This document shows, one piece after another, positions 1 through 47,402 of a stretch of DNA of 47,402 nucleotides (within the stretch, counting starts at the first letter, position 1; every line of letters starts with the position of its first letter). The position numbers were made by a program, and so were the translations under genes. The notes beneath the pieces were generated by a model, which saw only the letters and a list, made by a program, of their open reading frames with translations, was not told the origin of the DNA and did not search any database. Location: positions 1 through 47,402 of the forward strand of contig CAIOGM010000067.1 of NCBI GenBank assembly GCA_903857795.1, read 5' to 3'. The DNA is from an uncultured Geobacter sp. (GTDB lineage: Bacteria > Desulfobacterota > Desulfuromonadia > Geobacterales > CAIOGM01).

Positions 1-210
1 CAACGGCTGGAGAGGGGAATCGGTGATCAGGTAGCCGGTGACGGCTGCCGTGTCCCATGCGGTGAAACGGACCACCGGTACGGTCAGCGATCGGGCCGAG
101 GTGGGGAGAGCGAAGGATGCGACCGCGGGGGCGGCGGCGGCCGTACAGGGAACTATCAACGTCATCAGAATTCCGATTCCCAAAAAAAGTTTCTCTATAT
201 GGGTTTTCAT
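1..210 (-). CDS. Secreted protein, N-terminal part only (cut by window edge)
   Basis: The reading frame starts with ATG at 210 and stays open for 70 codons to the left edge. A GGAGAG ribosome site lies just upstream. The first 25 or so residues form a signal peptide: a basic start (MKTH), a hydrophobic core (LFLGIGILMTLIVP) and a small-residue region rich in alanine. The following stretch, SFALPTSARSLTVPVVRFTA and then WDTAAVTGYLITDS, matches from memory a beta-sandwich (Ig/fibronectin-like) segment that recurs in large secreted Geobacter proteins. The protein is therefore probably exported. Its full size and function cannot be seen. It is preceded by a good promoter and a 130-base leader, so it is transcribed separately from the Ehr operon behind it. 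Confidence 0.7.
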   Translation of the reverse strand, partial: MKTHIEKLFLGIGILMTLIVPCTAAAAPAVASFALPTSARSLTVPVVRFTAWDTAAVTGYLITDSPLQPL

Positions 211-232
211 TTGTTCTCTCCTGGTACGGTTA

Positions 233-264
233 GCGGGGCCCTTCCGCAGCGCGGATACCCCAGC
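233..264 (-). promoter_or_regulatory. GC-rich hairpin in the leader of the secreted-protein gene
   Basis: In the leader between the promoter and the start codon, GGGG (235-238) can pair with CCCC (258-261), and CCGC (244-247) with GCGG (251-254). This gives a nested stem-loop about 25 bases upstream of the ATG. It could be an attenuator or part of a riboswitch. I could not match it to the c-di-GMP (GEMM) consensus or any other named class. Confidence 0.3.
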
Positions 265-348
265 AGGCAACCAATAGTAGACCACTGTTATAAAAATTTT
301 AGTTACAACCCACATACGCAATATACTGATAAATTTAGACTTGGTTCG

Positions 349-377
349 CTTATACGTTAGAAGACCAAAATTGTCAA
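349..377 (-). promoter_or_regulatory. Sigma-70 type promoter for the left-edge secreted protein
   Basis: Read on the minus strand, TTGACA (372-377) is followed after 17 bases by TATAAG (349-354), close to consensus. Transcription would start near 342 and run through an untranslated leader of about 130 bases before the ATG at 210. The surrounding 280-420 stretch is AT-rich compared with the rest of the window. Apart from this promoter and the hairpin at 233-264, I see no gene in 211-514. Confidence 0.6.
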
Positions 378-514
378 CATTTTCCCGTCCCGCGTCTAAA
401 GAATACCATTCTATTCAAAAAATGACGACAGAGCAGCCGGCAACGGCTCGCAATAGGCATTTAGTTCATGAAATTGGAGTGTTTGTTTTCAGGAGAGAAT
501 TACGGCCTTGAATC

Positions 515-2017
515 TCAGAGATCGAACCCGCAGTAGGAGAGATTGAAACTCTTGTTGCAGAGGGGGAAATCCGAGATCTGCTCCCCGCGCAGCGCCAGGG
601 CGAGACCGGACCAGTTGAAGAATGACGGGTCGGTGATCTTGTACTTCTTGAACTCCCCCACCGTATCGGTAAGCGCCACATGGCAGATTCGGCCACGCCA
701 CCCCTCGGTGAGAGCCACGGCCAGCATCCCCGGCGCCGGGGGGGATGCCCCCAAGGAGCCGCTCCGGCAGCCGCCACCCGGAAGTTGGCCCAGGAGCTCC
801 TGAATGAAATCCAGGGAGCGCTCCGTCTCCAGCCAGCGAACCAGCACCCGGCCGTGGACATCGCCGCCGGCTGCGGTGACCGTTGGAATCTGCTTCATCC
901 GGTAGATGCCGAAGGGGAAGTCCTTCCGGGTGTCCCGCGCCCCCCCGCAGCCGCGCATGGCCGGCCCCACGAGGCCGAGCTCTTCGGCATCCTTCAGGGT
1001 GATGGCGCCGCTCTTCTCCAGCCGCGCCATGACCGAGGGGCTTGACCAGAGGAGCTCCACCGCCACGGTCAGCTCCCTGCGAGTCACTTCGATCCTCCTC
1101 AGCAACTCTTCCCGCTGCCGGTCGCTGCAGTCGAAACCGGTCCCTCCCGGACGGACCATCCCCCTGCCGAAACGGCTGCCGCAGAGGAGCGCGGTCATAT
1201 TGAGAAACTCCCCCCTGATCCTCCCGCAGAAGGAGGCGGTGGGGAGATACCCCACGTCGCCGGCCAGGGCCCCCAGGTCTCCCGTATGATTGGCCAGCCG
1301 CTCCAGCTCCAGGGCGATCCCCCGAAGCGCCTCTCCCCGGGCAGGAACCCGTCGGCCGGTGAGCGCCTCCATGACCATGCAGTGAGCCTGGGTGTGGCCG
1401 ATGGTGCTATCCCCGGCTGCCGTCTCCATCTGAAAGATGGTTCGACGATGAACTCCCCCCGCCAGCCCCGCCTCGATCCCCCGGTGCTGGTAACCGAGGG
1501 AGATCTCCAGGTGGAAGACCTCCTCCCCGTGGCACTGGAAACGGAAGTGCCCCGGTTCGATGATCCCCGCATGCACCGGCCCCACCGCCACCTCATGGAC
1601 CTCGCCCCCTTCCACCCGATACTGCTCCATGACCCCCGGCAACTGCCGCTCTCCGGTGATAAGGGGGGAGAAGCGGAGCGGCTTGAGCCACGGATGCCCC
1701 TCGGGGACGATGCCGCACTGCTCCCAGATCTCCCGCTCGAAGAGCTGCAGCTGGGGGCAGAGTGAGGCCAGTGAAGGAAAACTCTCCCGCACCCGGCTCC
1801 GGATCACGGCGATGAGGCCGTCCTCCTTGTAGCCAAGGAGCCCGAAAAGGGTCACCTCATCCCCTTCGGGGAGGCCGAAGTAGGAGAGCACCCGCCAGCC
1901 ATGGTCAATGGCGTCGAGCAGTATCTGACAGAAGAGCTCTTCGGGCAGCAGCGGGAGGTCGTCGAGAAAGATGGTCCCGCCGTTGTGGATGGTCCTGACC
2001 TCTTTGGGCAGGTTCAT
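515..2017 (-). CDS. Ehr/hydrogenase-4-type large subunit (NuoC-NuoD fusion, HyfG-like) without NiFe cysteines
   Basis: This 500-residue protein resembles HycE/HyfG, the fused NuoC and NuoD-like large subunit of group 4 hydrogenases. Residues 1-115 are NuoC-like, with EREIWEQCGIVPEGHPWLKP at 94-113. The rest is NuoD-like, with GPVHAGIIEPGHFRF at 146-160 and HRG at 178-180. True NiFe enzymes carry a CxxC near residue 200 and a DPCxxC near the C-terminus. Here the first region reads AAGDSTIGHTQAHC (200-213). The second reads PLCNKSFNLSYCGFDL at the very end, where the expected cysteines are replaced. Such proteins have been described as energy-converting-hydrogenase-related (Ehr) and probably bind no NiFe centre. 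The start overlaps the stop of the upstream gene by four bases (ATGA), so translation is probably coupled. It is the last gene of the operon, and no NuoB-like small subunit follows. Confidence 0.85.
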   Translation of the reverse strand: MNLPKEVRTIHNGGTIFLDDLPLLPEELFCQILLDAIDHGWRVLSYFGLPEGDEVTLFGLLGYKEDGLIAVIRSRVRESFPSLASLCPQLQLFEREIWEQCGIVPEGHPWLKPLRFSPLITGERQLPGVMEQYRVEGGEVHEVAVGPVHAGIIEPGHFRFQCHGEEVFHLEISLGYQHRGIEAGLAGGVHRRTIFQMETAAGDSTIGHTQAHCMVMEALTGRRVPARGEALRGIALELERLANHTGDLGALAGDVGYLPTASFCGRIRGEFLNMTALLCGSRFGRGMVRPGGTGFDCSDRQREELLRRIEVTRRELTVAVELLWSSPSVMARLEKSGAITLKDAEELGLVGPAMRGCGGARDTRKDFPFGIYRMKQIPTVTAAGGDVHGRVLVRWLETERSLDFIQELLGQLPGGGCRSGSLGASPPAPGMLAVALTEGWRGRICHVALTDTVGEFKKYKITDPSFFNWSGLALALRGEQISDFPLCNKSFNLSYCGFDL

Positions 2018-3453
2018 GGCGCCACCTCCAGGAGTCTGGCCCCATCGGCAAGGAGCCTGCGAAGCGGTTCAGGGAGCCATATCCCCAGGACGAGGATCAC
2101 CACCATGAGCGCCAGGGGGGGCGCGACGGTGAAGAAGCGGTCCCGGTAACCGACCACCGTGCCACTCTCCCGGGGGGCGCTCCCCATCATCATGGGGAGG
2201 ATGGTGGAAGCCATCCCCATGAAGATTATTGCCAGGAAGAGGAGCATGAGAGCCGCCACCAGGGGGTGGCCACCCCCGAACGTCCCGGAGATGATGCCGA
2301 ATTCGCTCAAGAAGGGGCTGAAGGGGGGGGAACCGGTGATGGCGAAGAAGCCGGCGAGGAAGAGCCCGCCGGTGAACGGAAGCCGCTGAAGCACCCCCCG
2401 GACCTGCTCGGCGTTCTTGGTTCCGTAGGAGCGGTGGATGTTGCCGGAGGTGAGGAAGAGCACCCCCTTGGTCAGGCCATTGTTGAAGAGGTGGAAGAGG
2501 GCCGCGAAGAGGGCGCCCCGGCCGACCCCCAGAGCCACGGCCAGGAGCCCCACATGCTCCACGCTGGAGTAGGCGAGCATCCGCTTGAAGTCGGTCTGGC
2601 GGAGCATGAAGAGGGCGGCGAAAGCCATGGAGAGGAGCCCCATGCCGATCATGGTCTGCTGATAGAAGCGGACGTCACCCGCGGCCATGCAGATCTGGTA
2701 GACACGAATAATCCCCAGGAGCGCGCAGTTGACAAGCCCCCCGGAGAGGAGCGCCCCCACGAGCCCCGGCGCCTCGCCGTAGGCGTCCGGTTTCCAGGTA
2801 TGGAGCGGCGCCAGCCCCATCTTGGTGCCGAATCCCACCAAGAGGAAGATGAAGGCGGCGTTCAGCCAGGCGGGTGAGAGCCGCCGCGCCCCGGCGATGA
2901 GCGGTTCCAGGAGCAGGGTCGTCTCCGCTCCGGCCACCAGGGTGGCGTAGGCCAGGAAGAAGAGCCCCAGGAGAGCCAGGGCGATCCCCACGGAGCAGAT
3001 GAGCAGATACTTCCAGGTCGCCTCGATGGAGCGGGCGTTCCGGTTGAAGTAGATGAGCGGCGCCATGCTCAGGGTGGTGGACTCCATGGCGACCCAGAGG
3101 AGCCCCAAGTGGTGCGCCATGGTCACCAGGCTCATGGCGGAGAGACAGACGAGCATCCCGAGACAGAGAACCCGGTTTGAACGTCTGCGCCGGGAGGGGA
3201 GATACCCCGCCGCATAAACTGCGCAACCAAGATAGAGGGTGCTTATGGTGAGGAGCGCCACCATCCCCAGGGGGTCCAGGGCGAGCCACCCGGAGAGCAC
3301 CGGCTTCGGCCCCCCCATGAACGCCAGAAGGGTCAGGATAAAATGGGCCGCCCCGAACAGCGGCAGGAGCCGGGGGCGCCGGAGATTGGATCCGGTGAAC
3401 CAGGAGATGAGGGCGCCGGCCAGGGGAAGGAGGAGGAGGGCAAGGTAGATCAC
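2014..3453 (-). CDS. Ehr membrane subunit, HyfF-like antiporter (NuoL/M/N family)
   Basis: This 479-residue polytopic membrane protein belongs to the proton-antiporter-like family shared by complex I (NuoL/M/N), Mrp antiporters and HyfF. The family signatures are clear: the motif around APLHTWKPDAYGEAP followed by a helix with LLSGGLVN, and later FKRMLAYSSVEHVG. Conserved lysine and glutamate residues in such helices carry protons. About 13-14 hydrophobic segments are visible. It overlaps the gene before it and the gene after it by four bases each, which is typical of a tightly coupled operon. Its job is inferred to be ion translocation in the Ehr complex. HyfD-like or HyfF-like assignment within the family rests on position and length rather than diagnostic residues. 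Confidence 0.85.
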   Translation of the reverse strand: MIYLALLLLPLAGALISWFTGSNLRRPRLLPLFGAAHFILTLLAFMGGPKPVLSGWLALDPLGMVALLTISTLYLGCAVYAAGYLPSRRRRSNRVLCLGMLVCLSAMSLVTMAHHLGLLWVAMESTTLSMAPLIYFNRNARSIEATWKYLLICSVGIALALLGLFFLAYATLVAGAETTLLLEPLIAGARRLSPAWLNAAFIFLLVGFGTKMGLAPLHTWKPDAYGEAPGLVGALLSGGLVNCALLGIIRVYQICMAAGDVRFYQQTMIGMGLLSMAFAALFMLRQTDFKRMLAYSSVEHVGLLAVALGVGRGALFAALFHLFNNGLTKGVLFLTSGNIHRSYGTKNAEQVRGVLQRLPFTGGLFLAGFFAITGSPPFSPFLSEFGIISGTFGGGHPLVAALMLLFLAIIFMGMASTILPMMMGSAPRESGTVVGYRDRFFTVAPPLALMVVILVLGIWLPEPLRRLLADGARLLEVAP

Positions 3454-4094
3454 CGTTCCTCCCTGAGGGCCGTGAGCCGGGAGGTGTCGATGGAGGAGAA
3501 CTCCCGGCTGATCTGGTTGATGATGATTCCCATGACGAAGATTCCGACGATGAGGTCCAGGAGCACCCCGGCCTCCACCATGACCGGCATCGCCTGGGAG
3601 AGGAGGAGGCCGAAGATGAAGATTCCGTTCTCCAGGATCAGGTAGCCGATTACCTGGGTGATCGCCTTCTTCCGGGTGGTCAGGACCAGGAAGCCGGTGA
3701 TGATGGTGGCGATGGCCGCCGGGACGAAGAGGAGCCCCTGATGCTGGGGGGCCAGGGGGAGCTTGGCGGCGAAGACGAAGGCCAGGGCCGTGGCGACGGC
3801 GGCGAGGAGGAGGGTGGCGCTGTAGCTCAGAAACGGCTCCACCGCCTCGCGGATCTCCACCCGGCGCATGGCCCGGAAGAGGAGCCAGGGGATGAGCACC
3901 CCCTTGGCGAGGATGATCCCCAGGGTGATCATCCCCAGATGCCAGCTGAACGTGTGGGCCAGCCCCGGCAGAAGCCCCAGGATCACCCCCTGAAAGGCGA
4001 CGGTCCGGATGGCGACCTGCATCCTGCTCGTGCCGAGGCCGAGAAAGTTGAGGAGCATCACCAGGACGAGCAGTTGATCCATGAGCGAGTTCAT
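3450..4094 (-). CDS. Ehr membrane subunit, HyfE-like (NuoK-related)
   Basis: This small membrane protein has 214 residues and about six or seven hydrophobic segments, and resembles hydrogenase-4 component E. It corresponds loosely to NuoK of complex I, with a longer N-terminal half. Recognisable features are the TTRKKAITQVIGYLILENG segment in the middle and charged residues inside helices. The ATG at 4094 follows the upstream gene's stop by only three bases, and the 3' end overlaps the next gene by four. Its order between the HyfC-like and HyfF-like genes matches known hydrogenase-4 and Ehr operons, which supports the call more than any single motif. Confidence 0.8.
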   Translation of the reverse strand: MNSLMDQLLVLVMLLNFLGLGTSRMQVAIRTVAFQGVILGLLPGLAHTFSWHLGMITLGIILAKGVLIPWLLFRAMRRVEIREAVEPFLSYSATLLLAAVATALAFVFAAKLPLAPQHQGLLFVPAAIATIITGFLVLTTRKKAITQVIGYLILENGIFIFGLLLSQAMPVMVEAGVLLDLIVGIFVMGIIINQISREFSSIDTSRLTALREER

Positions 4095-4097
4095 AGA

Positions 4098-5006
4098 TTA
4101 TCTCAGGATGAGCAGCGTGGCGAAGGAGGAGAGGATCCCCGCCCCAATGAGGAGCTGGGGGATCCGGGTCAGCCGGAACCGCGCCATCACCGACTCCACC
4201 GTGCCGATGGCTATTGCCAGGAGGAGCAGGGAGACGACGAAGAGTCCCCAGTCGGCCAGAGTATCACCGGTGCGAAACGGTAGGACGATCCGGATGAAGA
4301 AGGCGCTCAGGACGAAGAGCTTGAGAGCCGCTCCGTAGAGGACGCAGCCCAGGAGCGGGCCGCTCTGATCCAGGACCATCACCTCGTGGATCATGGTCAG
4401 CTCCAGATGCGTGTTCGGGTCGTCGAAGGGGATCCGGCAGTTCTCCGCCAGGAGGATGATGAACAGGGCGCCCACCAGCAACAGGAGCGAGGCGCCGGAA
4501 TCGGCCCAGACCGCACCCAACGGTTGGGTCAGCATGCCGGAGAGGGAGAGGGAGCCGGAGAGGCGCGCCAGGACGATGAGGGCGAAGAAGAGGGTCGGTT
4601 CGGCCAGACAAGAGTAGGTCGCCTCCCGGGCCGCACCCATCCCCTCGAAACTGGAACCGGTGTCGAGCGCCGCCAGGATGGTGGCGAAACGCCCCAGGGC
4701 GAAGAGGTAGGCGAAAAGGATCATGTCTCCGTCGAAGGAGAGCGGCGCCGCATGGTTCCCCAGAGGGATGAGGAGTGAGGCCACCAGCACCGTGGCCAGA
4801 GTGACCACCGGCCCTGACCGGAAGAGCCAGGTGGTGGTGTCGCTCAAGACCATCCCCTTGCGGAAGAGCCGCGCCAGGTCGTAGTAGGGCTGCAGCAGCG
4901 GTGCGCCGCTCCGCCCGGCGAAGAGCGCCTTGGTCCGGCTGATGACCCCCAGCAACAGTGGCGGCATGAGAAGGACCAGGAAGAGATGGATGATGAGGTC
5001 GGTCAT
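4098..5006 (-). CDS. Ehr membrane subunit, HyfC/HycD-like (NuoH family)
   Basis: This 302-residue protein is the NuoH-like subunit that anchors the soluble arm of complex-I-like enzymes to the membrane. The family motifs are present: GRSGAPLLQPYYDL at 31-44, DTGSSFEGMGAARE at 115-128 and ENCRIPFDDPNTHLELTMIH at 188-207. The acidic residues in these loops line the quinone- or proton-coupling region in NuoH. About eight transmembrane helices are apparent. It lies 45 bases behind the HyfB-like gene and three bases ahead of the HyfE-like gene. Length and motif spacing are normal for the HyfC/HycD branch, so the gene looks intact. Confidence 0.88.
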   Translation of the reverse strand: MTDLIIHLFLVLLMPPLLLGVISRTKALFAGRSGAPLLQPYYDLARLFRKGMVLSDTTTWLFRSGPVVTLATVLVASLLIPLGNHAAPLSFDGDMILFAYLFALGRFATILAALDTGSSFEGMGAAREATYSCLAEPTLFFALIVLARLSGSLSLSGMLTQPLGAVWADSGASLLLLVGALFIILLAENCRIPFDDPNTHLELTMIHEVMVLDQSGPLLGCVLYGAALKLFVLSAFFIRIVLPFRTGDTLADWGLFVVSLLLLAIAIGTVESVMARFRLTRIPQLLIGAGILSSFATLLILR

Positions 5007-5051
5007 GGATAAGCTCTCGGTCTCTTCTTTAGTTCCTTTACCGTTCCGCTA

Positions 5052-7067
5052 TCATGGCGCCAGGAGCAGGAGGACGATGACGGTGACGAAGATATAGAGG
5101 ATGTAGAGCGGTATCTGCCCGTGCTGGAGCCTCCTGAGCGGCATGAGCAGTTCGTTGCCCCGCTTGAGAAGTGGGAGATAGAGCAGCTCCAGCACCACCT
5201 CGGGGACATGACTGGAGAAGAGCGCCGGTTCCGGGTACGGACCGGAAATCTTCGGCCTGTGCCGCCGGGGACGGAGCATCCCACCGAACAGATCGACGAG
5301 CGTCGCGGCGAAGGAGGAGGCGGTGTACTGCATCCGGGGGGTCGGCCGGAGAAAACCGCAGTCCCAGGTGACCGCGCCAGCGATTCCGCCGGGGCGCTTC
5401 TTGAGCGCAACCGGGATGATCGCCAGGGTGAAGAAGATCAACAGGAGCCCCATGACGGTGATCCACCCCACCGGGGCCGGCAGCGTCACCCCTGTGGCCA
5501 TCCCCGCAGAAACGGGGAACCACCCCGCAACTGCCGGCTCCAGGAGCCGGATCCCCCCTTGAGGAAAGAGCCCGATGAGCACGCAGAGGAGCGCCAGTAT
5601 CCCCATGGGAAGGAGCATGGAGAGCCCCGCCTCGTGGGGTTGCGTCACGCTCTCCTGCCGGTGGACCCCCAGAAAGACCACGCCGTAGGCTTTCACAAAG
5701 CAGGCCAGCGCCAACCCTCCTACCAGAGCCAGGGCCGGAATAGCCAGGGCCATGAGCGGCAGCCCGGAGGTCACCACGGTCCCGATCCCCGCGACCCCGC
5801 GAAAGAGGCCGAGATAGATAAGATATTCGCTGACAAAACCGTTCAGTGGAGGAAGGCCGCAGATTGCCGCCGCTCCCGTGAGGAAGAAGAGCCCGGTCAG
5901 GGGGAGCCGCTTGGCCACCCCCCCCATCAGGTCGATCTCCCTGGTACCGACGGCATGGATGACCGAACCGGCCCCCAGGAAAAGGAGCCCCTTGAAGAGG
6001 GCGTGATTCAGGAGATGGAGGAGCGCCCCCCCCATGCCGAGGAGCTCCAGGGGAAGGCTTCCCGAACTCCGGCCGATGAGGGCCACCCCTATCCCCATGG
6101 CGATGATGCCGATGTTTTCTATGCTGTGGTAGGCGAGGAGCCGCTTCAGGTCGTGCTGGCCGATGGCGAAGAGCACCCCGGCCACAGCCGAGATGATCCC
6201 CAGAGTGAGGAGTGTCATCCCCCACCAGGCGGGAGGAGTGTGATAGAACGAGGTGACCCGGACGATGCCGTAGATGCCGCTCTTGATGATGACGCCGGAC
6301 ATGAGCGCCGAAACATGGCTGGGAGCCGCGGCGTGGGCGGAAGGGAGCCAGATGTGCAATGGCATGATCCCGGCCTTGAAGCCGAACCCCACGAGGGCGG
6401 TGAGGAAGATCGCCGCTGCCGGCGCGGTCCCACCACTCAGGGAGCCGGCCCCGGGAAAGGTAAAGGAGGAGGTGGCGGCTTTCAGCAGGGAGAAATGGGC
6501 GAAGAGAACCAGGGTCCCCATGTGGGCGGCAACCAGGAAGAGGAGGCCGGCCTCCCGGACCTCTTTCCGGTGATCCTCGGTGGTGAGGGCGAAGAAGGAG
6601 GCCAGCGCCATGACCTCCCAGGCAAGCAGGAAGAGGAGTGCGTCACGGGCAGTGAAGACCAGGGCCACCGACGCGGCGAGGAGACCGAAGAAGAAGGTGA
6701 GCCGCGGCGCAGCCGAAGGGTGTTTCGCCTCGGGGAAGTATCCCGATCCGTAGAGCGCCCCGCAGCCGGCAAGGAGAAAGAGCGGGATCAGGAAGAAGGC
6801 CGAGAGGGGGTCAACTCCCCACTCTCCCCCCACCACCAGAAACCCTCCGGTGATGACGTACCGTGCGGAAGCGCCGGTCAGGAGCGCGTTCAGCGCGCCG
6901 GCCAGCCCCAACCCGGAACCGGCCACCATGAGCAGGGTAGCGATCTTCTGCCCTGTCCCGTCACGCCGGGCAAGAACGAGACCGGGAAGCCCCGAACAGG
7001 CGGTCAGCAGTATGCCGGCGGCAACGAGCGCCGCAGATGGAGAAAGGCCCTCTCCGGCAAGAAACAT
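5052..7067 (-). CDS. Ehr membrane subunit, HyfB-like antiporter (NuoL family); first gene of the operon
   Basis: This 671-residue antiporter-type subunit resembles HyfB/HycC and NuoL. It is built of about 15-16 hydrophobic segments. Signatures include MPLHIWLPSAHAAAPSHVSA, followed by LMSGVIIKSGIYG, and LKRLLAYHSIENIG, all with the charged residues expected for proton transfer. The chosen ATG at 7067 has a CAGGAG ribosome site about eight bases upstream. It is the promoter-proximal gene of the five-gene Ehr operon, which runs leftward and is divergent from rho. Large overlapping frames on the opposite strand in this stretch are composition shadows. The protein lacks any soluble redox domain, so its role is inferred to be ion pumping within the complex. 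Confidence 0.87.
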   Translation of the reverse strand: MFLAGEGLSPSAALVAAGILLTACSGLPGLVLARRDGTGQKIATLLMVAGSGLGLAGALNALLTGASARYVITGGFLVVGGEWGVDPLSAFFLIPLFLLAGCGALYGSGYFPEAKHPSAAPRLTFFFGLLAASVALVFTARDALLFLLAWEVMALASFFALTTEDHRKEVREAGLLFLVAAHMGTLVLFAHFSLLKAATSSFTFPGAGSLSGGTAPAAAIFLTALVGFGFKAGIMPLHIWLPSAHAAAPSHVSALMSGVIIKSGIYGIVRVTSFYHTPPAWWGMTLLTLGIISAVAGVLFAIGQHDLKRLLAYHSIENIGIIAMGIGVALIGRSSGSLPLELLGMGGALLHLLNHALFKGLLFLGAGSVIHAVGTREIDLMGGVAKRLPLTGLFFLTGAAAICGLPPLNGFVSEYLIYLGLFRGVAGIGTVVTSGLPLMALAIPALALVGGLALACFVKAYGVVFLGVHRQESVTQPHEAGLSMLLPMGILALLCVLIGLFPQGGIRLLEPAVAGWFPVSAGMATGVTLPAPVGWITVMGLLLIFFTLAIIPVALKKRPGGIAGAVTWDCGFLRPTPRMQYTASSFAATLVDLFGGMLRPRRHRPKISGPYPEPALFSSHVPEVVLELLYLPLLKRGNELLMPLRRLQHGQIPLYILYIFVTVIVLLLLAP

Positions 7068-7103
7068 ATTCCGCTCCTGAGGTAAATCCTGACAGTTGCT
7101 TGA

Positions 7104-7132
7104 AAATTCTCATATTTACCGGAGAAGGTCAA
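7104..7132 (-). promoter_or_regulatory. Possible promoter of the Ehr operon
   Basis: On the minus strand TTGACC (7127-7132) is separated by 17 bases from GAATTT (7104-7109), about 37 bases upstream of the first Ehr start codon. The -35 match is good and the -10 is weak. The 348-base divergent region 7068-7415 also holds the rho promoter and a short open frame at 7294-7389 on the minus strand. Confidence 0.35.
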
Positions 7133-7186
7133 CGAAACTTTCCGCTCCCGCCGCAGATATTTTGCGGGCGTACGGAAAAAATTGTA

Positions 7187-7216
7187 TTGACAAACCGGGA
7201 AAAGTACGGCTAAAGT
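7187..7216 (+). promoter_or_regulatory. Probable sigma-70 promoter of rho
   Basis: TTGACA (7187-7192) and TAAAGT (7211-7216) are separated by 18 bases. This would give a leader of roughly 190 bases before the rho start codon. Long leaders are common for rho genes, which are often autoregulated by termination in the leader. I see no strong hairpin followed by a T-run in this leader. Confidence 0.5.
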
Positions 7217-7415
7217 TCTCCATCCTCGAAAAGCCTGACATGCTGCCTTCACCAGAGTACCTCAATCCACTACCGAACACTCCTTCATGAGATCTACATA
7301 GCGAGCCCTCTCCCCTGCTGTTTCCGCCACCGCGTCACTACCCGCTCATCCGGAACCTCCATACCCCATAGCTCATACCACGACCGCATATCGTACCGCT
7401 TCCCGGGAGTAATCA

Positions 7416-8663
7416 ATGAATTTGCAGGAACTGAAAGAAAAGAAAAGTAACGAACTGACCGTCATCGCCAAGGGGCTCAACGTCGAGGGAGCATCAAGCC
7501 TGCGCAAGCAGGAGTTGATCTTCGCCATCCTCAACGCACAGACAGAAAAGAACGGGATGATCTTCGGCGAAGGGGTCCTGGAAACGCTGGCCGACGGCTT
7601 CGGGTTTCTCCGGGCCCCGGATTACAACTATCTGCCGGGCCCCGACGATATCTACGTCTCCCCCAGTCAGATCAGGCGGTTCAACCTCCAGACCGGCGAC
7701 ACGGTCTCAGGCCAGATCCGCCCCCCCAAGGAGGGGGAACGCTACTTCGCCCTCCTCAAGGTGGAGACAGTCAACTTCGAATCGCCTGAGGTGGCGCGGG
7801 AAAAAACCCTCTTCGACAACCTGACACCGCTCTATCCCGAGGAGAAGCTGAAACTGGAGACCACGCCGGACAACATGTCGACCCGGGTCATGGAGTTGGT
7901 ATCACCCATCGGCAAGGGGCAGCGCGGCCTCATCGTTGCCCCCCCCCGCACCGGCAAGACCATGCTCCTCCAGAACATCGCCAACTCCATCGCCGAGAAC
8001 CACCCCGAGATCTACCTCATCGTCCTCCTCATCGACGAGCGGCCGGAAGAGGTCACCGATATGCAGCGCTCGGTGAGAGGAGAGGTCATCTCCTCCACCT
8101 TCGACGAACCGGCCACCCGTCACGTCCAGGTAGCAGAGATGGTCATCGAGAAGGCCAAGCGGCTGGTAGAGCATAAGCGGGACGTGGTGATCCTGTTGGA
8201 CTCCATCACCCGCCTGGCCCGGGCATACAATACGGTCCTTCCCCCCTCGGGCAAGATTCTCACCGGCGGGGTGGACGCCAACGCCCTCCAGAAACCCAAA
8301 CGGTTCTTCGGCGCAGCCCGGAACATAGAAGAAGGGGGTTCCCTCACCATCATCGCCACGGCGCTGGTGGATACGGGGAGCAAGATGGACGAGGTCATCT
8401 TCGAGGAGTTCAAGGGGACCGGCAACATGGAGCTCCATCTCGACCGGAAGCTGGTGGAGAAGCGGACCTTCCCGGCCATCGACATCAACAAGTCCGGCAC
8501 CCGGAAAGAGGAGCTTCTCATCGAGAAGTCGTCTCTCAACCGGATCTGGATCCTCCGCAAGGTACTTCACCCCATGAACGTGGTGGACTGCATGGAGTTC
8601 CTCTTGGACAAGCTGTCCGAGGCCAAGAGCAACCAGGCGTTCCTCGATTCCATGAGCCGCTGA
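7416..8663 (+). CDS. rho: Transcription termination factor Rho
   Basis: Rho is the hexameric RNA-dependent ATPase that ends transcription at many sites. The 415-residue length is standard. The N-terminal helical domain (1-45) is followed by the RNA-binding cold-shock-like domain, with the GFGFLR motif near 61-66. The ATPase core has a Walker A APPRTGKT at 175-182, a Walker [11 protein letters not shown] further on and the Q-loop [27 protein letters not shown] near the C-terminus is also diagnostic. A GGGAG ribosome site lies seven bases before the ATG. It heads a plus-strand run of information-processing genes. The neighbour rpmE begins 97 bases downstream with its own putative promoter. Confidence 0.98.
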
Positions 8664-8671
8664 AAAAACCC

Positions 8672-8742
8672 TTGAAAAAAAAAGGGCAAACTGCTAAACA
8701 TATTTTTTACATTTCGATTTTACTCAGGGGAAACAGCCCCTG
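8672..8742 (+). promoter_or_regulatory. rho-rpmE spacer: possible promoter and leader hairpin
   Basis: TTGAAA (8672-8677) and TAAACA (8695-8700), 17 bases apart, form a weak candidate promoter inside an AT-rich spacer. Downstream, CAGGGG (8725-8730) pairs with CCCCTG (8737-8742) around a six-base loop, just before the GAGGAGA ribosome site of rpmE. The hairpin could affect rpmE translation. Neither element is strong on its own. Confidence 0.35.
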
Positions 8743-8760
8743 TTCACGAGGAGAAGACCG

Positions 8761-8958
8761 ATGAAAGAGGGAATCCACCCCGCATACCAGGAAGTGACCG
8801 TTAAATGCCTCTGCGGCAACAACTTCCAGACTCGTTCCACCAGCAAAGAGATCACCACCGAGATCTGCTCTGCCTGCCACCCGTTCTTCACCGGTAAGCA
8901 GAAACTCATCGACACCGCCGGACGAGTCGAACGGTTCAAGAGACGTTACGGCATGTAG
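8761..8958 (+). CDS. rpmE: 50S ribosomal protein L31, zinc-binding type
   Basis: This 65-residue protein is a small component of the large ribosomal subunit. It is the zinc-binding (C+) form, with cysteines at 16 and 18 in KCLCG and at 36 and 39 in CSAC. Cysteine-containing L31 acts as a zinc store in several bacteria, and the cysteine-free paralogue replaces it under zinc starvation. The C-terminal [11 protein letters not shown] is characteristic. A GAGGAGA ribosome site precedes the ATG. A strong terminator hairpin follows 25 bases after the stop, so rpmE is probably transcribed alone or with rho. Confidence 0.97.
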
Positions 8959-8983
8959 CAAAATCCAAGACGGCATGCTGCGA

Positions 8984-9019
8984 GGGGATTTTGTCCATGG
9001 CGAAATCCCCTTTTGTTTT
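8984..9019 (+). terminator. Rho-independent terminator after rpmE
   Basis: GGGGATTT (8984-8991) pairs perfectly with AAATCCCC (9003-9010) around an 11-base loop, followed by a T-rich tail TTTTGTTTT. This is a classical intrinsic terminator placed between rpmE and thyX. Confidence 0.85.
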
Positions 9020-9096
9020 CCAGCGCCTTCACGCGGTGACCACCCGCGAGAGGTCGGGAATCGTTTCCCCCGTTGCCTCGGAGATACCCATCCCCC

Positions 9097-9789
9097 ATGA
9101 AGGTCTCCCTTCTCCAACATACCCCGGAACCGGAACGGACGGTGGCTCTCGCCGCCCGGCTCTGCTATTCCCCTGCCGACATCGACGAACTCCAGGAAAA
9201 GCTGACCGGCGACCAGATAACCGTCTTTCTCGAGAAGATCATGTCACTTGGCCATCACTCGGTTCTGGAGCATGCAACCTTCACCTTCGGCATCGACGGC
9301 ATCTCCCGCACCACCAGTCATCAGCTCGTCCGGCACCGGATCGCCTCCTTTTCCCAGCAGTCCCAGCGCTACGTCTCCCATGCGGAACGCTTTGACGCGG
9401 TCATTCCTGACACCATCGCAGCCAGGCCGGAGCTGCTGGCCCGGTTCGAGGAGCAGCTCCAGTCACTCCACAGCTGCTACCGGGCGCTGGTCGAGGCCGG
9501 TGTTCCGGCTGAAGACGCCCGCTACATCCTCCCCAACGCCACGGAGACGAAACTCATCGTCACCATGAACGCCCGGGAACTGCGCCACTTTTTCGCTCTC
9601 CGCTGCTGCGAGCGAGCCCAGTGGGAGATCCGGAGGATGGCGGTTGAAATGCTCCAGCTGGTGAAACCCGTCGCCCCGACCATCTTCAGGGAGTCGGGCC
9701 CCGGCTGCCTCGCAGCTCACTGCCCGGAAGGGAAGTTCTGCTGCGGGAAAACCGGGGAAGTCCGGGAACGATTTAAATCGTTACCGTAA
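9097..9789 (+). CDS. thyX: FAD-dependent thymidylate synthase ThyX
   Basis: ThyX makes dTMP from dUMP using methylene-tetrahydrofolate, FAD and NADPH. The signature RHRx7S is present as RHRIASFSQQSQRY, with R79, H80, R81 and S89. The 230-residue length is typical. I chose ATG at 9097 because the family starts with this kind of strand (MKVSLLQHTP). An in-frame TTG at 9073 would add eight unlikely residues (MPRRYPSP). The ribosome site GGAG is somewhat distant, 13 bases from the ATG. The C-terminus carries an extra cysteine-rich segment (CLAAHCPEGKFCCGK). Its stop codon TAA lies inside the GTAAGGGCG of an intergenic repeat, so the last residues may have changed when the repeat arrived. Confidence 0.95.
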   Translation: MKVSLLQHTPEPERTVALAARLCYSPADIDELQEKLTGDQITVFLEKIMSLGHHSVLEHATFTFGIDGISRTTSHQLVRHRIASFSQQSQRYVSHAERFDAVIPDTIAARPELLARFEEQLQSLHSCYRALVEAGVPAEDARYILPNATETKLIVTMNARELRHFFALRCCERAQWEIRRMAVEMLQLVKPVAPTIFRESGPGCLAAHCPEGKFCCGKTGEVRERFKSLP

Positions 9790-9823
9790 GGGCGATTTCG
9801 TAAGGGCGATCAATCAATCGCCC
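9786..9823. repeat. Intergenic GTARGGGC palindromic repeat, copy 1
   Basis: The sequence has a GTAAGGGCGAT unit at 9786-9796 and a second at 9800-9810. The second pairs with ATCGCCC (9817-9823) to form a seven-base stem with a six-base loop. The first GTAAGGG contains the thyX stop codon. It shares the GTA(A/G)GGGC end with the copies at 12716-12785, 33466-33489 and 46222-46244. Confidence 0.6.
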
Positions 9824-9849
9824 CAACAACCCATAACCAAGAGGAATAC

Positions 9850-10758
9850 ATGGCAAAGATCAACATCGGCGGTCAGGCGGTCATCGAAGGGGTCATGATG
9901 CGGGCGCCCCGCGCCATGGCCATTGCGGTCAGGCGCCCCACCGGCGAGATCGTGGTCAAAAAGGACGAGGTGGTGCCGCTCTCGGAGCTCTACCCCATCG
10001 TCAAGTACCCCATCATCCGCGGGGCCATCGCCCTCTTTTCATCTCTCATCGTCGGGATCAAGGCGCTGAACTTCTCCGCCAACGAGGCGATGGTAGAGGG
10101 GGAGGGGGAAAAAGAAGAGCTCTCCCCCTGGGCCATGGGAGGAACCATGGCGGTAGCCTTCGGCTTCGGCATCCTCCTCTTCTTCATCATGCCGCTCTAC
10201 CTGACCAAGCTCCTCGTCCCGGTCATCGGCGACTCCAACATCGTCTTCAACCTGGTGGACGGCGTCATCCGGGTGGCGGTCTTCCTCCTCTACATCTGGG
10301 TCATCTCCCGGATGGAGGATATCCAGCGGGTCTTCCAGTATCACGGCGCCGAGCACAAGTCGATCTTCGCCTTCGAGGCCGGAGACGAGCTGACCGTGGA
10401 GAACGTCCGAAAGTACAGCTGCCTCCATCCCCGCTGCGGCACGAGCTTCCTCCTCATCGTCATGCTCATCAGCATCGTGATCTTCTCGCTGATCCCCAAG
10501 CTCTGGCCGTTCTACATGAAGGCCGGCTCCCGGGTGTTCCTGCTGCCGGTCATCGCCGGGGTCTCCTACGAGATTCTCAAATGGACCGCCAAGCACGACT
10601 CCACCCCCTTCGTGAAACTGCTCATCTCTCCCGGACTGGCGCTCCAGCGGCTCACCACCCGGGAACCCGACGACAGCCAACTGGAGGTGGCCATCCGCTC
10701 CATGCAGGAGGCGCTGGAGGTCAACGCCGGGTTCAAGGACGACAGGTTGGTAATTTAA
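9850..10758 (+). CDS. DUF1385 membrane protein (YqhQ-like)
   Basis: This 302-residue protein belongs to the DUF1385 family, which includes Bacillus YqhQ. Its biochemical function is unknown to me. The N-terminus [20 protein letters not shown] is the family signature. The centre has [20 protein letters not shown] and the [10 protein letters not shown] motif, with histidines, cysteines and acidic residues that could bind metal. Four or so membrane segments are visible, around 93-120, 130-150, 198-220 and 225-245. In many genomes this gene sits beside rpmE and prfA, exactly as here, so it may be tied to translation or envelope functions. The stop is two bases before the prfA start, implying coupled expression. 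Confidence 0.9.
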
Positions 10759-10760
10759 TC

Positions 10761-11834
10761 ATGCTAGACAAGATCGAAGAACTCGAACGCCGTTCAATGG
10801 AACTGGAGTCGCTCCTCTCCGACCCGGCGATTCAGGCCAATCAGGGGGAGTTCCGCAAATTTTCCAAGGAACATGCCGAACTGGCCCCCCTGGTGGAGAC
10901 CTACCGCAAACATCGGAAACTTCTCTCCGAGATCAAGGACAACCAGCTGCTCCTCTCCGAAGCCGACCAGGAGATCCGGGAGATGGCCAAGGAAGAGCTT
11001 GAAGCGCTGGAACGGCAGAAGAACGAACTGGAAGCCGAGATCCGGCTCCTCCTCCTCCCCAGAGACCCCAACGACGACAAGAGTGTCATCCTGGAGATCA
11101 GGGCAGGGACCGGCGGCGATGAGTCGGCCCTCTTTGCCGGCGACCTCTTCCGGATGTACTCCCGGTTTGCCGACGCCAACCGCTGGAAGGTTGATATCAT
11201 CTCCGCCTCCGAGTCGGAGCGGGGAGGATTCAAGGAGGTAATCGCCTCCCTGGAGGGGGTCGGGGTCTACGCCAAGCTCAAATACGAGTCGGGAACCCAC
11301 CGGGTGCAGCGGGTTCCCGAGACCGAGGCTCAGGGACGGATTCACACCAGCGCCTGCACCGTGGCCATCATGCCCGAGGCCGAAGACATCGAAGTCGACA
11401 TCAATCCAACCGACCTGAAGATCGACGTCTACCGCTCCCAGGGGGCCGGCGGACAGCACGTCAACACCACCGACTCGGCAGTCAGGATCACCCATCTCCC
11501 CACGGGCATCGTGGTGGCCTGTCAGGAGGAGCGGAGCCAGATCAAGAACCGCTCCAAGGCGATGAAGGTTCTCAAATCCCGGATGCTGGACATCCTTAAC
11601 CAGGAGCAGAACGCCCGGATGGCCGCCGACCGGAAGCAGCAGGTGGGGAGCGGCGACCGGAGCGAACGGATCAGGACCTACAACTTCCCCCAGGGGCGGA
11701 TGACCGATCACCGGATCGGCCTGACCCTCTACCGGCTTGAGACCATCATGACCGGCGATATCGGCGAAATCGTGGATTCACTCCGGGCCCACTACCAGAT
11801 GGAGGCGCTCCAGGAGCAGAGCCAGACGGTGTAA
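10761..11834 (+). CDS. prfA: Peptide chain release factor 1
   Basis: RF1 recognises UAA and UAG stop codons and triggers peptide release. The 357-residue frame begins at ATG 10761, two bases after the preceding stop. A longer upstream in-frame extension lies inside the DUF1385 gene and is not used. The GGQ motif (230-232, in [15 protein letters not shown]) is the catalytic tripeptide whose glutamine is methylated by PrmC, the next gene. The codon-recognition tripeptide PxT appears as PET at 186-188 within [18 protein letters not shown], where many RF1 proteins have PAT or PVT. The GTGGDE segment is also normal. No programmed frameshift is seen, as expected for RF1. Confidence 0.97.
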
Positions 11835-11864
11835 GCTAACGCGTGGCTTTGGGGCACAGGACTC

Positions 11865-12719
11865 ATGAATAAATCCAGCGAGACATGGACCATCTTGAAG
11901 CTCCTCACCTGGACCAAGGAGTATCTTGCGGGAAAAGGGGTGGAGAACGCCCGGCTTGAGGCCGAATGGCTACTCAGCGCCGCCCTGGATCTCGACCGGG
12001 TCGGGCTCTACGTCAACTTCGAGAAACCGCTCCTGCCGGAAGAGCTGACGGCGTTCAGGGGAATGATCGGCCGCCGCGCCAAGCGGGAACCGCTTCAATA
12101 CATCCTCGGTACCCAGGAGTTCATGGGACTGGAGTTCCGGGTAACCCCGGCGGTCCTCATCCCGCGCCACGACACCGAGACGTTGGTCCTGGAGGCGATG
12201 AGCCGCGCCGGAAGCGCGAAACGCGTTCTCGACCTGGGCGCCGGGAGCGGCTGCATCGCCGTGACTCTGGCGAAACTGCTCCCCACCGCCCAGGTGACGG
12301 CGGTGGATTGTTCGGCCGAGAGCCTGGCCATCGCCGCGGAGAATGCTCAACGGAACAACGTAACGGTCCGCTTCTTCACCGGTTCCCTGTTCGAACCACT
12401 GGCGGGAGAGCGCTACGACCTGATCGTCTCGAATCCCCCCTACATCCCTACCGCCGACCTGGCTGGATTGCAGCCCGAGGTGCGTGAATATGAACCTCGC
12501 GGCGCCCTGGACGGCGGAGCCGATGGTCTCGACTTCTACCGGCTCATCATCCCCGCCGCGCCGTCATATCTCGTTTCCGGCGGTCGGCTCATGGTTGAGG
12601 TGGGGATCGGGCAGGCGGAGGCGGTGCAGGAGCTCTTCGCTGCCGCGGGCTTCACAGAAATTTTCATCGCCAGCGACCCCGGCAACGTTCAGCGGGTGGT
12701 AGGGGGACGCTTCCCGTAG
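11865..12719 (+). CDS. prmC: Release factor glutamine N5-methyltransferase PrmC (HemK)
   Basis: PrmC methylates the glutamine of the GGQ motif in release factors. The 284-residue protein has an N-terminal helical domain (1-95), a SAM-binding loop LDLGAGSGCIAV near 122-133 and the catalytic NPPY at 190-193, in VSNPPYIP. It follows prfA by 30 bases, the usual substrate-enzyme pairing. The C-terminus is RFP followed by a TAG. That TAG is part of the GTAGGGGC arm of a palindromic repeat, so the present stop is supplied by the repeat. The family's usual end lies about here, so function should be intact. Confidence 0.96.
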   Translation: MNKSSETWTILKLLTWTKEYLAGKGVENARLEAEWLLSAALDLDRVGLYVNFEKPLLPEELTAFRGMIGRRAKREPLQYILGTQEFMGLEFRVTPAVLIPRHDTETLVLEAMSRAGSAKRVLDLGAGSGCIAVTLAKLLPTAQVTAVDCSAESLAIAAENAQRNNVTVRFFTGSLFEPLAGERYDLIVSNPPYIPTADLAGLQPEVREYEPRGALDGGADGLDFYRLIIPAAPSYLVSGGRLMVEVGIGQAEAVQELFAAAGFTEIFIASDPGNVQRVVGGRFP

Positions 12720-12785
12720 GGGCGAGGCATGCCTCGCCCATTGGCGCGAATACGGTTAACCGGGCACGGCATGCCGTGCCCCTAC
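12716..12785. repeat. Composite GTAGGGGC palindromic repeat, copy 2 (two 20-base palindromes)
   Basis: Two perfect 20-base palindromes lie 22 bases apart: GGGCGAGGCATGCCTCGCCC (12720-12739) and GGGCACGGCATGCCGTGCCC (12762-12781). The whole unit begins GTAGGGGC (12716-12723) and ends GCCCCTAC (12778-12785), which are inverted copies of each other. It fits exactly between the prmC stop codon, which it supplies, and the murA ribosome site. It has the look of a non-autonomous mobile repeat (REP-like). Confidence 0.8.
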
Positions 12786-12797
12786 AGAGGACATAAA

Positions 12798-14047
<1,250 letters not shown>

Positions 14048-14051
<4 letters not shown>

Positions 14052-14686
14052 CCGACTATATTACCATCGCCATCCCGAAAGGACGCATCCTCCAGGAGTC
14101 CGTGGCCCTCTTCGCCAAGATCGGCATCGACTGCTCCGAGCTCCTCTCCGATACCCGGAAGCTGGTCTTCGAGAACGCCCAGCAACGGATGCGCTACATG
14201 ATCGTCCGGGCCACCGACGTCCCGACCTATGTGGAGTACGGCTGCGCCGACCTGGGGATCGTGGGGAAAGACACCCTCATGGAGCAGGAGAAGGAGCTCT
14301 ATGAACCGCTGGACCTGAAGTTCGGCTACTGCCGCCTCATGGTGGCCGAACCGGCGGGGCTGGCCCGGGGTGACGACCCTACTCGCTGGTCCAACATCCG
14401 GATCGCCACCAAGTATCCCCACATCACCGAAAAATATTTCGCTTCCAAGGGAATTCAGGTGGAGCTCATCAAACTCTACGGCTCCATCGAGCTGGCGCCG
14501 CTGGTGGGACTCTCCGAGCGGATCGTCGACCTGGTCTCCACGGGCGAGACCCTGAAGCAAAACGGCCTGGTGGAGGTGGAGACCATCGCCCACATCACCA
14601 CCCGTCTCATCGTCAACCGCGCCAGCCTCAAGACCCGGCACCAGCGGATCACCGAGATCATTCAGGGGCTGGAGAAACACGTCTGA
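14048..14686 (+). CDS. hisG: ATP phosphoribosyltransferase, short form (HisG-S)
   Basis: HisG joins ATP and PRPP in the first step of histidine synthesis. At 212 residues this is the short form, which lacks the C-terminal regulatory domain and normally needs the HisZ partner for activity and feedback control. No hisZ is in the window. Recognisable segments are [12 protein letters not shown] at the start, [20 protein letters not shown] and [20 protein letters not shown] followed by [12 protein letters not shown]. The PRPP-binding loop lies in the last of these. It overlaps murA by four bases, so the his genes are probably transcribed and translated together with the upstream cell-wall gene. 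Confidence 0.96.
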
Positions 14687-14695
14687 GAGGTTACC

Positions 14696-15991
14696 ATGCA
14701 GTTTCTAGACATGACCGACACCGATTTCGATCAAAAGTTCGCCGCCATCCTTGCCCGGGGTGAGGAGTCCTCCCATGAGGTGGAGCAGGTCGTACGGGGG
14801 ATAATCGCCGACGTGCGCAGACGCGGCGACGCCGCGGTGCTGGAGTACACCAACCGCTTTGACCGCCTGTCCGCAACCACCGTCACCGAACTCGAGGTGA
14901 CCGCCGGGGAGTTTGACGCCGCCTTCACCCAGGTCTCGGCGGAGGAGATCGCCTCCCTGAAGCTGGCAGTGGAGCGGGTGACCCGGTTCCACGAGAAGCA
15001 GAAGCAGCAGAGCTGGCTCTCCACCGAGGAAGAAGATATCCTCCTGGGGCAGAAGGTGACCCCCTTGGCCCGGGTGGGAATCTACGTCCCCGGCGGCAAG
15101 GCAAGCTACCCCTCCAGCGTCATCATGAACGCCGTTCCCGCCAAGGTGGCCGGGGTCGGCGAGATCATCATGGTGGCCCCGACCCCCGGCGGCGAGCTCA
15201 ATCCCCACCTTCTCGTGGCCGCGCGTCTTGCCGGCGTGGACCGGTTCTTCCGCCTGGGGGGCGCCCAGGCGGTGGCGGCCCTGGCCTACGGCACGGCCAC
15301 GATCCCCAAGGTGGACAAGATCACCGGCCCCGGGAACATCTACGTCGCCACCGCCAAGAAGCTGGTCTTCGGCCAGGTGGGGATCGACATGATTGCCGGC
15401 CCCAGCGAGATTCTTGTCATCAACGATGGGAGCGGGGACCCGGCCCACATCGCCGCCGACCTCCTCTCCCAGGCGGAGCATGACGAGCTTGCCTCATCCA
15501 TCCTCATCACCACCGACCGCGGCTTCGGCCAGCGGGTGGCGGCTGAGGTTGAGCTCCAGCTTGGCGAGCTCAAACGTGAAAAAATAGCCCGGCGATCCTG
15601 GGAGAGCTACGGCGCGGTCATCGTGGCGGGAACCCTGGACGAGGCCATCGCCTTCTCCAACCGGATCGCCCCGGAGCATCTGGAGTTGGCCGTGGCCGAT
15701 CCCTTCGCCGTTCTGCCCAGGATCGTCAATGCCGGGGCTATCTTCCTGGGGCACTTCACCCCCGAGGCGGCCGGCGACTACCTGGCCGGCCCCAACCACA
15801 CCCTCCCCACCGGCGGCACGGCCCGCTTCTTCTCCCCCCTCTCCGTGGACGACTTCGTCAAGAAATCGTCCATCGTCTGGTTCTCGGAAGCCGGCTTGAA
15901 CCGGTTGGGGAACGACATCGTCCGAATCGCCAACCTGGAAGGGTTAGAGGCTCACGGGAGGTCGGTGAGCGTGAGATTACAGCAGTCCTGA
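14696..15991 (+). CDS. hisD: Histidinol dehydrogenase
   Basis: HisD carries out the last two oxidations from L-histidinol to L-histidine with NAD and zinc. The 431-residue length is standard. Hallmarks include YVPGGKASYPSSVIMNAVPA, GGAQAVAALAYGT, KITGPGNIYVATAKKLVFG, DMIAGPSEILVI and SQAEHDE, plus the catalytic region APEHLELAV and the GPNHTLPTGG zinc-ligand region. AGAGG precedes the ATG. It lies ten bases after hisG and 15 bases before hisB. In several relatives I would expect hisC between hisD and hisB; it is not here. Confidence 0.98.
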   Translation: MQFLDMTDTDFDQKFAAILARGEESSHEVEQVVRGIIADVRRRGDAAVLEYTNRFDRLSATTVTELEVTAGEFDAAFTQVSAEEIASLKLAVERVTRFHEKQKQQSWLSTEEEDILLGQKVTPLARVGIYVPGGKASYPSSVIMNAVPAKVAGVGEIIMVAPTPGGELNPHLLVAARLAGVDRFFRLGGAQAVAALAYGTATIPKVDKITGPGNIYVATAKKLVFGQVGIDMIAGPSEILVINDGSGDPAHIAADLLSQAEHDELASSILITTDRGFGQRVAAEVELQLGELKREKIARRSWESYGAVIVAGTLDEAIAFSNRIAPEHLELAVADPFAVLPRIVNAGAIFLGHFTPEAAGDYLAGPNHTLPTGGTARFFSPLSVDDFVKKSSIVWFSEAGLNRLGNDIVRIANLEGLEAHGRSVSVRLQQS

Positions 15992-16006
15992 ACCGAGGAG
16001 GTCACC

Positions 16007-16594
16007 ATGTCCCGCAGCGCAACCATAGAGCGGATCACCCGCGAAACCCGAATCCGGCTCTCCCTGGAGATCGACGGCAGTGGGCAGTCAAAGATCTGCA
16101 GCTCGGTCCCGTTCCTCGACCATATGCTGGACCTCTTCGCCCGGCACGGCCTCTTCAACCTGGAGGTGGAGGCGCAGGGGGATATCGACATCGACTTCCA
16201 TCATACGGTGGAGGACGTGGGGATCGTCCTGGGCGATGCCTTCCGGCAGGCGCTGGGGGAGAAGAAGGGGATCAAGCGTTACGGTCAGGCCTCCGTCCCC
16301 ATGGACGAGACCCTGGCCAGCGTCACCATCGACCTGTCGGGCCGCCCCTATCTCGTCTACCACGTCAACCTCCCCAAGGTGAAGATCGGCGACCTGGACG
16401 TGGAACTGGTCAAGGAGTTCTTCCAGGCCTTCACCAACAACTGCGGGGCTAATGTCCACGTAAACGTCATGTACGGCGACAACGTCCACCATATCATCGA
16501 GGCCTGCTTCAAGGCCACGGCCCGGGCGCTGGATCTGGCGACCTCTTTGGACCCCCGCATCGAAGGGGTCATGTCCACCAAAGGGATGCTATGA
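16007..16594 (+). CDS. hisB: Imidazoleglycerol-phosphate dehydratase
   Basis: HisB removes water from imidazole glycerol phosphate using manganese. At 195 residues it is the single-function enzyme, without the phosphatase domain found in enterobacteria. The two metal-binding histidine repeats are visible: [15 protein letters not shown] followed by [16 protein letters not shown], and later [20 protein letters not shown] followed by [12 protein letters not shown]. Both are complete. A GAGGAGGT ribosome site precedes the ATG. The end overlaps hisH by four bases. Confidence 0.98.
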
Positions 16595-17214
16595 TCGCAA
16601 TCATCGACTACGGGATGGGGAACCTCCGGTCAGTGCAGAAGGGGTTCGAGAAGGTGGGGTACGAGGCGGTGGTGACCGCCGATCCCAGGGTGGTGCTGGA
16701 GGCGGAGCGGATCGTCCTCCCCGGCGTCGGCGCTTTTCGGGACTGCATCCGCAACCTGGAGGCGGGGGGGTTCGTGGAACCGATCCTCCGGGTGGTCCGT
16801 GAAGGGCGGCCGTTCCTCGGTATCTGCCTCGGACTGCAGCTTCTCTTTACCGAGAGCGAGGAGTTCGGTCTCCACAAGGGGCTCGATATCATCCCCGGAC
16901 GGGTGGTCCGCTTCCCCGAGGGGATGGCAGAGGCCGGTGAAGCGTTGAAGGTGCCGCACATGGGGTGGAACCAGCTTTCCTTCAAACGGCGCCCCCCTCC
17001 CCTTGCCGGCCTGGAAGAGGGGAGCAACGTCTACTTCGTCCACTCCTACTACGTGAAACCGGATGATGAGAGCGTAATCGCCACCACCACCACCTATGGC
17101 ATCGATTTCTGCTCCTCCATCTGGAAGGAGAACATCGTGGCCACCCAGTTTCATCCGGAAAAATCCCAGGAGACGGGGCTCACCATCCTGCGACAGTTTG
17201 CGACCATGAAGTGA
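16591..17214 (+). CDS. hisH: Imidazole glycerol phosphate synthase, glutaminase subunit
   Basis: HisH supplies ammonia from glutamine to HisF for imidazole ring closure. The 207-residue class I glutamine amidotransferase has the start [11 protein letters not shown], the oxyanion segment [10 protein letters not shown] and the nucleophile cysteine in [12 protein letters not shown]. The histidine-glutamate pair is in TQFHPEKSQ near the C-terminus. All catalytic residues are present. In most his operons hisA and hisF follow directly. Here the next gene is the convergent cinA, 13 bases away, and hisF is found 2.8 kb downstream on the opposite strand. Confidence 0.97.
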
Positions 17215-17227
17215 CCTCCTTTGTAAA

Positions 17228-18463
17228 CTATCCGGTTGTAAGGTAACGGCGCAGCCGGTCCAGGGCGGTAATCGTAGTAAGAAGTCGCACCTGGCGCCGG
17301 TCCCCGGAGAAGTGGTACTCCTCGACCCGGCACCCGGCACCATCCGCCAGGGCGATGAAAACCGTTCCCGCGGGTTTTTCTTCAGAAGCCCCCGGACCGG
17401 CGACCCCGGTTACGGCCAAGGCAAGATCGCTCCCCGCCCCCTCCCGCGCCCCCCGAGCCATCGCCTCCGCCACGTCCCGACTCACCGCCCCCTTCTCCAT
17501 GATCAGCCGTTTGGGAACCTGGAGCAGCCGGCACTTGGCGGCGTTGCTGTATACCACGGCTCCTTCCAGGAAGTAGGCAGAGCTTCCCGGTATATCGGTG
17601 AGCCGCTTGGCGATGAACCCGCCGCTGCACGATTCCGCCAGAGAGAGACTCTTCCCGCTCTCGCGCAAGAGTCGCCCGACCTCCTCGTCCAGGGTGGCCC
17701 CCCCTTCTGCTACGATGAACTCCGCCAGCCGCTCCCGAACCACCTCCCCCCCCATCTGCAGCAACGCCGCCACGGAGTCAGGGTCCCCCTCTGCCCGAAG
17801 CTTGACGTCGATGGTTGGAAAGCTGACCCGAAACGCCACGGAGAGCCCACTCTCCGGGTCGGGCAGATCTCTGAGGAGCTCATCGCTCTCCGCCTCGGAG
17901 ATTCCGAAGAGGGTGAAGAGCCGCGTCCCGATGGTCACCCTCTGCCGCAGCCGTTCCTGAATAAAGGGGAGCACGGTATCATCCAGCATCCGGATCATCT
18001 CCGAAGGGACACCAGGGAGGAAGAAGAGGTAACGCCCGTTCCAGGTGATGATGAAACCGCAGGCCGTTCCTGTGGGGTTGGGGATGATGGTGCTCTTGGT
18101 CGGAATGAGCGCCTGCCGCTCCGTGGCAGAGTGGTACAGCCCCCCCTCCGCGCCGACAAACTCCCTCACATGGCTGAGCGCCTCGTCGTTGAGGACGAGG
18201 CGGCGCCCGGTGACCTTGGCAGCCGACCGGGCAGTAAAATCATCGGCGGTGGGCCCCAGGCCACCGGTGACGATGACCGCCTCACTCCATTCAGCAAGGC
18301 GCTCGATGGCATCCATGATGTCGGGCTCGTTGTCTCCCACCAGCAGGTGCCGCTGTACCTTGACTCCCCGATCGTAGAGTCTGGCGGCGATAGAGGCGGC
18401 GTTGCTGTCCACCACTTCGCCGAAGAGCAGTTCGTCACCAATGGAAAGCGTCGATAGTTTCAT
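17228..18463 (-). CDS. cinA: CinA-family protein: competence-damage/nicotinamide-nucleotide amidohydrolase
   Basis: This 411-residue protein has the full two-domain CinA architecture. The N-terminal MoaB-like (COG1058) domain spans about 1-165, with TLSIGDELLFGEVVDSNAAS, GGLGPTADDFT and FLPGVPSEM. The C-terminal domain (about 250-411) is the nicotinamide-nucleotide amidase, with SLAESCSGGFIAKRLTDIPGSS, then VVYSNAAK and AVTGVAGPGASEEKPAGTVF. CinA proteins recycle NMN or hydrolyse ADP-ribose. The name comes from an association with competence, which is not implied here. It is the last gene of a minus-strand group and lies 18 bases behind the LarC-like gene. Confidence 0.94.
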   Translation of the reverse strand: MKLSTLSIGDELLFGEVVDSNAASIAARLYDRGVKVQRHLLVGDNEPDIMDAIERLAEWSEAVIVTGGLGPTADDFTARSAAKVTGRRLVLNDEALSHVREFVGAEGGLYHSATERQALIPTKSTIIPNPTGTACGFIITWNGRYLFFLPGVPSEMIRMLDDTVLPFIQERLRQRVTIGTRLFTLFGISEAESDELLRDLPDPESGLSVAFRVSFPTIDVKLRAEGDPDSVAALLQMGGEVVRERLAEFIVAEGGATLDEEVGRLLRESGKSLSLAESCSGGFIAKRLTDIPGSSAYFLEGAVVYSNAAKCRLLQVPKRLIMEKGAVSRDVAEAMARGAREGAGSDLALAVTGVAGPGASEEKPAGTVFIALADGAGCRVEEYHFSGDRRQVRLLTTITALDRLRRYLTTG

Positions 18464-18481
18464 GGAGACCTCTTCTCGCGT

Positions 18482-19048
18482 TCAGACAACTCCTGTTTCC
18501 CGCTCGACGATCCGGTAGATTTCGGCAAGGGGACGTCCTGTCTCCCGGGCGAGACGGCGGCACTCCTCAAACTCCGGCGAGACTCTCACCACGACGCCGG
18601 CCTCCCGGAGCACCTTAATCCGGATTTCCCCCAGTGTCGTCTGCCGGCTTTCCACGGCGCGCTCCAGCTTCAGGCGCTCCGCCGGATAATGCCGAATCCC
18701 GATGGCGGTGGATTCGAGGAGGATGATCCGGGAGAGGTGAGCCAGGAGAGGTGGGGAGGCAATGACAGTCAACCTGACCGCCGGCCGGTTTTTCTTCATC
18801 TGCAGGGGGGAAAAGGCCACATCAAGCGCCCCTTCGTCCAGGAGCCGCTCCATGAGGAATCCGAGCAGCTCGGGATTCATGTCGTCGATGTGGGTCTCGA
18901 TGACACTGACCTGGTCGGTAGAAGAGTTCGCTCCGACGTCTGCAGAGCTCTCCGGCCAGCGGGGTTTAATCTGCTCCAGGGCATCGACAACGGAGAGCTC
19001 ACCTCGGCTGACCGCCGTCAGCACTCTTTCAAGCTCCTGGTCATGCAT
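18482..19048 (-). CDS. Short LarC-like nickel-pincer cofactor protein (C-terminal domain with LarB-like start)
   Basis: LarC inserts nickel into the pincer cofactor of lactate racemase-type enzymes and is normally near 400 residues. This protein has only 188. Its residues from about 46 to the end match the LarC C-terminal half, including IETHIDDMNPELLGFLMERL and the later EIRIKVLREAG and EECRRLARETGRPL. The first 30 residues (ELERVLTAVSRGELSVVDAL) resemble instead the start of LarB. The LarC N-terminal domain (DUF111) is missing. It could be an in-frame deletion fusion of a former larB-larC pair, or a genuine LarC2-like small protein. No clear ribosome site precedes the ATG, which lies six bases after the upstream stop, so translation may be coupled. 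Confidence 0.75.
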   Translation of the reverse strand: MHDQELERVLTAVSRGELSVVDALEQIKPRWPESSADVGANSSTDQVSVIETHIDDMNPELLGFLMERLLDEGALDVAFSPLQMKKNRPAVRLTVIASPPLLAHLSRIILLESTAIGIRHYPAERLKLERAVESRQTTLGEIRIKVLREAGVVVRVSPEFEECRRLARETGRPLAEIYRIVERETGVV

Positions 19049-19054
19049 TGAGGG

Positions 19055-19543
19055 TCACTTTTTCGGCGGCAACAACGCCCCGATCTTCCCGGGGTCGAAC
19101 CCCTTGATGATCCGCCCGTAGATCATGAAGAGCGGCACTTCGGCGATCCCCATCCTCTTGGCGATAGCCACCTGCTCGTCAAGAAGCTTCATCCCCCTGT
19201 CATCCCCCGAGGGCGGCGGCACGGAGTCATACAGCCCCGACATGACCTCGGCGTAGGCGCGTTCCCGGTCATCCGCGGAGAGGATGTACAAGGCCTTCTG
19301 CCGGGCATCGTGGTGACTGGAGAGGGGATTGAAATAGATGTAGAGGGTAACATCGGGCCGGGTCAAAAAATACTGGTACGCCTTCCGGCAGTAGGGGCAG
19401 TCGGGGTCGGTGAATTCGATGACAGTAGTCTTGCCTGTGCCAATCTTGAGCGCCTTGTCCAACTCCAGGGGATCGGCCGACCAGACAACTGTCGTGGAGA
19501 GAACCATGAGGATCAGCGTGAATAAACGAATGAACTGCGCCAC
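19055..19543 (-). CDS. Periplasmic thioredoxin-fold protein (DsbC/DsbG-like, CPYC)
   Basis: This 162-residue exported protein begins with a signal peptide (FIRLFTLILMVLSTTVVWSA) and has a thioredoxin fold. The active-site motif CPYC is at 49-52, in IEFTDPDCPYCRKAYQY. The cis-proline partner loop is AEVPLFMIYG (134-143). The order resembles the catalytic domain of DsbC and DsbG, but the dimerisation domain is missing. It could act as a thiol oxidase or reductase on exported proteins such as c-type cytochromes. The specific substrate is not visible. It sits between hisE and the LarC-like gene in the same direction. Confidence 0.85.
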   Translation of the reverse strand: MAQFIRLFTLILMVLSTTVVWSADPLELDKALKIGTGKTTVIEFTDPDCPYCRKAYQYFLTRPDVTLYIYFNPLSSHHDARQKALYILSADDRERAYAEVMSGLYDSVPPPSGDDRGMKLLDEQVAIAKRMGIAEVPLFMIYGRIIKGFDPGKIGALLPPKK

Positions 19544-19588
19544 CGGAGGCCTCCTGCAAAACGTCTGATTGCTGAGAATGTGCGAAAA

Positions 19589-19915
19589 TTAGGCGGCAGT
19601 TGTACGGGCGGCCTTCTCGTCGAGACCGGAAACGCCGAAACGGCGCCCCAGTTCATCATAGACCTCACCCGGAGAGATGTCGCGGTACCCGAGCAGGACC
19701 AGCAGATGGTAGAGCAGATCGGCGCTCTCGCAGATGACCTCCTCCCGGGTCCCCCCTTTGCCGGCGATGACGACTTCTGTCGCCTCTTCCCCGACCTTCT
19801 TCAGGATCTTGTCGATCCCCTTGGCCATGAGGGAGGCGGTGTAGGAGTTATCAGACGGACTCGCCTTCCGGTCAAGGATGACCCGGTAGACGGCGTCGAG
19901 AATATGCTCGGGCAT
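19589..19915 (-). CDS. hisE: Phosphoribosyl-ATP pyrophosphatase (stand-alone HisE)
   Basis: HisE hydrolyses phosphoribosyl-ATP to phosphoribosyl-AMP, the second step of histidine synthesis. The 108-residue all-alpha MazG-like protein shows the family core SYTASLMAKGIDKILKKVGE, then EATEVVIAGK and ESADLLYHLLVLL. The acidic residues in these two helices bind magnesium. I use ATG 19915, with GAGG about nine bases upstream. An earlier ATG at 19969 would translate part of the heptamer repeat array (LEPRTLNLEPS), so it is rejected. The cyclohydrolase HisI, often fused to HisE, is not in the window. Confidence 0.95.
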   Translation of the reverse strand: MPEHILDAVYRVILDRKASPSDNSYTASLMAKGIDKILKKVGEEATEVVIAGKGGTREEVICESADLLYHLLVLLGYRDISPGEVYDELGRRFGVSGLDEKAARTTAA

Positions 19916-19936
19916 GTGTAAAACCTCAGTACTAGG

Positions 19937-20041
19937 TTCTAGGTTCAGGGTTCTAGGTTCTAGGTTCAATGTTCTATGTTCTATGTTCTATGTTCTATGT
20001 TCTAAGTTCTGGGTTTACAACATAGAACATAGAACTTAGAA
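19937..20041. repeat. Heptamer tandem array with inverted arm, between hisF and hisE
   Basis: Eleven head-to-tail 7-base units (19937-20013) vary around TTCTAGG or TTCTATG. Units 6 to 9 are all TTCTATG. After a short spacer, three units in reverse orientation (CATAGAA, CATAGAA, CTTAGAA; 20021-20041) can pair with the forward units as a long hairpin. The array occupies almost the whole gap between the two genes. Confidence 0.9.
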
Positions 20042-20047
20042 CAGCTT

Positions 20048-20809
20048 TCAGAGTCTTACCGCCACTCCCCGGCCGTGGAGATACTCCTTCGCTTCACCGA
20101 CGCTGTATTCGCGGTAATGGAAGATAGATGCGGCCAGACAGGCGCTGGCGCCCGCCGTGGTGAAACCGTCATAGAGATGCTCCAGAGTGCCGACCCCACC
20201 GGAGGCGATGACCGGGATGCTTACGGCATCCACCACCCCCCGGGTGAGCGCCAGGTCATAGCCGTCCTTGGTCCCGTCACAGTCCATGCTGGTCAGGAGA
20301 ATCTCGCCGGCCCCGTACTCCTCCATCCTGGCCGCCCACTCCACGGCGTCGATACCGGTGGGTTTTCGTCCTCCATGGGTGTAGACCTCCCAGCGGTTTT
20401 CCCCCGGAACCCGCCTGGCATCGATGGCCACCACCGTACATTGGGAACCGAACCGTTCAGCTGCCTCCCTGACGAACTCGGGGCAGTGGACCGCCGCCGT
20501 ATTGATGGAGGTCTTGTCGGCCCCGGCGTTGAGGAGGCGTCGGATGTCGTCCACCGTCCGGATCCCCCCTCCCACGGTGAGCGGCATGAATACCCGTTCC
20601 GCGGTCCGTCGGACAACATCGATGATGATATCTCGCTCGTCGGAAGAGGCGGTTATATCCAGAAAGGTCAGCTCGTCAGCCCCCTGCCGGTCGTAGCTCT
20701 CGGCAATCTCCACCGGATCACCGGCATCCCGTAACTCCAGGAACTGCACTCCCTTGACAACCCTGCCCCCCTTGACATCGAGACAGGGGATTATCCGTTT
20801 GGTCAGCAC
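20048..20809 (-). CDS. hisF: Imidazole glycerol phosphate synthase, cyclase subunit
   Basis: HisF uses ammonia from HisH to form imidazole glycerol phosphate and AICAR. The 253-residue TIM barrel begins [18 protein letters not shown], with catalytic Asp11, and contains the second catalytic aspartate in VVAIDARRV. Phosphate-binding loops GGGIRTV and [11 protein letters not shown] are present. The start codon is GTG at 20809, with AGAGGAGG seven bases upstream. Its partner hisH is at 16591-17214 on the other strand. This split of hisH and hisF is unusual, because the two are normally adjacent or separated only by hisA. Confidence 0.97.
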
Positions 20810-21003
20810 TGAAATGCCTCCTCTGCACGATGCTTCACGAGCAAGGATGCACTATAGCAGGCGCTCCGGCTAAAATCCACGGCGAAATTCATGGAGATGG
20901 CTACGACATCCACTTCAGATGTTGGTAAAGACATTGAACGACTTTTGCTGTACGATCGTCCTGCAAGGAGATGCACACCACCACTGCTCATGGGAGGTCA
21001 CCT

Positions 21004-21441
21004 ATGGACGAGTTTTTGAAACAGTTGGTCAGCAATGCCCCGGACGCACTGCTCATCGCCGACCGGGAAGGGATCATTACGTTTTGGAACCGCGGGGCAG
21101 AGCGGATCTTCGGCCATACCGCCGCCGAGGCGGTGGGGCGATCTCTGGACCTGATCATCCCGGAGAATTTGCGGAAACGCCATTGGGACGGTTATGGAGA
21201 GGTCATGGCTGCCGGAAAAACCAGGTACGAAACCGGCCTCCTCACATCGCCCGGCATCCGCAAGGACGGGGTCCGGCTCTCTCTGGAATTTAGCATGATC
21301 CTGCTGCGGAATGAACTCGGCGGCATGGAGGGATGCGCCTCCATCATGCGGGATGTGACGGAACGGTGGAGTAGAGAGAAGGAGCTACGGGAACGGTTGA
21401 CCGCCTGTGAAAAGAACCTGGCCGGGAGCGGCGGACCGTAG
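21004..21441 (+). CDS. Single PAS-domain protein
   Basis: This 145-residue soluble protein is almost entirely one PAS domain (about 8-118), with SNAPDALLIADREGIITFWN, then RGAERIFGHTAAEAVG and a PAC-like end around MEGCASIMRDVTERW. A short C-terminal helix follows. There is no kinase, GGDEF or DNA-binding output. It may sense a small ligand or redox state and act through a partner. The ATG at 21004 has GGGAGGT nine bases upstream; an in-frame ATG 33 bases earlier has no such site. It is divergent from hisF across about 190 bases and precedes the ompA-like gene, which has its own promoter. Confidence 0.85.
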   Translation: MDEFLKQLVSNAPDALLIADREGIITFWNRGAERIFGHTAAEAVGRSLDLIIPENLRKRHWDGYGEVMAAGKTRYETGLLTSPGIRKDGVRLSLEFSMILLRNELGGMEGCASIMRDVTERWSREKELRERLTACEKNLAGSGGP

Positions 21442-21503
21442 CACTGAAATCGTCCGGTCAGGGGATAAATACTTCGCAACATCTTCTCGATTAACAAAGA
21501 CTA

Positions 21504-21532
21504 TTGACAGACATGGTGGCAGGCAGTATAGT
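21504..21532 (+). promoter_or_regulatory. Strong sigma-70 promoter of the OmpA-family gene
   Basis: A perfect TTGACA (21504-21509) is separated by exactly 17 bases from TATAGT (21527-21532). The start would be near 21540, giving a leader of about 95 bases with the ribosome site GAGGAGG at 21626-21632. Confidence 0.8.
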
Positions 21533-21635
21533 GGCGCGAAAATTATCAAGAGGCAGTGCGAACTCGCCGGGACGTAATCTACGTAAAGATCACCACGGCG
21601 ACGCACGTGAACTGAGACAACTGAAGAGGAGGAAC

Positions 21636-22838
21636 ATGAGTATGAAGAAGAAAATCGCAGGTATGATTGCCGTCCTGCTGGTAGCCACAGCAGGCGCTGC
21701 CAGCGCCGAGCAGAGAGCAGGAGCGTTTACGCTCTCACCGTTCGTTGGTGGCTACACGTTTGACGGTGTGCAATCCCTTGAAACGAGGCCGACATATGGC
21801 CTGCGGCTCGGGTATGACATCACCAAGAACCTGGGAGTTGAAGCGACCTTCGGCTACGTCAACAGCAAGAGCACCGGGAACCCGAAGTCCATCGCGGGCG
21901 CCAATAACGTCAACGTCTACAACTACCGGCTCGAGGGGATCTACAACTTTATGCCCCAGAGCAAACTCGTCCCCTTCGTGGCGTTTGGCGCCGGTGGCAG
22001 CTCGATCACCAATATGGCTAACAAGTCTCATCAGGGCAACAACAATGACGCCACGGCGGATGCCGGCGCCGGCATCAAGTATTTCCTCAGCGAAGATGTT
22101 GCTCTCCGTGCCGATACCCGCGCCATCATGTCGTTCCACGGTTCTCCGGCATTCCAGATCAGAAGTACCGATTACTGGATCAACTACGAGTACACCCTCG
22201 GACTCCAGTTCCAGTTCGGCGGGAAAAAAGCGGTAGTTGCGAAGGTTGTTGAACCGCCCCCGCCCGCACCCAAGGCAGTTGAGCCGGCGCCGGCGCCCGC
22301 ACCCGTCCCAGTGGCGGTTGACGGCGTGGTTGGCGCATGGTCTGACTGGAGCTCCTGCTCCGCTCCGTGTGGCAGCGGCACCCAGACACGCACCCGTCCG
22401 GTGGTGACCCAGCCGGCCAACGGCGGCACAGCACTGCCGACCCTGAGTGAGAGCCAGAGTTGCAATCCCCAGGCCTGCATGGAAGAAGAGAAGGTCAACC
22501 TTCTCATCGAATTCGACTTCAACAAAGCGGTCATCAAAAAAGAGTTCTATCCGAATGTGGATGCCATCGGCAATTTCATGAAGAAGAACAGCAAGATGAA
22601 GATCACACTTGAAGGATGGACCGACTCCATTGGCTCCGACAAATACAACAAGAAGCTCTCCCAGAAGCGCGCCGATGCCGTCAAGGCCTATCTTGTGGAC
22701 AAGTTCAAGATCGACGCTGCCCGCATCACCGCCGTCGGCAACGGCAAGAGCGTCAAGTACGACAACAAGAACGCCGCCGGTCGCTACAAAAACCGCCGCG
22801 TCGAGATGAACCAGACGGTAATGGTCGAGAAGAAATAG
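21636..22838 (+). CDS. OmpA-family outer-membrane protein with an embedded thrombospondin type-1 domain
   Basis: This 400-residue protein starts with a signal peptide (1-24, ending AGAASA). Residues 27-196 look like an eight-stranded outer-membrane beta-barrel, with alternating aromatic/hydrophobic strands and an FQFG end. A proline/alanine-rich linker follows (205-228). Residues 233-281 form a thrombospondin type-1-like module, GAWSDWSSCSAPCGSGTQTR, with cysteines 241, 245, 276 and 281. Residues 288-391 are an OmpA C-terminal domain (LIEFDFNKAVI and the helix with LSQKRADAVKAYL, ending in NRRVEM), which binds peptidoglycan non-covalently. The protein should therefore tie the outer membrane to the cell wall. 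The TSP1 module is probably periplasmic, or else surface-exposed if the topology differs. A strong promoter and a strong terminator flank it, consistent with high expression. Confidence 0.92.
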   Translation: MSMKKKIAGMIAVLLVATAGAASAEQRAGAFTLSPFVGGYTFDGVQSLETRPTYGLRLGYDITKNLGVEATFGYVNSKSTGNPKSIAGANNVNVYNYRLEGIYNFMPQSKLVPFVAFGAGGSSITNMANKSHQGNNNDATADAGAGIKYFLSEDVALRADTRAIMSFHGSPAFQIRSTDYWINYEYTLGLQFQFGGKKAVVAKVVEPPPPAPKAVEPAPAPAPVPVAVDGVVGAWSDWSSCSAPCGSGTQTRTRPVVTQPANGGTALPTLSESQSCNPQACMEEEKVNLLIEFDFNKAVIKKEFYPNVDAIGNFMKKNSKMKITLEGWTDSIGSDKYNKKLSQKRADAVKAYLVDKFKIDAARITAVGNGKSVKYDNKNAAGRYKNRRVEMNQTVMVEKK

Positions 22839-22858
22839 ACTCTTCCGACCAGACTGAC

Positions 22859-22900
22859 AAACGAGAATGGCCACACCGTAAGGTGTGGCCATTCTCGTTT
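22859..22900 (+). terminator. Long-stem terminator after the OmpA-family gene
   Basis: A perfect 19-base-pair stem (22859-22877 with 22882-22900) closes a GTAA tetraloop. The tail is only TTTG, but the left arm begins with AAA, so the structure is symmetric and may end transcription in both directions. It lies 20 bases after the stop codon. Confidence 0.75.
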
Positions 22901-22958
22901 GTGGTCACGGCGAGCATACGGCGCTCAGTCCCTCCCTCTGCCGGTTCCGGAAATGCTC

Positions 22959-22987
22959 TTGCAACGTCCAGGCGTTCCTGCTACAAA
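22959..22987 (+). promoter_or_regulatory. Possible promoter of the small secreted protein
   Basis: TTGCAA (22959-22964) and TACAAA (22982-22987) are 17 bases apart, about 65 bases upstream of the ATG at 23052. The gene stands alone behind a terminator, so a promoter is expected here. The match to consensus is moderate. Confidence 0.4.
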
Positions 22988-23051
22988 TAAGCCTGTACCG
23001 TAATGGTCCCAGGCTCTTCCCGGGGGAAACAGTGCACAGGAGAATCACACC

Positions 23052-23459
23052 ATGAAAGTAGTATTAGCGTCCTTGACAGTTTTACTTCTCACTGCAGTCA
23101 ATTCCTCAGCAATGGAGTGGATCATCGTGCCGGGTGCACAGGCGGGCGGTGACATGATCTGCCTCGATCGTGACAACGTGACCAAGGAGAAAGGGATAGT
23201 TACGGCCTGGCTCAAGCGGTTCAAGGAAGAGGGGAACTATTCCAAGACCCTGATTGAGGTCGACTGCTCCAAACAGAAGACGCGCCTGGTCAAGGCTCTT
23301 GAATTCGACAAAGTGACTAATATCACCACTACCGTCGATTTCGAACCGCTCTGGGAGACGAGCGCTCCCGAAACACCGGCCCGGGCAGCGGCCCAGATGA
23401 TCTGCAAGAAAGGGAAAGGAATCAATCCGGCGCTGGTCAACATCAAGCAGAAACCGTAG
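23052..23459 (+). CDS. Small secreted protein, surface-adhesin E-like
   Basis: This 135-residue protein has a clear signal peptide (MKVVLASLTVLLLTAVNSSA). The mature part has a pattern that I associate with the surface-adhesin E-like family: an early tryptophan (MEWIIV), a D-x-N segment after a glycine turn, a central WLKRF, an aromatic Y, and DC in IEVDCSKQKTR. The cysteines at about 37, 73 and 117 could form a disulfide. No enzymatic motif is visible. AGGAGAA precedes the ATG. It has no clear operon partner, because a terminator lies upstream and glgP begins about 195 bases downstream. Confidence 0.65.
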   Translation: MKVVLASLTVLLLTAVNSSAMEWIIVPGAQAGGDMICLDRDNVTKEKGIVTAWLKRFKEEGNYSKTLIEVDCSKQKTRLVKALEFDKVTNITTTVDFEPLWETSAPETPARAAAQMICKKGKGINPALVNIKQKP

Positions 23460-23654
23460 CAAATTTGCTCCTCTGGCAGGCCGGCACCAGCCCGCGCCTG
23501 CCGCACCGCCTCTCCTCTCCGCAAACAGAACGTCACCCGCTCTGAAGCGGGATTCCCCCGCGGAGCAACTTCGGTTGCCTGGCAGAAACCATCTCTTTTT
23601 CTCCCTGAAACTATGCTAAGGTACAAAAATCCTCAGCTGCCCAAGGAGTTGCCG

Positions 23655-26150
23655 ATGAGTATGATGGAATCAAAAACCCGCCCGCACGATGAGACACCGC
23701 TAAATATCCGTACAGGGACCAGCAGCGAAGAGTTGCGCCTGGCGATCCTCGACAACCTGCACTTCATCCAGGGGCGGGTTCCGGCCAACGCCTCCCGCAA
23801 CGACTGGTATCTGGCCACCGCCTACACGGTGCGAGACCGGATCTTGAATCGCTGGGTCCAGACCCTGCAGATCCTTCAGGAACAACCGATCAAGATAGTG
23901 GCCTACCTCTCCGCGGAGTTTCTCATGGGGCCGCATCTGGGGAACGCCATGATCAACCTGGGGATCGTGGAGCAGCTCCGGGCTACGCTGTCATCCCTGG
24001 GGCAGGATCCGGACGCCATCATGGAACAGGAGGGGGAGCCGGGTCTGGGCAACGGCGGCCTCGGACGGTTGGCCGCCTGCTACCTGGACTCGCTGGCGAC
24101 CCTGGAGGTGGCGGCCATCGGCTACGGGATCCGCTATGAATTTGGGATATTCGAACAGGCCATCCGGGACGGGTGGCAGGTGGAACTGACCGACAAGTGG
24201 CTCCGCTCCGGCAATCCGTGGGAGATCCCGCGCCCGGAGATCGCCTACCCGGTCAATCTCGGGGGGCGGACTGAATCCTGGATTGGCAGTGAGGGGGAGT
24301 ACCGGGTCCGCTGGGCGCCAAGGAAGGTGGTCATGGGGGTCGCCTATGATACCCCGATTCCCGGCTATCAGGGGGCGGTGACCGATCTGCTGAGGCTCTG
24401 GAAGGCTGAGGCGGTGGACTCCTTCGACTTTGACGCCTTCAACCAGGGGGACTACTACGGTGCGGTGCAGGAGAAACTCCTCTCCGAAACCATCTCCAAA
24501 GTTCTCTATCCCAACGACGAACCGGAGGTGGGCAAATACCTCCGGCTGGCCCAGCAGTATTTTTTCGTCTCCTGCTCCCTGCAGGATATGCTGATGATCC
24601 ACCGTCGGCGGGGACTCGCCGTCGCCTCCTTCCCCGACACCGCAGCCATCCAGCTCAACGATACCCACCCGTCCATCGCCGTGGCGGAACTGATGCGGCT
24701 CCTCATGGATGTGGAGTCCCTGGGGTGGGATGCGGCGTGGGAGCTGACCCAACGGACCTTTGCCTACACCAATCACACCCTCCTGCCGGAAGCCCTTGAA
24801 AAGTGGCCGCTGCCGCTTTTCAGCCAGCTGCTCCCCCGCCATCTGGAGCTGATCTACGAGATCAACCGCCGGTTTCTCGATCAGGTCCGGCAGCGCTTTC
24901 CCGGTGATGAGGCGCGAGCGGCGCGGCTCTCCCTTCTGGATGAAAGTGGGGAAAAATTCGTCAGGATGGCCCACCTGGCCTGTGTCGGAAGCCACCGGAT
25001 CAACGGGGTCGCCGCCCTTCATACGGAGCTACTCAAGAATGGAGTACTCCGGGATTTTTACGAGTTAACCCCGGAAAAGTTCGTCAACATCACCAACGGT
25101 GTCACCCCCCGCCGCTGGCTGGCACTGGCCAACCCAGCAATGACCGCGCTCGTCACCGGGAGGATCGGTGACCGCTGGCTCTGCCGGATGGAGGAAGGGC
25201 TCTCCCCCCTGGAGCCCGCGGCTGACGATCCGTCATTCCGCCGGGCCTGGCGAGCGGTGAAGCTCCGGAACAAGGAGGAGCTGGCCAGCCTTATCCTGGA
25301 GCGGACCGGAGTCACGGTGGACCCGACCTCGCTCTTCGACGTCCAGGTCAAGAGAATCCATGAATACAAGCGACAGCACCTCAACGCCCTCCACTGCATC
25401 GCCCTCTACTGCCGCATCAAACGGGACCCCGCAGCAGCCGTGGTCTCCCGCACCGTCATCTTCGGTGGCAAGGCGGCCCCCGGCTACCACCTGGCCAAGC
25501 TGATCATCAAGCTCATCACCTCCATCGCCGAGGTCGTGAACAGTGACCCCGATGTGGCGGGGCGGCTCAAGATTCTTTTCTTTCCCAACTTCAACGTGAA
25601 GAGCGGTCAGCGAATCTATCCGGCCGCCGACCTCTCCCAGCAGATTTCCACAGCAGGGAAGGAGGCGTCGGGGACCGGCAACATGAAGTTCTCCATGAAC
25701 GGCGCCCTGACCATCGGCACCCTCGACGGGGCAAATGTGGAGATCCGCGAAGAGGTGGGGGCCGACAACTTCTTCCTCTTCGGCCTGGACACCCCCCAGA
25801 TCGCGGAGCTGAAGGCCCAAGGCTACTCCCCCCGCAGCTACTACGACAGCGACCCTGATCTCAAGGAAGCCCTCGATCTCATCTCCGACGGGAGCTTCTC
25901 CGGCGGAGACCGGGAGCGGTTCCGCCCCCTGGTCGACTCCCTCCTGAACCAGGACCCCTATCTGGTTATGGCCGATTTCCGGAGCTACCTGGAGGCTCAG
26001 GCCCGGGTGGAGCAGGCATGGCAGGATGAGGAGCGCTGGGACCGGATGTCGATCCTCACCACGGCGAGGATGGGAAAGTTCTCGTCGGACCGCTCCGTCC
26101 GGGAGTACTGTGAACAGATCTGGCAGGTGACCCCCGGGGTCGATCGGTAA
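23655..26150 (+). CDS. glgP: Glycogen/alpha-glucan phosphorylase
   Basis: GlgP releases glucose 1-phosphate from the ends of glycogen using phosphate and pyridoxal phosphate. The 831-residue length is typical of family GT35. Residues 24-45 carry the start of the N-terminal domain. NGGLGRLAACYLDSLATLEV and GYGIRYEFGIFEQ mark the N-terminal catalytic lobe. The PLP lysine is K678 in EASGTGNMKFSMNGALTIGT. I chose ATG 23655, preceded by AAGGAG at six bases. An upstream in-frame ATG at 23613 would add 14 residues and has no ribosome site. The glgX debranching gene starts 19 bases after the stop, so the pair is an operon for glycogen breakdown. Confidence 0.97.
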   Translation: MSMMESKTRPHDETPLNIRTGTSSEELRLAILDNLHFIQGRVPANASRNDWYLATAYTVRDRILNRWVQTLQILQEQPIKIVAYLSAEFLMGPHLGNAMINLGIVEQLRATLSSLGQDPDAIMEQEGEPGLGNGGLGRLAACYLDSLATLEVAAIGYGIRYEFGIFEQAIRDGWQVELTDKWLRSGNPWEIPRPEIAYPVNLGGRTESWIGSEGEYRVRWAPRKVVMGVAYDTPIPGYQGAVTDLLRLWKAEAVDSFDFDAFNQGDYYGAVQEKLLSETISKVLYPNDEPEVGKYLRLAQQYFFVSCSLQDMLMIHRRRGLAVASFPDTAAIQLNDTHPSIAVAELMRLLMDVESLGWDAAWELTQRTFAYTNHTLLPEALEKWPLPLFSQLLPRHLELIYEINRRFLDQVRQRFPGDEARAARLSLLDESGEKFVRMAHLACVGSHRINGVAALHTELLKNGVLRDFYELTPEKFVNITNGVTPRRWLALANPAMTALVTGRIGDRWLCRMEEGLSPLEPAADDPSFRRAWRAVKLRNKEELASLILERTGVTVDPTSLFDVQVKRIHEYKRQHLNALHCIALYCRIKRDPAAAVVSRTVIFGGKAAPGYHLAKLIIKLITSIAEVVNSDPDVAGRLKILFFPNFNVKSGQRIYPAADLSQQISTAGKEASGTGNMKFSMNGALTIGTLDGANVEIREEVGADNFFLFGLDTPQIAELKAQGYSPRSYYDSDPDLKEALDLISDGSFSGGDRERFRPLVDSLLNQDPYLVMADFRSYLEAQARVEQAWQDEERWDRMSILTTARMGKFSSDRSVREYCEQIWQVTPGVDR

Positions 26151-26169
26151 AAAAGGGTCGAGGAACGCC

Positions 26170-28296
26170 ATGAGCCACGCCGGGACGACACCGGGACGAT
26201 GCCACCCCCTGGGGGCCACGGTTACCCCCCAGGGGGTCAATTTCGCCCTTTTCTCCAGGAGTTGCAGCTCCGTTGAGCTGCAGCTCTTCGATCATGCAGA
26301 GTCCACCGCTCCCTACAGGAGCATCCCCCTGGATCCGCGGACTAACCGGACCTGCGACTACTGGCATGTCCATCTCACCGGAGTCAAGCCGGGACAGCTC
26401 TACGGCTACCGACTCTCCGGCCCCTTCGATCCCGGACAGGGGCACCGCTTCGATTCCACGAAGCTCCTGCTCGACCCCTACGGCAGGGGGGTGGCGGTCC
26501 CCGAAGTCCATGACCGGGAGGCGGCCCGCCGGCCTGAGGACAATACTCCATCGGCCCTGAAGAGCGTGGTGGTCGATCCCCGTGCCTACGACTGGGAGGG
26601 GGACACCCCTCTGCGGCGCCCCATCTCCCAGACGGTCATCTACGAGATGCACCTGGCCGGTTTCACCCGCCATCCGAACTCCGGCCTCTCCCCTGAGAAG
26701 CGCGGCACCTATGCCGGTCTCATGGAAAAGATCCCCTACCTGACGGAACTGGGGATCACCGCGGTGGAACTCCTCCCCATCTTCGCCTTCGACCCGGAAG
26801 ACGCCCCGCCCGGCCATGTCAACTACTGGGGATACTCCCCCATCTCCTTCTTCGCCCCTCATGTGGGATACAGCTCCCGGAAAGGGGCGCTGGAGCCGCT
26901 TGATGAGTTCCGTGATCTGGTCAAGGCGCTGCATCAGGCCGGGATCGAGGTCATCCTGGACGTAGTCTACAACCACACCGCCGAAGGGAACCACGAAGGG
27001 CCCACCATCTGCTTCAGGGGGGTGGAAAACAGCGTCTATTACCTCCTGGAGCCCGACCGCTACCGGTACGCCAACTACACCGACACCGGGAACACCCTCA
27101 ACGCCAACCACCCCACCGTCCGGCGGATGATCGTGGACAGCCTCCGCTACTGGGTAGAAGAGATGCACGTGGATGGCTTCCGTTTCGACCTGGCCTCCAT
27201 CCTCTCCCGGGACGAGAGCGGCACCCCCATGAGCAGCCCGCCGGTCCTCTGGGATATCGATACCGACCCGGTCCTGGCGGGAACCAAGCTGATTGCCGAG
27301 GCATGGGACGCCGCGGGGCTCTACCAGGTGGGGAGCTTCATCGGCACCACCTGGAAGGAGTGGAACGGCCGGTTCAGGGACGACATCAGGAGCTTCCTGG
27401 GGGGGGAGAACGGCACCATCAGCGCCCTGGCGGCGCGGCTCCTGGGGAGCCCCGACCTCTACGGTCACGAAGAGCGGGAGCCGGAGCAGAGCATCAACTT
27501 CGTCACCTGCCACGACGGGTTCACTCTCAACGATCTGGTGTCATACAACGGGAAGCATAACGAGGCAAACGGCGAGGGAAACCGGGATGGCTCCGACGAC
27601 AACCGGAGTTGGAACTGCGGGGTAGAGGGGCCGACTGACGATCCGGCAATTGAAGCGCTGCGGCAGCGGCAGATCAGGAACTTTCTGACAATCAATCTGC
27701 TGGCCCTGGGGGGGCCGATGCTCCTCATGGGAGATGAGGCCCGCCGGACCCAGCAAGGGAACAACAACGCCTACTGCCAGGACAACGAGCTGAGCTGGTT
27801 TGATTGGGACCTGGCGGAGCGGAACCGAGAGCTGCGCGGCTTTGTCCGGGAACTCATCAGCCAGCGGCTCCGGCGGGACACTGCCCGTAGCGGGAATGAC
27901 CTGAGTCTCAACGCCCTGCTGCGCCGTTCCCGCATCCAGTGGCACGGGGTCCGGCTCGACCAGCCGGACTGGGGAGAGAGCTCCCACAGCCTGGCCCTCA
28001 CCCTCCGAAGCCATCGGGGACGGTTCGCAGTTCACCTCATGCTCAACGCCTGGCGCGAGGAGCTGCAGTTCGAACTCCCCCCCTGCAGCGGCAGCCGGGG
28101 GTGGCGGATCTGGATCGACACCAGCCGTCCCTCTCCCCAGGCGATTCACTCCTGGGGGAGCGCCCCGGAGATCGGCGCTCTCACCTGCCAGCTCCCCCCC
28201 CACACCATCGTGGCGCTGGTCTGGCTCGTGCCGTACCCCCTCAGCCCGGCCAGGGAGAGCCCCTACCGGCAGGCCCCCCTGATCCGGAAGGGGTAG
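26170..28296 (+). CDS. glgX: Glycogen debranching enzyme GlgX (isoamylase type)
   Basis: GlgX cuts the alpha-1,6 branches left after GlgP has shortened the outer chains. The 708-residue protein has an N-terminal carbohydrate-binding domain (about 10-110) and a GH13 barrel. The conserved regions are EVILDVVYNHTAEGNHEGP, then GFRFDLAS with the nucleophile D340, LIAEAWD with the acid/base E377, and TCHDGFTLNDLV with D449. A C-terminal beta domain follows. Length and motif order fit GlgX/TreX. GAGGAA precedes the ATG. It converges on rnd with a gap of one base between the stop codons, and no terminator hairpin is seen there. Confidence 0.96.
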   Translation: MSHAGTTPGRCHPLGATVTPQGVNFALFSRSCSSVELQLFDHAESTAPYRSIPLDPRTNRTCDYWHVHLTGVKPGQLYGYRLSGPFDPGQGHRFDSTKLLLDPYGRGVAVPEVHDREAARRPEDNTPSALKSVVVDPRAYDWEGDTPLRRPISQTVIYEMHLAGFTRHPNSGLSPEKRGTYAGLMEKIPYLTELGITAVELLPIFAFDPEDAPPGHVNYWGYSPISFFAPHVGYSSRKGALEPLDEFRDLVKALHQAGIEVILDVVYNHTAEGNHEGPTICFRGVENSVYYLLEPDRYRYANYTDTGNTLNANHPTVRRMIVDSLRYWVEEMHVDGFRFDLASILSRDESGTPMSSPPVLWDIDTDPVLAGTKLIAEAWDAAGLYQVGSFIGTTWKEWNGRFRDDIRSFLGGENGTISALAARLLGSPDLYGHEEREPEQSINFVTCHDGFTLNDLVSYNGKHNEANGEGNRDGSDDNRSWNCGVEGPTDDPAIEALRQRQIRNFLTINLLALGGPMLLMGDEARRTQQGNNNAYCQDNELSWFDWDLAERNRELRGFVRELISQRLRRDTARSGNDLSLNALLRRSRIQWHGVRLDQPDWGESSHSLALTLRSHRGRFAVHLMLNAWREELQFELPPCSGSRGWRIWIDTSRPSPQAIHSWGSAPEIGALTCQLPPHTIVALVWLVPYPLSPARESPYRQAPLIRKG

Positions 28297-28297
28297 T

Positions 28298-29419
28298 TCA
28301 GCTCCCGGCCAGAACCTGCGCCACAGCTTCACCGAACAGCCCCCTCTGCCACTGCCGGGGGATGACCGTGTCGGTAGCCGCGCCATCGGGGAGTTCAGCC
28401 AGAAGCTCCAGGAGAGCGTTGTTGGCCATGATCCCCGGCTCCAGGGCAAGCTCCCGGGACTTCTCTTCCCGCCACCCCTTGAGGAGCTTCAATCGCTCAT
28501 CTTTGCGCGGGTCACGGGGAGGACGGGGGACAAACGGGAACCGGGGAAGCTGGGCGGCCGGAAGAGCAGACCCCTTGGCAACGGCCCGGAGCAGGCCGAC
28601 ACCGCTCCGCTGTACAACCTTCTCGGAGAGGCCGGGAATACCGGCAAGATCCGCCGGCAACCGGGGGCGCTTCTCGGCCAGCTCCATGAGAGCTTCGTTC
28701 CCCAGGACCTTGAAGGGGGGGCGATCCGCCTTGCGCGCCTGCTCATCCCGGAACTGAAGGAGCTCCTCCAGCACGGCCAGCGCCCGGGGCTCCATCTTGG
28801 CCGCCCCCTTGAAGCGAAGAAAGAGCGGCGCATCCTCACGGTTGGCGGCCCTCACCCCCTGAAGCACCCGGCACTCTTCCTCTACCCACTCCAGACGCCC
28901 TTTCCCCCGCAGCTCCTCTTCCACCTGCTGGAAAAAGCGGATGAGCAGGCTGGTGTCTTCCACCGCATAGGAGAGCATCTCCAAGCTTAAAGGGCGGCGG
29001 CTCCAGTCGGCCTTCTGAAACTGTTTGTCCAGCTCCACACCGAACCGTTTTTTCAGGGCAGCGGCCAGCCCCACCTCCTTCTCCCCGAGGAACTGGCAAG
29101 CGATCATGGTATCGAAGAGGTTCTTCACCTCGATACCGAAATCCCGGTGGAGGGAGCGGATGTCGTAGTCGGCGCCGTGAAAGATCTTCCGGATAGTCGG
29201 ATCCGCCATGACCGGGGCCAGTGCAGCCAGGTCGGTGACGGCCAGCGGGTCAAGCAGCGCCGAGAACTCCGGCGTGGAAAACTGGATCAAACAGACCTTT
29301 TCCCGGTAGTGGTGAAGCGAGTCGGCCTCCAGATCGCAGGCGATTATCGGCTCCAGCCGCAGTCGGGCGGCCAGCTCCTCCACCCCCTCAAGAGTTGTTA
29401 TCATTGGTACAGTGGTCAT
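28298..29419 (-). CDS. rnd: Ribonuclease D
   Basis: RNase D trims the 3' ends of tRNA precursors. The 373-residue protein has a DEDDy exonuclease domain (about 8-165) and an HRDC domain (about 205-285). The catalytic residues are D29 and E31 in CDLEAD, D84/D86 in HGADYDI, and Y151 with D155 in YAVEDTSLL. The HRDC stretch around RDEQARKADRPPFKVLGNEA is typical. The gene is transcribed leftward, convergent with glgX, and is followed upstream by mqnC in the same direction, 60 bases away. Confidence 0.95.
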   Translation of the reverse strand: MTTVPMITTLEGVEELAARLRLEPIIACDLEADSLHHYREKVCLIQFSTPEFSALLDPLAVTDLAALAPVMADPTIRKIFHGADYDIRSLHRDFGIEVKNLFDTMIACQFLGEKEVGLAAALKKRFGVELDKQFQKADWSRRPLSLEMLSYAVEDTSLLIRFFQQVEEELRGKGRLEWVEEECRVLQGVRAANREDAPLFLRFKGAAKMEPRALAVLEELLQFRDEQARKADRPPFKVLGNEALMELAEKRPRLPADLAGIPGLSEKVVQRSGVGLLRAVAKGSALPAAQLPRFPFVPRPPRDPRKDERLKLLKGWREEKSRELALEPGIMANNALLELLAELPDGAATDTVIPRQWQRGLFGEAVAQVLAGS

Positions 29420-29479
29420 GGAAACACCGGAATGCCTTTCGTTTAGTTGTGCTGCGTGTCGGTTACCGCGGTTAATCGG

Positions 29480-30547
29480 TCAATACATTTTTATGAGCTC
29501 ATAGCTCGTGCTCCGCTGGGCCGGGATAAATCCTCCTCCCCTGATCAACTCCACCATCTCCTCCCGGCTCATCCGGAAGGTGCAGCCGGCGGCGGCCACC
29601 ACGTTTTCCTCCAGCATGGTTCCCCCCAGGTCGTTGGCCCCGAAGAAGAGCGCCACCTGGGCCAGCCGGGCACCCTGGGTCACCCAACTTGCCTGAAGAT
29701 TGGGGATGTTGTCAAGCACGATCCGAGAGAGGGCCAGCACGCGAAGGTATTCCACCCCCGTGGCGCTGCTCCCCCCCAGTTCCGTGTTACCCGGCTGATA
29801 GGTCCAGGGGATGAAGGCGGTGAAGGAGCCGCCGTCCGCCTGAAGCTCCCGCACCCGGAAGAGGTGCTCCACGATCTCCTCCGGGCTCTCGCTGCTGCCG
29901 AACATCATGGTGGCGGTGGTCGGCATCCCGAGCCGGGCCGCCTCCCGCATCACTGCTCCCCACCCCTGCCAGCCGATCTTGTTGGGTGAAATCTCCTGCC
30001 GCACCCGATCCACCAGGATCTCGGCCCCGCCGCCGGGCACCGAGTCGAGCCCCGCCCCATGGAGCCGCCGGAGTGCTTCCGGCATTGTGAGCCCCGAAAT
30101 CCCGGCGATGTGGGTGATCTCCGCCGGGGAGAGTGAGTGGTTCTGCACCCCGGGGAAGCGGCGCTTGATCTCCCGGAAGAGGTTTTCAAACCAGTCAATT
30201 GTCAGTTCCGGGTGAAGCCCCCCCTGCATGAGGAGCTGGGTCCCCCCCATCGCCACCAACTCTTCGATTTTTCCATGGATCTCTTCTTCGGAGAGGACGT
30301 AGGCGTCGGAGGCTCCGTGATCCCGGTAGAAGGCGCAGAATTTACACTTGGACTCGCAGACGTTGGTGTAGTTGACGTTCCTGTCCACCACGAAGGTGAC
30401 CATCCCGTCGGGATGGAGCCGCTTCCTGATGCCGTCCGCGAGTTTCCCCAGGGTGAGGAGGTCCGCCTCGGTGTAGAGCAGGAGGGCCTCGGCCCGGGTG
30501 AGGGGCCGGCCGGCGAAGGTTTTATCGATACTGTTTGAAATGTCCAT
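29480..30547 (-). CDS. mqnC: Cyclic dehypoxanthinyl futalosine synthase MqnC (radical SAM)
   Basis: MqnC cyclises dehypoxanthine futalosine in the futalosine route to menaquinone. The 355-residue enzyme has the radical-SAM cysteines C64, C68 and C71 in VCESKCKFCAFYR. The motif DRNVNYTNVC just before, PGGGAEIL in the centre and AFIPWTYQPGNTEL distinguish MqnC from MqnE. Menaquinone carries electrons in anaerobic respiration. The ribosome site is weak. MqnE and the late-step genes lie upstream on the same strand, but are separated from mqnC by a toxin-antitoxin pair and an exporter gene. Confidence 0.95.
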   Translation of the reverse strand: MDISNSIDKTFAGRPLTRAEALLLYTEADLLTLGKLADGIRKRLHPDGMVTFVVDRNVNYTNVCESKCKFCAFYRDHGASDAYVLSEEEIHGKIEELVAMGGTQLLMQGGLHPELTIDWFENLFREIKRRFPGVQNHSLSPAEITHIAGISGLTMPEALRRLHGAGLDSVPGGGAEILVDRVRQEISPNKIGWQGWGAVMREAARLGMPTTATMMFGSSESPEEIVEHLFRVRELQADGGSFTAFIPWTYQPGNTELGGSSATGVEYLRVLALSRIVLDNIPNLQASWVTQGARLAQVALFFGANDLGGTMLEENVVAAAGCTFRMSREEMVELIRGGGFIPAQRSTSYELIKMY

Positions 30548-30670
30548 GGTCTCGGCTTATTTTGTGATTGGTAACGTCATAAGGCACACCGGCGTCGGGG
30601 GCTTTTTCCCGCTGACTGGTGCCGCCGCAAGTCGGGCATTGTCTCAGATTCCATCTGTAACACCCCGAAG

Positions 30671-31054
30671 TTATGAAACAAATTGTTCCATGACTTCGTC
30701 TAGAATTGCCGATAGTTCAGGTGGTTCAGCCGCGATAATATTTCCTGATGGTTCATGTTTGTGGTTGTGGTGTGGAAGTACAGGTTTGTGTGCGGCGTTG
30801 TCATAGCGGAAGATGAATGTGCCATTTCCATCTTGGCAGTGGTAGGAATAATTCAGTTTTTCAAGACGGTAACGGCAGTCAACATATTCGGTGAAGAAAA
30901 GCTGCGTACCATCGATAAATTCAATAGTTCCCTTGATAACGCCTATCTTTGGAGAACGACCATCGAGTACAATCTCTGAAGTGGTAATCAGATTAGTCCT
31001 TGAGTAATGGTCGATTACGGAGATAATTTGGGCTTGGTATTCGCTAAGCAGCAT
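30671..31054 (-). CDS. TumE-family toxin (DUF6516-like)
   Basis: This 127-residue protein resembles the TumE toxin family, whose mode of action is not established to my knowledge. Family-like traits are the central IKGTIEFIDGTQLFFTEYVD, the FRYDNAAH segment at 82-89 and the histidine-rich PHHNHKH at 94-100. The latter pattern could bind metal or form an active site. Its start overlaps the end of the upstream partner gene by 11 bases, which is typical of antitoxin-toxin coupling. The segment is visibly more AT-rich than the mqn genes around it, suggesting recent transfer. The family assignment is from memory and a profile search should confirm it. Confidence 0.72.
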   Translation of the reverse strand: MLLSEYQAQIISVIDHYSRTNLITTSEIVLDGRSPKIGVIKGTIEFIDGTQLFFTEYVDCRYRLEKLNYSYHCQDGNGTFIFRYDNAAHKPVLPHHNHKHEPSGNIIAAEPPELSAILDEVMEQFVS

Positions 31055-31337
31055 ACTGAATGCCTTTGAGGGTTTTCAGTTGGGAAGCGATCCTGTCCCG
31101 CAGATTCAATTCACCAGCCCAGATAACATACTCTCGATCACCACCTACTAGATTTTCAGCAAAATACTCCCTCAAAAAAACATCCGAGGTGATGTGATAA
31201 CGATCTTCAAAAACATGAATATTTCGCTCAGTTTTACGAATTCCTAACTCAAGTCGGCTTACCTCGGCGGCAATAGCTGAACGCACTAGGTCAATGGCGT
31301 TATCCTCTGTATCTGCATGTACTTGAATATTAATCAT
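31044..31337 (-). CDS. TumA-family antitoxin
   Basis: This 97-residue protein lies directly upstream of, and overlaps, the TumE-like toxin gene. It is mostly helical: a long heptad-like helix spans AIAAEVSRLELGIRKTERNI, followed by FEDRYHITSDVFLREYF and then GDREYVIWAGELNLRDRI. The pattern of an acidic helix pair followed by a W-A-G-E motif fits my memory of TumA-type antitoxins. A near-perfect AAAGGAGGTG ribosome site precedes the ATG, favouring high antitoxin translation. Codon use and base composition match the toxin gene and differ from the surrounding genes. Confidence 0.7.
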   Translation of the reverse strand: MINIQVHADTEDNAIDLVRSAIAAEVSRLELGIRKTERNIHVFEDRYHITSDVFLREYFAENLVGGDREYVIWAGELNLRDRIASQLKTLKGIQYAA

Positions 31338-31393
31338 TGTTGAGCACCTCCTTTGCGGTTCAAATATCTCGTGTCAAGGGCTGGGGCTACGTT

Positions 31394-31431
31394 CCTCCCC
31401 TTTCTAGGGGGAGGTCAGGAGGGGGATGGGG
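31394..31431. repeat. CCTCCCC/GGGGAGG-type repeat, copy 1
   Basis: CCTCCCC (31394-31400) is followed after six bases by GGGGGAGG and then GGGGGATGGGG. This matches the arms of the larger inverted repeat at 39540-39627. It sits in the 385-base gap 31338-31722, which otherwise holds the hairpin at 31477-31502 and no convincing gene. A 71-codon plus-strand frame there lacks a ribosome site. Confidence 0.6.
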
Positions 31432-31476
31432 TTGTTGGGCGATGTTCTTCGGAGCTTTACCCTTTGTACAATGACT

Positions 31477-31502
31477 GGTTCACGCGCGTGCGAGCGTGAA
31501 CC
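31477..31502. repeat. Nine-base-pair palindrome near the toxin-antitoxin pair
   Basis: GGTTCACGC (31477-31485) pairs with GCGTGAACC (31494-31502) around the loop GCGTGCGA. It lies about 140 bases upstream of the antitoxin start. It could be an operator for the toxin-antitoxin promoter, a boundary mark of the insertion, or another dispersed palindrome. Confidence 0.4.
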
Positions 31503-31722
31503 GGTCAACCTCCCGAATGGGACATTTCATCTCTGCCATTCCGGCATCACACCACCAATCCCGCCATCATCCGGGCGATATCATCATGGCGCCAGACTGT
31601 GACGCCGACTTCTGCCGCTCCGTGCCGCCATTAACCAGGGCGCTGGCTCTGGGGGCTGCTGCTTGTTATTACGAAGAACTGCCAAACCTTACCACCCCTG
31701 GCCCCTCTTAAAAAATCACCTA

Positions 31723-32352
31723 TTACCGCTCCATCAGAGCCAGCCGCAAGCCCAGGAGGGCGAAAATCCCCCCGGCCAGCCGGGTAAGGTAGCATCCCGC
31801 TCCGGGCCGTTGCCGAAGCCAGACACCGACAGTCCCGGAAAAAAGCCCGATGAGGGTGAAGATCACAAGCGCCTGAGCCATGAAGACGAAACCCAACAGC
31901 GCCATCTGGAGCGGCACGTTCCCCGCCTCCCGCACCGTGAACTGGGGGAGAAAGGCGAGGAAAAAGAGCGCCACCTTGGGATTGAGGACGTTCATGATGA
32001 AACCGCGCCGGTAGAGGGCAGACAGGGAAGGGGCGAATCCGGCGCCGGTGACGGAGATGGTCAGCGCGTCCCGCTCACGAAGCATCTTCCAGGCCAGATA
32101 GAGGAGATAAAGGGCGCCCGCATATTTCACCACCCGGAAGGCCACGGCCGACGAGTAGAAGAGGGCCGAGATCCCGGCCGCAGCGGCCAGGGTGTGGACC
32201 GTGATGCCGCTGCACATCCCCCAGGCCGTTACCACGGCGGCCCGGCGCCCCCGGGCCACCCCTTGCGTCACCACTAAGATGTTATCCGGCCCCGGCACAA
32301 TGGTGAGGGCCATGGAGGCGCCGAGGAAGAGAAGGAGGGTGGAGAGAGTCAC
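31723..32352 (-). CDS. LysE/RhtB-family amino-acid exporter
   Basis: This 209-residue inner-membrane protein has six hydrophobic segments and the family start ASMALTIVPGPDNILVVTQG, followed by ARGRRAAVVTAWG, which includes the LysE motif PGP. A second typical segment is GFIMNVLNPKVALFFLAFLP. Such proteins export amino acids or homoserine-type compounds; the substrate cannot be read from the sequence. The gene starts three bases after the mqnE stop, so it is probably co-transcribed with menaquinone genes. No functional link is evident. I would not assign a specific substrate. Confidence 0.88.
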   Translation of the reverse strand: MTLSTLLLFLGASMALTIVPGPDNILVVTQGVARGRRAAVVTAWGMCSGITVHTLAAAAGISALFYSSAVAFRVVKYAGALYLLYLAWKMLRERDALTISVTGAGFAPSLSALYRRGFIMNVLNPKVALFFLAFLPQFTVREAGNVPLQMALLGFVFMAQALVIFTLIGLFSGTVGVWLRQRPGAGCYLTRLAGGIFALLGLRLALMER

Positions 32353-32355
32353 GGT

Positions 32356-33441
32356 TCAGTAAACCCTGAGCTCGTTGTAGAGCGTATCCCGCTCCACGGG
32401 AATCTTGCCTCCCTTCCTGATCAGGTCGACGATACCGTCCCGGGTGAGCGCCTGGGGAGAAGCGGCGCCGGCGTCGTGACCGATCTTCTCCTCCACCACG
32501 GTACCGTCCAGGTCGTTGACCCCGAAGGCCAGGGAGACCTGGGCGATCTTCTCCCCCACCATGACCCAGTAGGCCTTGATGTTGGCGAAGTTGTCCAGAT
32601 AAATCCGGGCCACGGCCAGGGTCCTCAGGTCGTCCACCCCGCCGCTCAAGGGGGACTTGAGATGGCCGAGGGGGTTGTTCTCCCTCTGGAAGGAGAGGGG
32701 GATGAAGACCTGGAAGCCGCCGGTACGGTCCTGCAGCTCCCGGAGCCTCCCCATGTGATCCACCCGGTCGGCATAGCTCTCCAGATGGCCGTAGAGCATG
32801 GTGGCGTTGGACTTGAGCCCGGCGGCGTGCACCAGCTCCATGATCTCCAGCCACCGTTCACCGCTGATCTTCTCGGGACAGAGCCGGTCACGGATCTCTT
32901 TCCGCAGGATCTCCGCCCCCCCGCCGGGGAGGGAGCCGAGCCCTGCCTTCTGCAACTCCGTGAGAGTATCGACAATGGAAAGCCGGGCCAATCCGGCCAG
33001 ATAGTCGATCTCCACGACAGTGAACGCCTTGACGTGCAGCTCTGGCGAAACCGCTTTCACCGTCCGGAGCATCTCCAGATAGTATCCGAAAGGGAGCTCG
33101 GGGTGAAGTCCGCCGACGATGTGAATCTCGGTTGCCCCCTGCGCCAGGGCCTCCTGCGCCCGCCGCCGGACCTCGTCCAGGTCATAGGTGTAGGCTCCGA
33201 CCTCGTCACCGCTCTTGGAGAAGGCGCAGAATTGACAGCGGTTGACACAGACATTGGTGTAGTTGATATGGCGGTTGACGTTGAAGAAGACCCGCTTCCC
33301 GTTCTTCCGCTCGTTGACCAGGGCCGCCAGTTCACCGATCTCCAGGAGATCGTGATGCTGGAAGAGGAGGAGCGCCTCGTCGTCGGTGATTCGCCCCCCG
33401 GCACGGACAGTAGCGGCAATCTGTTCAAAAGTCAAAATCAT
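32356..33441 (-). CDS. mqnE: Aminofutalosine synthase MqnE (radical SAM)
   Basis: MqnE joins the adenosyl radical to a chorismate-derived enol ether to give aminofutalosine, the first radical step of the futalosine pathway. The 361-residue protein has C65, C69 and C72 in VCVNRCQFCAFSK. Distinguishing MqnE segments are RVFFNVNRHINYTNVC, HVKAFTVVEIDYLAGL and VFIPLSFQRENNPLG. It is paralogous to MqnC at 29480-30547, with which it shares LHPEL and PGGGAEIL. The ribosome site is weak (GAAG). Upstream, a 24-base perfect palindrome separates it from the ubiX homologue. Confidence 0.95.
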   Translation of the reverse strand: MILTFEQIAATVRAGGRITDDEALLLFQHHDLLEIGELAALVNERKNGKRVFFNVNRHINYTNVCVNRCQFCAFSKSGDEVGAYTYDLDEVRRRAQEALAQGATEIHIVGGLHPELPFGYYLEMLRTVKAVSPELHVKAFTVVEIDYLAGLARLSIVDTLTELQKAGLGSLPGGGAEILRKEIRDRLCPEKISGERWLEIMELVHAAGLKSNATMLYGHLESYADRVDHMGRLRELQDRTGGFQVFIPLSFQRENNPLGHLKSPLSGGVDDLRTLAVARIYLDNFANIKAYWVMVGEKIAQVSLAFGVNDLDGTVVEEKIGHDAGAASPQALTRDGIVDLIRKGGKIPVERDTLYNELRVY

Positions 33442-33465
33442 GGTTCTTCACCCTTTTTTTTCAAC

Positions 33466-33489
33466 AAGGGCACGGCATGCCGTGCCCTT
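33466..33489. repeat. GTARGGGC palindromic repeat, copy 3 (24-base perfect palindrome)
   Basis: A perfect palindrome of 24 bases is centred on GCATGC and ends CCCTTAC, the complement of GTAAGGG. Its core is identical to the second palindrome at 12762-12781. It fills most of the 60-base gap between the ubiX homologue and mqnE. Confidence 0.75.
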
Positions 33490-33501
33490 ACGTTTCACCC
33501 T

Positions 33502-34116
33502 TCACTCTTCACACTTCTCATTCCCCCACCTCGTAAACAACCGGTGTTCGATCCCCATGCTGTCCAGCACCTTGCCCACCACGAAATCCACCAGATCCTC
33601 CATGGAGCGGGGTTCGTGGTAGAAGGCAGGCATGGCCGGGACGATCCGCGCTCCCACCCGGCAAAGCTTCAGCAGGTTTTCCAGGTGGATCTCATGGAGC
33701 GGGCTCTCCCGGGGGACGATGATCAGGGGGCGCCGCTCCTTGAGCATCACGTCGGCGCTCCGCTCGATGAGGGTGCCGGAGATCCCGGCGCTGATCCGGG
33801 CCAGGCTCCCCATGGAGCAGGGACAGAGGACCATGCTATCCGGGGCCGATGAGCCGCTGGCGATGGGGGCCAGGAGGTTATCGTTGGCATAATGACTGAG
33901 CCGGTGGTCTGCCACCTGGAAATACTCCCTCATGAGCCGAGTTGTTCTGCTCTCATCCCCCTCCCAATCGATGCCGCACTCACTCTTCAGCACCAGAGCG
34001 CCGCTCCTGCTGAGGAGGAGGGTCAGCCGGTCGCAACTCTTCAGCAGCTCCTCGGCCAGACGTAGAGCGTAGCGCGAGCCGGAGGCGCCGGTGATGGCAA
34101 GGGACACGTGCCGCAT
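33502..34116 (-). CDS. ubiX: Flavin prenyltransferase, UbiX family
   Basis: UbiX makes the prenylated FMN cofactor needed by UbiD-type decarboxylases. The 204-residue protein starts LAITGASGSRYALRLAEELL, the FMN-binding loop. It also has MVLCPCSMGSLARISAGISG and the RPLIIVPRESPLHEIHLENL segment that contacts the substrate. The gene stop is followed by a short gap, then a palindrome, then mqnE. It begins two bases after the prenyltransferase stop. Together with the ubiA and ubiD homologues upstream it forms the late menaquinone module. Confidence 0.95.
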   Translation of the reverse strand: MRHVSLAITGASGSRYALRLAEELLKSCDRLTLLLSRSGALVLKSECGIDWEGDESRTTRLMREYFQVADHRLSHYANDNLLAPIASGSSAPDSMVLCPCSMGSLARISAGISGTLIERSADVMLKERRPLIIVPRESPLHEIHLENLLKLCRVGARIVPAMPAFYHEPRSMEDLVDFVVGKVLDSMGIEHRLFTRWGNEKCEE

Positions 34117-34118
34117 GC

Positions 34119-35018
34119 TCAGGCCCCCTTCCCGACGTAAACGTCAAGGAGCGTACTGCCGAAGATGATGACACTGACCCAGGCGTTCATGGTAAAGAAG
34201 GCAGCATCCAGCCGGGTCAGGTCACCGTCCCGAAGGAGCCACTGCTCATAGATCAGCAGAAGCGCCGAGAGCCCGATCCCGGCGAGGAAGAAGCCCCCCA
34301 GCGGGAAGAGGAGCCAGGCTGCCAGGAGGAACCCCACCGTGGCCAGGGAGCAGACCCGGGAGAGCCAGAGGGAGCCGTTCACCCCCATCAGCACCGGGAT
34401 GGAGTGGAGACCGTTGGCCCGATCGAACTCCAGATCCTGGAGGGCGTAGAGGATGTCGAAGCCGGTGACCCAGACAAGGACCGCTGCGCCGATGAGGAGG
34501 ATGGGGAGCTCCACGCTCCCCTGGATGGCGATCCAGGCGCCGACGGGGGCGGCGGCGAGACAGAGCCCCAGCACCCCATGAGCCAGGGAGGTGAACCGCT
34601 TGCAGTAGGAGTAGAGAACCAGGAAGAAGAGTGCCACCGGCGCCAGCTTGAGGCAGAGAGGGTTCAGCCGGGCCGCGGCAAAGAAGAGCAGGGCCACGGA
34701 GAGGAGGATGAAGAGCGCCACGGTCCCCTTCCCCAGGAGACCGGCAGGGATGGCGCGGCCGCTGGTCCGGGGGTTCTTCCCGTCGATCTCGGCGTCGATG
34801 AACCGGTTCAACCCCATGGCCGCGGTTCTCGCCCCCACCATGGCCGCCAGTATCCAGCCCCAGGGGACCGGCGACGGGACTCCTCTTGCCGCCAGCACCG
34901 CGCCGGTGAAGGCAAAGGGGAGCGCAAAGAGGGTGTGGGAGAACTTGATCATCTCCAGAAACAGCCGGACTTTTCGGAAAAGCGAGGTATTTTGCGTGGG
35001 GACGGAACTCTTTATCAT
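34119..35018 (-). CDS. mqnP: UbiA-family polyprenyltransferase (MqnP-type)
   Basis: This integral membrane enzyme attaches the polyprenyl tail to the naphthoate ring. It has about eight membrane segments. The prenyl-diphosphate site is in GLNRFIDAEIDGKNPRTSGR, with NxxxD acidic residues; the second acidic loop is DILYALQDLEFDRANGLHSI. I choose ATG 35018, giving 299 residues. It has no clear ribosome site. A later ATG at 34952 follows GGAG too closely, and the longer frame back to 35147 overlaps ubiD. Position in a futalosine locus argues for the MqnP role rather than ubiquinone synthesis. The start is uncertain. Confidence 0.88.
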   Translation of the reverse strand: MIKSSVPTQNTSLFRKVRLFLEMIKFSHTLFALPFAFTGAVLAARGVPSPVPWGWILAAMVGARTAAMGLNRFIDAEIDGKNPRTSGRAIPAGLLGKGTVALFILLSVALLFFAAARLNPLCLKLAPVALFFLVLYSYCKRFTSLAHGVLGLCLAAAPVGAWIAIQGSVELPILLIGAAVLVWVTGFDILYALQDLEFDRANGLHSIPVLMGVNGSLWLSRVCSLATVGFLLAAWLLFPLGGFFLAGIGLSALLLIYEQWLLRDGDLTRLDAAFFTMNAWVSVIIFGSTLLDVYVGKGA

Positions 35019-35088
35019 AGGATTATGTACGCGGCTTCCTTTGCATTCTTTGCGACTCTGCAGGATACCAGCAGGTTGTCTTAGGTCA

Positions 35089-36432
35089 TCATAGGCCATA
35101 CTCCCGCCACCGGGCGGTGACCAGGTCAACGGTCTCCCGACGCTCAAGCGCTCTCCCCTGATCCCCCTTCCGGGTGGCGTCGACCCCCAGCAAAGTGCCG
35201 TCCGCTCCGAAAATCAGGTCCCGTTGCCAGTCGCAGCGGTTGACCGCCTGCCACCAGGCCCGGGCCGGGTCACACCCCGGGTCGGCATCCAGCACGACGA
35301 TGACCCTGGCCCGCCGAAGCGGTCCCGCCTCCCAGAGCTTCCGGATCAACTCACGAACGCTGCCACAGAGAGCGCTGTTCACGCCGACCAGGGCCGCACG
35401 GTGAAAGATGCTCTCCAGGGGCATGAGGATATCGACGATTCCGGGGTGCCGGCGCTGGAGCCAAGGGAGCATGAGCCGCTCCGCCGCCTTGGCCAGCCAG
35501 CAGTCCTCCTGGGGGGGCGGCCCCACCGCCGTGACCGGGATGACCGGCTGTTTCCGTCGGGTCATGGCGGTCACCCGGAAAAGCGGCGCCTGCCGGATTG
35601 GGGCATAACAACCGGTGTGGTTCCCGAAAGGGCCTTCCAAGCCCGTCTCACCCGGCAGCACATACCCTTCGATGATCACCTCGGCGCAGGCCGGTACAAG
35701 AAGCTCCGAAGTCAGGCAGCGGATCACCTCAATCGGCTCCCGGCGGAGCAGTCCGGCCAAGCGGAATTCATCGGGAAGCCCGGGGAGGGAAAATGATGCC
35801 GCCAGGATGAGCGGCGGCGCCCCTCCCAGAACAATGGCCACCGGCATCCTCCGACCGGACGCCTCATAACCACGGAAATGCCGTTCACCGTCGCTGCCGG
35901 GATACCACCCCAGCAGCGCCCGATCGGGGCCCAGCGCCTCAACCCGGTAGAGTCCGCAGTTCGGTTCGCCGGTTCCGGCATCGGCGGTGATCACCAGGGG
36001 GAGGGTCAGGTACCGTCCTCCGGCGGCGGCGCCGTCATCGGGCCACCCCCGCAGGAGCGGCAGGCTCCCCAGGTCGGGGAACTCCTCAATCACCTCACGG
36101 CAGGGGGGATCGGTAACGCACAGGGGGGGAGGCGCGGCTGTCCGCTCCAGCCGCTCCAGGATATGGGCCATGAGCGCCGGGAGGTCATCGAGACTCTCTA
36201 CCCCCAGAGCCAGCGCCATCCGGCGGGGAGAGCCGAAGATATTGGCTGCTGCCGGGAAGCGGCTCCCGGTCACCTTCTCGAAGAAGAGCCCCCTGTTGCC
36301 GTAAGGAAGCGCACTCACCCTGCCGGCGATCTCGGCAAGCTCCAGCTCCGGGTTAACCTCGGCAGCTATCCGGTGGAGTTCGCCCTGCTCTTCCAGCGCC
36401 CCGAGAAACTCGCTCCACCCCTTCCATGCCAT
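35089..36432 (-). CDS. UbiD-family decarboxylase (MqnL-type)
   Basis: This 447-residue protein belongs to the UbiD family, which decarboxylates aromatic or unsaturated acids with prenylated FMN from UbiX. Family features are the N-terminal ELHRIAAEVNPELELAEIAG, NIFGSPRRMALALG, and GETGLEGPFGNHTGCYAPI with the catalytic glutamate loop. With UbiX and an MqnP-like transferase beside it and two mqn genes downstream, it most likely removes the carboxylate of the naphthoate intermediate, a role called MqnL by some authors. It heads this minus-strand group. The AAGGG ribosome site is acceptable. Confidence 0.9.
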   Translation of the reverse strand: MAWKGWSEFLGALEEQGELHRIAAEVNPELELAEIAGRVSALPYGNRGLFFEKVTGSRFPAAANIFGSPRRMALALGVESLDDLPALMAHILERLERTAAPPPLCVTDPPCREVIEEFPDLGSLPLLRGWPDDGAAAGGRYLTLPLVITADAGTGEPNCGLYRVEALGPDRALLGWYPGSDGERHFRGYEASGRRMPVAIVLGGAPPLILAASFSLPGLPDEFRLAGLLRREPIEVIRCLTSELLVPACAEVIIEGYVLPGETGLEGPFGNHTGCYAPIRQAPLFRVTAMTRRKQPVIPVTAVGPPPQEDCWLAKAAERLMLPWLQRRHPGIVDILMPLESIFHRAALVGVNSALCGSVRELIRKLWEAGPLRRARVIVVLDADPGCDPARAWWQAVNRCDWQRDLIFGADGTLLGVDATRKGDQGRALERRETVDLVTARWREYGL

Positions 36433-36599
36433 TGACGTTTCGCCCTTTCACTCCCCATCTCCGTGAATTCATGTACCATTTACCCGGAACCATGACAACC
36501 TTTTTCTTCCGGGGAGGAGATGATCCCCCCGTTTCCTCTCCTCTCCCTTCATACAACGGCGATACCCCCGCAATGTCCCCGGGTGAACACTCCTTTTTA

Positions 36600-36630
36600 T
36601 TGACGGAGCCGCGCATTTTATTGCTATACT
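36600..36630 (+). promoter_or_regulatory. Probable promoter of the Uma2-family gene
   Basis: TTGACG (36600-36605) is followed by an extended -10, TGCTATACT, with TATACT at 36625-36630. The spacing is 19 bases, slightly long, but the TG extension compensates. It is about 30 bases upstream of the ATG at 36663 and 230 bases from the divergent ubiD homologue. Confidence 0.5.
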
Positions 36631-36662
36631 CCGGGCGCCAGAAGAGCTTGACAGGGGGAGTT

Positions 36663-37268
36663 ATGGGTCAGTTGGCGCGGAAAGAGGATGAGCATTTTAC
36701 CTATGGCGACTACCTTTCGTGGAATGACGACGAGCGGTGGGAGTTGATCGACGGGGTTCCTTACGATATGTCTCCGGCGCCACGAGTGGCGCATCAGCGA
36801 ATCCTGGGGAACTTGCATTATCAGTTGTTCCCGTGGTTTATTGATAAACCGTGCCAGCTCTTTCTTGCCCCCTTCGATGTCCGTCTGCCCGAGGCCGACG
36901 AAGCCGACGAGCGGGTGGCAACGGTGGTGCAACCCGACCTGTTGGTCGTCTGTGATCCCGGCAAGCTGGATCAGGCCGGCTGCCGCGGAGCACCGGACCT
37001 GATCATCGAGATACTCTCTCCGGGAACGGCGCACAAGGATCTGAAGATAAAGTTCGACCTCTACGAACGGGCCGGGGTCCGGGAGTACTGGATCGTGGAT
37101 CCGGCGGAACGAACGGTCATGCTCTTCACCGGAGACGGTGACGGGCGCTATGGCCGTCCGCAGGTGTATGGTGATCACGACAGGGTGCGGGTGTCGATTT
37201 TCCCCGGGGTAGAGGTCGCCCTTGCCCCGCTCTTCGCGGAACCTGTGGCCCAGGTGGGGCGGAGCTGA
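36663..37268 (+). CDS. Uma2-family protein (PD-(D/E)XK nuclease fold)
   Basis: This 201-residue protein belongs to the Uma2 (DUF820) family, often annotated as putative endonucleases though the natural role is unclear. Family hallmarks are FTYGDYLSWNDDERWELIDG, the QPDLLVVC strand with D92 and the GAPDLIIEILSPGTAHKDLK segment with D112 and E116. The last of these matches the restriction-nuclease-like core, followed by YERAGVREYWIVDP. I use ATG 36663, with a GGGGGAG site upstream. The longer frame back to 36426 runs through the promoter region. Tex follows 23 bases downstream. Confidence 0.88.
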   Translation: MGQLARKEDEHFTYGDYLSWNDDERWELIDGVPYDMSPAPRVAHQRILGNLHYQLFPWFIDKPCQLFLAPFDVRLPEADEADERVATVVQPDLLVVCDPGKLDQAGCRGAPDLIIEILSPGTAHKDLKIKFDLYERAGVREYWIVDPAERTVMLFTGDGDGRYGRPQVYGDHDRVRVSIFPGVEVALAPLFAEPVAQVGRS

Positions 37269-37291
37269 AACAGCCAACAGAGGAGCAGCAC

Positions 37292-39481
37292 GTGAGCAAT
37301 GAAGTAGCCAACAGGGATCAGCTCCTTCGTTTCATCATCGAAGCGACCGGCCTCAAACCGTTCCAGGTGGAGAACACCATAGAGCTCTTCGCCGAAGGAG
37401 GGACGGTCCCTTTCATCGCCCGGTACCGGAAGGAGCGGACCGGGGAGCTGGACGAGGTCCAGATCCGGACCATCGAGGAGCGGCTGGCCTACTTCACCGA
37501 ACTGGCAGAGCGGAAGCTGACGGTGCTGAAGGCGATCACTGAACAGGGGAAGCTGACTCCGGAGTTGGAAGGGCGGATCGGCAGCTGTCGCCAGAAGACG
37601 GAGCTGGAGGATCTCTACCTCCCCTACAAGCCGAAGCGGCGGACCAAGGCGACCATCGCCAGGGAGCGGGGGCTGGAGCCGCTGGCGGATATCATAGCGG
37701 CCCAGAAGCTGACAACCGGGAGCCCTGAAAGTGCGGCGCTCCCCTTCGTGGACCCGGAGCGCCAACTCCCCGACGTGGCGGCGGCCCTGGCCGGGGCAGG
37801 ACATATCCTGGCCGAACGGTTGAGCGACGACGCCGACGCCCGGGGAATGGTCCGCCGCCTGACCTGGGACGAAGGGATCGTCTGCTCCCGGGTGGCAACC
37901 GACCGGGTGGGGAGCGTCACCAAATTCGAGATGTATTACGACTACCGGGAGCCGCTGAAGGCGATCCCCTCCCACCGGATGCTGGCCATGCGCCGGGGGG
38001 AGAAGGAGGAGGTGCTCTTCCTCTCCATCGATGCTCCCGAGGAGGCGATTCTCCAGCGGTTGCAACGGCTGACTATCAAGGGGGCGAGCATCTTCAGGCC
38101 GCTCCTGGAGCAGGTGGTTGGAGACGCCTACAAGCGGCTCATCGCCCCCTCCATCGAGGTTGAGCTCCGGCTGGAGGCCAAGAAACGGGCCGATGAGGAG
38201 GCCATCGCGGTCTTTGCCCGGAACCTGCGCAATCTCCTGCTGGCCCCTCCCGCCGGGAACTTACGGACCCTGGGGGTCGATCCCGGTGTCCGGACCGGCG
38301 CCAAGCTGGCGGTGGTGGACCAGACCGGCCAACTCAAGGAGCACTCCGTCATCTACCCGCTCACCGGTGACGCCAAGGCGAGGAGCGCGGCGACAGAGCT
38401 GCTCCGGCTGGTGACCGGAGACGGCAGGGTGGAGATGATCGCCTGCGGCAACGGCACCGGCGGTCGGGAGACGGAGCGGTTCATGAAGGAAACCCTGGCC
38501 TCGGCCGGCCTGCAGATACCGGTGGTGATGGTCAGCGAGGCCGGGGCCAGCATCTACTCCGCCTCGGAGATCGCCCGGGAGGAGTTTCCCGAGCTGGACC
38601 TGACGGTGCGGGGAGCGATCTCCATCGGCCGGCGGCTCCAGGATCCCCTGGCGGAGCTGGTGAAGATCGACCCCAAGAGTATCGGCGTGGGGCAGTATCA
38701 GCATGACGTGAACCAGAGCGGGCTCGGCGCCTCCCTGGACGACGTGGTTGAGTCGTGCGTCAACTTCGTGGGGGTCGACCTGAACACCGCCTCCCGCCCG
38801 CTCCTCTCCTCCGTGGCCGGCATCGGCCCGTCACTGGCCAAGGCGATCGTGGCCTATCGGGACAAGCAGGGGGGATTTTCGGACCGCCAGGGGCTGAAGA
38901 AGGTCCCCCGTTTCGGCGACAAGGCCTTCGAGCAGGCGGCCGGATTCCTCCGGATCCGTGGTGGAAGCAACCCGCTGGACAACAGCGCGGTCCATCCGGA
39001 GAACTACCCCTTGGTCAGCCGGATGGCGGCAGAGCTCGGCGTCTCCGTGGCGGAGTTGGCGACCCGGGGAGAGCTGGTGGAGCGGCTGGATCTGAAGAAG
39101 TATCTGGGAGAGGGGATCGGCCTGCCGACCCTGCGGGACATCGCGGCGGAGCTCAGGAAGCCGGGACGGGATCCGCGTCAGGAGTTCGTGGCCCCGGCCT
39201 TTCGGGACGACGTGCAGGAGCTCCGGGACCTGCAGCCGGGGATGATGCTCCAGGGAACGGTCACCAACGTGGCGGCCTTCGGCGCCTTTGTCGATGTGGG
39301 GGTCCATCAGGACGGACTCGTCCATGTCAGCCATCTGGCAAAGAAGTTCGTCAAGAATCCCCACGAGGCGGTCCGGGTGGGAGAGCTGGTGACGGTAAAA
39401 GTGCTGACGGTGGATCTCCAGCGGAAGCGGATCGCGCTCTCCATCAAGGAGGCGGTCCAGGCAGATCAACGGCAAAACTAG
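37292..39481 (+). CDS. tex: RNA-binding transcription accessory protein Tex
   Basis: Tex is a bacterial relative of eukaryotic Spt6 that binds nucleic acids and influences transcription and stress responses. The 729-residue protein starts at GTG 37292, with AGAGGAG upstream. It has the N-terminal helical region with GTVPFIARYRKERTGELDEV, then a YqgF-like domain with LRTLGVDPGVRTGAKLAVVD, helix-hairpin-helix segments and a C-terminal S1 RNA-binding domain at about 648-722 (LQPGMMLQGTVTNVAAFGAF). All domains are present and the length is slightly below the E. coli protein. It is in the same direction as the Uma2 gene. Confidence 0.97.
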   Translation: MSNEVANRDQLLRFIIEATGLKPFQVENTIELFAEGGTVPFIARYRKERTGELDEVQIRTIEERLAYFTELAERKLTVLKAITEQGKLTPELEGRIGSCRQKTELEDLYLPYKPKRRTKATIARERGLEPLADIIAAQKLTTGSPESAALPFVDPERQLPDVAAALAGAGHILAERLSDDADARGMVRRLTWDEGIVCSRVATDRVGSVTKFEMYYDYREPLKAIPSHRMLAMRRGEKEEVLFLSIDAPEEAILQRLQRLTIKGASIFRPLLEQVVGDAYKRLIAPSIEVELRLEAKKRADEEAIAVFARNLRNLLLAPPAGNLRTLGVDPGVRTGAKLAVVDQTGQLKEHSVIYPLTGDAKARSAATELLRLVTGDGRVEMIACGNGTGGRETERFMKETLASAGLQIPVVMVSEAGASIYSASEIAREEFPELDLTVRGAISIGRRLQDPLAELVKIDPKSIGVGQYQHDVNQSGLGASLDDVVESCVNFVGVDLNTASRPLLSSVAGIGPSLAKAIVAYRDKQGGFSDRQGLKKVPRFGDKAFEQAAGFLRIRGGSNPLDNSAVHPENYPLVSRMAAELGVSVAELATRGELVERLDLKKYLGEGIGLPTLRDIAAELRKPGRDPRQEFVAPAFRDDVQELRDLQPGMMLQGTVTNVAAFGAFVDVGVHQDGLVHVSHLAKKFVKNPHEAVRVGELVTVKVLTVDLQRKRIALSIKEAVQADQRQN

Positions 39482-39539
39482 AAAAAGCAGTCCACCACGG
39501 AGACACAGAGAGAAGCTTTTCAGTTCAGCACTACCGCAG

Positions 39540-39627
39540 CCCCATCCCCCTCCCAACCTCCCCCTTGAAGGGGGAGGAGCCTATAAATCCCCTCCCTTTC
39601 AAGGGGAGGGTTAGGGTGGAGATGGGG
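39540..39627. repeat. Inverted repeat CCCCATC...GATGGGG, copy 2
   Basis: The unit begins CCCCATC (39540-39546) and ends GATGGGG (39621-39627), with two internal hairpins: CCTCCCCC/GGGGGAGG around TTGAA, and CCCTCCC/GGGAGGG-type arms. The same type of sequence, shortened, is at 31394-31431. A further sequence, CACCACGGAGACACAGAG, at 39493-39510 looks like another dispersed repeat. The 206-base gap 39482-39687 contains nothing else recognisable. Confidence 0.65.
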
Positions 39628-39687
39628 TTAACAGCTTAATCTGTGGGTAAAATCTGAGTTAAACCTTTTTTTGGCTGGGAGTGGTTT

Positions 39688-40080
39688 ATGCAGCTGCGAA
39701 TCTATTATGAGGACACCGACGCGGGGGGGGTGGTCTACCACGCCAACTACCTGGGTTATTTCGAACGGGCCAGGACGGAGTTCTTACGGCTGCGCGGACT
39801 CTCGGTCAAAGAGCTCCACGAGGAGGGAGCCATCTTCCCGGTGATCCGGGTGGAGGCCGACTTCAAGGCCCCGGCCCGGCTGGATGATCTTCTCCGGATC
39901 GACACTACAGTCCTGACGGTGGGGAAGAGCTCGTTCACCCTGCTCCAGCAGGCCATCCGTCAGGAAGACGGCCGGCTCCTCGTGGAGGCGAAGATCACGC
40001 TGGCCTGCGTCGCCCCGGGGATGAAGGCGAAGCGTCTCCCCGCACCGCTCAAGGCGCTCCTGGAGCAGGCCCATGCCTGA
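39688..40080 (+). CDS. ybgC: YbgC-type acyl-CoA thioesterase
   Basis: This 130-residue hot-dog fold protein hydrolyses acyl-CoA thioesters. The signature IYYEDTDAGGVVYHANYLGY, followed by FERARTE, holds the catalytic aspartate in the DTDxxGVVYHxxY pattern and is complete. YbgC is usually found with the tol-pal genes; none are seen here. It starts with ATG at 39688 after a spacer with no strong ribosome site (GGGAG at a distance). Its 3' end overlaps the glycosyltransferase start by eight bases, so the pair is translated together. Confidence 0.93.
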   Translation: MQLRIYYEDTDAGGVVYHANYLGYFERARTEFLRLRGLSVKELHEEGAIFPVIRVEADFKAPARLDDLLRIDTTVLTVGKSSFTLLQQAIRQEDGRLLVEAKITLACVAPGMKAKRLPAPLKALLEQAHA

Positions 40081-41077
40081 CCCGGCGCTCTCCGTACTCC
40101 TCCCGGTGCGCAACGGCGCCCCCTACCTGGCCGCGGCCCTGGACTCCATCGTCCGACAGAGCCTGGTGGAGTGGGAGCTGGTGGTCGTTGACGACCACTC
40201 CGCTGATGAAACACCCCGGATCCTGGCTGACTATGTCCGCCGCGACCCGCGTATCCGGGTCATCACCCCGGAAGGCGCCGGACTGGTTCCTGCCCTCAAC
40301 GCCGGACTCGCCGCCTGCCGTGCCCCGCTGGTGGCGCGGATGGACGCCGACGATATCTCCCACCCCCACCGGCTGCAACGGCAACTGGAGTTTCTGGAGC
40401 GCGACCCCGCTCTTGGCCTCGTGGCCTGCAACTTTCGCCACGTTCCCCGGCAGCAGCTCCGGGTGGGGATGCACGCCTACGAGACGTGGCAGAACGGCCT
40501 CATCACCCATGAGCAGATCCAGCGGGACCTGTTCGTGGAATCCCCCTTTGTCCACCCCACGGTCATGTTCCGCAAACAGCTGGTGGAGCAGGTGGGGGGA
40601 TATCGGGAGTGCGGCTGGAGTGAGGATTACGACCTCTGGCTTCGGCTGGCCGCCGCCGGGGTCCGGTTCGCCCGGCTCCCCGAGACCCTCTTCTATTGGC
40701 GGGACCGTCCTGACCGGCTCACCCGCACCGATCCGGCCTACAGCGCCGCGGCCTTCCGCGCCTGCAAGGCCCACTACCTGAAACTCGGCTTCCTCTCGCA
40801 GGTCGATCAGGTGACGCTGGTGGGGGCGGGGAAAGAGGGACGGGCCTGGCGGCGCGCCCTGGCGGCAGTGGGAATCGGCGTGAACCGCTGGATCGATGCC
40901 GATCCCCGGAAACAGGGGCGACTCCTCCATGGGGCGCCGGTCCTCCTTCCCGATACGGAGCTTTTGTCGGGAAGGCTCCTGGTGACCGTTGGCACCCGTG
41001 GCGCTCGGGTAGGACTCCGGGAGTGGCTAACCCGGCGCGGCCTGATCGAAGGGGTGAATCTCCTCTTCGTCACCTGA
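40073..41077 (+). CDS. Family 2 glycosyltransferase with a C-terminal Rossmann-like domain
   Basis: Residues 1-235 are a GT-A fold family 2 glycosyltransferase: LSVLLPVRNGAPYLAAALDS, then VVVDDHS at 37-43 and VARMDADDISHPHRL with the metal-binding DADD at 91-94. Later come HPTVMFRK and the ED-x-D-x-W-L motif WSEDYDLWLRL. Residues from about 245 on are different: VTLVGAGKEGRAWRRALAAV suggests a glycine-rich nucleotide-binding loop, with RWIDADPRKQGRLLHGAPVL in the style of the N-terminal domain of PglD-like sugar acyltransferases. The sugar and acceptor are unknown. Its overlap with ybgC suggests coupled expression. Confidence 0.9.
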   Translation: MPDPALSVLLPVRNGAPYLAAALDSIVRQSLVEWELVVVDDHSADETPRILADYVRRDPRIRVITPEGAGLVPALNAGLAACRAPLVARMDADDISHPHRLQRQLEFLERDPALGLVACNFRHVPRQQLRVGMHAYETWQNGLITHEQIQRDLFVESPFVHPTVMFRKQLVEQVGGYRECGWSEDYDLWLRLAAAGVRFARLPETLFYWRDRPDRLTRTDPAYSAAAFRACKAHYLKLGFLSQVDQVTLVGAGKEGRAWRRALAAVGIGVNRWIDADPRKQGRLLHGAPVLLPDTELLSGRLLVTVGTRGARVGLREWLTRRGLIEGVNLLFVT

Positions 41078-41097
41078 GTCGGGTTCAAGAGCAGCTG

Positions 41098-41676
41098 CTA
41101 CTTTTCCACAGGAATGATCCTGACCGCCAGCGGTTCGGTGGCTTTGAGAAAGACCTTGTCCCCCTTGAGCAGATACCGCAACCGGCTGACCCTCTCATCG
41201 GCCCGGTACGTCCGGCTGCTCCCGTCGGCCCCCTTGAACGTGACCGTCCGATTGTCATAGTCGATGGCTTCCACCGTCCCCAACCCCTCCACCGTGTCCA
41301 CGGGCAATCCGTCAGAATCCTTCCCCCGGGGCGCAACGGTGACCTCCTTGAGGTACCCGGGACGGGACTTGCCGTCCGGCTTGCGGACGATGACCGCCAC
41401 CGCATCCAGGTACTCGGCAGAGACCTGGTCCCCCTTCTTGAGCTCTCCGAAATTCTTGACTTTCTTGCTGATCTTGAGGGTAACGCTCTTGTCGCCCGCC
41501 CCCTTGAGGGTGATGATCCTCCGCTCCTGATCGATGCTCTCCACCATAGCGGAAACCACGATGTAATCGGCGCTCACGATCCCCTTGTCCGCTCCGGTCG
41601 CCGCCGCCACCGGTCGTGCAGGAACCCCCGTACCGAACGCCACCGCAGCCGCCAGAAGTACTGCCATTTTTTTCAT
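41098..41676 (-). CDS. Secreted protein with two repeated beta domains
   Basis: This 192-residue protein starts with a signal peptide (MKKMAVLLAAAVAFGTGVPA and on to AAA). The mature part has two similar segments, 44-98 and 134-190. Each opens with V-E-x-I-D (VESIDQERRIITLKGAGDKS and VEAIDYDNRTVTFKGADGSS), then a KKGD or LKGD turn and a VI-type ending. The look is that of small OB-fold-like beta barrels (DUF5666-like). I use ATG 41676, with GGAGG seven bases upstream, rather than an in-frame start 30 bases earlier. Function is unknown; it may bind ligands in the periplasm. It converges on the glycosyltransferase gene. Confidence 0.75.
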   Translation of the reverse strand: MKKMAVLLAAAVAFGTGVPARPVAAATGADKGIVSADYIVVSAMVESIDQERRIITLKGAGDKSVTLKISKKVKNFGELKKGDQVSAEYLDAVAVIVRKPDGKSRPGYLKEVTVAPRGKDSDGLPVDTVEGLGTVEAIDYDNRTVTFKGADGSSRTYRADERVSRLRYLLKGDKVFLKATEPLAVRIIPVEK

Positions 41677-41918
41677 ACCCTGCCTCCGTAGATTGTTAAG
41701 CTGCACTGTATCACACTCTCAGTCAGAGAGAAAACCAGATTCAGAAAACGGTCTTGAAATTGGTATGAATAATGTAGGGGCAAAACGCTTTCTTCTTTTG
41801 CGGAAGGCAACGCATCTCCACTGTTTGTTCGTTATGCGAGGAAACGCACCATGTTAGCTTCTTGCCGGTCGACCGGATTCGCTCTTTCTCTATGTTACCG
41901 GCCGGACAGGTACGGCAA

Positions 41919-42593
41919 ATGACCGGATTCTTGTCAGCCGAATGGCGGAGGAGCAGGAACTCCGGCCGGCTCATGGGGGCAATATGTACGTCCGCGCTCT
42001 TACTCCAGCTCTGCGGCGTCGTGGCAGCGGGCGCCGACAACGGCGCCCCAGGCGATTCGGTCCCACAGGAATTTTATGATCACCCCCTCATCTTCCTCAG
42101 CATCTCGATCCTCCTCTCCCTCCTCGTGGCGATTCTCTCCCTGAGCCGGCAAAAAATCCAGGCATCCGAACGGAGGTATCGCGCCCTCTTCCAGGACAAC
42201 GGGGCGATAATGCTCCTCATCGACCCGATTTCTCTCCGGATCATGGATGCCAACCCCGCGGCCTGCGCCTTCTACGGGTGGAGTCCCTCCGACCTCCTGA
42301 CCATGCGGATTGTCGATATCTGCTCCATACCGGAGGCGGAGGTCAGAGAGATCTATGAAGACGTTATCAATAACGAGAGACGCCGGTTCCGTGCCCGCCA
42401 CCGTCTGGTCTCGGGTGAAGAGCGGAATGTGGAGATAAACGCCATGCCGTACCGGGTCGACGAACGTGATTGTCTTTTCTCCATCATCCACGACGTCACC
42501 TCTGACAGCAATGAATCAGGAGAAAACTCATGGAAACCGTGCTCAACCCTGGTGAACTCAGGGTACTCGGCTGTCTCATCGAAAAAGAGCTGA
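41919..42593 (+). CDS. Membrane-anchored PAS-domain sensor without an output domain
   Basis: The protein has an N-terminal hydrophobic or signal stretch (SALLLQLCGVVAAGA), a second membrane segment (LIFLSISILLSLLVAILSLS) and a PAS domain (about 105-205) with RYRALFQDNGAIMLLIDPIS, AACAFYGWSPSDLLTM and a PAC ending FSIIHDVTSD. No kinase, cyclase or other output follows. The last 21 codons read into the start of the next gene in another frame, a 64-base overlap that looks accidental and suggests 3' truncation. The start is uncertain: ATG 41919, ATG 41973 and TTG 41862 are all possible. I use 41919. Confidence 0.65.
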   Translation: MTGFLSAEWRRSRNSGRLMGAICTSALLLQLCGVVAAGADNGAPGDSVPQEFYDHPLIFLSISILLSLLVAILSLSRQKIQASERRYRALFQDNGAIMLLIDPISLRIMDANPAACAFYGWSPSDLLTMRIVDICSIPEAEVREIYEDVINNERRRFRARHRLVSGEERNVEINAMPYRVDERDCLFSIIHDVTSDSNESGENSWKPCSTLVNSGYSAVSSKKS

Positions 42594-43189
42594 CAACCCC
42601 GGAATATTACCCTCTCACCCTCAACGCCCTGACCAACGCCTGCAACCAGAAATCGAACCGCGAGCCGGTGCTGGGACTGGAAGAGTCCGACGTGGTCCGG
42701 GCGCTGGACTCGCTCCGGTTCAAGCAGCTGGTGGTGCTCTCCAATGACGGCGGCCGGGTCCCCAAATACCGCCATATCCTGGCCGAGCGGCTCCGGCTGG
42801 TACCGGAGGAGCTGGCGCTGCTCGGCGAGCTGCTGCTGCGCGGTCCGCAGACCGTCGGAGAGCTCCGCACCCGGGCCGAGCGGATGACTCACTTCCCCGA
42901 TCTCGCCACCGTGGAAGAGATCCTGGGAGAGCTCATGACCCAGGAACAGCCCCTGGTGACCCGGCTCCCCCGCCAGCCGGGGAGAAAGGAGCCGCGCTAC
43001 GCCCACCTCTTCTCCGGGGAACCGGAGGTTGCCGTTGAAGAGAGTTCACCGCCTCCGGAAGCGGCGCGACTCCGGGTCATGGCCGGTGATGAACGGCTCG
43101 CCAAGGTGGAGGAGGAGGTTGGGGCGCTGCGAACGGAGGTGGCGGAGCTGCGGCGGATAGTCGCCGAGTTCAGGGCCCAGTTCGAATAG
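42530..43189 (+). CDS. YceH family protein (DUF480)
   Basis: This 219-residue protein belongs to the YceH/DUF480 family, made of two winged-helix domains of unknown function. The family start is LNPGELRVLGCLIEKELTTP, followed by EYYPLTLNALTNACNQKSNR. The second domain includes LALLGELLLRGPQTVGELRT and then RAERM. A C-terminal coiled-coil stretch, about 185-219 (KVEEEVGALRTEVAELRRIV), is predicted. A nucleic-acid role is suggested by the fold, not shown. AGGAGAA precedes the ATG. It overlaps the end of the PAS gene by 64 bases. Confidence 0.92.
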   Translation: METVLNPGELRVLGCLIEKELTTPEYYPLTLNALTNACNQKSNREPVLGLEESDVVRALDSLRFKQLVVLSNDGGRVPKYRHILAERLRLVPEELALLGELLLRGPQTVGELRTRAERMTHFPDLATVEEILGELMTQEQPLVTRLPRQPGRKEPRYAHLFSGEPEVAVEESSPPPEAARLRVMAGDERLAKVEEEVGALRTEVAELRRIVAEFRAQFE

Positions 43190-43271
43190 AGTGGAGTTTA
43201 ATGGCGCTCTTGTCTTTTTACCCGCAGCGTGGTACATATCGAGCCGTATTTTCCCCTGAAACGGAGCCGTC

Positions 43272-43559
43272 ATGAAGATTACCCGTACGGATGTGGAGCA
43301 TGTGGCGCGGTTGGCGCGGCTGGAGCTGAGCGACCAGGAGGCGGAGACCTTCACCGGCCAGATGGATGCCATCCTCTCCTATGTGGAGAAGCTGAACGAA
43401 CTGGATACCGGGGGGATCGTCCCCACCTCTCATGCGGTCCCCATGGAGAACTCCTTCCGTGACGACGTGGCGCGTCCCGGCATCGGCGTCGAGGCGGCCC
43501 TGGCCAACGCTCCCGACCGGGTCGGCAGCTTCTACCGGGTCCCCAAGGTCATCGAATAG
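43272..43559 (+). CDS. gatC: Aspartyl/glutamyl-tRNA amidotransferase subunit C
   Basis: GatC is the small subunit of GatCAB, which converts misacylated Glu-tRNA(Gln) or Asp-tRNA(Asn) to the correct amide. The 95-residue protein shows the family pattern VEHVARLARLELSDQEAETF, TGQMDAILSYVEKLNELDT and the C-terminal RDDVARPGI. In most genomes gatA and gatB follow gatC. Here the next gene is an unrelated radical SAM enzyme and no gatA or gatB is in the window. GatC appears intact. Confidence 0.95.
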   Translation: MKITRTDVEHVARLARLELSDQEAETFTGQMDAILSYVEKLNELDTGGIVPTSHAVPMENSFRDDVARPGIGVEAALANAPDRVGSFYRVPKVIE

Positions 43560-43575
43560 CAGGCCGGAGCCATGC

Positions 43576-45453
43576 GTGAATATCGTCCTCGCGACCCAGC
43601 ACCTCTCCCGCTCTCCCCAGGCGGTCTCGCTGGCCGGGGCCTGCCTCGCCGCGGCTCTCACCACTGACGAACTCCTGGCGGCATCCTGTCGCGTCACCCT
43701 CTGCGACCTCTTCCCCGACCCCCCCCCGGAAAGCGCACTCCACACGATCCTCGCCTCAGACCCCGACGCTGTCGGCCTCTCCGTCTACGTCTGGAACCGG
43801 CGGGAGGCGCTCGCCCTGGCCCGTCTTTTGAGGGAACAGCGGCCGGAACTCCCCCTCTTTGCCGGCGGACCGGAACCGACGGTGGACCCCCTCCCCTTCC
43901 TGGGGGAAGGAGGGTTCGATTTCGTCGTGGTCGGCGAGGGGGAGATCACCTTCGTGGAGGCGGTTGCCGCGTTGAACGAAAAGCGCTCCGTGGCCGGGAT
44001 TCCCGGCGTAGCGACACTCGACCAGGGGACGCTCTCCCTGGTCCAGCGTCCCCCCACGGCGCTGCTGGATCTCCTCCCCTCCCCGCTCCTCACCGGCACG
44101 CTGGACCCTGCCGGCTATGACGGAATGCTCTGGCAGCTCACCCGGGGGTGCGACTTCGGCTGCAGCTACTGCTGCGATGCCGGCGGAATCAGGGGAACCC
44201 GCAGCTTCTCCCTGGAGCGGGTGGAGGCGGAGCTCCGGCTCCTGGCCCAAAGCCGCGTCTCCCAGGTTTTCGTCCTTGACTCCACCTTCAACCGGGAGCC
44301 GGAGCGAGCCAAGCGGATCTTACGGCTGATCCGCAACCATGCCCCCCACATCCATTTCCATTTCGAGATCCGGAGTGAATTCATCGACCGGGAGCAGGCA
44401 AAACTCTTTGCTGCCATCACCTGTTCACTCCAGATCGGCCTCCAGAGCGCTCATCCCAAGGTCCTCGCCCGGGTAGGGCGACGGCTGGAGCGAAACGATT
44501 TTTCCGCCAAGATAGCCCTCCTCAACGAGACCGGCGTCATCTTCGGCTTCGATCTGATCTACGGCCTCCCCGGAGACAACCTGGAGGGGTTCAAGAAGAG
44601 CCTGGATTTTGCCCTCGCCCTCTACCCCAACCATTTGGACATCTTCCCCCTGGCGCTCCTCCCCGGCGCTCAGCTGTCACAGAGCGCCGACCGGCTCGGG
44701 CTGGAGCATCTCACCGAGCCCCCCTATACCCTGATTCAATCCCCCACCTTTCCGGCGGAAGAGCTCGCCAAGGCCGCGCGGCTTGCCGGGGCTTGCGACC
44801 TCTTCTACAGCCGGGGGAAGGCCGTGGCCTGGTTCAACGGGCTCTGCCGCTCCCACTCACTCTCCCCGGCGGCGCTCCTGGAAGAGTTCGAGCTCTGGCT
44901 GACCCGTGAGGCGCCGGGCCAAGGGGAGGAAGAGCTGACCGACGACGACATCCGGGAGCTCCAGTGCCGTTTCCTCCGGGCGCTCTCTCCGGCGCGGAAC
45001 CGGAAGAAGCTCCTTCCGCTGCTCCTCGACCTGGTGGAGTATCACCACCACTACGCCGCGGCGCTCCTGGCGCCGCAACCGGAACTCCCCACCGAACGGG
45101 AACTGGCGCAGCTGGAGCTGGCGACAACCCCCTTTGTCATAGCGGCGTCGACCCGGCTGGCCCGGTTCAACTATGAGATCACCGACATCCTGGAGGCGGG
45201 CGAGGTGGAGCCAACAGAGTTCGTCCGGAGCTTCCGCAAATCCGGCTCCTGCGCCGCCATCTACCCCCGGGCCGACGAGGTGATGACCGAATCCCTGGCC
45301 GAGCCCTTCTTCCGGCTCCTGGAGCGGCTGGACGGCCGGACGTCTCTCCATGAGATGGGGGAGGTGGGAATGGAGCGGGATGAGGCACTGTCGTTTCTGG
45401 AATTTGCCGTTGCGGAGGGGATCGTGGTGAAGGGAAGCGGGAGAACAGGTTAA
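43576..45453 (+). CDS. B12-binding radical SAM protein (DUF4080-like C-terminus)
   Basis: This 625-residue protein has a cobalamin-binding-like domain at 1-140 (ending with FDFVVVGEGEITFVEAVAAL) and a radical SAM domain from about 185, with C192, C196 and C199 in RGCDFGCSYCC. Later segments (LQIGLQSAHPKVLARV, GFDLIYGLPGDNLEGF) are typical of this superfamily. The C-terminal third (about 400-625) resembles the DUF4080 region. The usual B12 motif DxHxxG is not evident, so cofactor binding is uncertain. I use GTG 43576, with GGAG six bases upstream; the ORF extends further back but overlaps gatC. Substrate is unknown. An acyl carrier protein gene follows 103 bases on. Confidence 0.85.
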   Translation: MNIVLATQHLSRSPQAVSLAGACLAAALTTDELLAASCRVTLCDLFPDPPPESALHTILASDPDAVGLSVYVWNRREALALARLLREQRPELPLFAGGPEPTVDPLPFLGEGGFDFVVVGEGEITFVEAVAALNEKRSVAGIPGVATLDQGTLSLVQRPPTALLDLLPSPLLTGTLDPAGYDGMLWQLTRGCDFGCSYCCDAGGIRGTRSFSLERVEAELRLLAQSRVSQVFVLDSTFNREPERAKRILRLIRNHAPHIHFHFEIRSEFIDREQAKLFAAITCSLQIGLQSAHPKVLARVGRRLERNDFSAKIALLNETGVIFGFDLIYGLPGDNLEGFKKSLDFALALYPNHLDIFPLALLPGAQLSQSADRLGLEHLTEPPYTLIQSPTFPAEELAKAARLAGACDLFYSRGKAVAWFNGLCRSHSLSPAALLEEFELWLTREAPGQGEEELTDDDIRELQCRFLRALSPARNRKKLLPLLLDLVEYHHHYAAALLAPQPELPTERELAQLELATTPFVIAASTRLARFNYEITDILEAGEVEPTEFVRSFRKSGSCAAIYPRADEVMTESLAEPFFRLLERLDGRTSLHEMGEVGMERDEALSFLEFAVAEGIVVKGSGRTG

Positions 45454-45556
45454 GGCAACGACCTCGGACGATCGTCATTTACATGGAAATCCGCCCCTCT
45501 TTCTGCTACAAATCCTCCAACGAAAATACTCTTCACTATTACAGGAGAACAACATC

Positions 45557-45793
45557 ATGAACACCATGGAACAGCTGAACAGCGTATTCTGCCAGGTATT
45601 TGATGACGACGATATCAAGATCGCTCCCGAGACCACCGCCAACGACATCGACGGCTGGGACTCCCTCTCCCACGTCAACCTCATCGTGGCGGCCGAGGCT
45701 CACTTCGGCATCCGCTTCTCCCAGAAAGAGCTCCTGACCTTCAAGAATGTCGGCGACCTCCTGAAGGCCATCGAGAGCAAGATCAGCAAATAG
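45557..45793 (+). CDS. Acyl carrier protein
   Basis: This 78-residue protein is an acyl carrier protein of the polyketide/exopolysaccharide-like type. The phosphopantetheine attachment serine is S36 in DGWDSLSHVNLIV. The acidic helix I (QVFDDDDIKIAPE) and the end FKNVGDLLKAIESKI fit the four-helix fold. Its sequence (IDGWDSLSH) differs from the housekeeping AcpP (usually LGADSLD). No fatty-acid synthase, ketosynthase or other carrier-using gene is nearby except possibly the radical SAM gene upstream. AGGAGAA precedes the ATG. Confidence 0.93.
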   Translation: MNTMEQLNSVFCQVFDDDDIKIAPETTANDIDGWDSLSHVNLIVAAEAHFGIRFSQKELLTFKNVGDLLKAIESKISK

Positions 45794-45835
45794 AGCGGCA
45801 AAAATGCCGTTTAGCGATAACGATCGCAACAACCC

Positions 45836-45895
45836 GTAGGAGCGTCCTTTGGGCGCGAATTCCCGGCATCATTCGCGGCAGGAGGCCGCTCCTAC
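45836..45895. repeat. GTAGGAGCG...CGCTCCTAC inverted repeat
   Basis: GTAGGAGCG (45836-45844) and CGCTCCTAC (45887-45895) form a perfect nine-base inverted end pair, with further pairing inside. The pattern is that of a REP-type element seen in many bacteria. It lies 42 bases after the acyl carrier protein gene. Confidence 0.7.
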
Positions 45896-45959
45896 AACCG
45901 TCTTTCTTTCACTGACTGAAGTTCATAAAGAGTCGCTCCGTGTTCTTTCATCTGCCTGT

Positions 45960-46062
45960 TCACCTCTCCCGGATCGCGTATCCCGCAGCCGTTTCGGCGA
46001 TAAACCCTTCCCGCTCCAGATCCCCCAGATTCTTCTTCACCCGCTGGACATCGCCGTCCATC
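45960..46062 (-). pseudogene. Possible remnant of a winged-helix protein C-terminus
   Basis: On the minus strand the frame MDGDVQRVKKNLGDLEREGF, then IAETAAGYAIRER and stop, reads like the end of a real protein: a helix followed by a wing-like beta turn, with codons of normal GC bias. Immediately upstream of it (46063 on), the sequence turns into palindromic repeats with no start or ribosome site. It may be the 3' remnant of a regulator gene broken by repeat insertion. The intergenic stretch 45794-46328 holds only this and repeats. Confidence 0.3.
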
Positions 46063-46196
46063 GTTCCCACGCTCCAGCGTGGGAACGCAGCCGGTGACGC
46101 TCCAGCGTCTGAAAGTGACAACGGGATGAATCCGGTGGCCGAGTAATCCGCCGCTGGAGCGGCGTTGCACCAGTTCCCACGCTGGAGCATGGGAAC
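46063..46196. repeat. Cluster of CGCT(CC/GG)AGCG palindromes
   Basis: Four related palindromes are crowded here. A 24-base near-palindrome at 46063-46086 starts GTTCCCACGCT and ends AGCGTGGGAAC. Others are GACGCTCCAGCGTC at 46096-46109 and CGCCGCTGGAGCGGCG at about 46149-46165, and a variant of the first at 46173-46196 has AGCATGGGAAC as its right arm. The inner CGCTxxAGCG core is shared. Confidence 0.75.
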
Positions 46197-46221
46197 CATG
46201 ATAAATCTCGACGGTGTATCA

Positions 46222-46244
46222 GGGCGAACGCCGTTCGCCCCTAC
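46222..46244. repeat. GTARGGGC palindromic repeat, copy 4
   Basis: GGGCGAACG (46222-46230) pairs with CGTTCGCCC (46232-46240) around a single base, and CTAC follows. The right end CGCCCCTAC matches the ends of copies 1 to 3. Confidence 0.65.
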
Positions 46245-46328
46245 GAATCTATGATGCTTGAAGGGGATGAATTTCTTGACACGATTGGGTGAGTCGAAGT
46301 AGCTTGTGGAATAATTCAAGAGGCACCC

Positions 46329-47402
46329 ATGCGTAAAAAACTCCCCATCGGTATTCAGTCCTTGCAAGAGATCCGCGAAGGCAACTATTACTACGTTGAC
46401 AAGAGCGGTTTTGCCCTGCAACTCATTGACCAAGGGAAGTACTACTTCCTTTCCCGGCCCCGGCGTTTCGGAAAGAGCCTGTTTCTGGACACCCTGAAGG
46501 AACTGTTCGAGGGAAACCGGCTCCTCTTCAAGGGGTTGGCGGCCTATGATCAATGGAACTGGTCGGTAACCTACCCGGTTATCAAGATCAGCTTCGGCGA
46601 GGGAGTATTGAAAAGCGGCGGCGAGTTGAAGGAGAGAATCACCGAGTTGCTCCGTCATCATCAGCAGCGATTGGGTGTCAGCTGTGAAGCCGCCAGCAAC
46701 GCCGGCTGTTTTTTGGAACTGATACAAAAGACTCACCAAAAGTTCGGCCAAAGGGTTGTCATCCTGGTTGACGAATATGATAAGCCGATCCTGGATAACA
46801 TCGAATCACCCGACACGGCTCTTGAGATGCGTGAAAAACTGAAGGATATCTACTCCGTCATCAAGGGAGCGGACGCCCACGTCAAATTCGCCTTTCTTAC
46901 CGGAGTCAGCAAGTTCTCCAAGGTGAGCCTCTTCTCCGGGCTGAATAATCTGGAGGATATCACCCTTGACAAACGATTCAGCGCCATCTGCGGCTATACC
47001 GATGAAGATGTGGAAACGATTTTCCTCCCCGAGTTGAAGGGGCTTGATCGCGACGAGATCAGGCAATGGTACAACGGTTACAACTGGACCGGTGAAGCCG
47101 TTTACAACCCATTTGACCTGTTGCTGTTGTTCCGTAACCGCGAGTTCCGCCCCTGGTGGTTCGAGACCGGAACGCCGACCTTTCTGATCAAACTTCTTTC
47201 CCAGCGACAGCAGTTCACCCCCGACCTTGCCCGGATCATGGCCCCCGAATCACTACTCTCCACCTTCGACGTGGGGAACATTCCCGTTGAGGCGCTGCTG
47301 TTTCAGACGGGCTACCTCACCATCGACTCGGCCCGTCTCCTTCCCGGCCGGTTGGAACTGACCCTCCGCTACCCCAACAAGGAGGTTCAGTCCAGCCTGA
47401 AC
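46329..47402 (+). CDS. AAA-ATPase-like protein (cut by the right edge)
   Basis: The ATG at 46329 is preceded by AAGAGGC. The frame is open for 358 codons to the window end. The N-terminus has the AAA-ATPase-like (PF09820-type) pattern LPIGIQSLQEIREGNYYYVD, then KSGFALQLIDQG. The P-loop-like SRPRRFGKSLFLDTL is at 42-56 and a Walker B-like VVILVDEYDKP at 142-152. FAFLTGVSKFSKVSLFSGLN, followed by NLEDITL, is also characteristic. Proteins of this family often end in a PD-(D/E)XK nuclease domain (DUF1703), which would lie beyond the window. Function is unknown; many genomes carry several copies. Confidence 0.85.
   Translation, partial: MRKKLPIGIQSLQEIREGNYYYVDKSGFALQLIDQGKYYFLSRPRRFGKSLFLDTLKELFEGNRLLFKGLAAYDQWNWSVTYPVIKISFGEGVLKSGGELKERITELLRHHQQRLGVSCEAASNAGCFLELIQKTHQKFGQRVVILVDEYDKPILDNIESPDTALEMREKLKDIYSVIKGADAHVKFAFLTGVSKFSKVSLFSGLNNLEDITLDKRFSAICGYTDEDVETIFLPELKGLDRDEIRQWYNGYNWTGEAVYNPFDLLLLFRNREFRPWWFETGTPTFLIKLLSQRQQFTPDLARIMAPESLLSTFDVGNIPVEALLFQTGYLTIDSARLLPGRLELTLRYPNKEVQSSLN

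Follow-up and report, generated by a model that had tools for sequence, protein, structure and literature searches.

A thrombospondin type 1 module in the linker of an OprF/OmpA-family protein from a Geobacterales genus

Introduction

Thrombospondin type 1 (TSP1) domains are best known from animal proteins and adopt a rod-like fold with a layered Trp/Arg core. What, then, is such a domain doing in an envelope protein of a bacterium? The question is raised by P0001, an OprF/OmpA-family protein of 400 aa plus stop that is encoded on the forward strand (21636..22838) of the window analyzed here, a 47,402-nucleotide stretch of a contig from an uncultured Geobacter sp. A sequence-only reading of this DNA had proposed that a TSP1-like module with four cysteines (22332-22478) sits between an outer-membrane barrel and a wall-binding domain, and that it serves in adhesion or as a periplasmic spacer. 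We find that P0001 is a real, conserved and lineage-restricted variant of a known tether, in which a fold known chiefly for extracellular recognition serves, by all signs, a structural purpose within the envelope of a bacterium.

Domain architecture and genomic setting of P0001

The first 25 residues of P0001 look, as judged by eye, like a signal peptide. They lead into an OprF-type outer-membrane β-barrel (21714..22226, forward strand; residues about 27-197), which is recovered by PF05736 (61.5 bits against a cut-off of 23.5, covering positions 3-183 of the 184 in the profile) and PF13505 (58.3 bits; cut-off 28.7). Next come a Pro/Ala-rich linker evident from the sequence (22227..22319, forward strand; residues 198-228), the spondin-type TSP1 domain with its four cysteines, identified by Pfam and supported by a structural model of the module (22326..22478, forward strand; residues 231-281), and an OmpA domain of the peptidoglycan-binding type (22512..22796, forward strand; residues 293-387) that matches PF00691 at 71 bits (cut-off 27.2; profile positions 2-98 of 98). 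The proposed placement of the module between the two envelope domains is thus borne out, with the Pfam OprF membrane domain spanning residues 3-197 and the OmpA domain 293-387; the N-terminal 8-strand barrel is recognized here by profile, without a strand count. D330 and R345 of the OmpA domain are invariant in the alignment of all four genus members, and we take them to be the Asp/Arg pair that binds diaminopimelate in other OmpA proteins. Since the full-length structural model, computed from the four genus sequences, has a mean pLDDT of just 38.4 and was left unused, the topology of P0001 rests on the profiles. P0001 is the sole full-length representative of its family in its own genome: the search gave three matches at E<=0.001, and apart from P0001 itself they cover the OmpA domain alone. 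Two other genomes of the genus (G001 and G003) each code for a second homolog, with thrombospondin type 3 (TSP3) repeats in the linker (L013 and L014).

The in-frame segment 22332-22478 corresponds to residues 233-281, contains WSDWSSCSAPCGSGTQTRTR and contributes the cysteines C241, C245, C276 and C281. Two Pfam profiles detect it above their cut-offs: TSP1_spondin (PF19028) at residues 231-281 with 58.9 bits (cut-off 41; E 5.9e-16) and TSP_1 (PF00090), the profile that had been named as a check, at residues 234-281 with 40.5 bits (cut-off 21.6; E 3.1e-10). PF19028 has no match at E<=0.001 in any of 14 control genomes, and PF00090, at a looser E<=1, has matches in 8 of the 14, none above cut-off. 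In its own genome P0001 provides the one TSP_1 match above cut-off, another (E 0.0285) lying below it in a 74-codon frame. A phmmer search of PDB sequences matches the module to thrombospondin-1 (E 3.5e-13), and the residues of its WxxW/RxR core, W235, W238, R252 and R254, are invariant in 4/4 genus members. Structure prediction, the other check that had been put forward, points the same way. An AlphaFold2 model of the isolated module, built from 18 aligned sequences, has a mean pLDDT of 89.9, with strands predicted at model residues 21-27, 29-31 and 43-49 and a two-residue bridge at 4-5, and it resembles solved TSP1 repeats. In a Foldseek search the best 50 of 96 rows (E<=10) are entries of TSP1-repeat proteins; the top match has an E-value of 3.9e-3 (probability 1.00) and none of the rows listed reaches 0.001, modest values that are expected for a query of 56 residues. 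VIA-align superimposes the model on thrombospondin-1 (3r6b) with a Z of 6.8 and an rmsd of 2.0 over 55 residues; a Z below 8 can on its own reflect a common arrangement, and here every listed row with Z > 3.5 comes from TSP1-repeat proteins, complement proteins among them, and the sequence profiles concur. The module is a real TSP1 domain, with the elongated three-stranded fold being its predicted form.

The gene is preceded by a sigma-70-type promoter, TTGACA-17-TATAGT (21504..21532, forward strand), with 11 of 12 consensus bases. The scan returned this one site against 0.9 expected from shuffles, by itself within chance, and both hexamers are identical in all four aligned genus members. The earlier proposal that a strong promoter points to an abundant protein has this conserved promoter in its favor, and P0001 may be abundant. 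Directly 3' of the gene lies a perfect 21-bp inverted repeat with a GTAA loop (22857..22902, forward strand), a possible terminator that is not among the sites of a T-run terminator scan; each of the three relatives has an inverted repeat of 18-22 nt at the matching position, with partly different arm sequences. The conserved promoter and the 3' repeat suggest that P0001 is transcribed as a single gene. Further downstream, a gene for a 135-aa protein (23052-23459) keeps its place in 3/3 relatives. At two of these loci (L049 and L050) no further gene of the window was matched in flanks of about 3.3 kb on the upstream side and 3.6 kb on the downstream side (frames of at least 80 codons, E<=1e-8), and the third (L048) offers 0.3 kb of upstream sequence for comparison. 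Contamination or chance capture in a single genome was considered and rejected, as proteins 71-76% identical to P0001 occur in three other assemblies of the genus; the common downstream gene (59-64% identity), the promoter hexamers and the 3' inverted repeat also oppose it.

Distribution and provenance of the module

TSP1_spondin is found at E<=0.001 in 4/4 genomes of the genus, always at the position it has in P0001. Beyond the genus it is sparse, in keeping with the earlier description of TSP1 as scattered in bacteria: it occurs in 5 of 141 genomes of the order, four of them in a P0001-type protein, in 5 of 277 of the class and, in a draw of 395 genomes from the phylum, in 4. In the one remaining genome of the order, the TSP1-like domain scores below cut-off and belongs to a small protein of a different family, rich in cysteine and secreted-looking (L016:1321-1890, reverse strand). 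A scan of the collection with a six-row TSP1 alignment yielded 40 genome loci, three of which, all from the genus of P0001 (L048-L050), combine TSP1 and OmpA in one frame. By HMM, an OmpA domain is present in four of 74 TSP1-bearing frames (L016, L043-L110 and the window), again L048-L050 plus P0001, although some of the 74 are cut by contig ends and further cases may be missed. No description of a TSP1 domain within an OmpA protein came up in the titles and abstract openings of a partially covered literature.

The P0001 module is 43-66% identical to 44 aligned prokaryotic and phage rows from outside the genus, which share the pattern DCxVSxWSxWSxCSxxCGGGTQTRTRxVxTxPxNGGxxCPxLxExxxCNTQxC. It was probably drawn from this prokaryotic/phage pool; direct capture from an animal is less likely, because identity to the thrombospondin-1 structures is about 40%. 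A phage donor within the pool is not favored, since most phage domains lack the third and sixth cysteines of the family (C3 and C6), both of which are kept in P0001. As a counterpoint, the two most similar rows outside the genus, L088 (66%) and L090 (64%), are phage rows, albeit with fewer aligned residues. Annotated phage records gave no match to the module at E<=1e-3. The viral metagenomic contigs (L088-L110) carry TSP1 modules, in some cases several per protein. A PHROGs scan of eight viral TSP1 ORFs matched two to tail proteins, L088 to the central tail fiber J (E 1.8e-9) and L102 to a minor tail protein (E 6e-4), and six to nothing; it is possible that these viral modules bind receptors.

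Patterns of cysteine loss

Spondin-type TSP1 repeats have six cysteines, paired as C1-C4, C2-C5 and C3-C6. The four cysteines of P0001 occupy the C2, C3, C5 and C6 positions, and we call its domain a variant because C1 and C4 are replaced (xCCxCC); the full six are typical of animal repeats, and the Pfam score does not demand them. The alignment of domains from the fetched loci contains all six cysteine columns and places this variant in context. Its 244 domain rows reduce to 178 distinct ones with columns 8 and 49 filled, which are not independent, given repeats within one protein and phage clades. All six cysteines are present in 53 of the 178, 64 have CC-CC- (neither C3 nor C6), and in 34 the sole gap is at C1, with C4 present, many of these having a shifted cysteine. 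The P0001 pattern is confined to four domains, all from its genus (4/4 genomes). C3 and C6 behave as a unit, with both present in 96 domains, neither in 68 and one of the two in 14. When cysteines in columns 26-33 are counted as C1, both C1 and C4 are present in 158, neither in five, C4 alone in 11 and C1 alone in four, so that with 15 exceptions among 178 this linkage is the weaker one. A single phage domain (L100) lacks both the C1/C4 and the C3/C6 pairs. Paired absence fits the loss of whole disulfides, and the pairwise loss of cysteines documents, in natural domains, which disulfides of TSP1 are dispensable.

By the same logic, the positions of the four remaining cysteines in P0001 suggest two disulfides, C2-C5 and C3-C6. 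These are not assured, because in the genome (G000) neither DsbB nor VKOR gives a match at E<=0.001, and the DsbA match is partial and below cut-off. Hg-disulfide has been detected by Hg EXAFS in the periplasm of Geobacter sulfurreducens (PMC12915048), which makes disulfides in that compartment plausible.

A variable slot between barrel and OmpA domain

At E<=1e-20, homologs of P0001 occur in 131 of the order's 141 genomes. We read 28 of them (L013, L014, L017-L042), the best-scoring loci rather than a random sample. Their linkers were sorted by eye, and 10 of the proteins were also scanned against Pfam. The slot filled by TSP1 in all four genus genomes holds it in 0/28 of these other homologs. 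Instead, in 17 of them one or two Ig-like modules separate the barrel from the OmpA domain; three have TSP3 repeats (L013 scores above the Pfam cut-off, L027 scores below it, and L014 is assigned by likeness); three have a second OmpA domain in tandem (L018 and L033 by Pfam, L040 by eye); and in five the slot is Pro-rich or unrecognized. 'Ig-like' is a working label, since the matches of the module to PDB chains are weak, the best being 30 residues of an 'Immunoglobulin-like domain protein' at E 3.6e-5; five of these homologs were scanned against Pfam without a match to an Ig family at E<=0.01, L036 giving just a sub-cut-off C6 match. The Ig-like modules (L017, L021, L024, L032, L036 and 12 more) mostly have two cysteines.

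Trees of the flanking domains, in which several branches are long or open, give differing accounts of how the slot came to vary. The five linker labels need eight changes on the barrel tree and five on the OmpA-domain tree, the least possible being four. Outside its own group, the P0001 barrel is closest to that of a double-OmpA protein (L018; 99/98), and the OmpA domain to that of an Ig-type protein (L032; 96/99). On the OmpA tree the TSP1-bearing proteins group as a single clade (100/99); on the barrel tree, support for their single origin is weak (75/96; 72% of bootstrap trees). Exchange of the linker on more than one occasion seems to explain the barrel tree better and is less clear on the OmpA tree, so we hold the exact history as uncertain. 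Linker lengths range from 38 to 200 residues across 32 proteins (in L038 the barrel end is misplaced and the length too high), a spread that makes a role as a fixed-length ruler unlikely and led us to reject it. The homologs with TSP1, TSP3, Ig-like or OmpA modules in the slot amount to natural module swaps, with which generic-spacer and specific-function accounts of OmpA-family linkers become directly testable.

Functional implications

In the OprF/OmpA topology the 8-strand barrel has both its ends in the periplasm and is followed by a C-terminal domain that binds peptidoglycan; for this reason the TSP1 module of P0001 should be periplasmic. P0001 very likely connects outer membrane and cell wall. 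In the OmpA family it is a periplasmic domain that couples the two (PMC11648852, PMC6572160). We consider that the TSP1 module is probably a periplasmic spacer within this envelope tether, and it looks like one of several linker modules that can stand in for one another. Together with the Pro-rich stretch it would form the linker from barrel to OmpA domain, a short, rod-like, cross-braced and stiff element beside a flexible Pro-rich hinge, which may hold the wall-binding domain away from the membrane and withstand proteolysis. The slot it occupies is taken in homologs of the order by Ig-like modules, by TSP3 repeats or by a second OmpA domain, and in some it holds no recognized module.

Among the genus members pN/pS is 0.22 for the TSP1 module, 0.22 for the barrel and 0.34 for the Pro-linker, ratios that are rough because synonymous differences are high (pS 0.50-0.65). 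By this measure selection holds the module as tightly as the barrel and more than the Pro-linker. Such strong conservation is also compatible with a specific binding role, a counterpoint to the spacer reading. In such a role the module would bring a partner to the tether, be it a cytochrome, a lipoprotein of the envelope or a glycan of the wall, and its retention in all four genomes and barrel-like purifying selection would be accounted for. We nevertheless regard this as rather unlikely, given that unrelated modules fill the slot in homologs, that the module is near neutral in charge (-1 in P0001, +1 in three relatives) and that no partner gene is indicated in the flanks examined, where the downstream 135-aa gene alone keeps its place and may itself encode a partner. 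A particular form, in which a perhaps disulfide-poor module is the periplasmic protein-binding arm of the genus's main tether and recruits, for example, an electron-transfer protein, strikes us as a long shot. The same selection data weigh against a domain acquired by chance, shorn of one disulfide pair and now neutral filler: the joint absence of C1 and C4 in 4/4 members and the lack of a canonical DsbB or VKOR match in the genome would suit this idea, but the module is more constrained than the adjoining Pro-linker, its four cysteines and WxxW/RxR core are invariant in 4/4, and we judge it very unlikely.

The adhesive half of the original proposal fares worse than the spacer half, to which the expected topology and the varied slot lend support. 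An adhesin would need a conformer that exposes the linker and C-terminal domain, so that TSP1 could bind extracellular glycans or minerals. A minor open conformer has reportedly been described for Pseudomonas OprF, and TSP1 repeats are adhesive in animals and apicomplexans. Yet the linker of P0001 comes after the barrel and before an OmpA domain with the invariant D330 and R345, and there is one module, without repeats. Animal TSP1 repeats that bind glycosaminoglycans are basic, and the near-neutral charge of the P0001 module gives nothing to suggest a basic groove for glycans. Surface adhesion is thus highly improbable, and a periplasmic spacer remains the reading that we favor.

Comparison with known systems

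P0001 shares with the OprF/OmpA family (PF05736 + PF00691), typified by Pseudomonas OprF, the succession of barrel, Pro-rich linker and OmpA domain, and differs from it by the TSP1 module in the linker; Pseudomonas OprF reportedly has a cysteine-bearing, TSP3-like linker at the corresponding position. Among its homologs in the order, the Ig-linker proteins (such as L017, L024 and L032) have a homologous barrel and OmpA domain with one or two Ig-like modules where P0001 has TSP1. The module itself is like the TSP1 repeats of thrombospondin-1 and F-spondin in its profile matches, predicted fold, WxxW/RxR core and C2, C3, C5 and C6, but lacks C1 and C4, occurs as a single copy and is expected in the periplasm. 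With the prokaryotic and phage TSP1 domains (L051-L087 and L088-L110) it shares 43-66% identity and a common pattern; most of these keep C4 and either C1 or a shifted cysteine, unlike P0001, and most of the phage forms lack C3 and C6, whereas P0001 lacks C1 and C4. Among the 74 frames with TSP1, of which some are truncated where a contig stops, none from outside the genus carries an OmpA domain.
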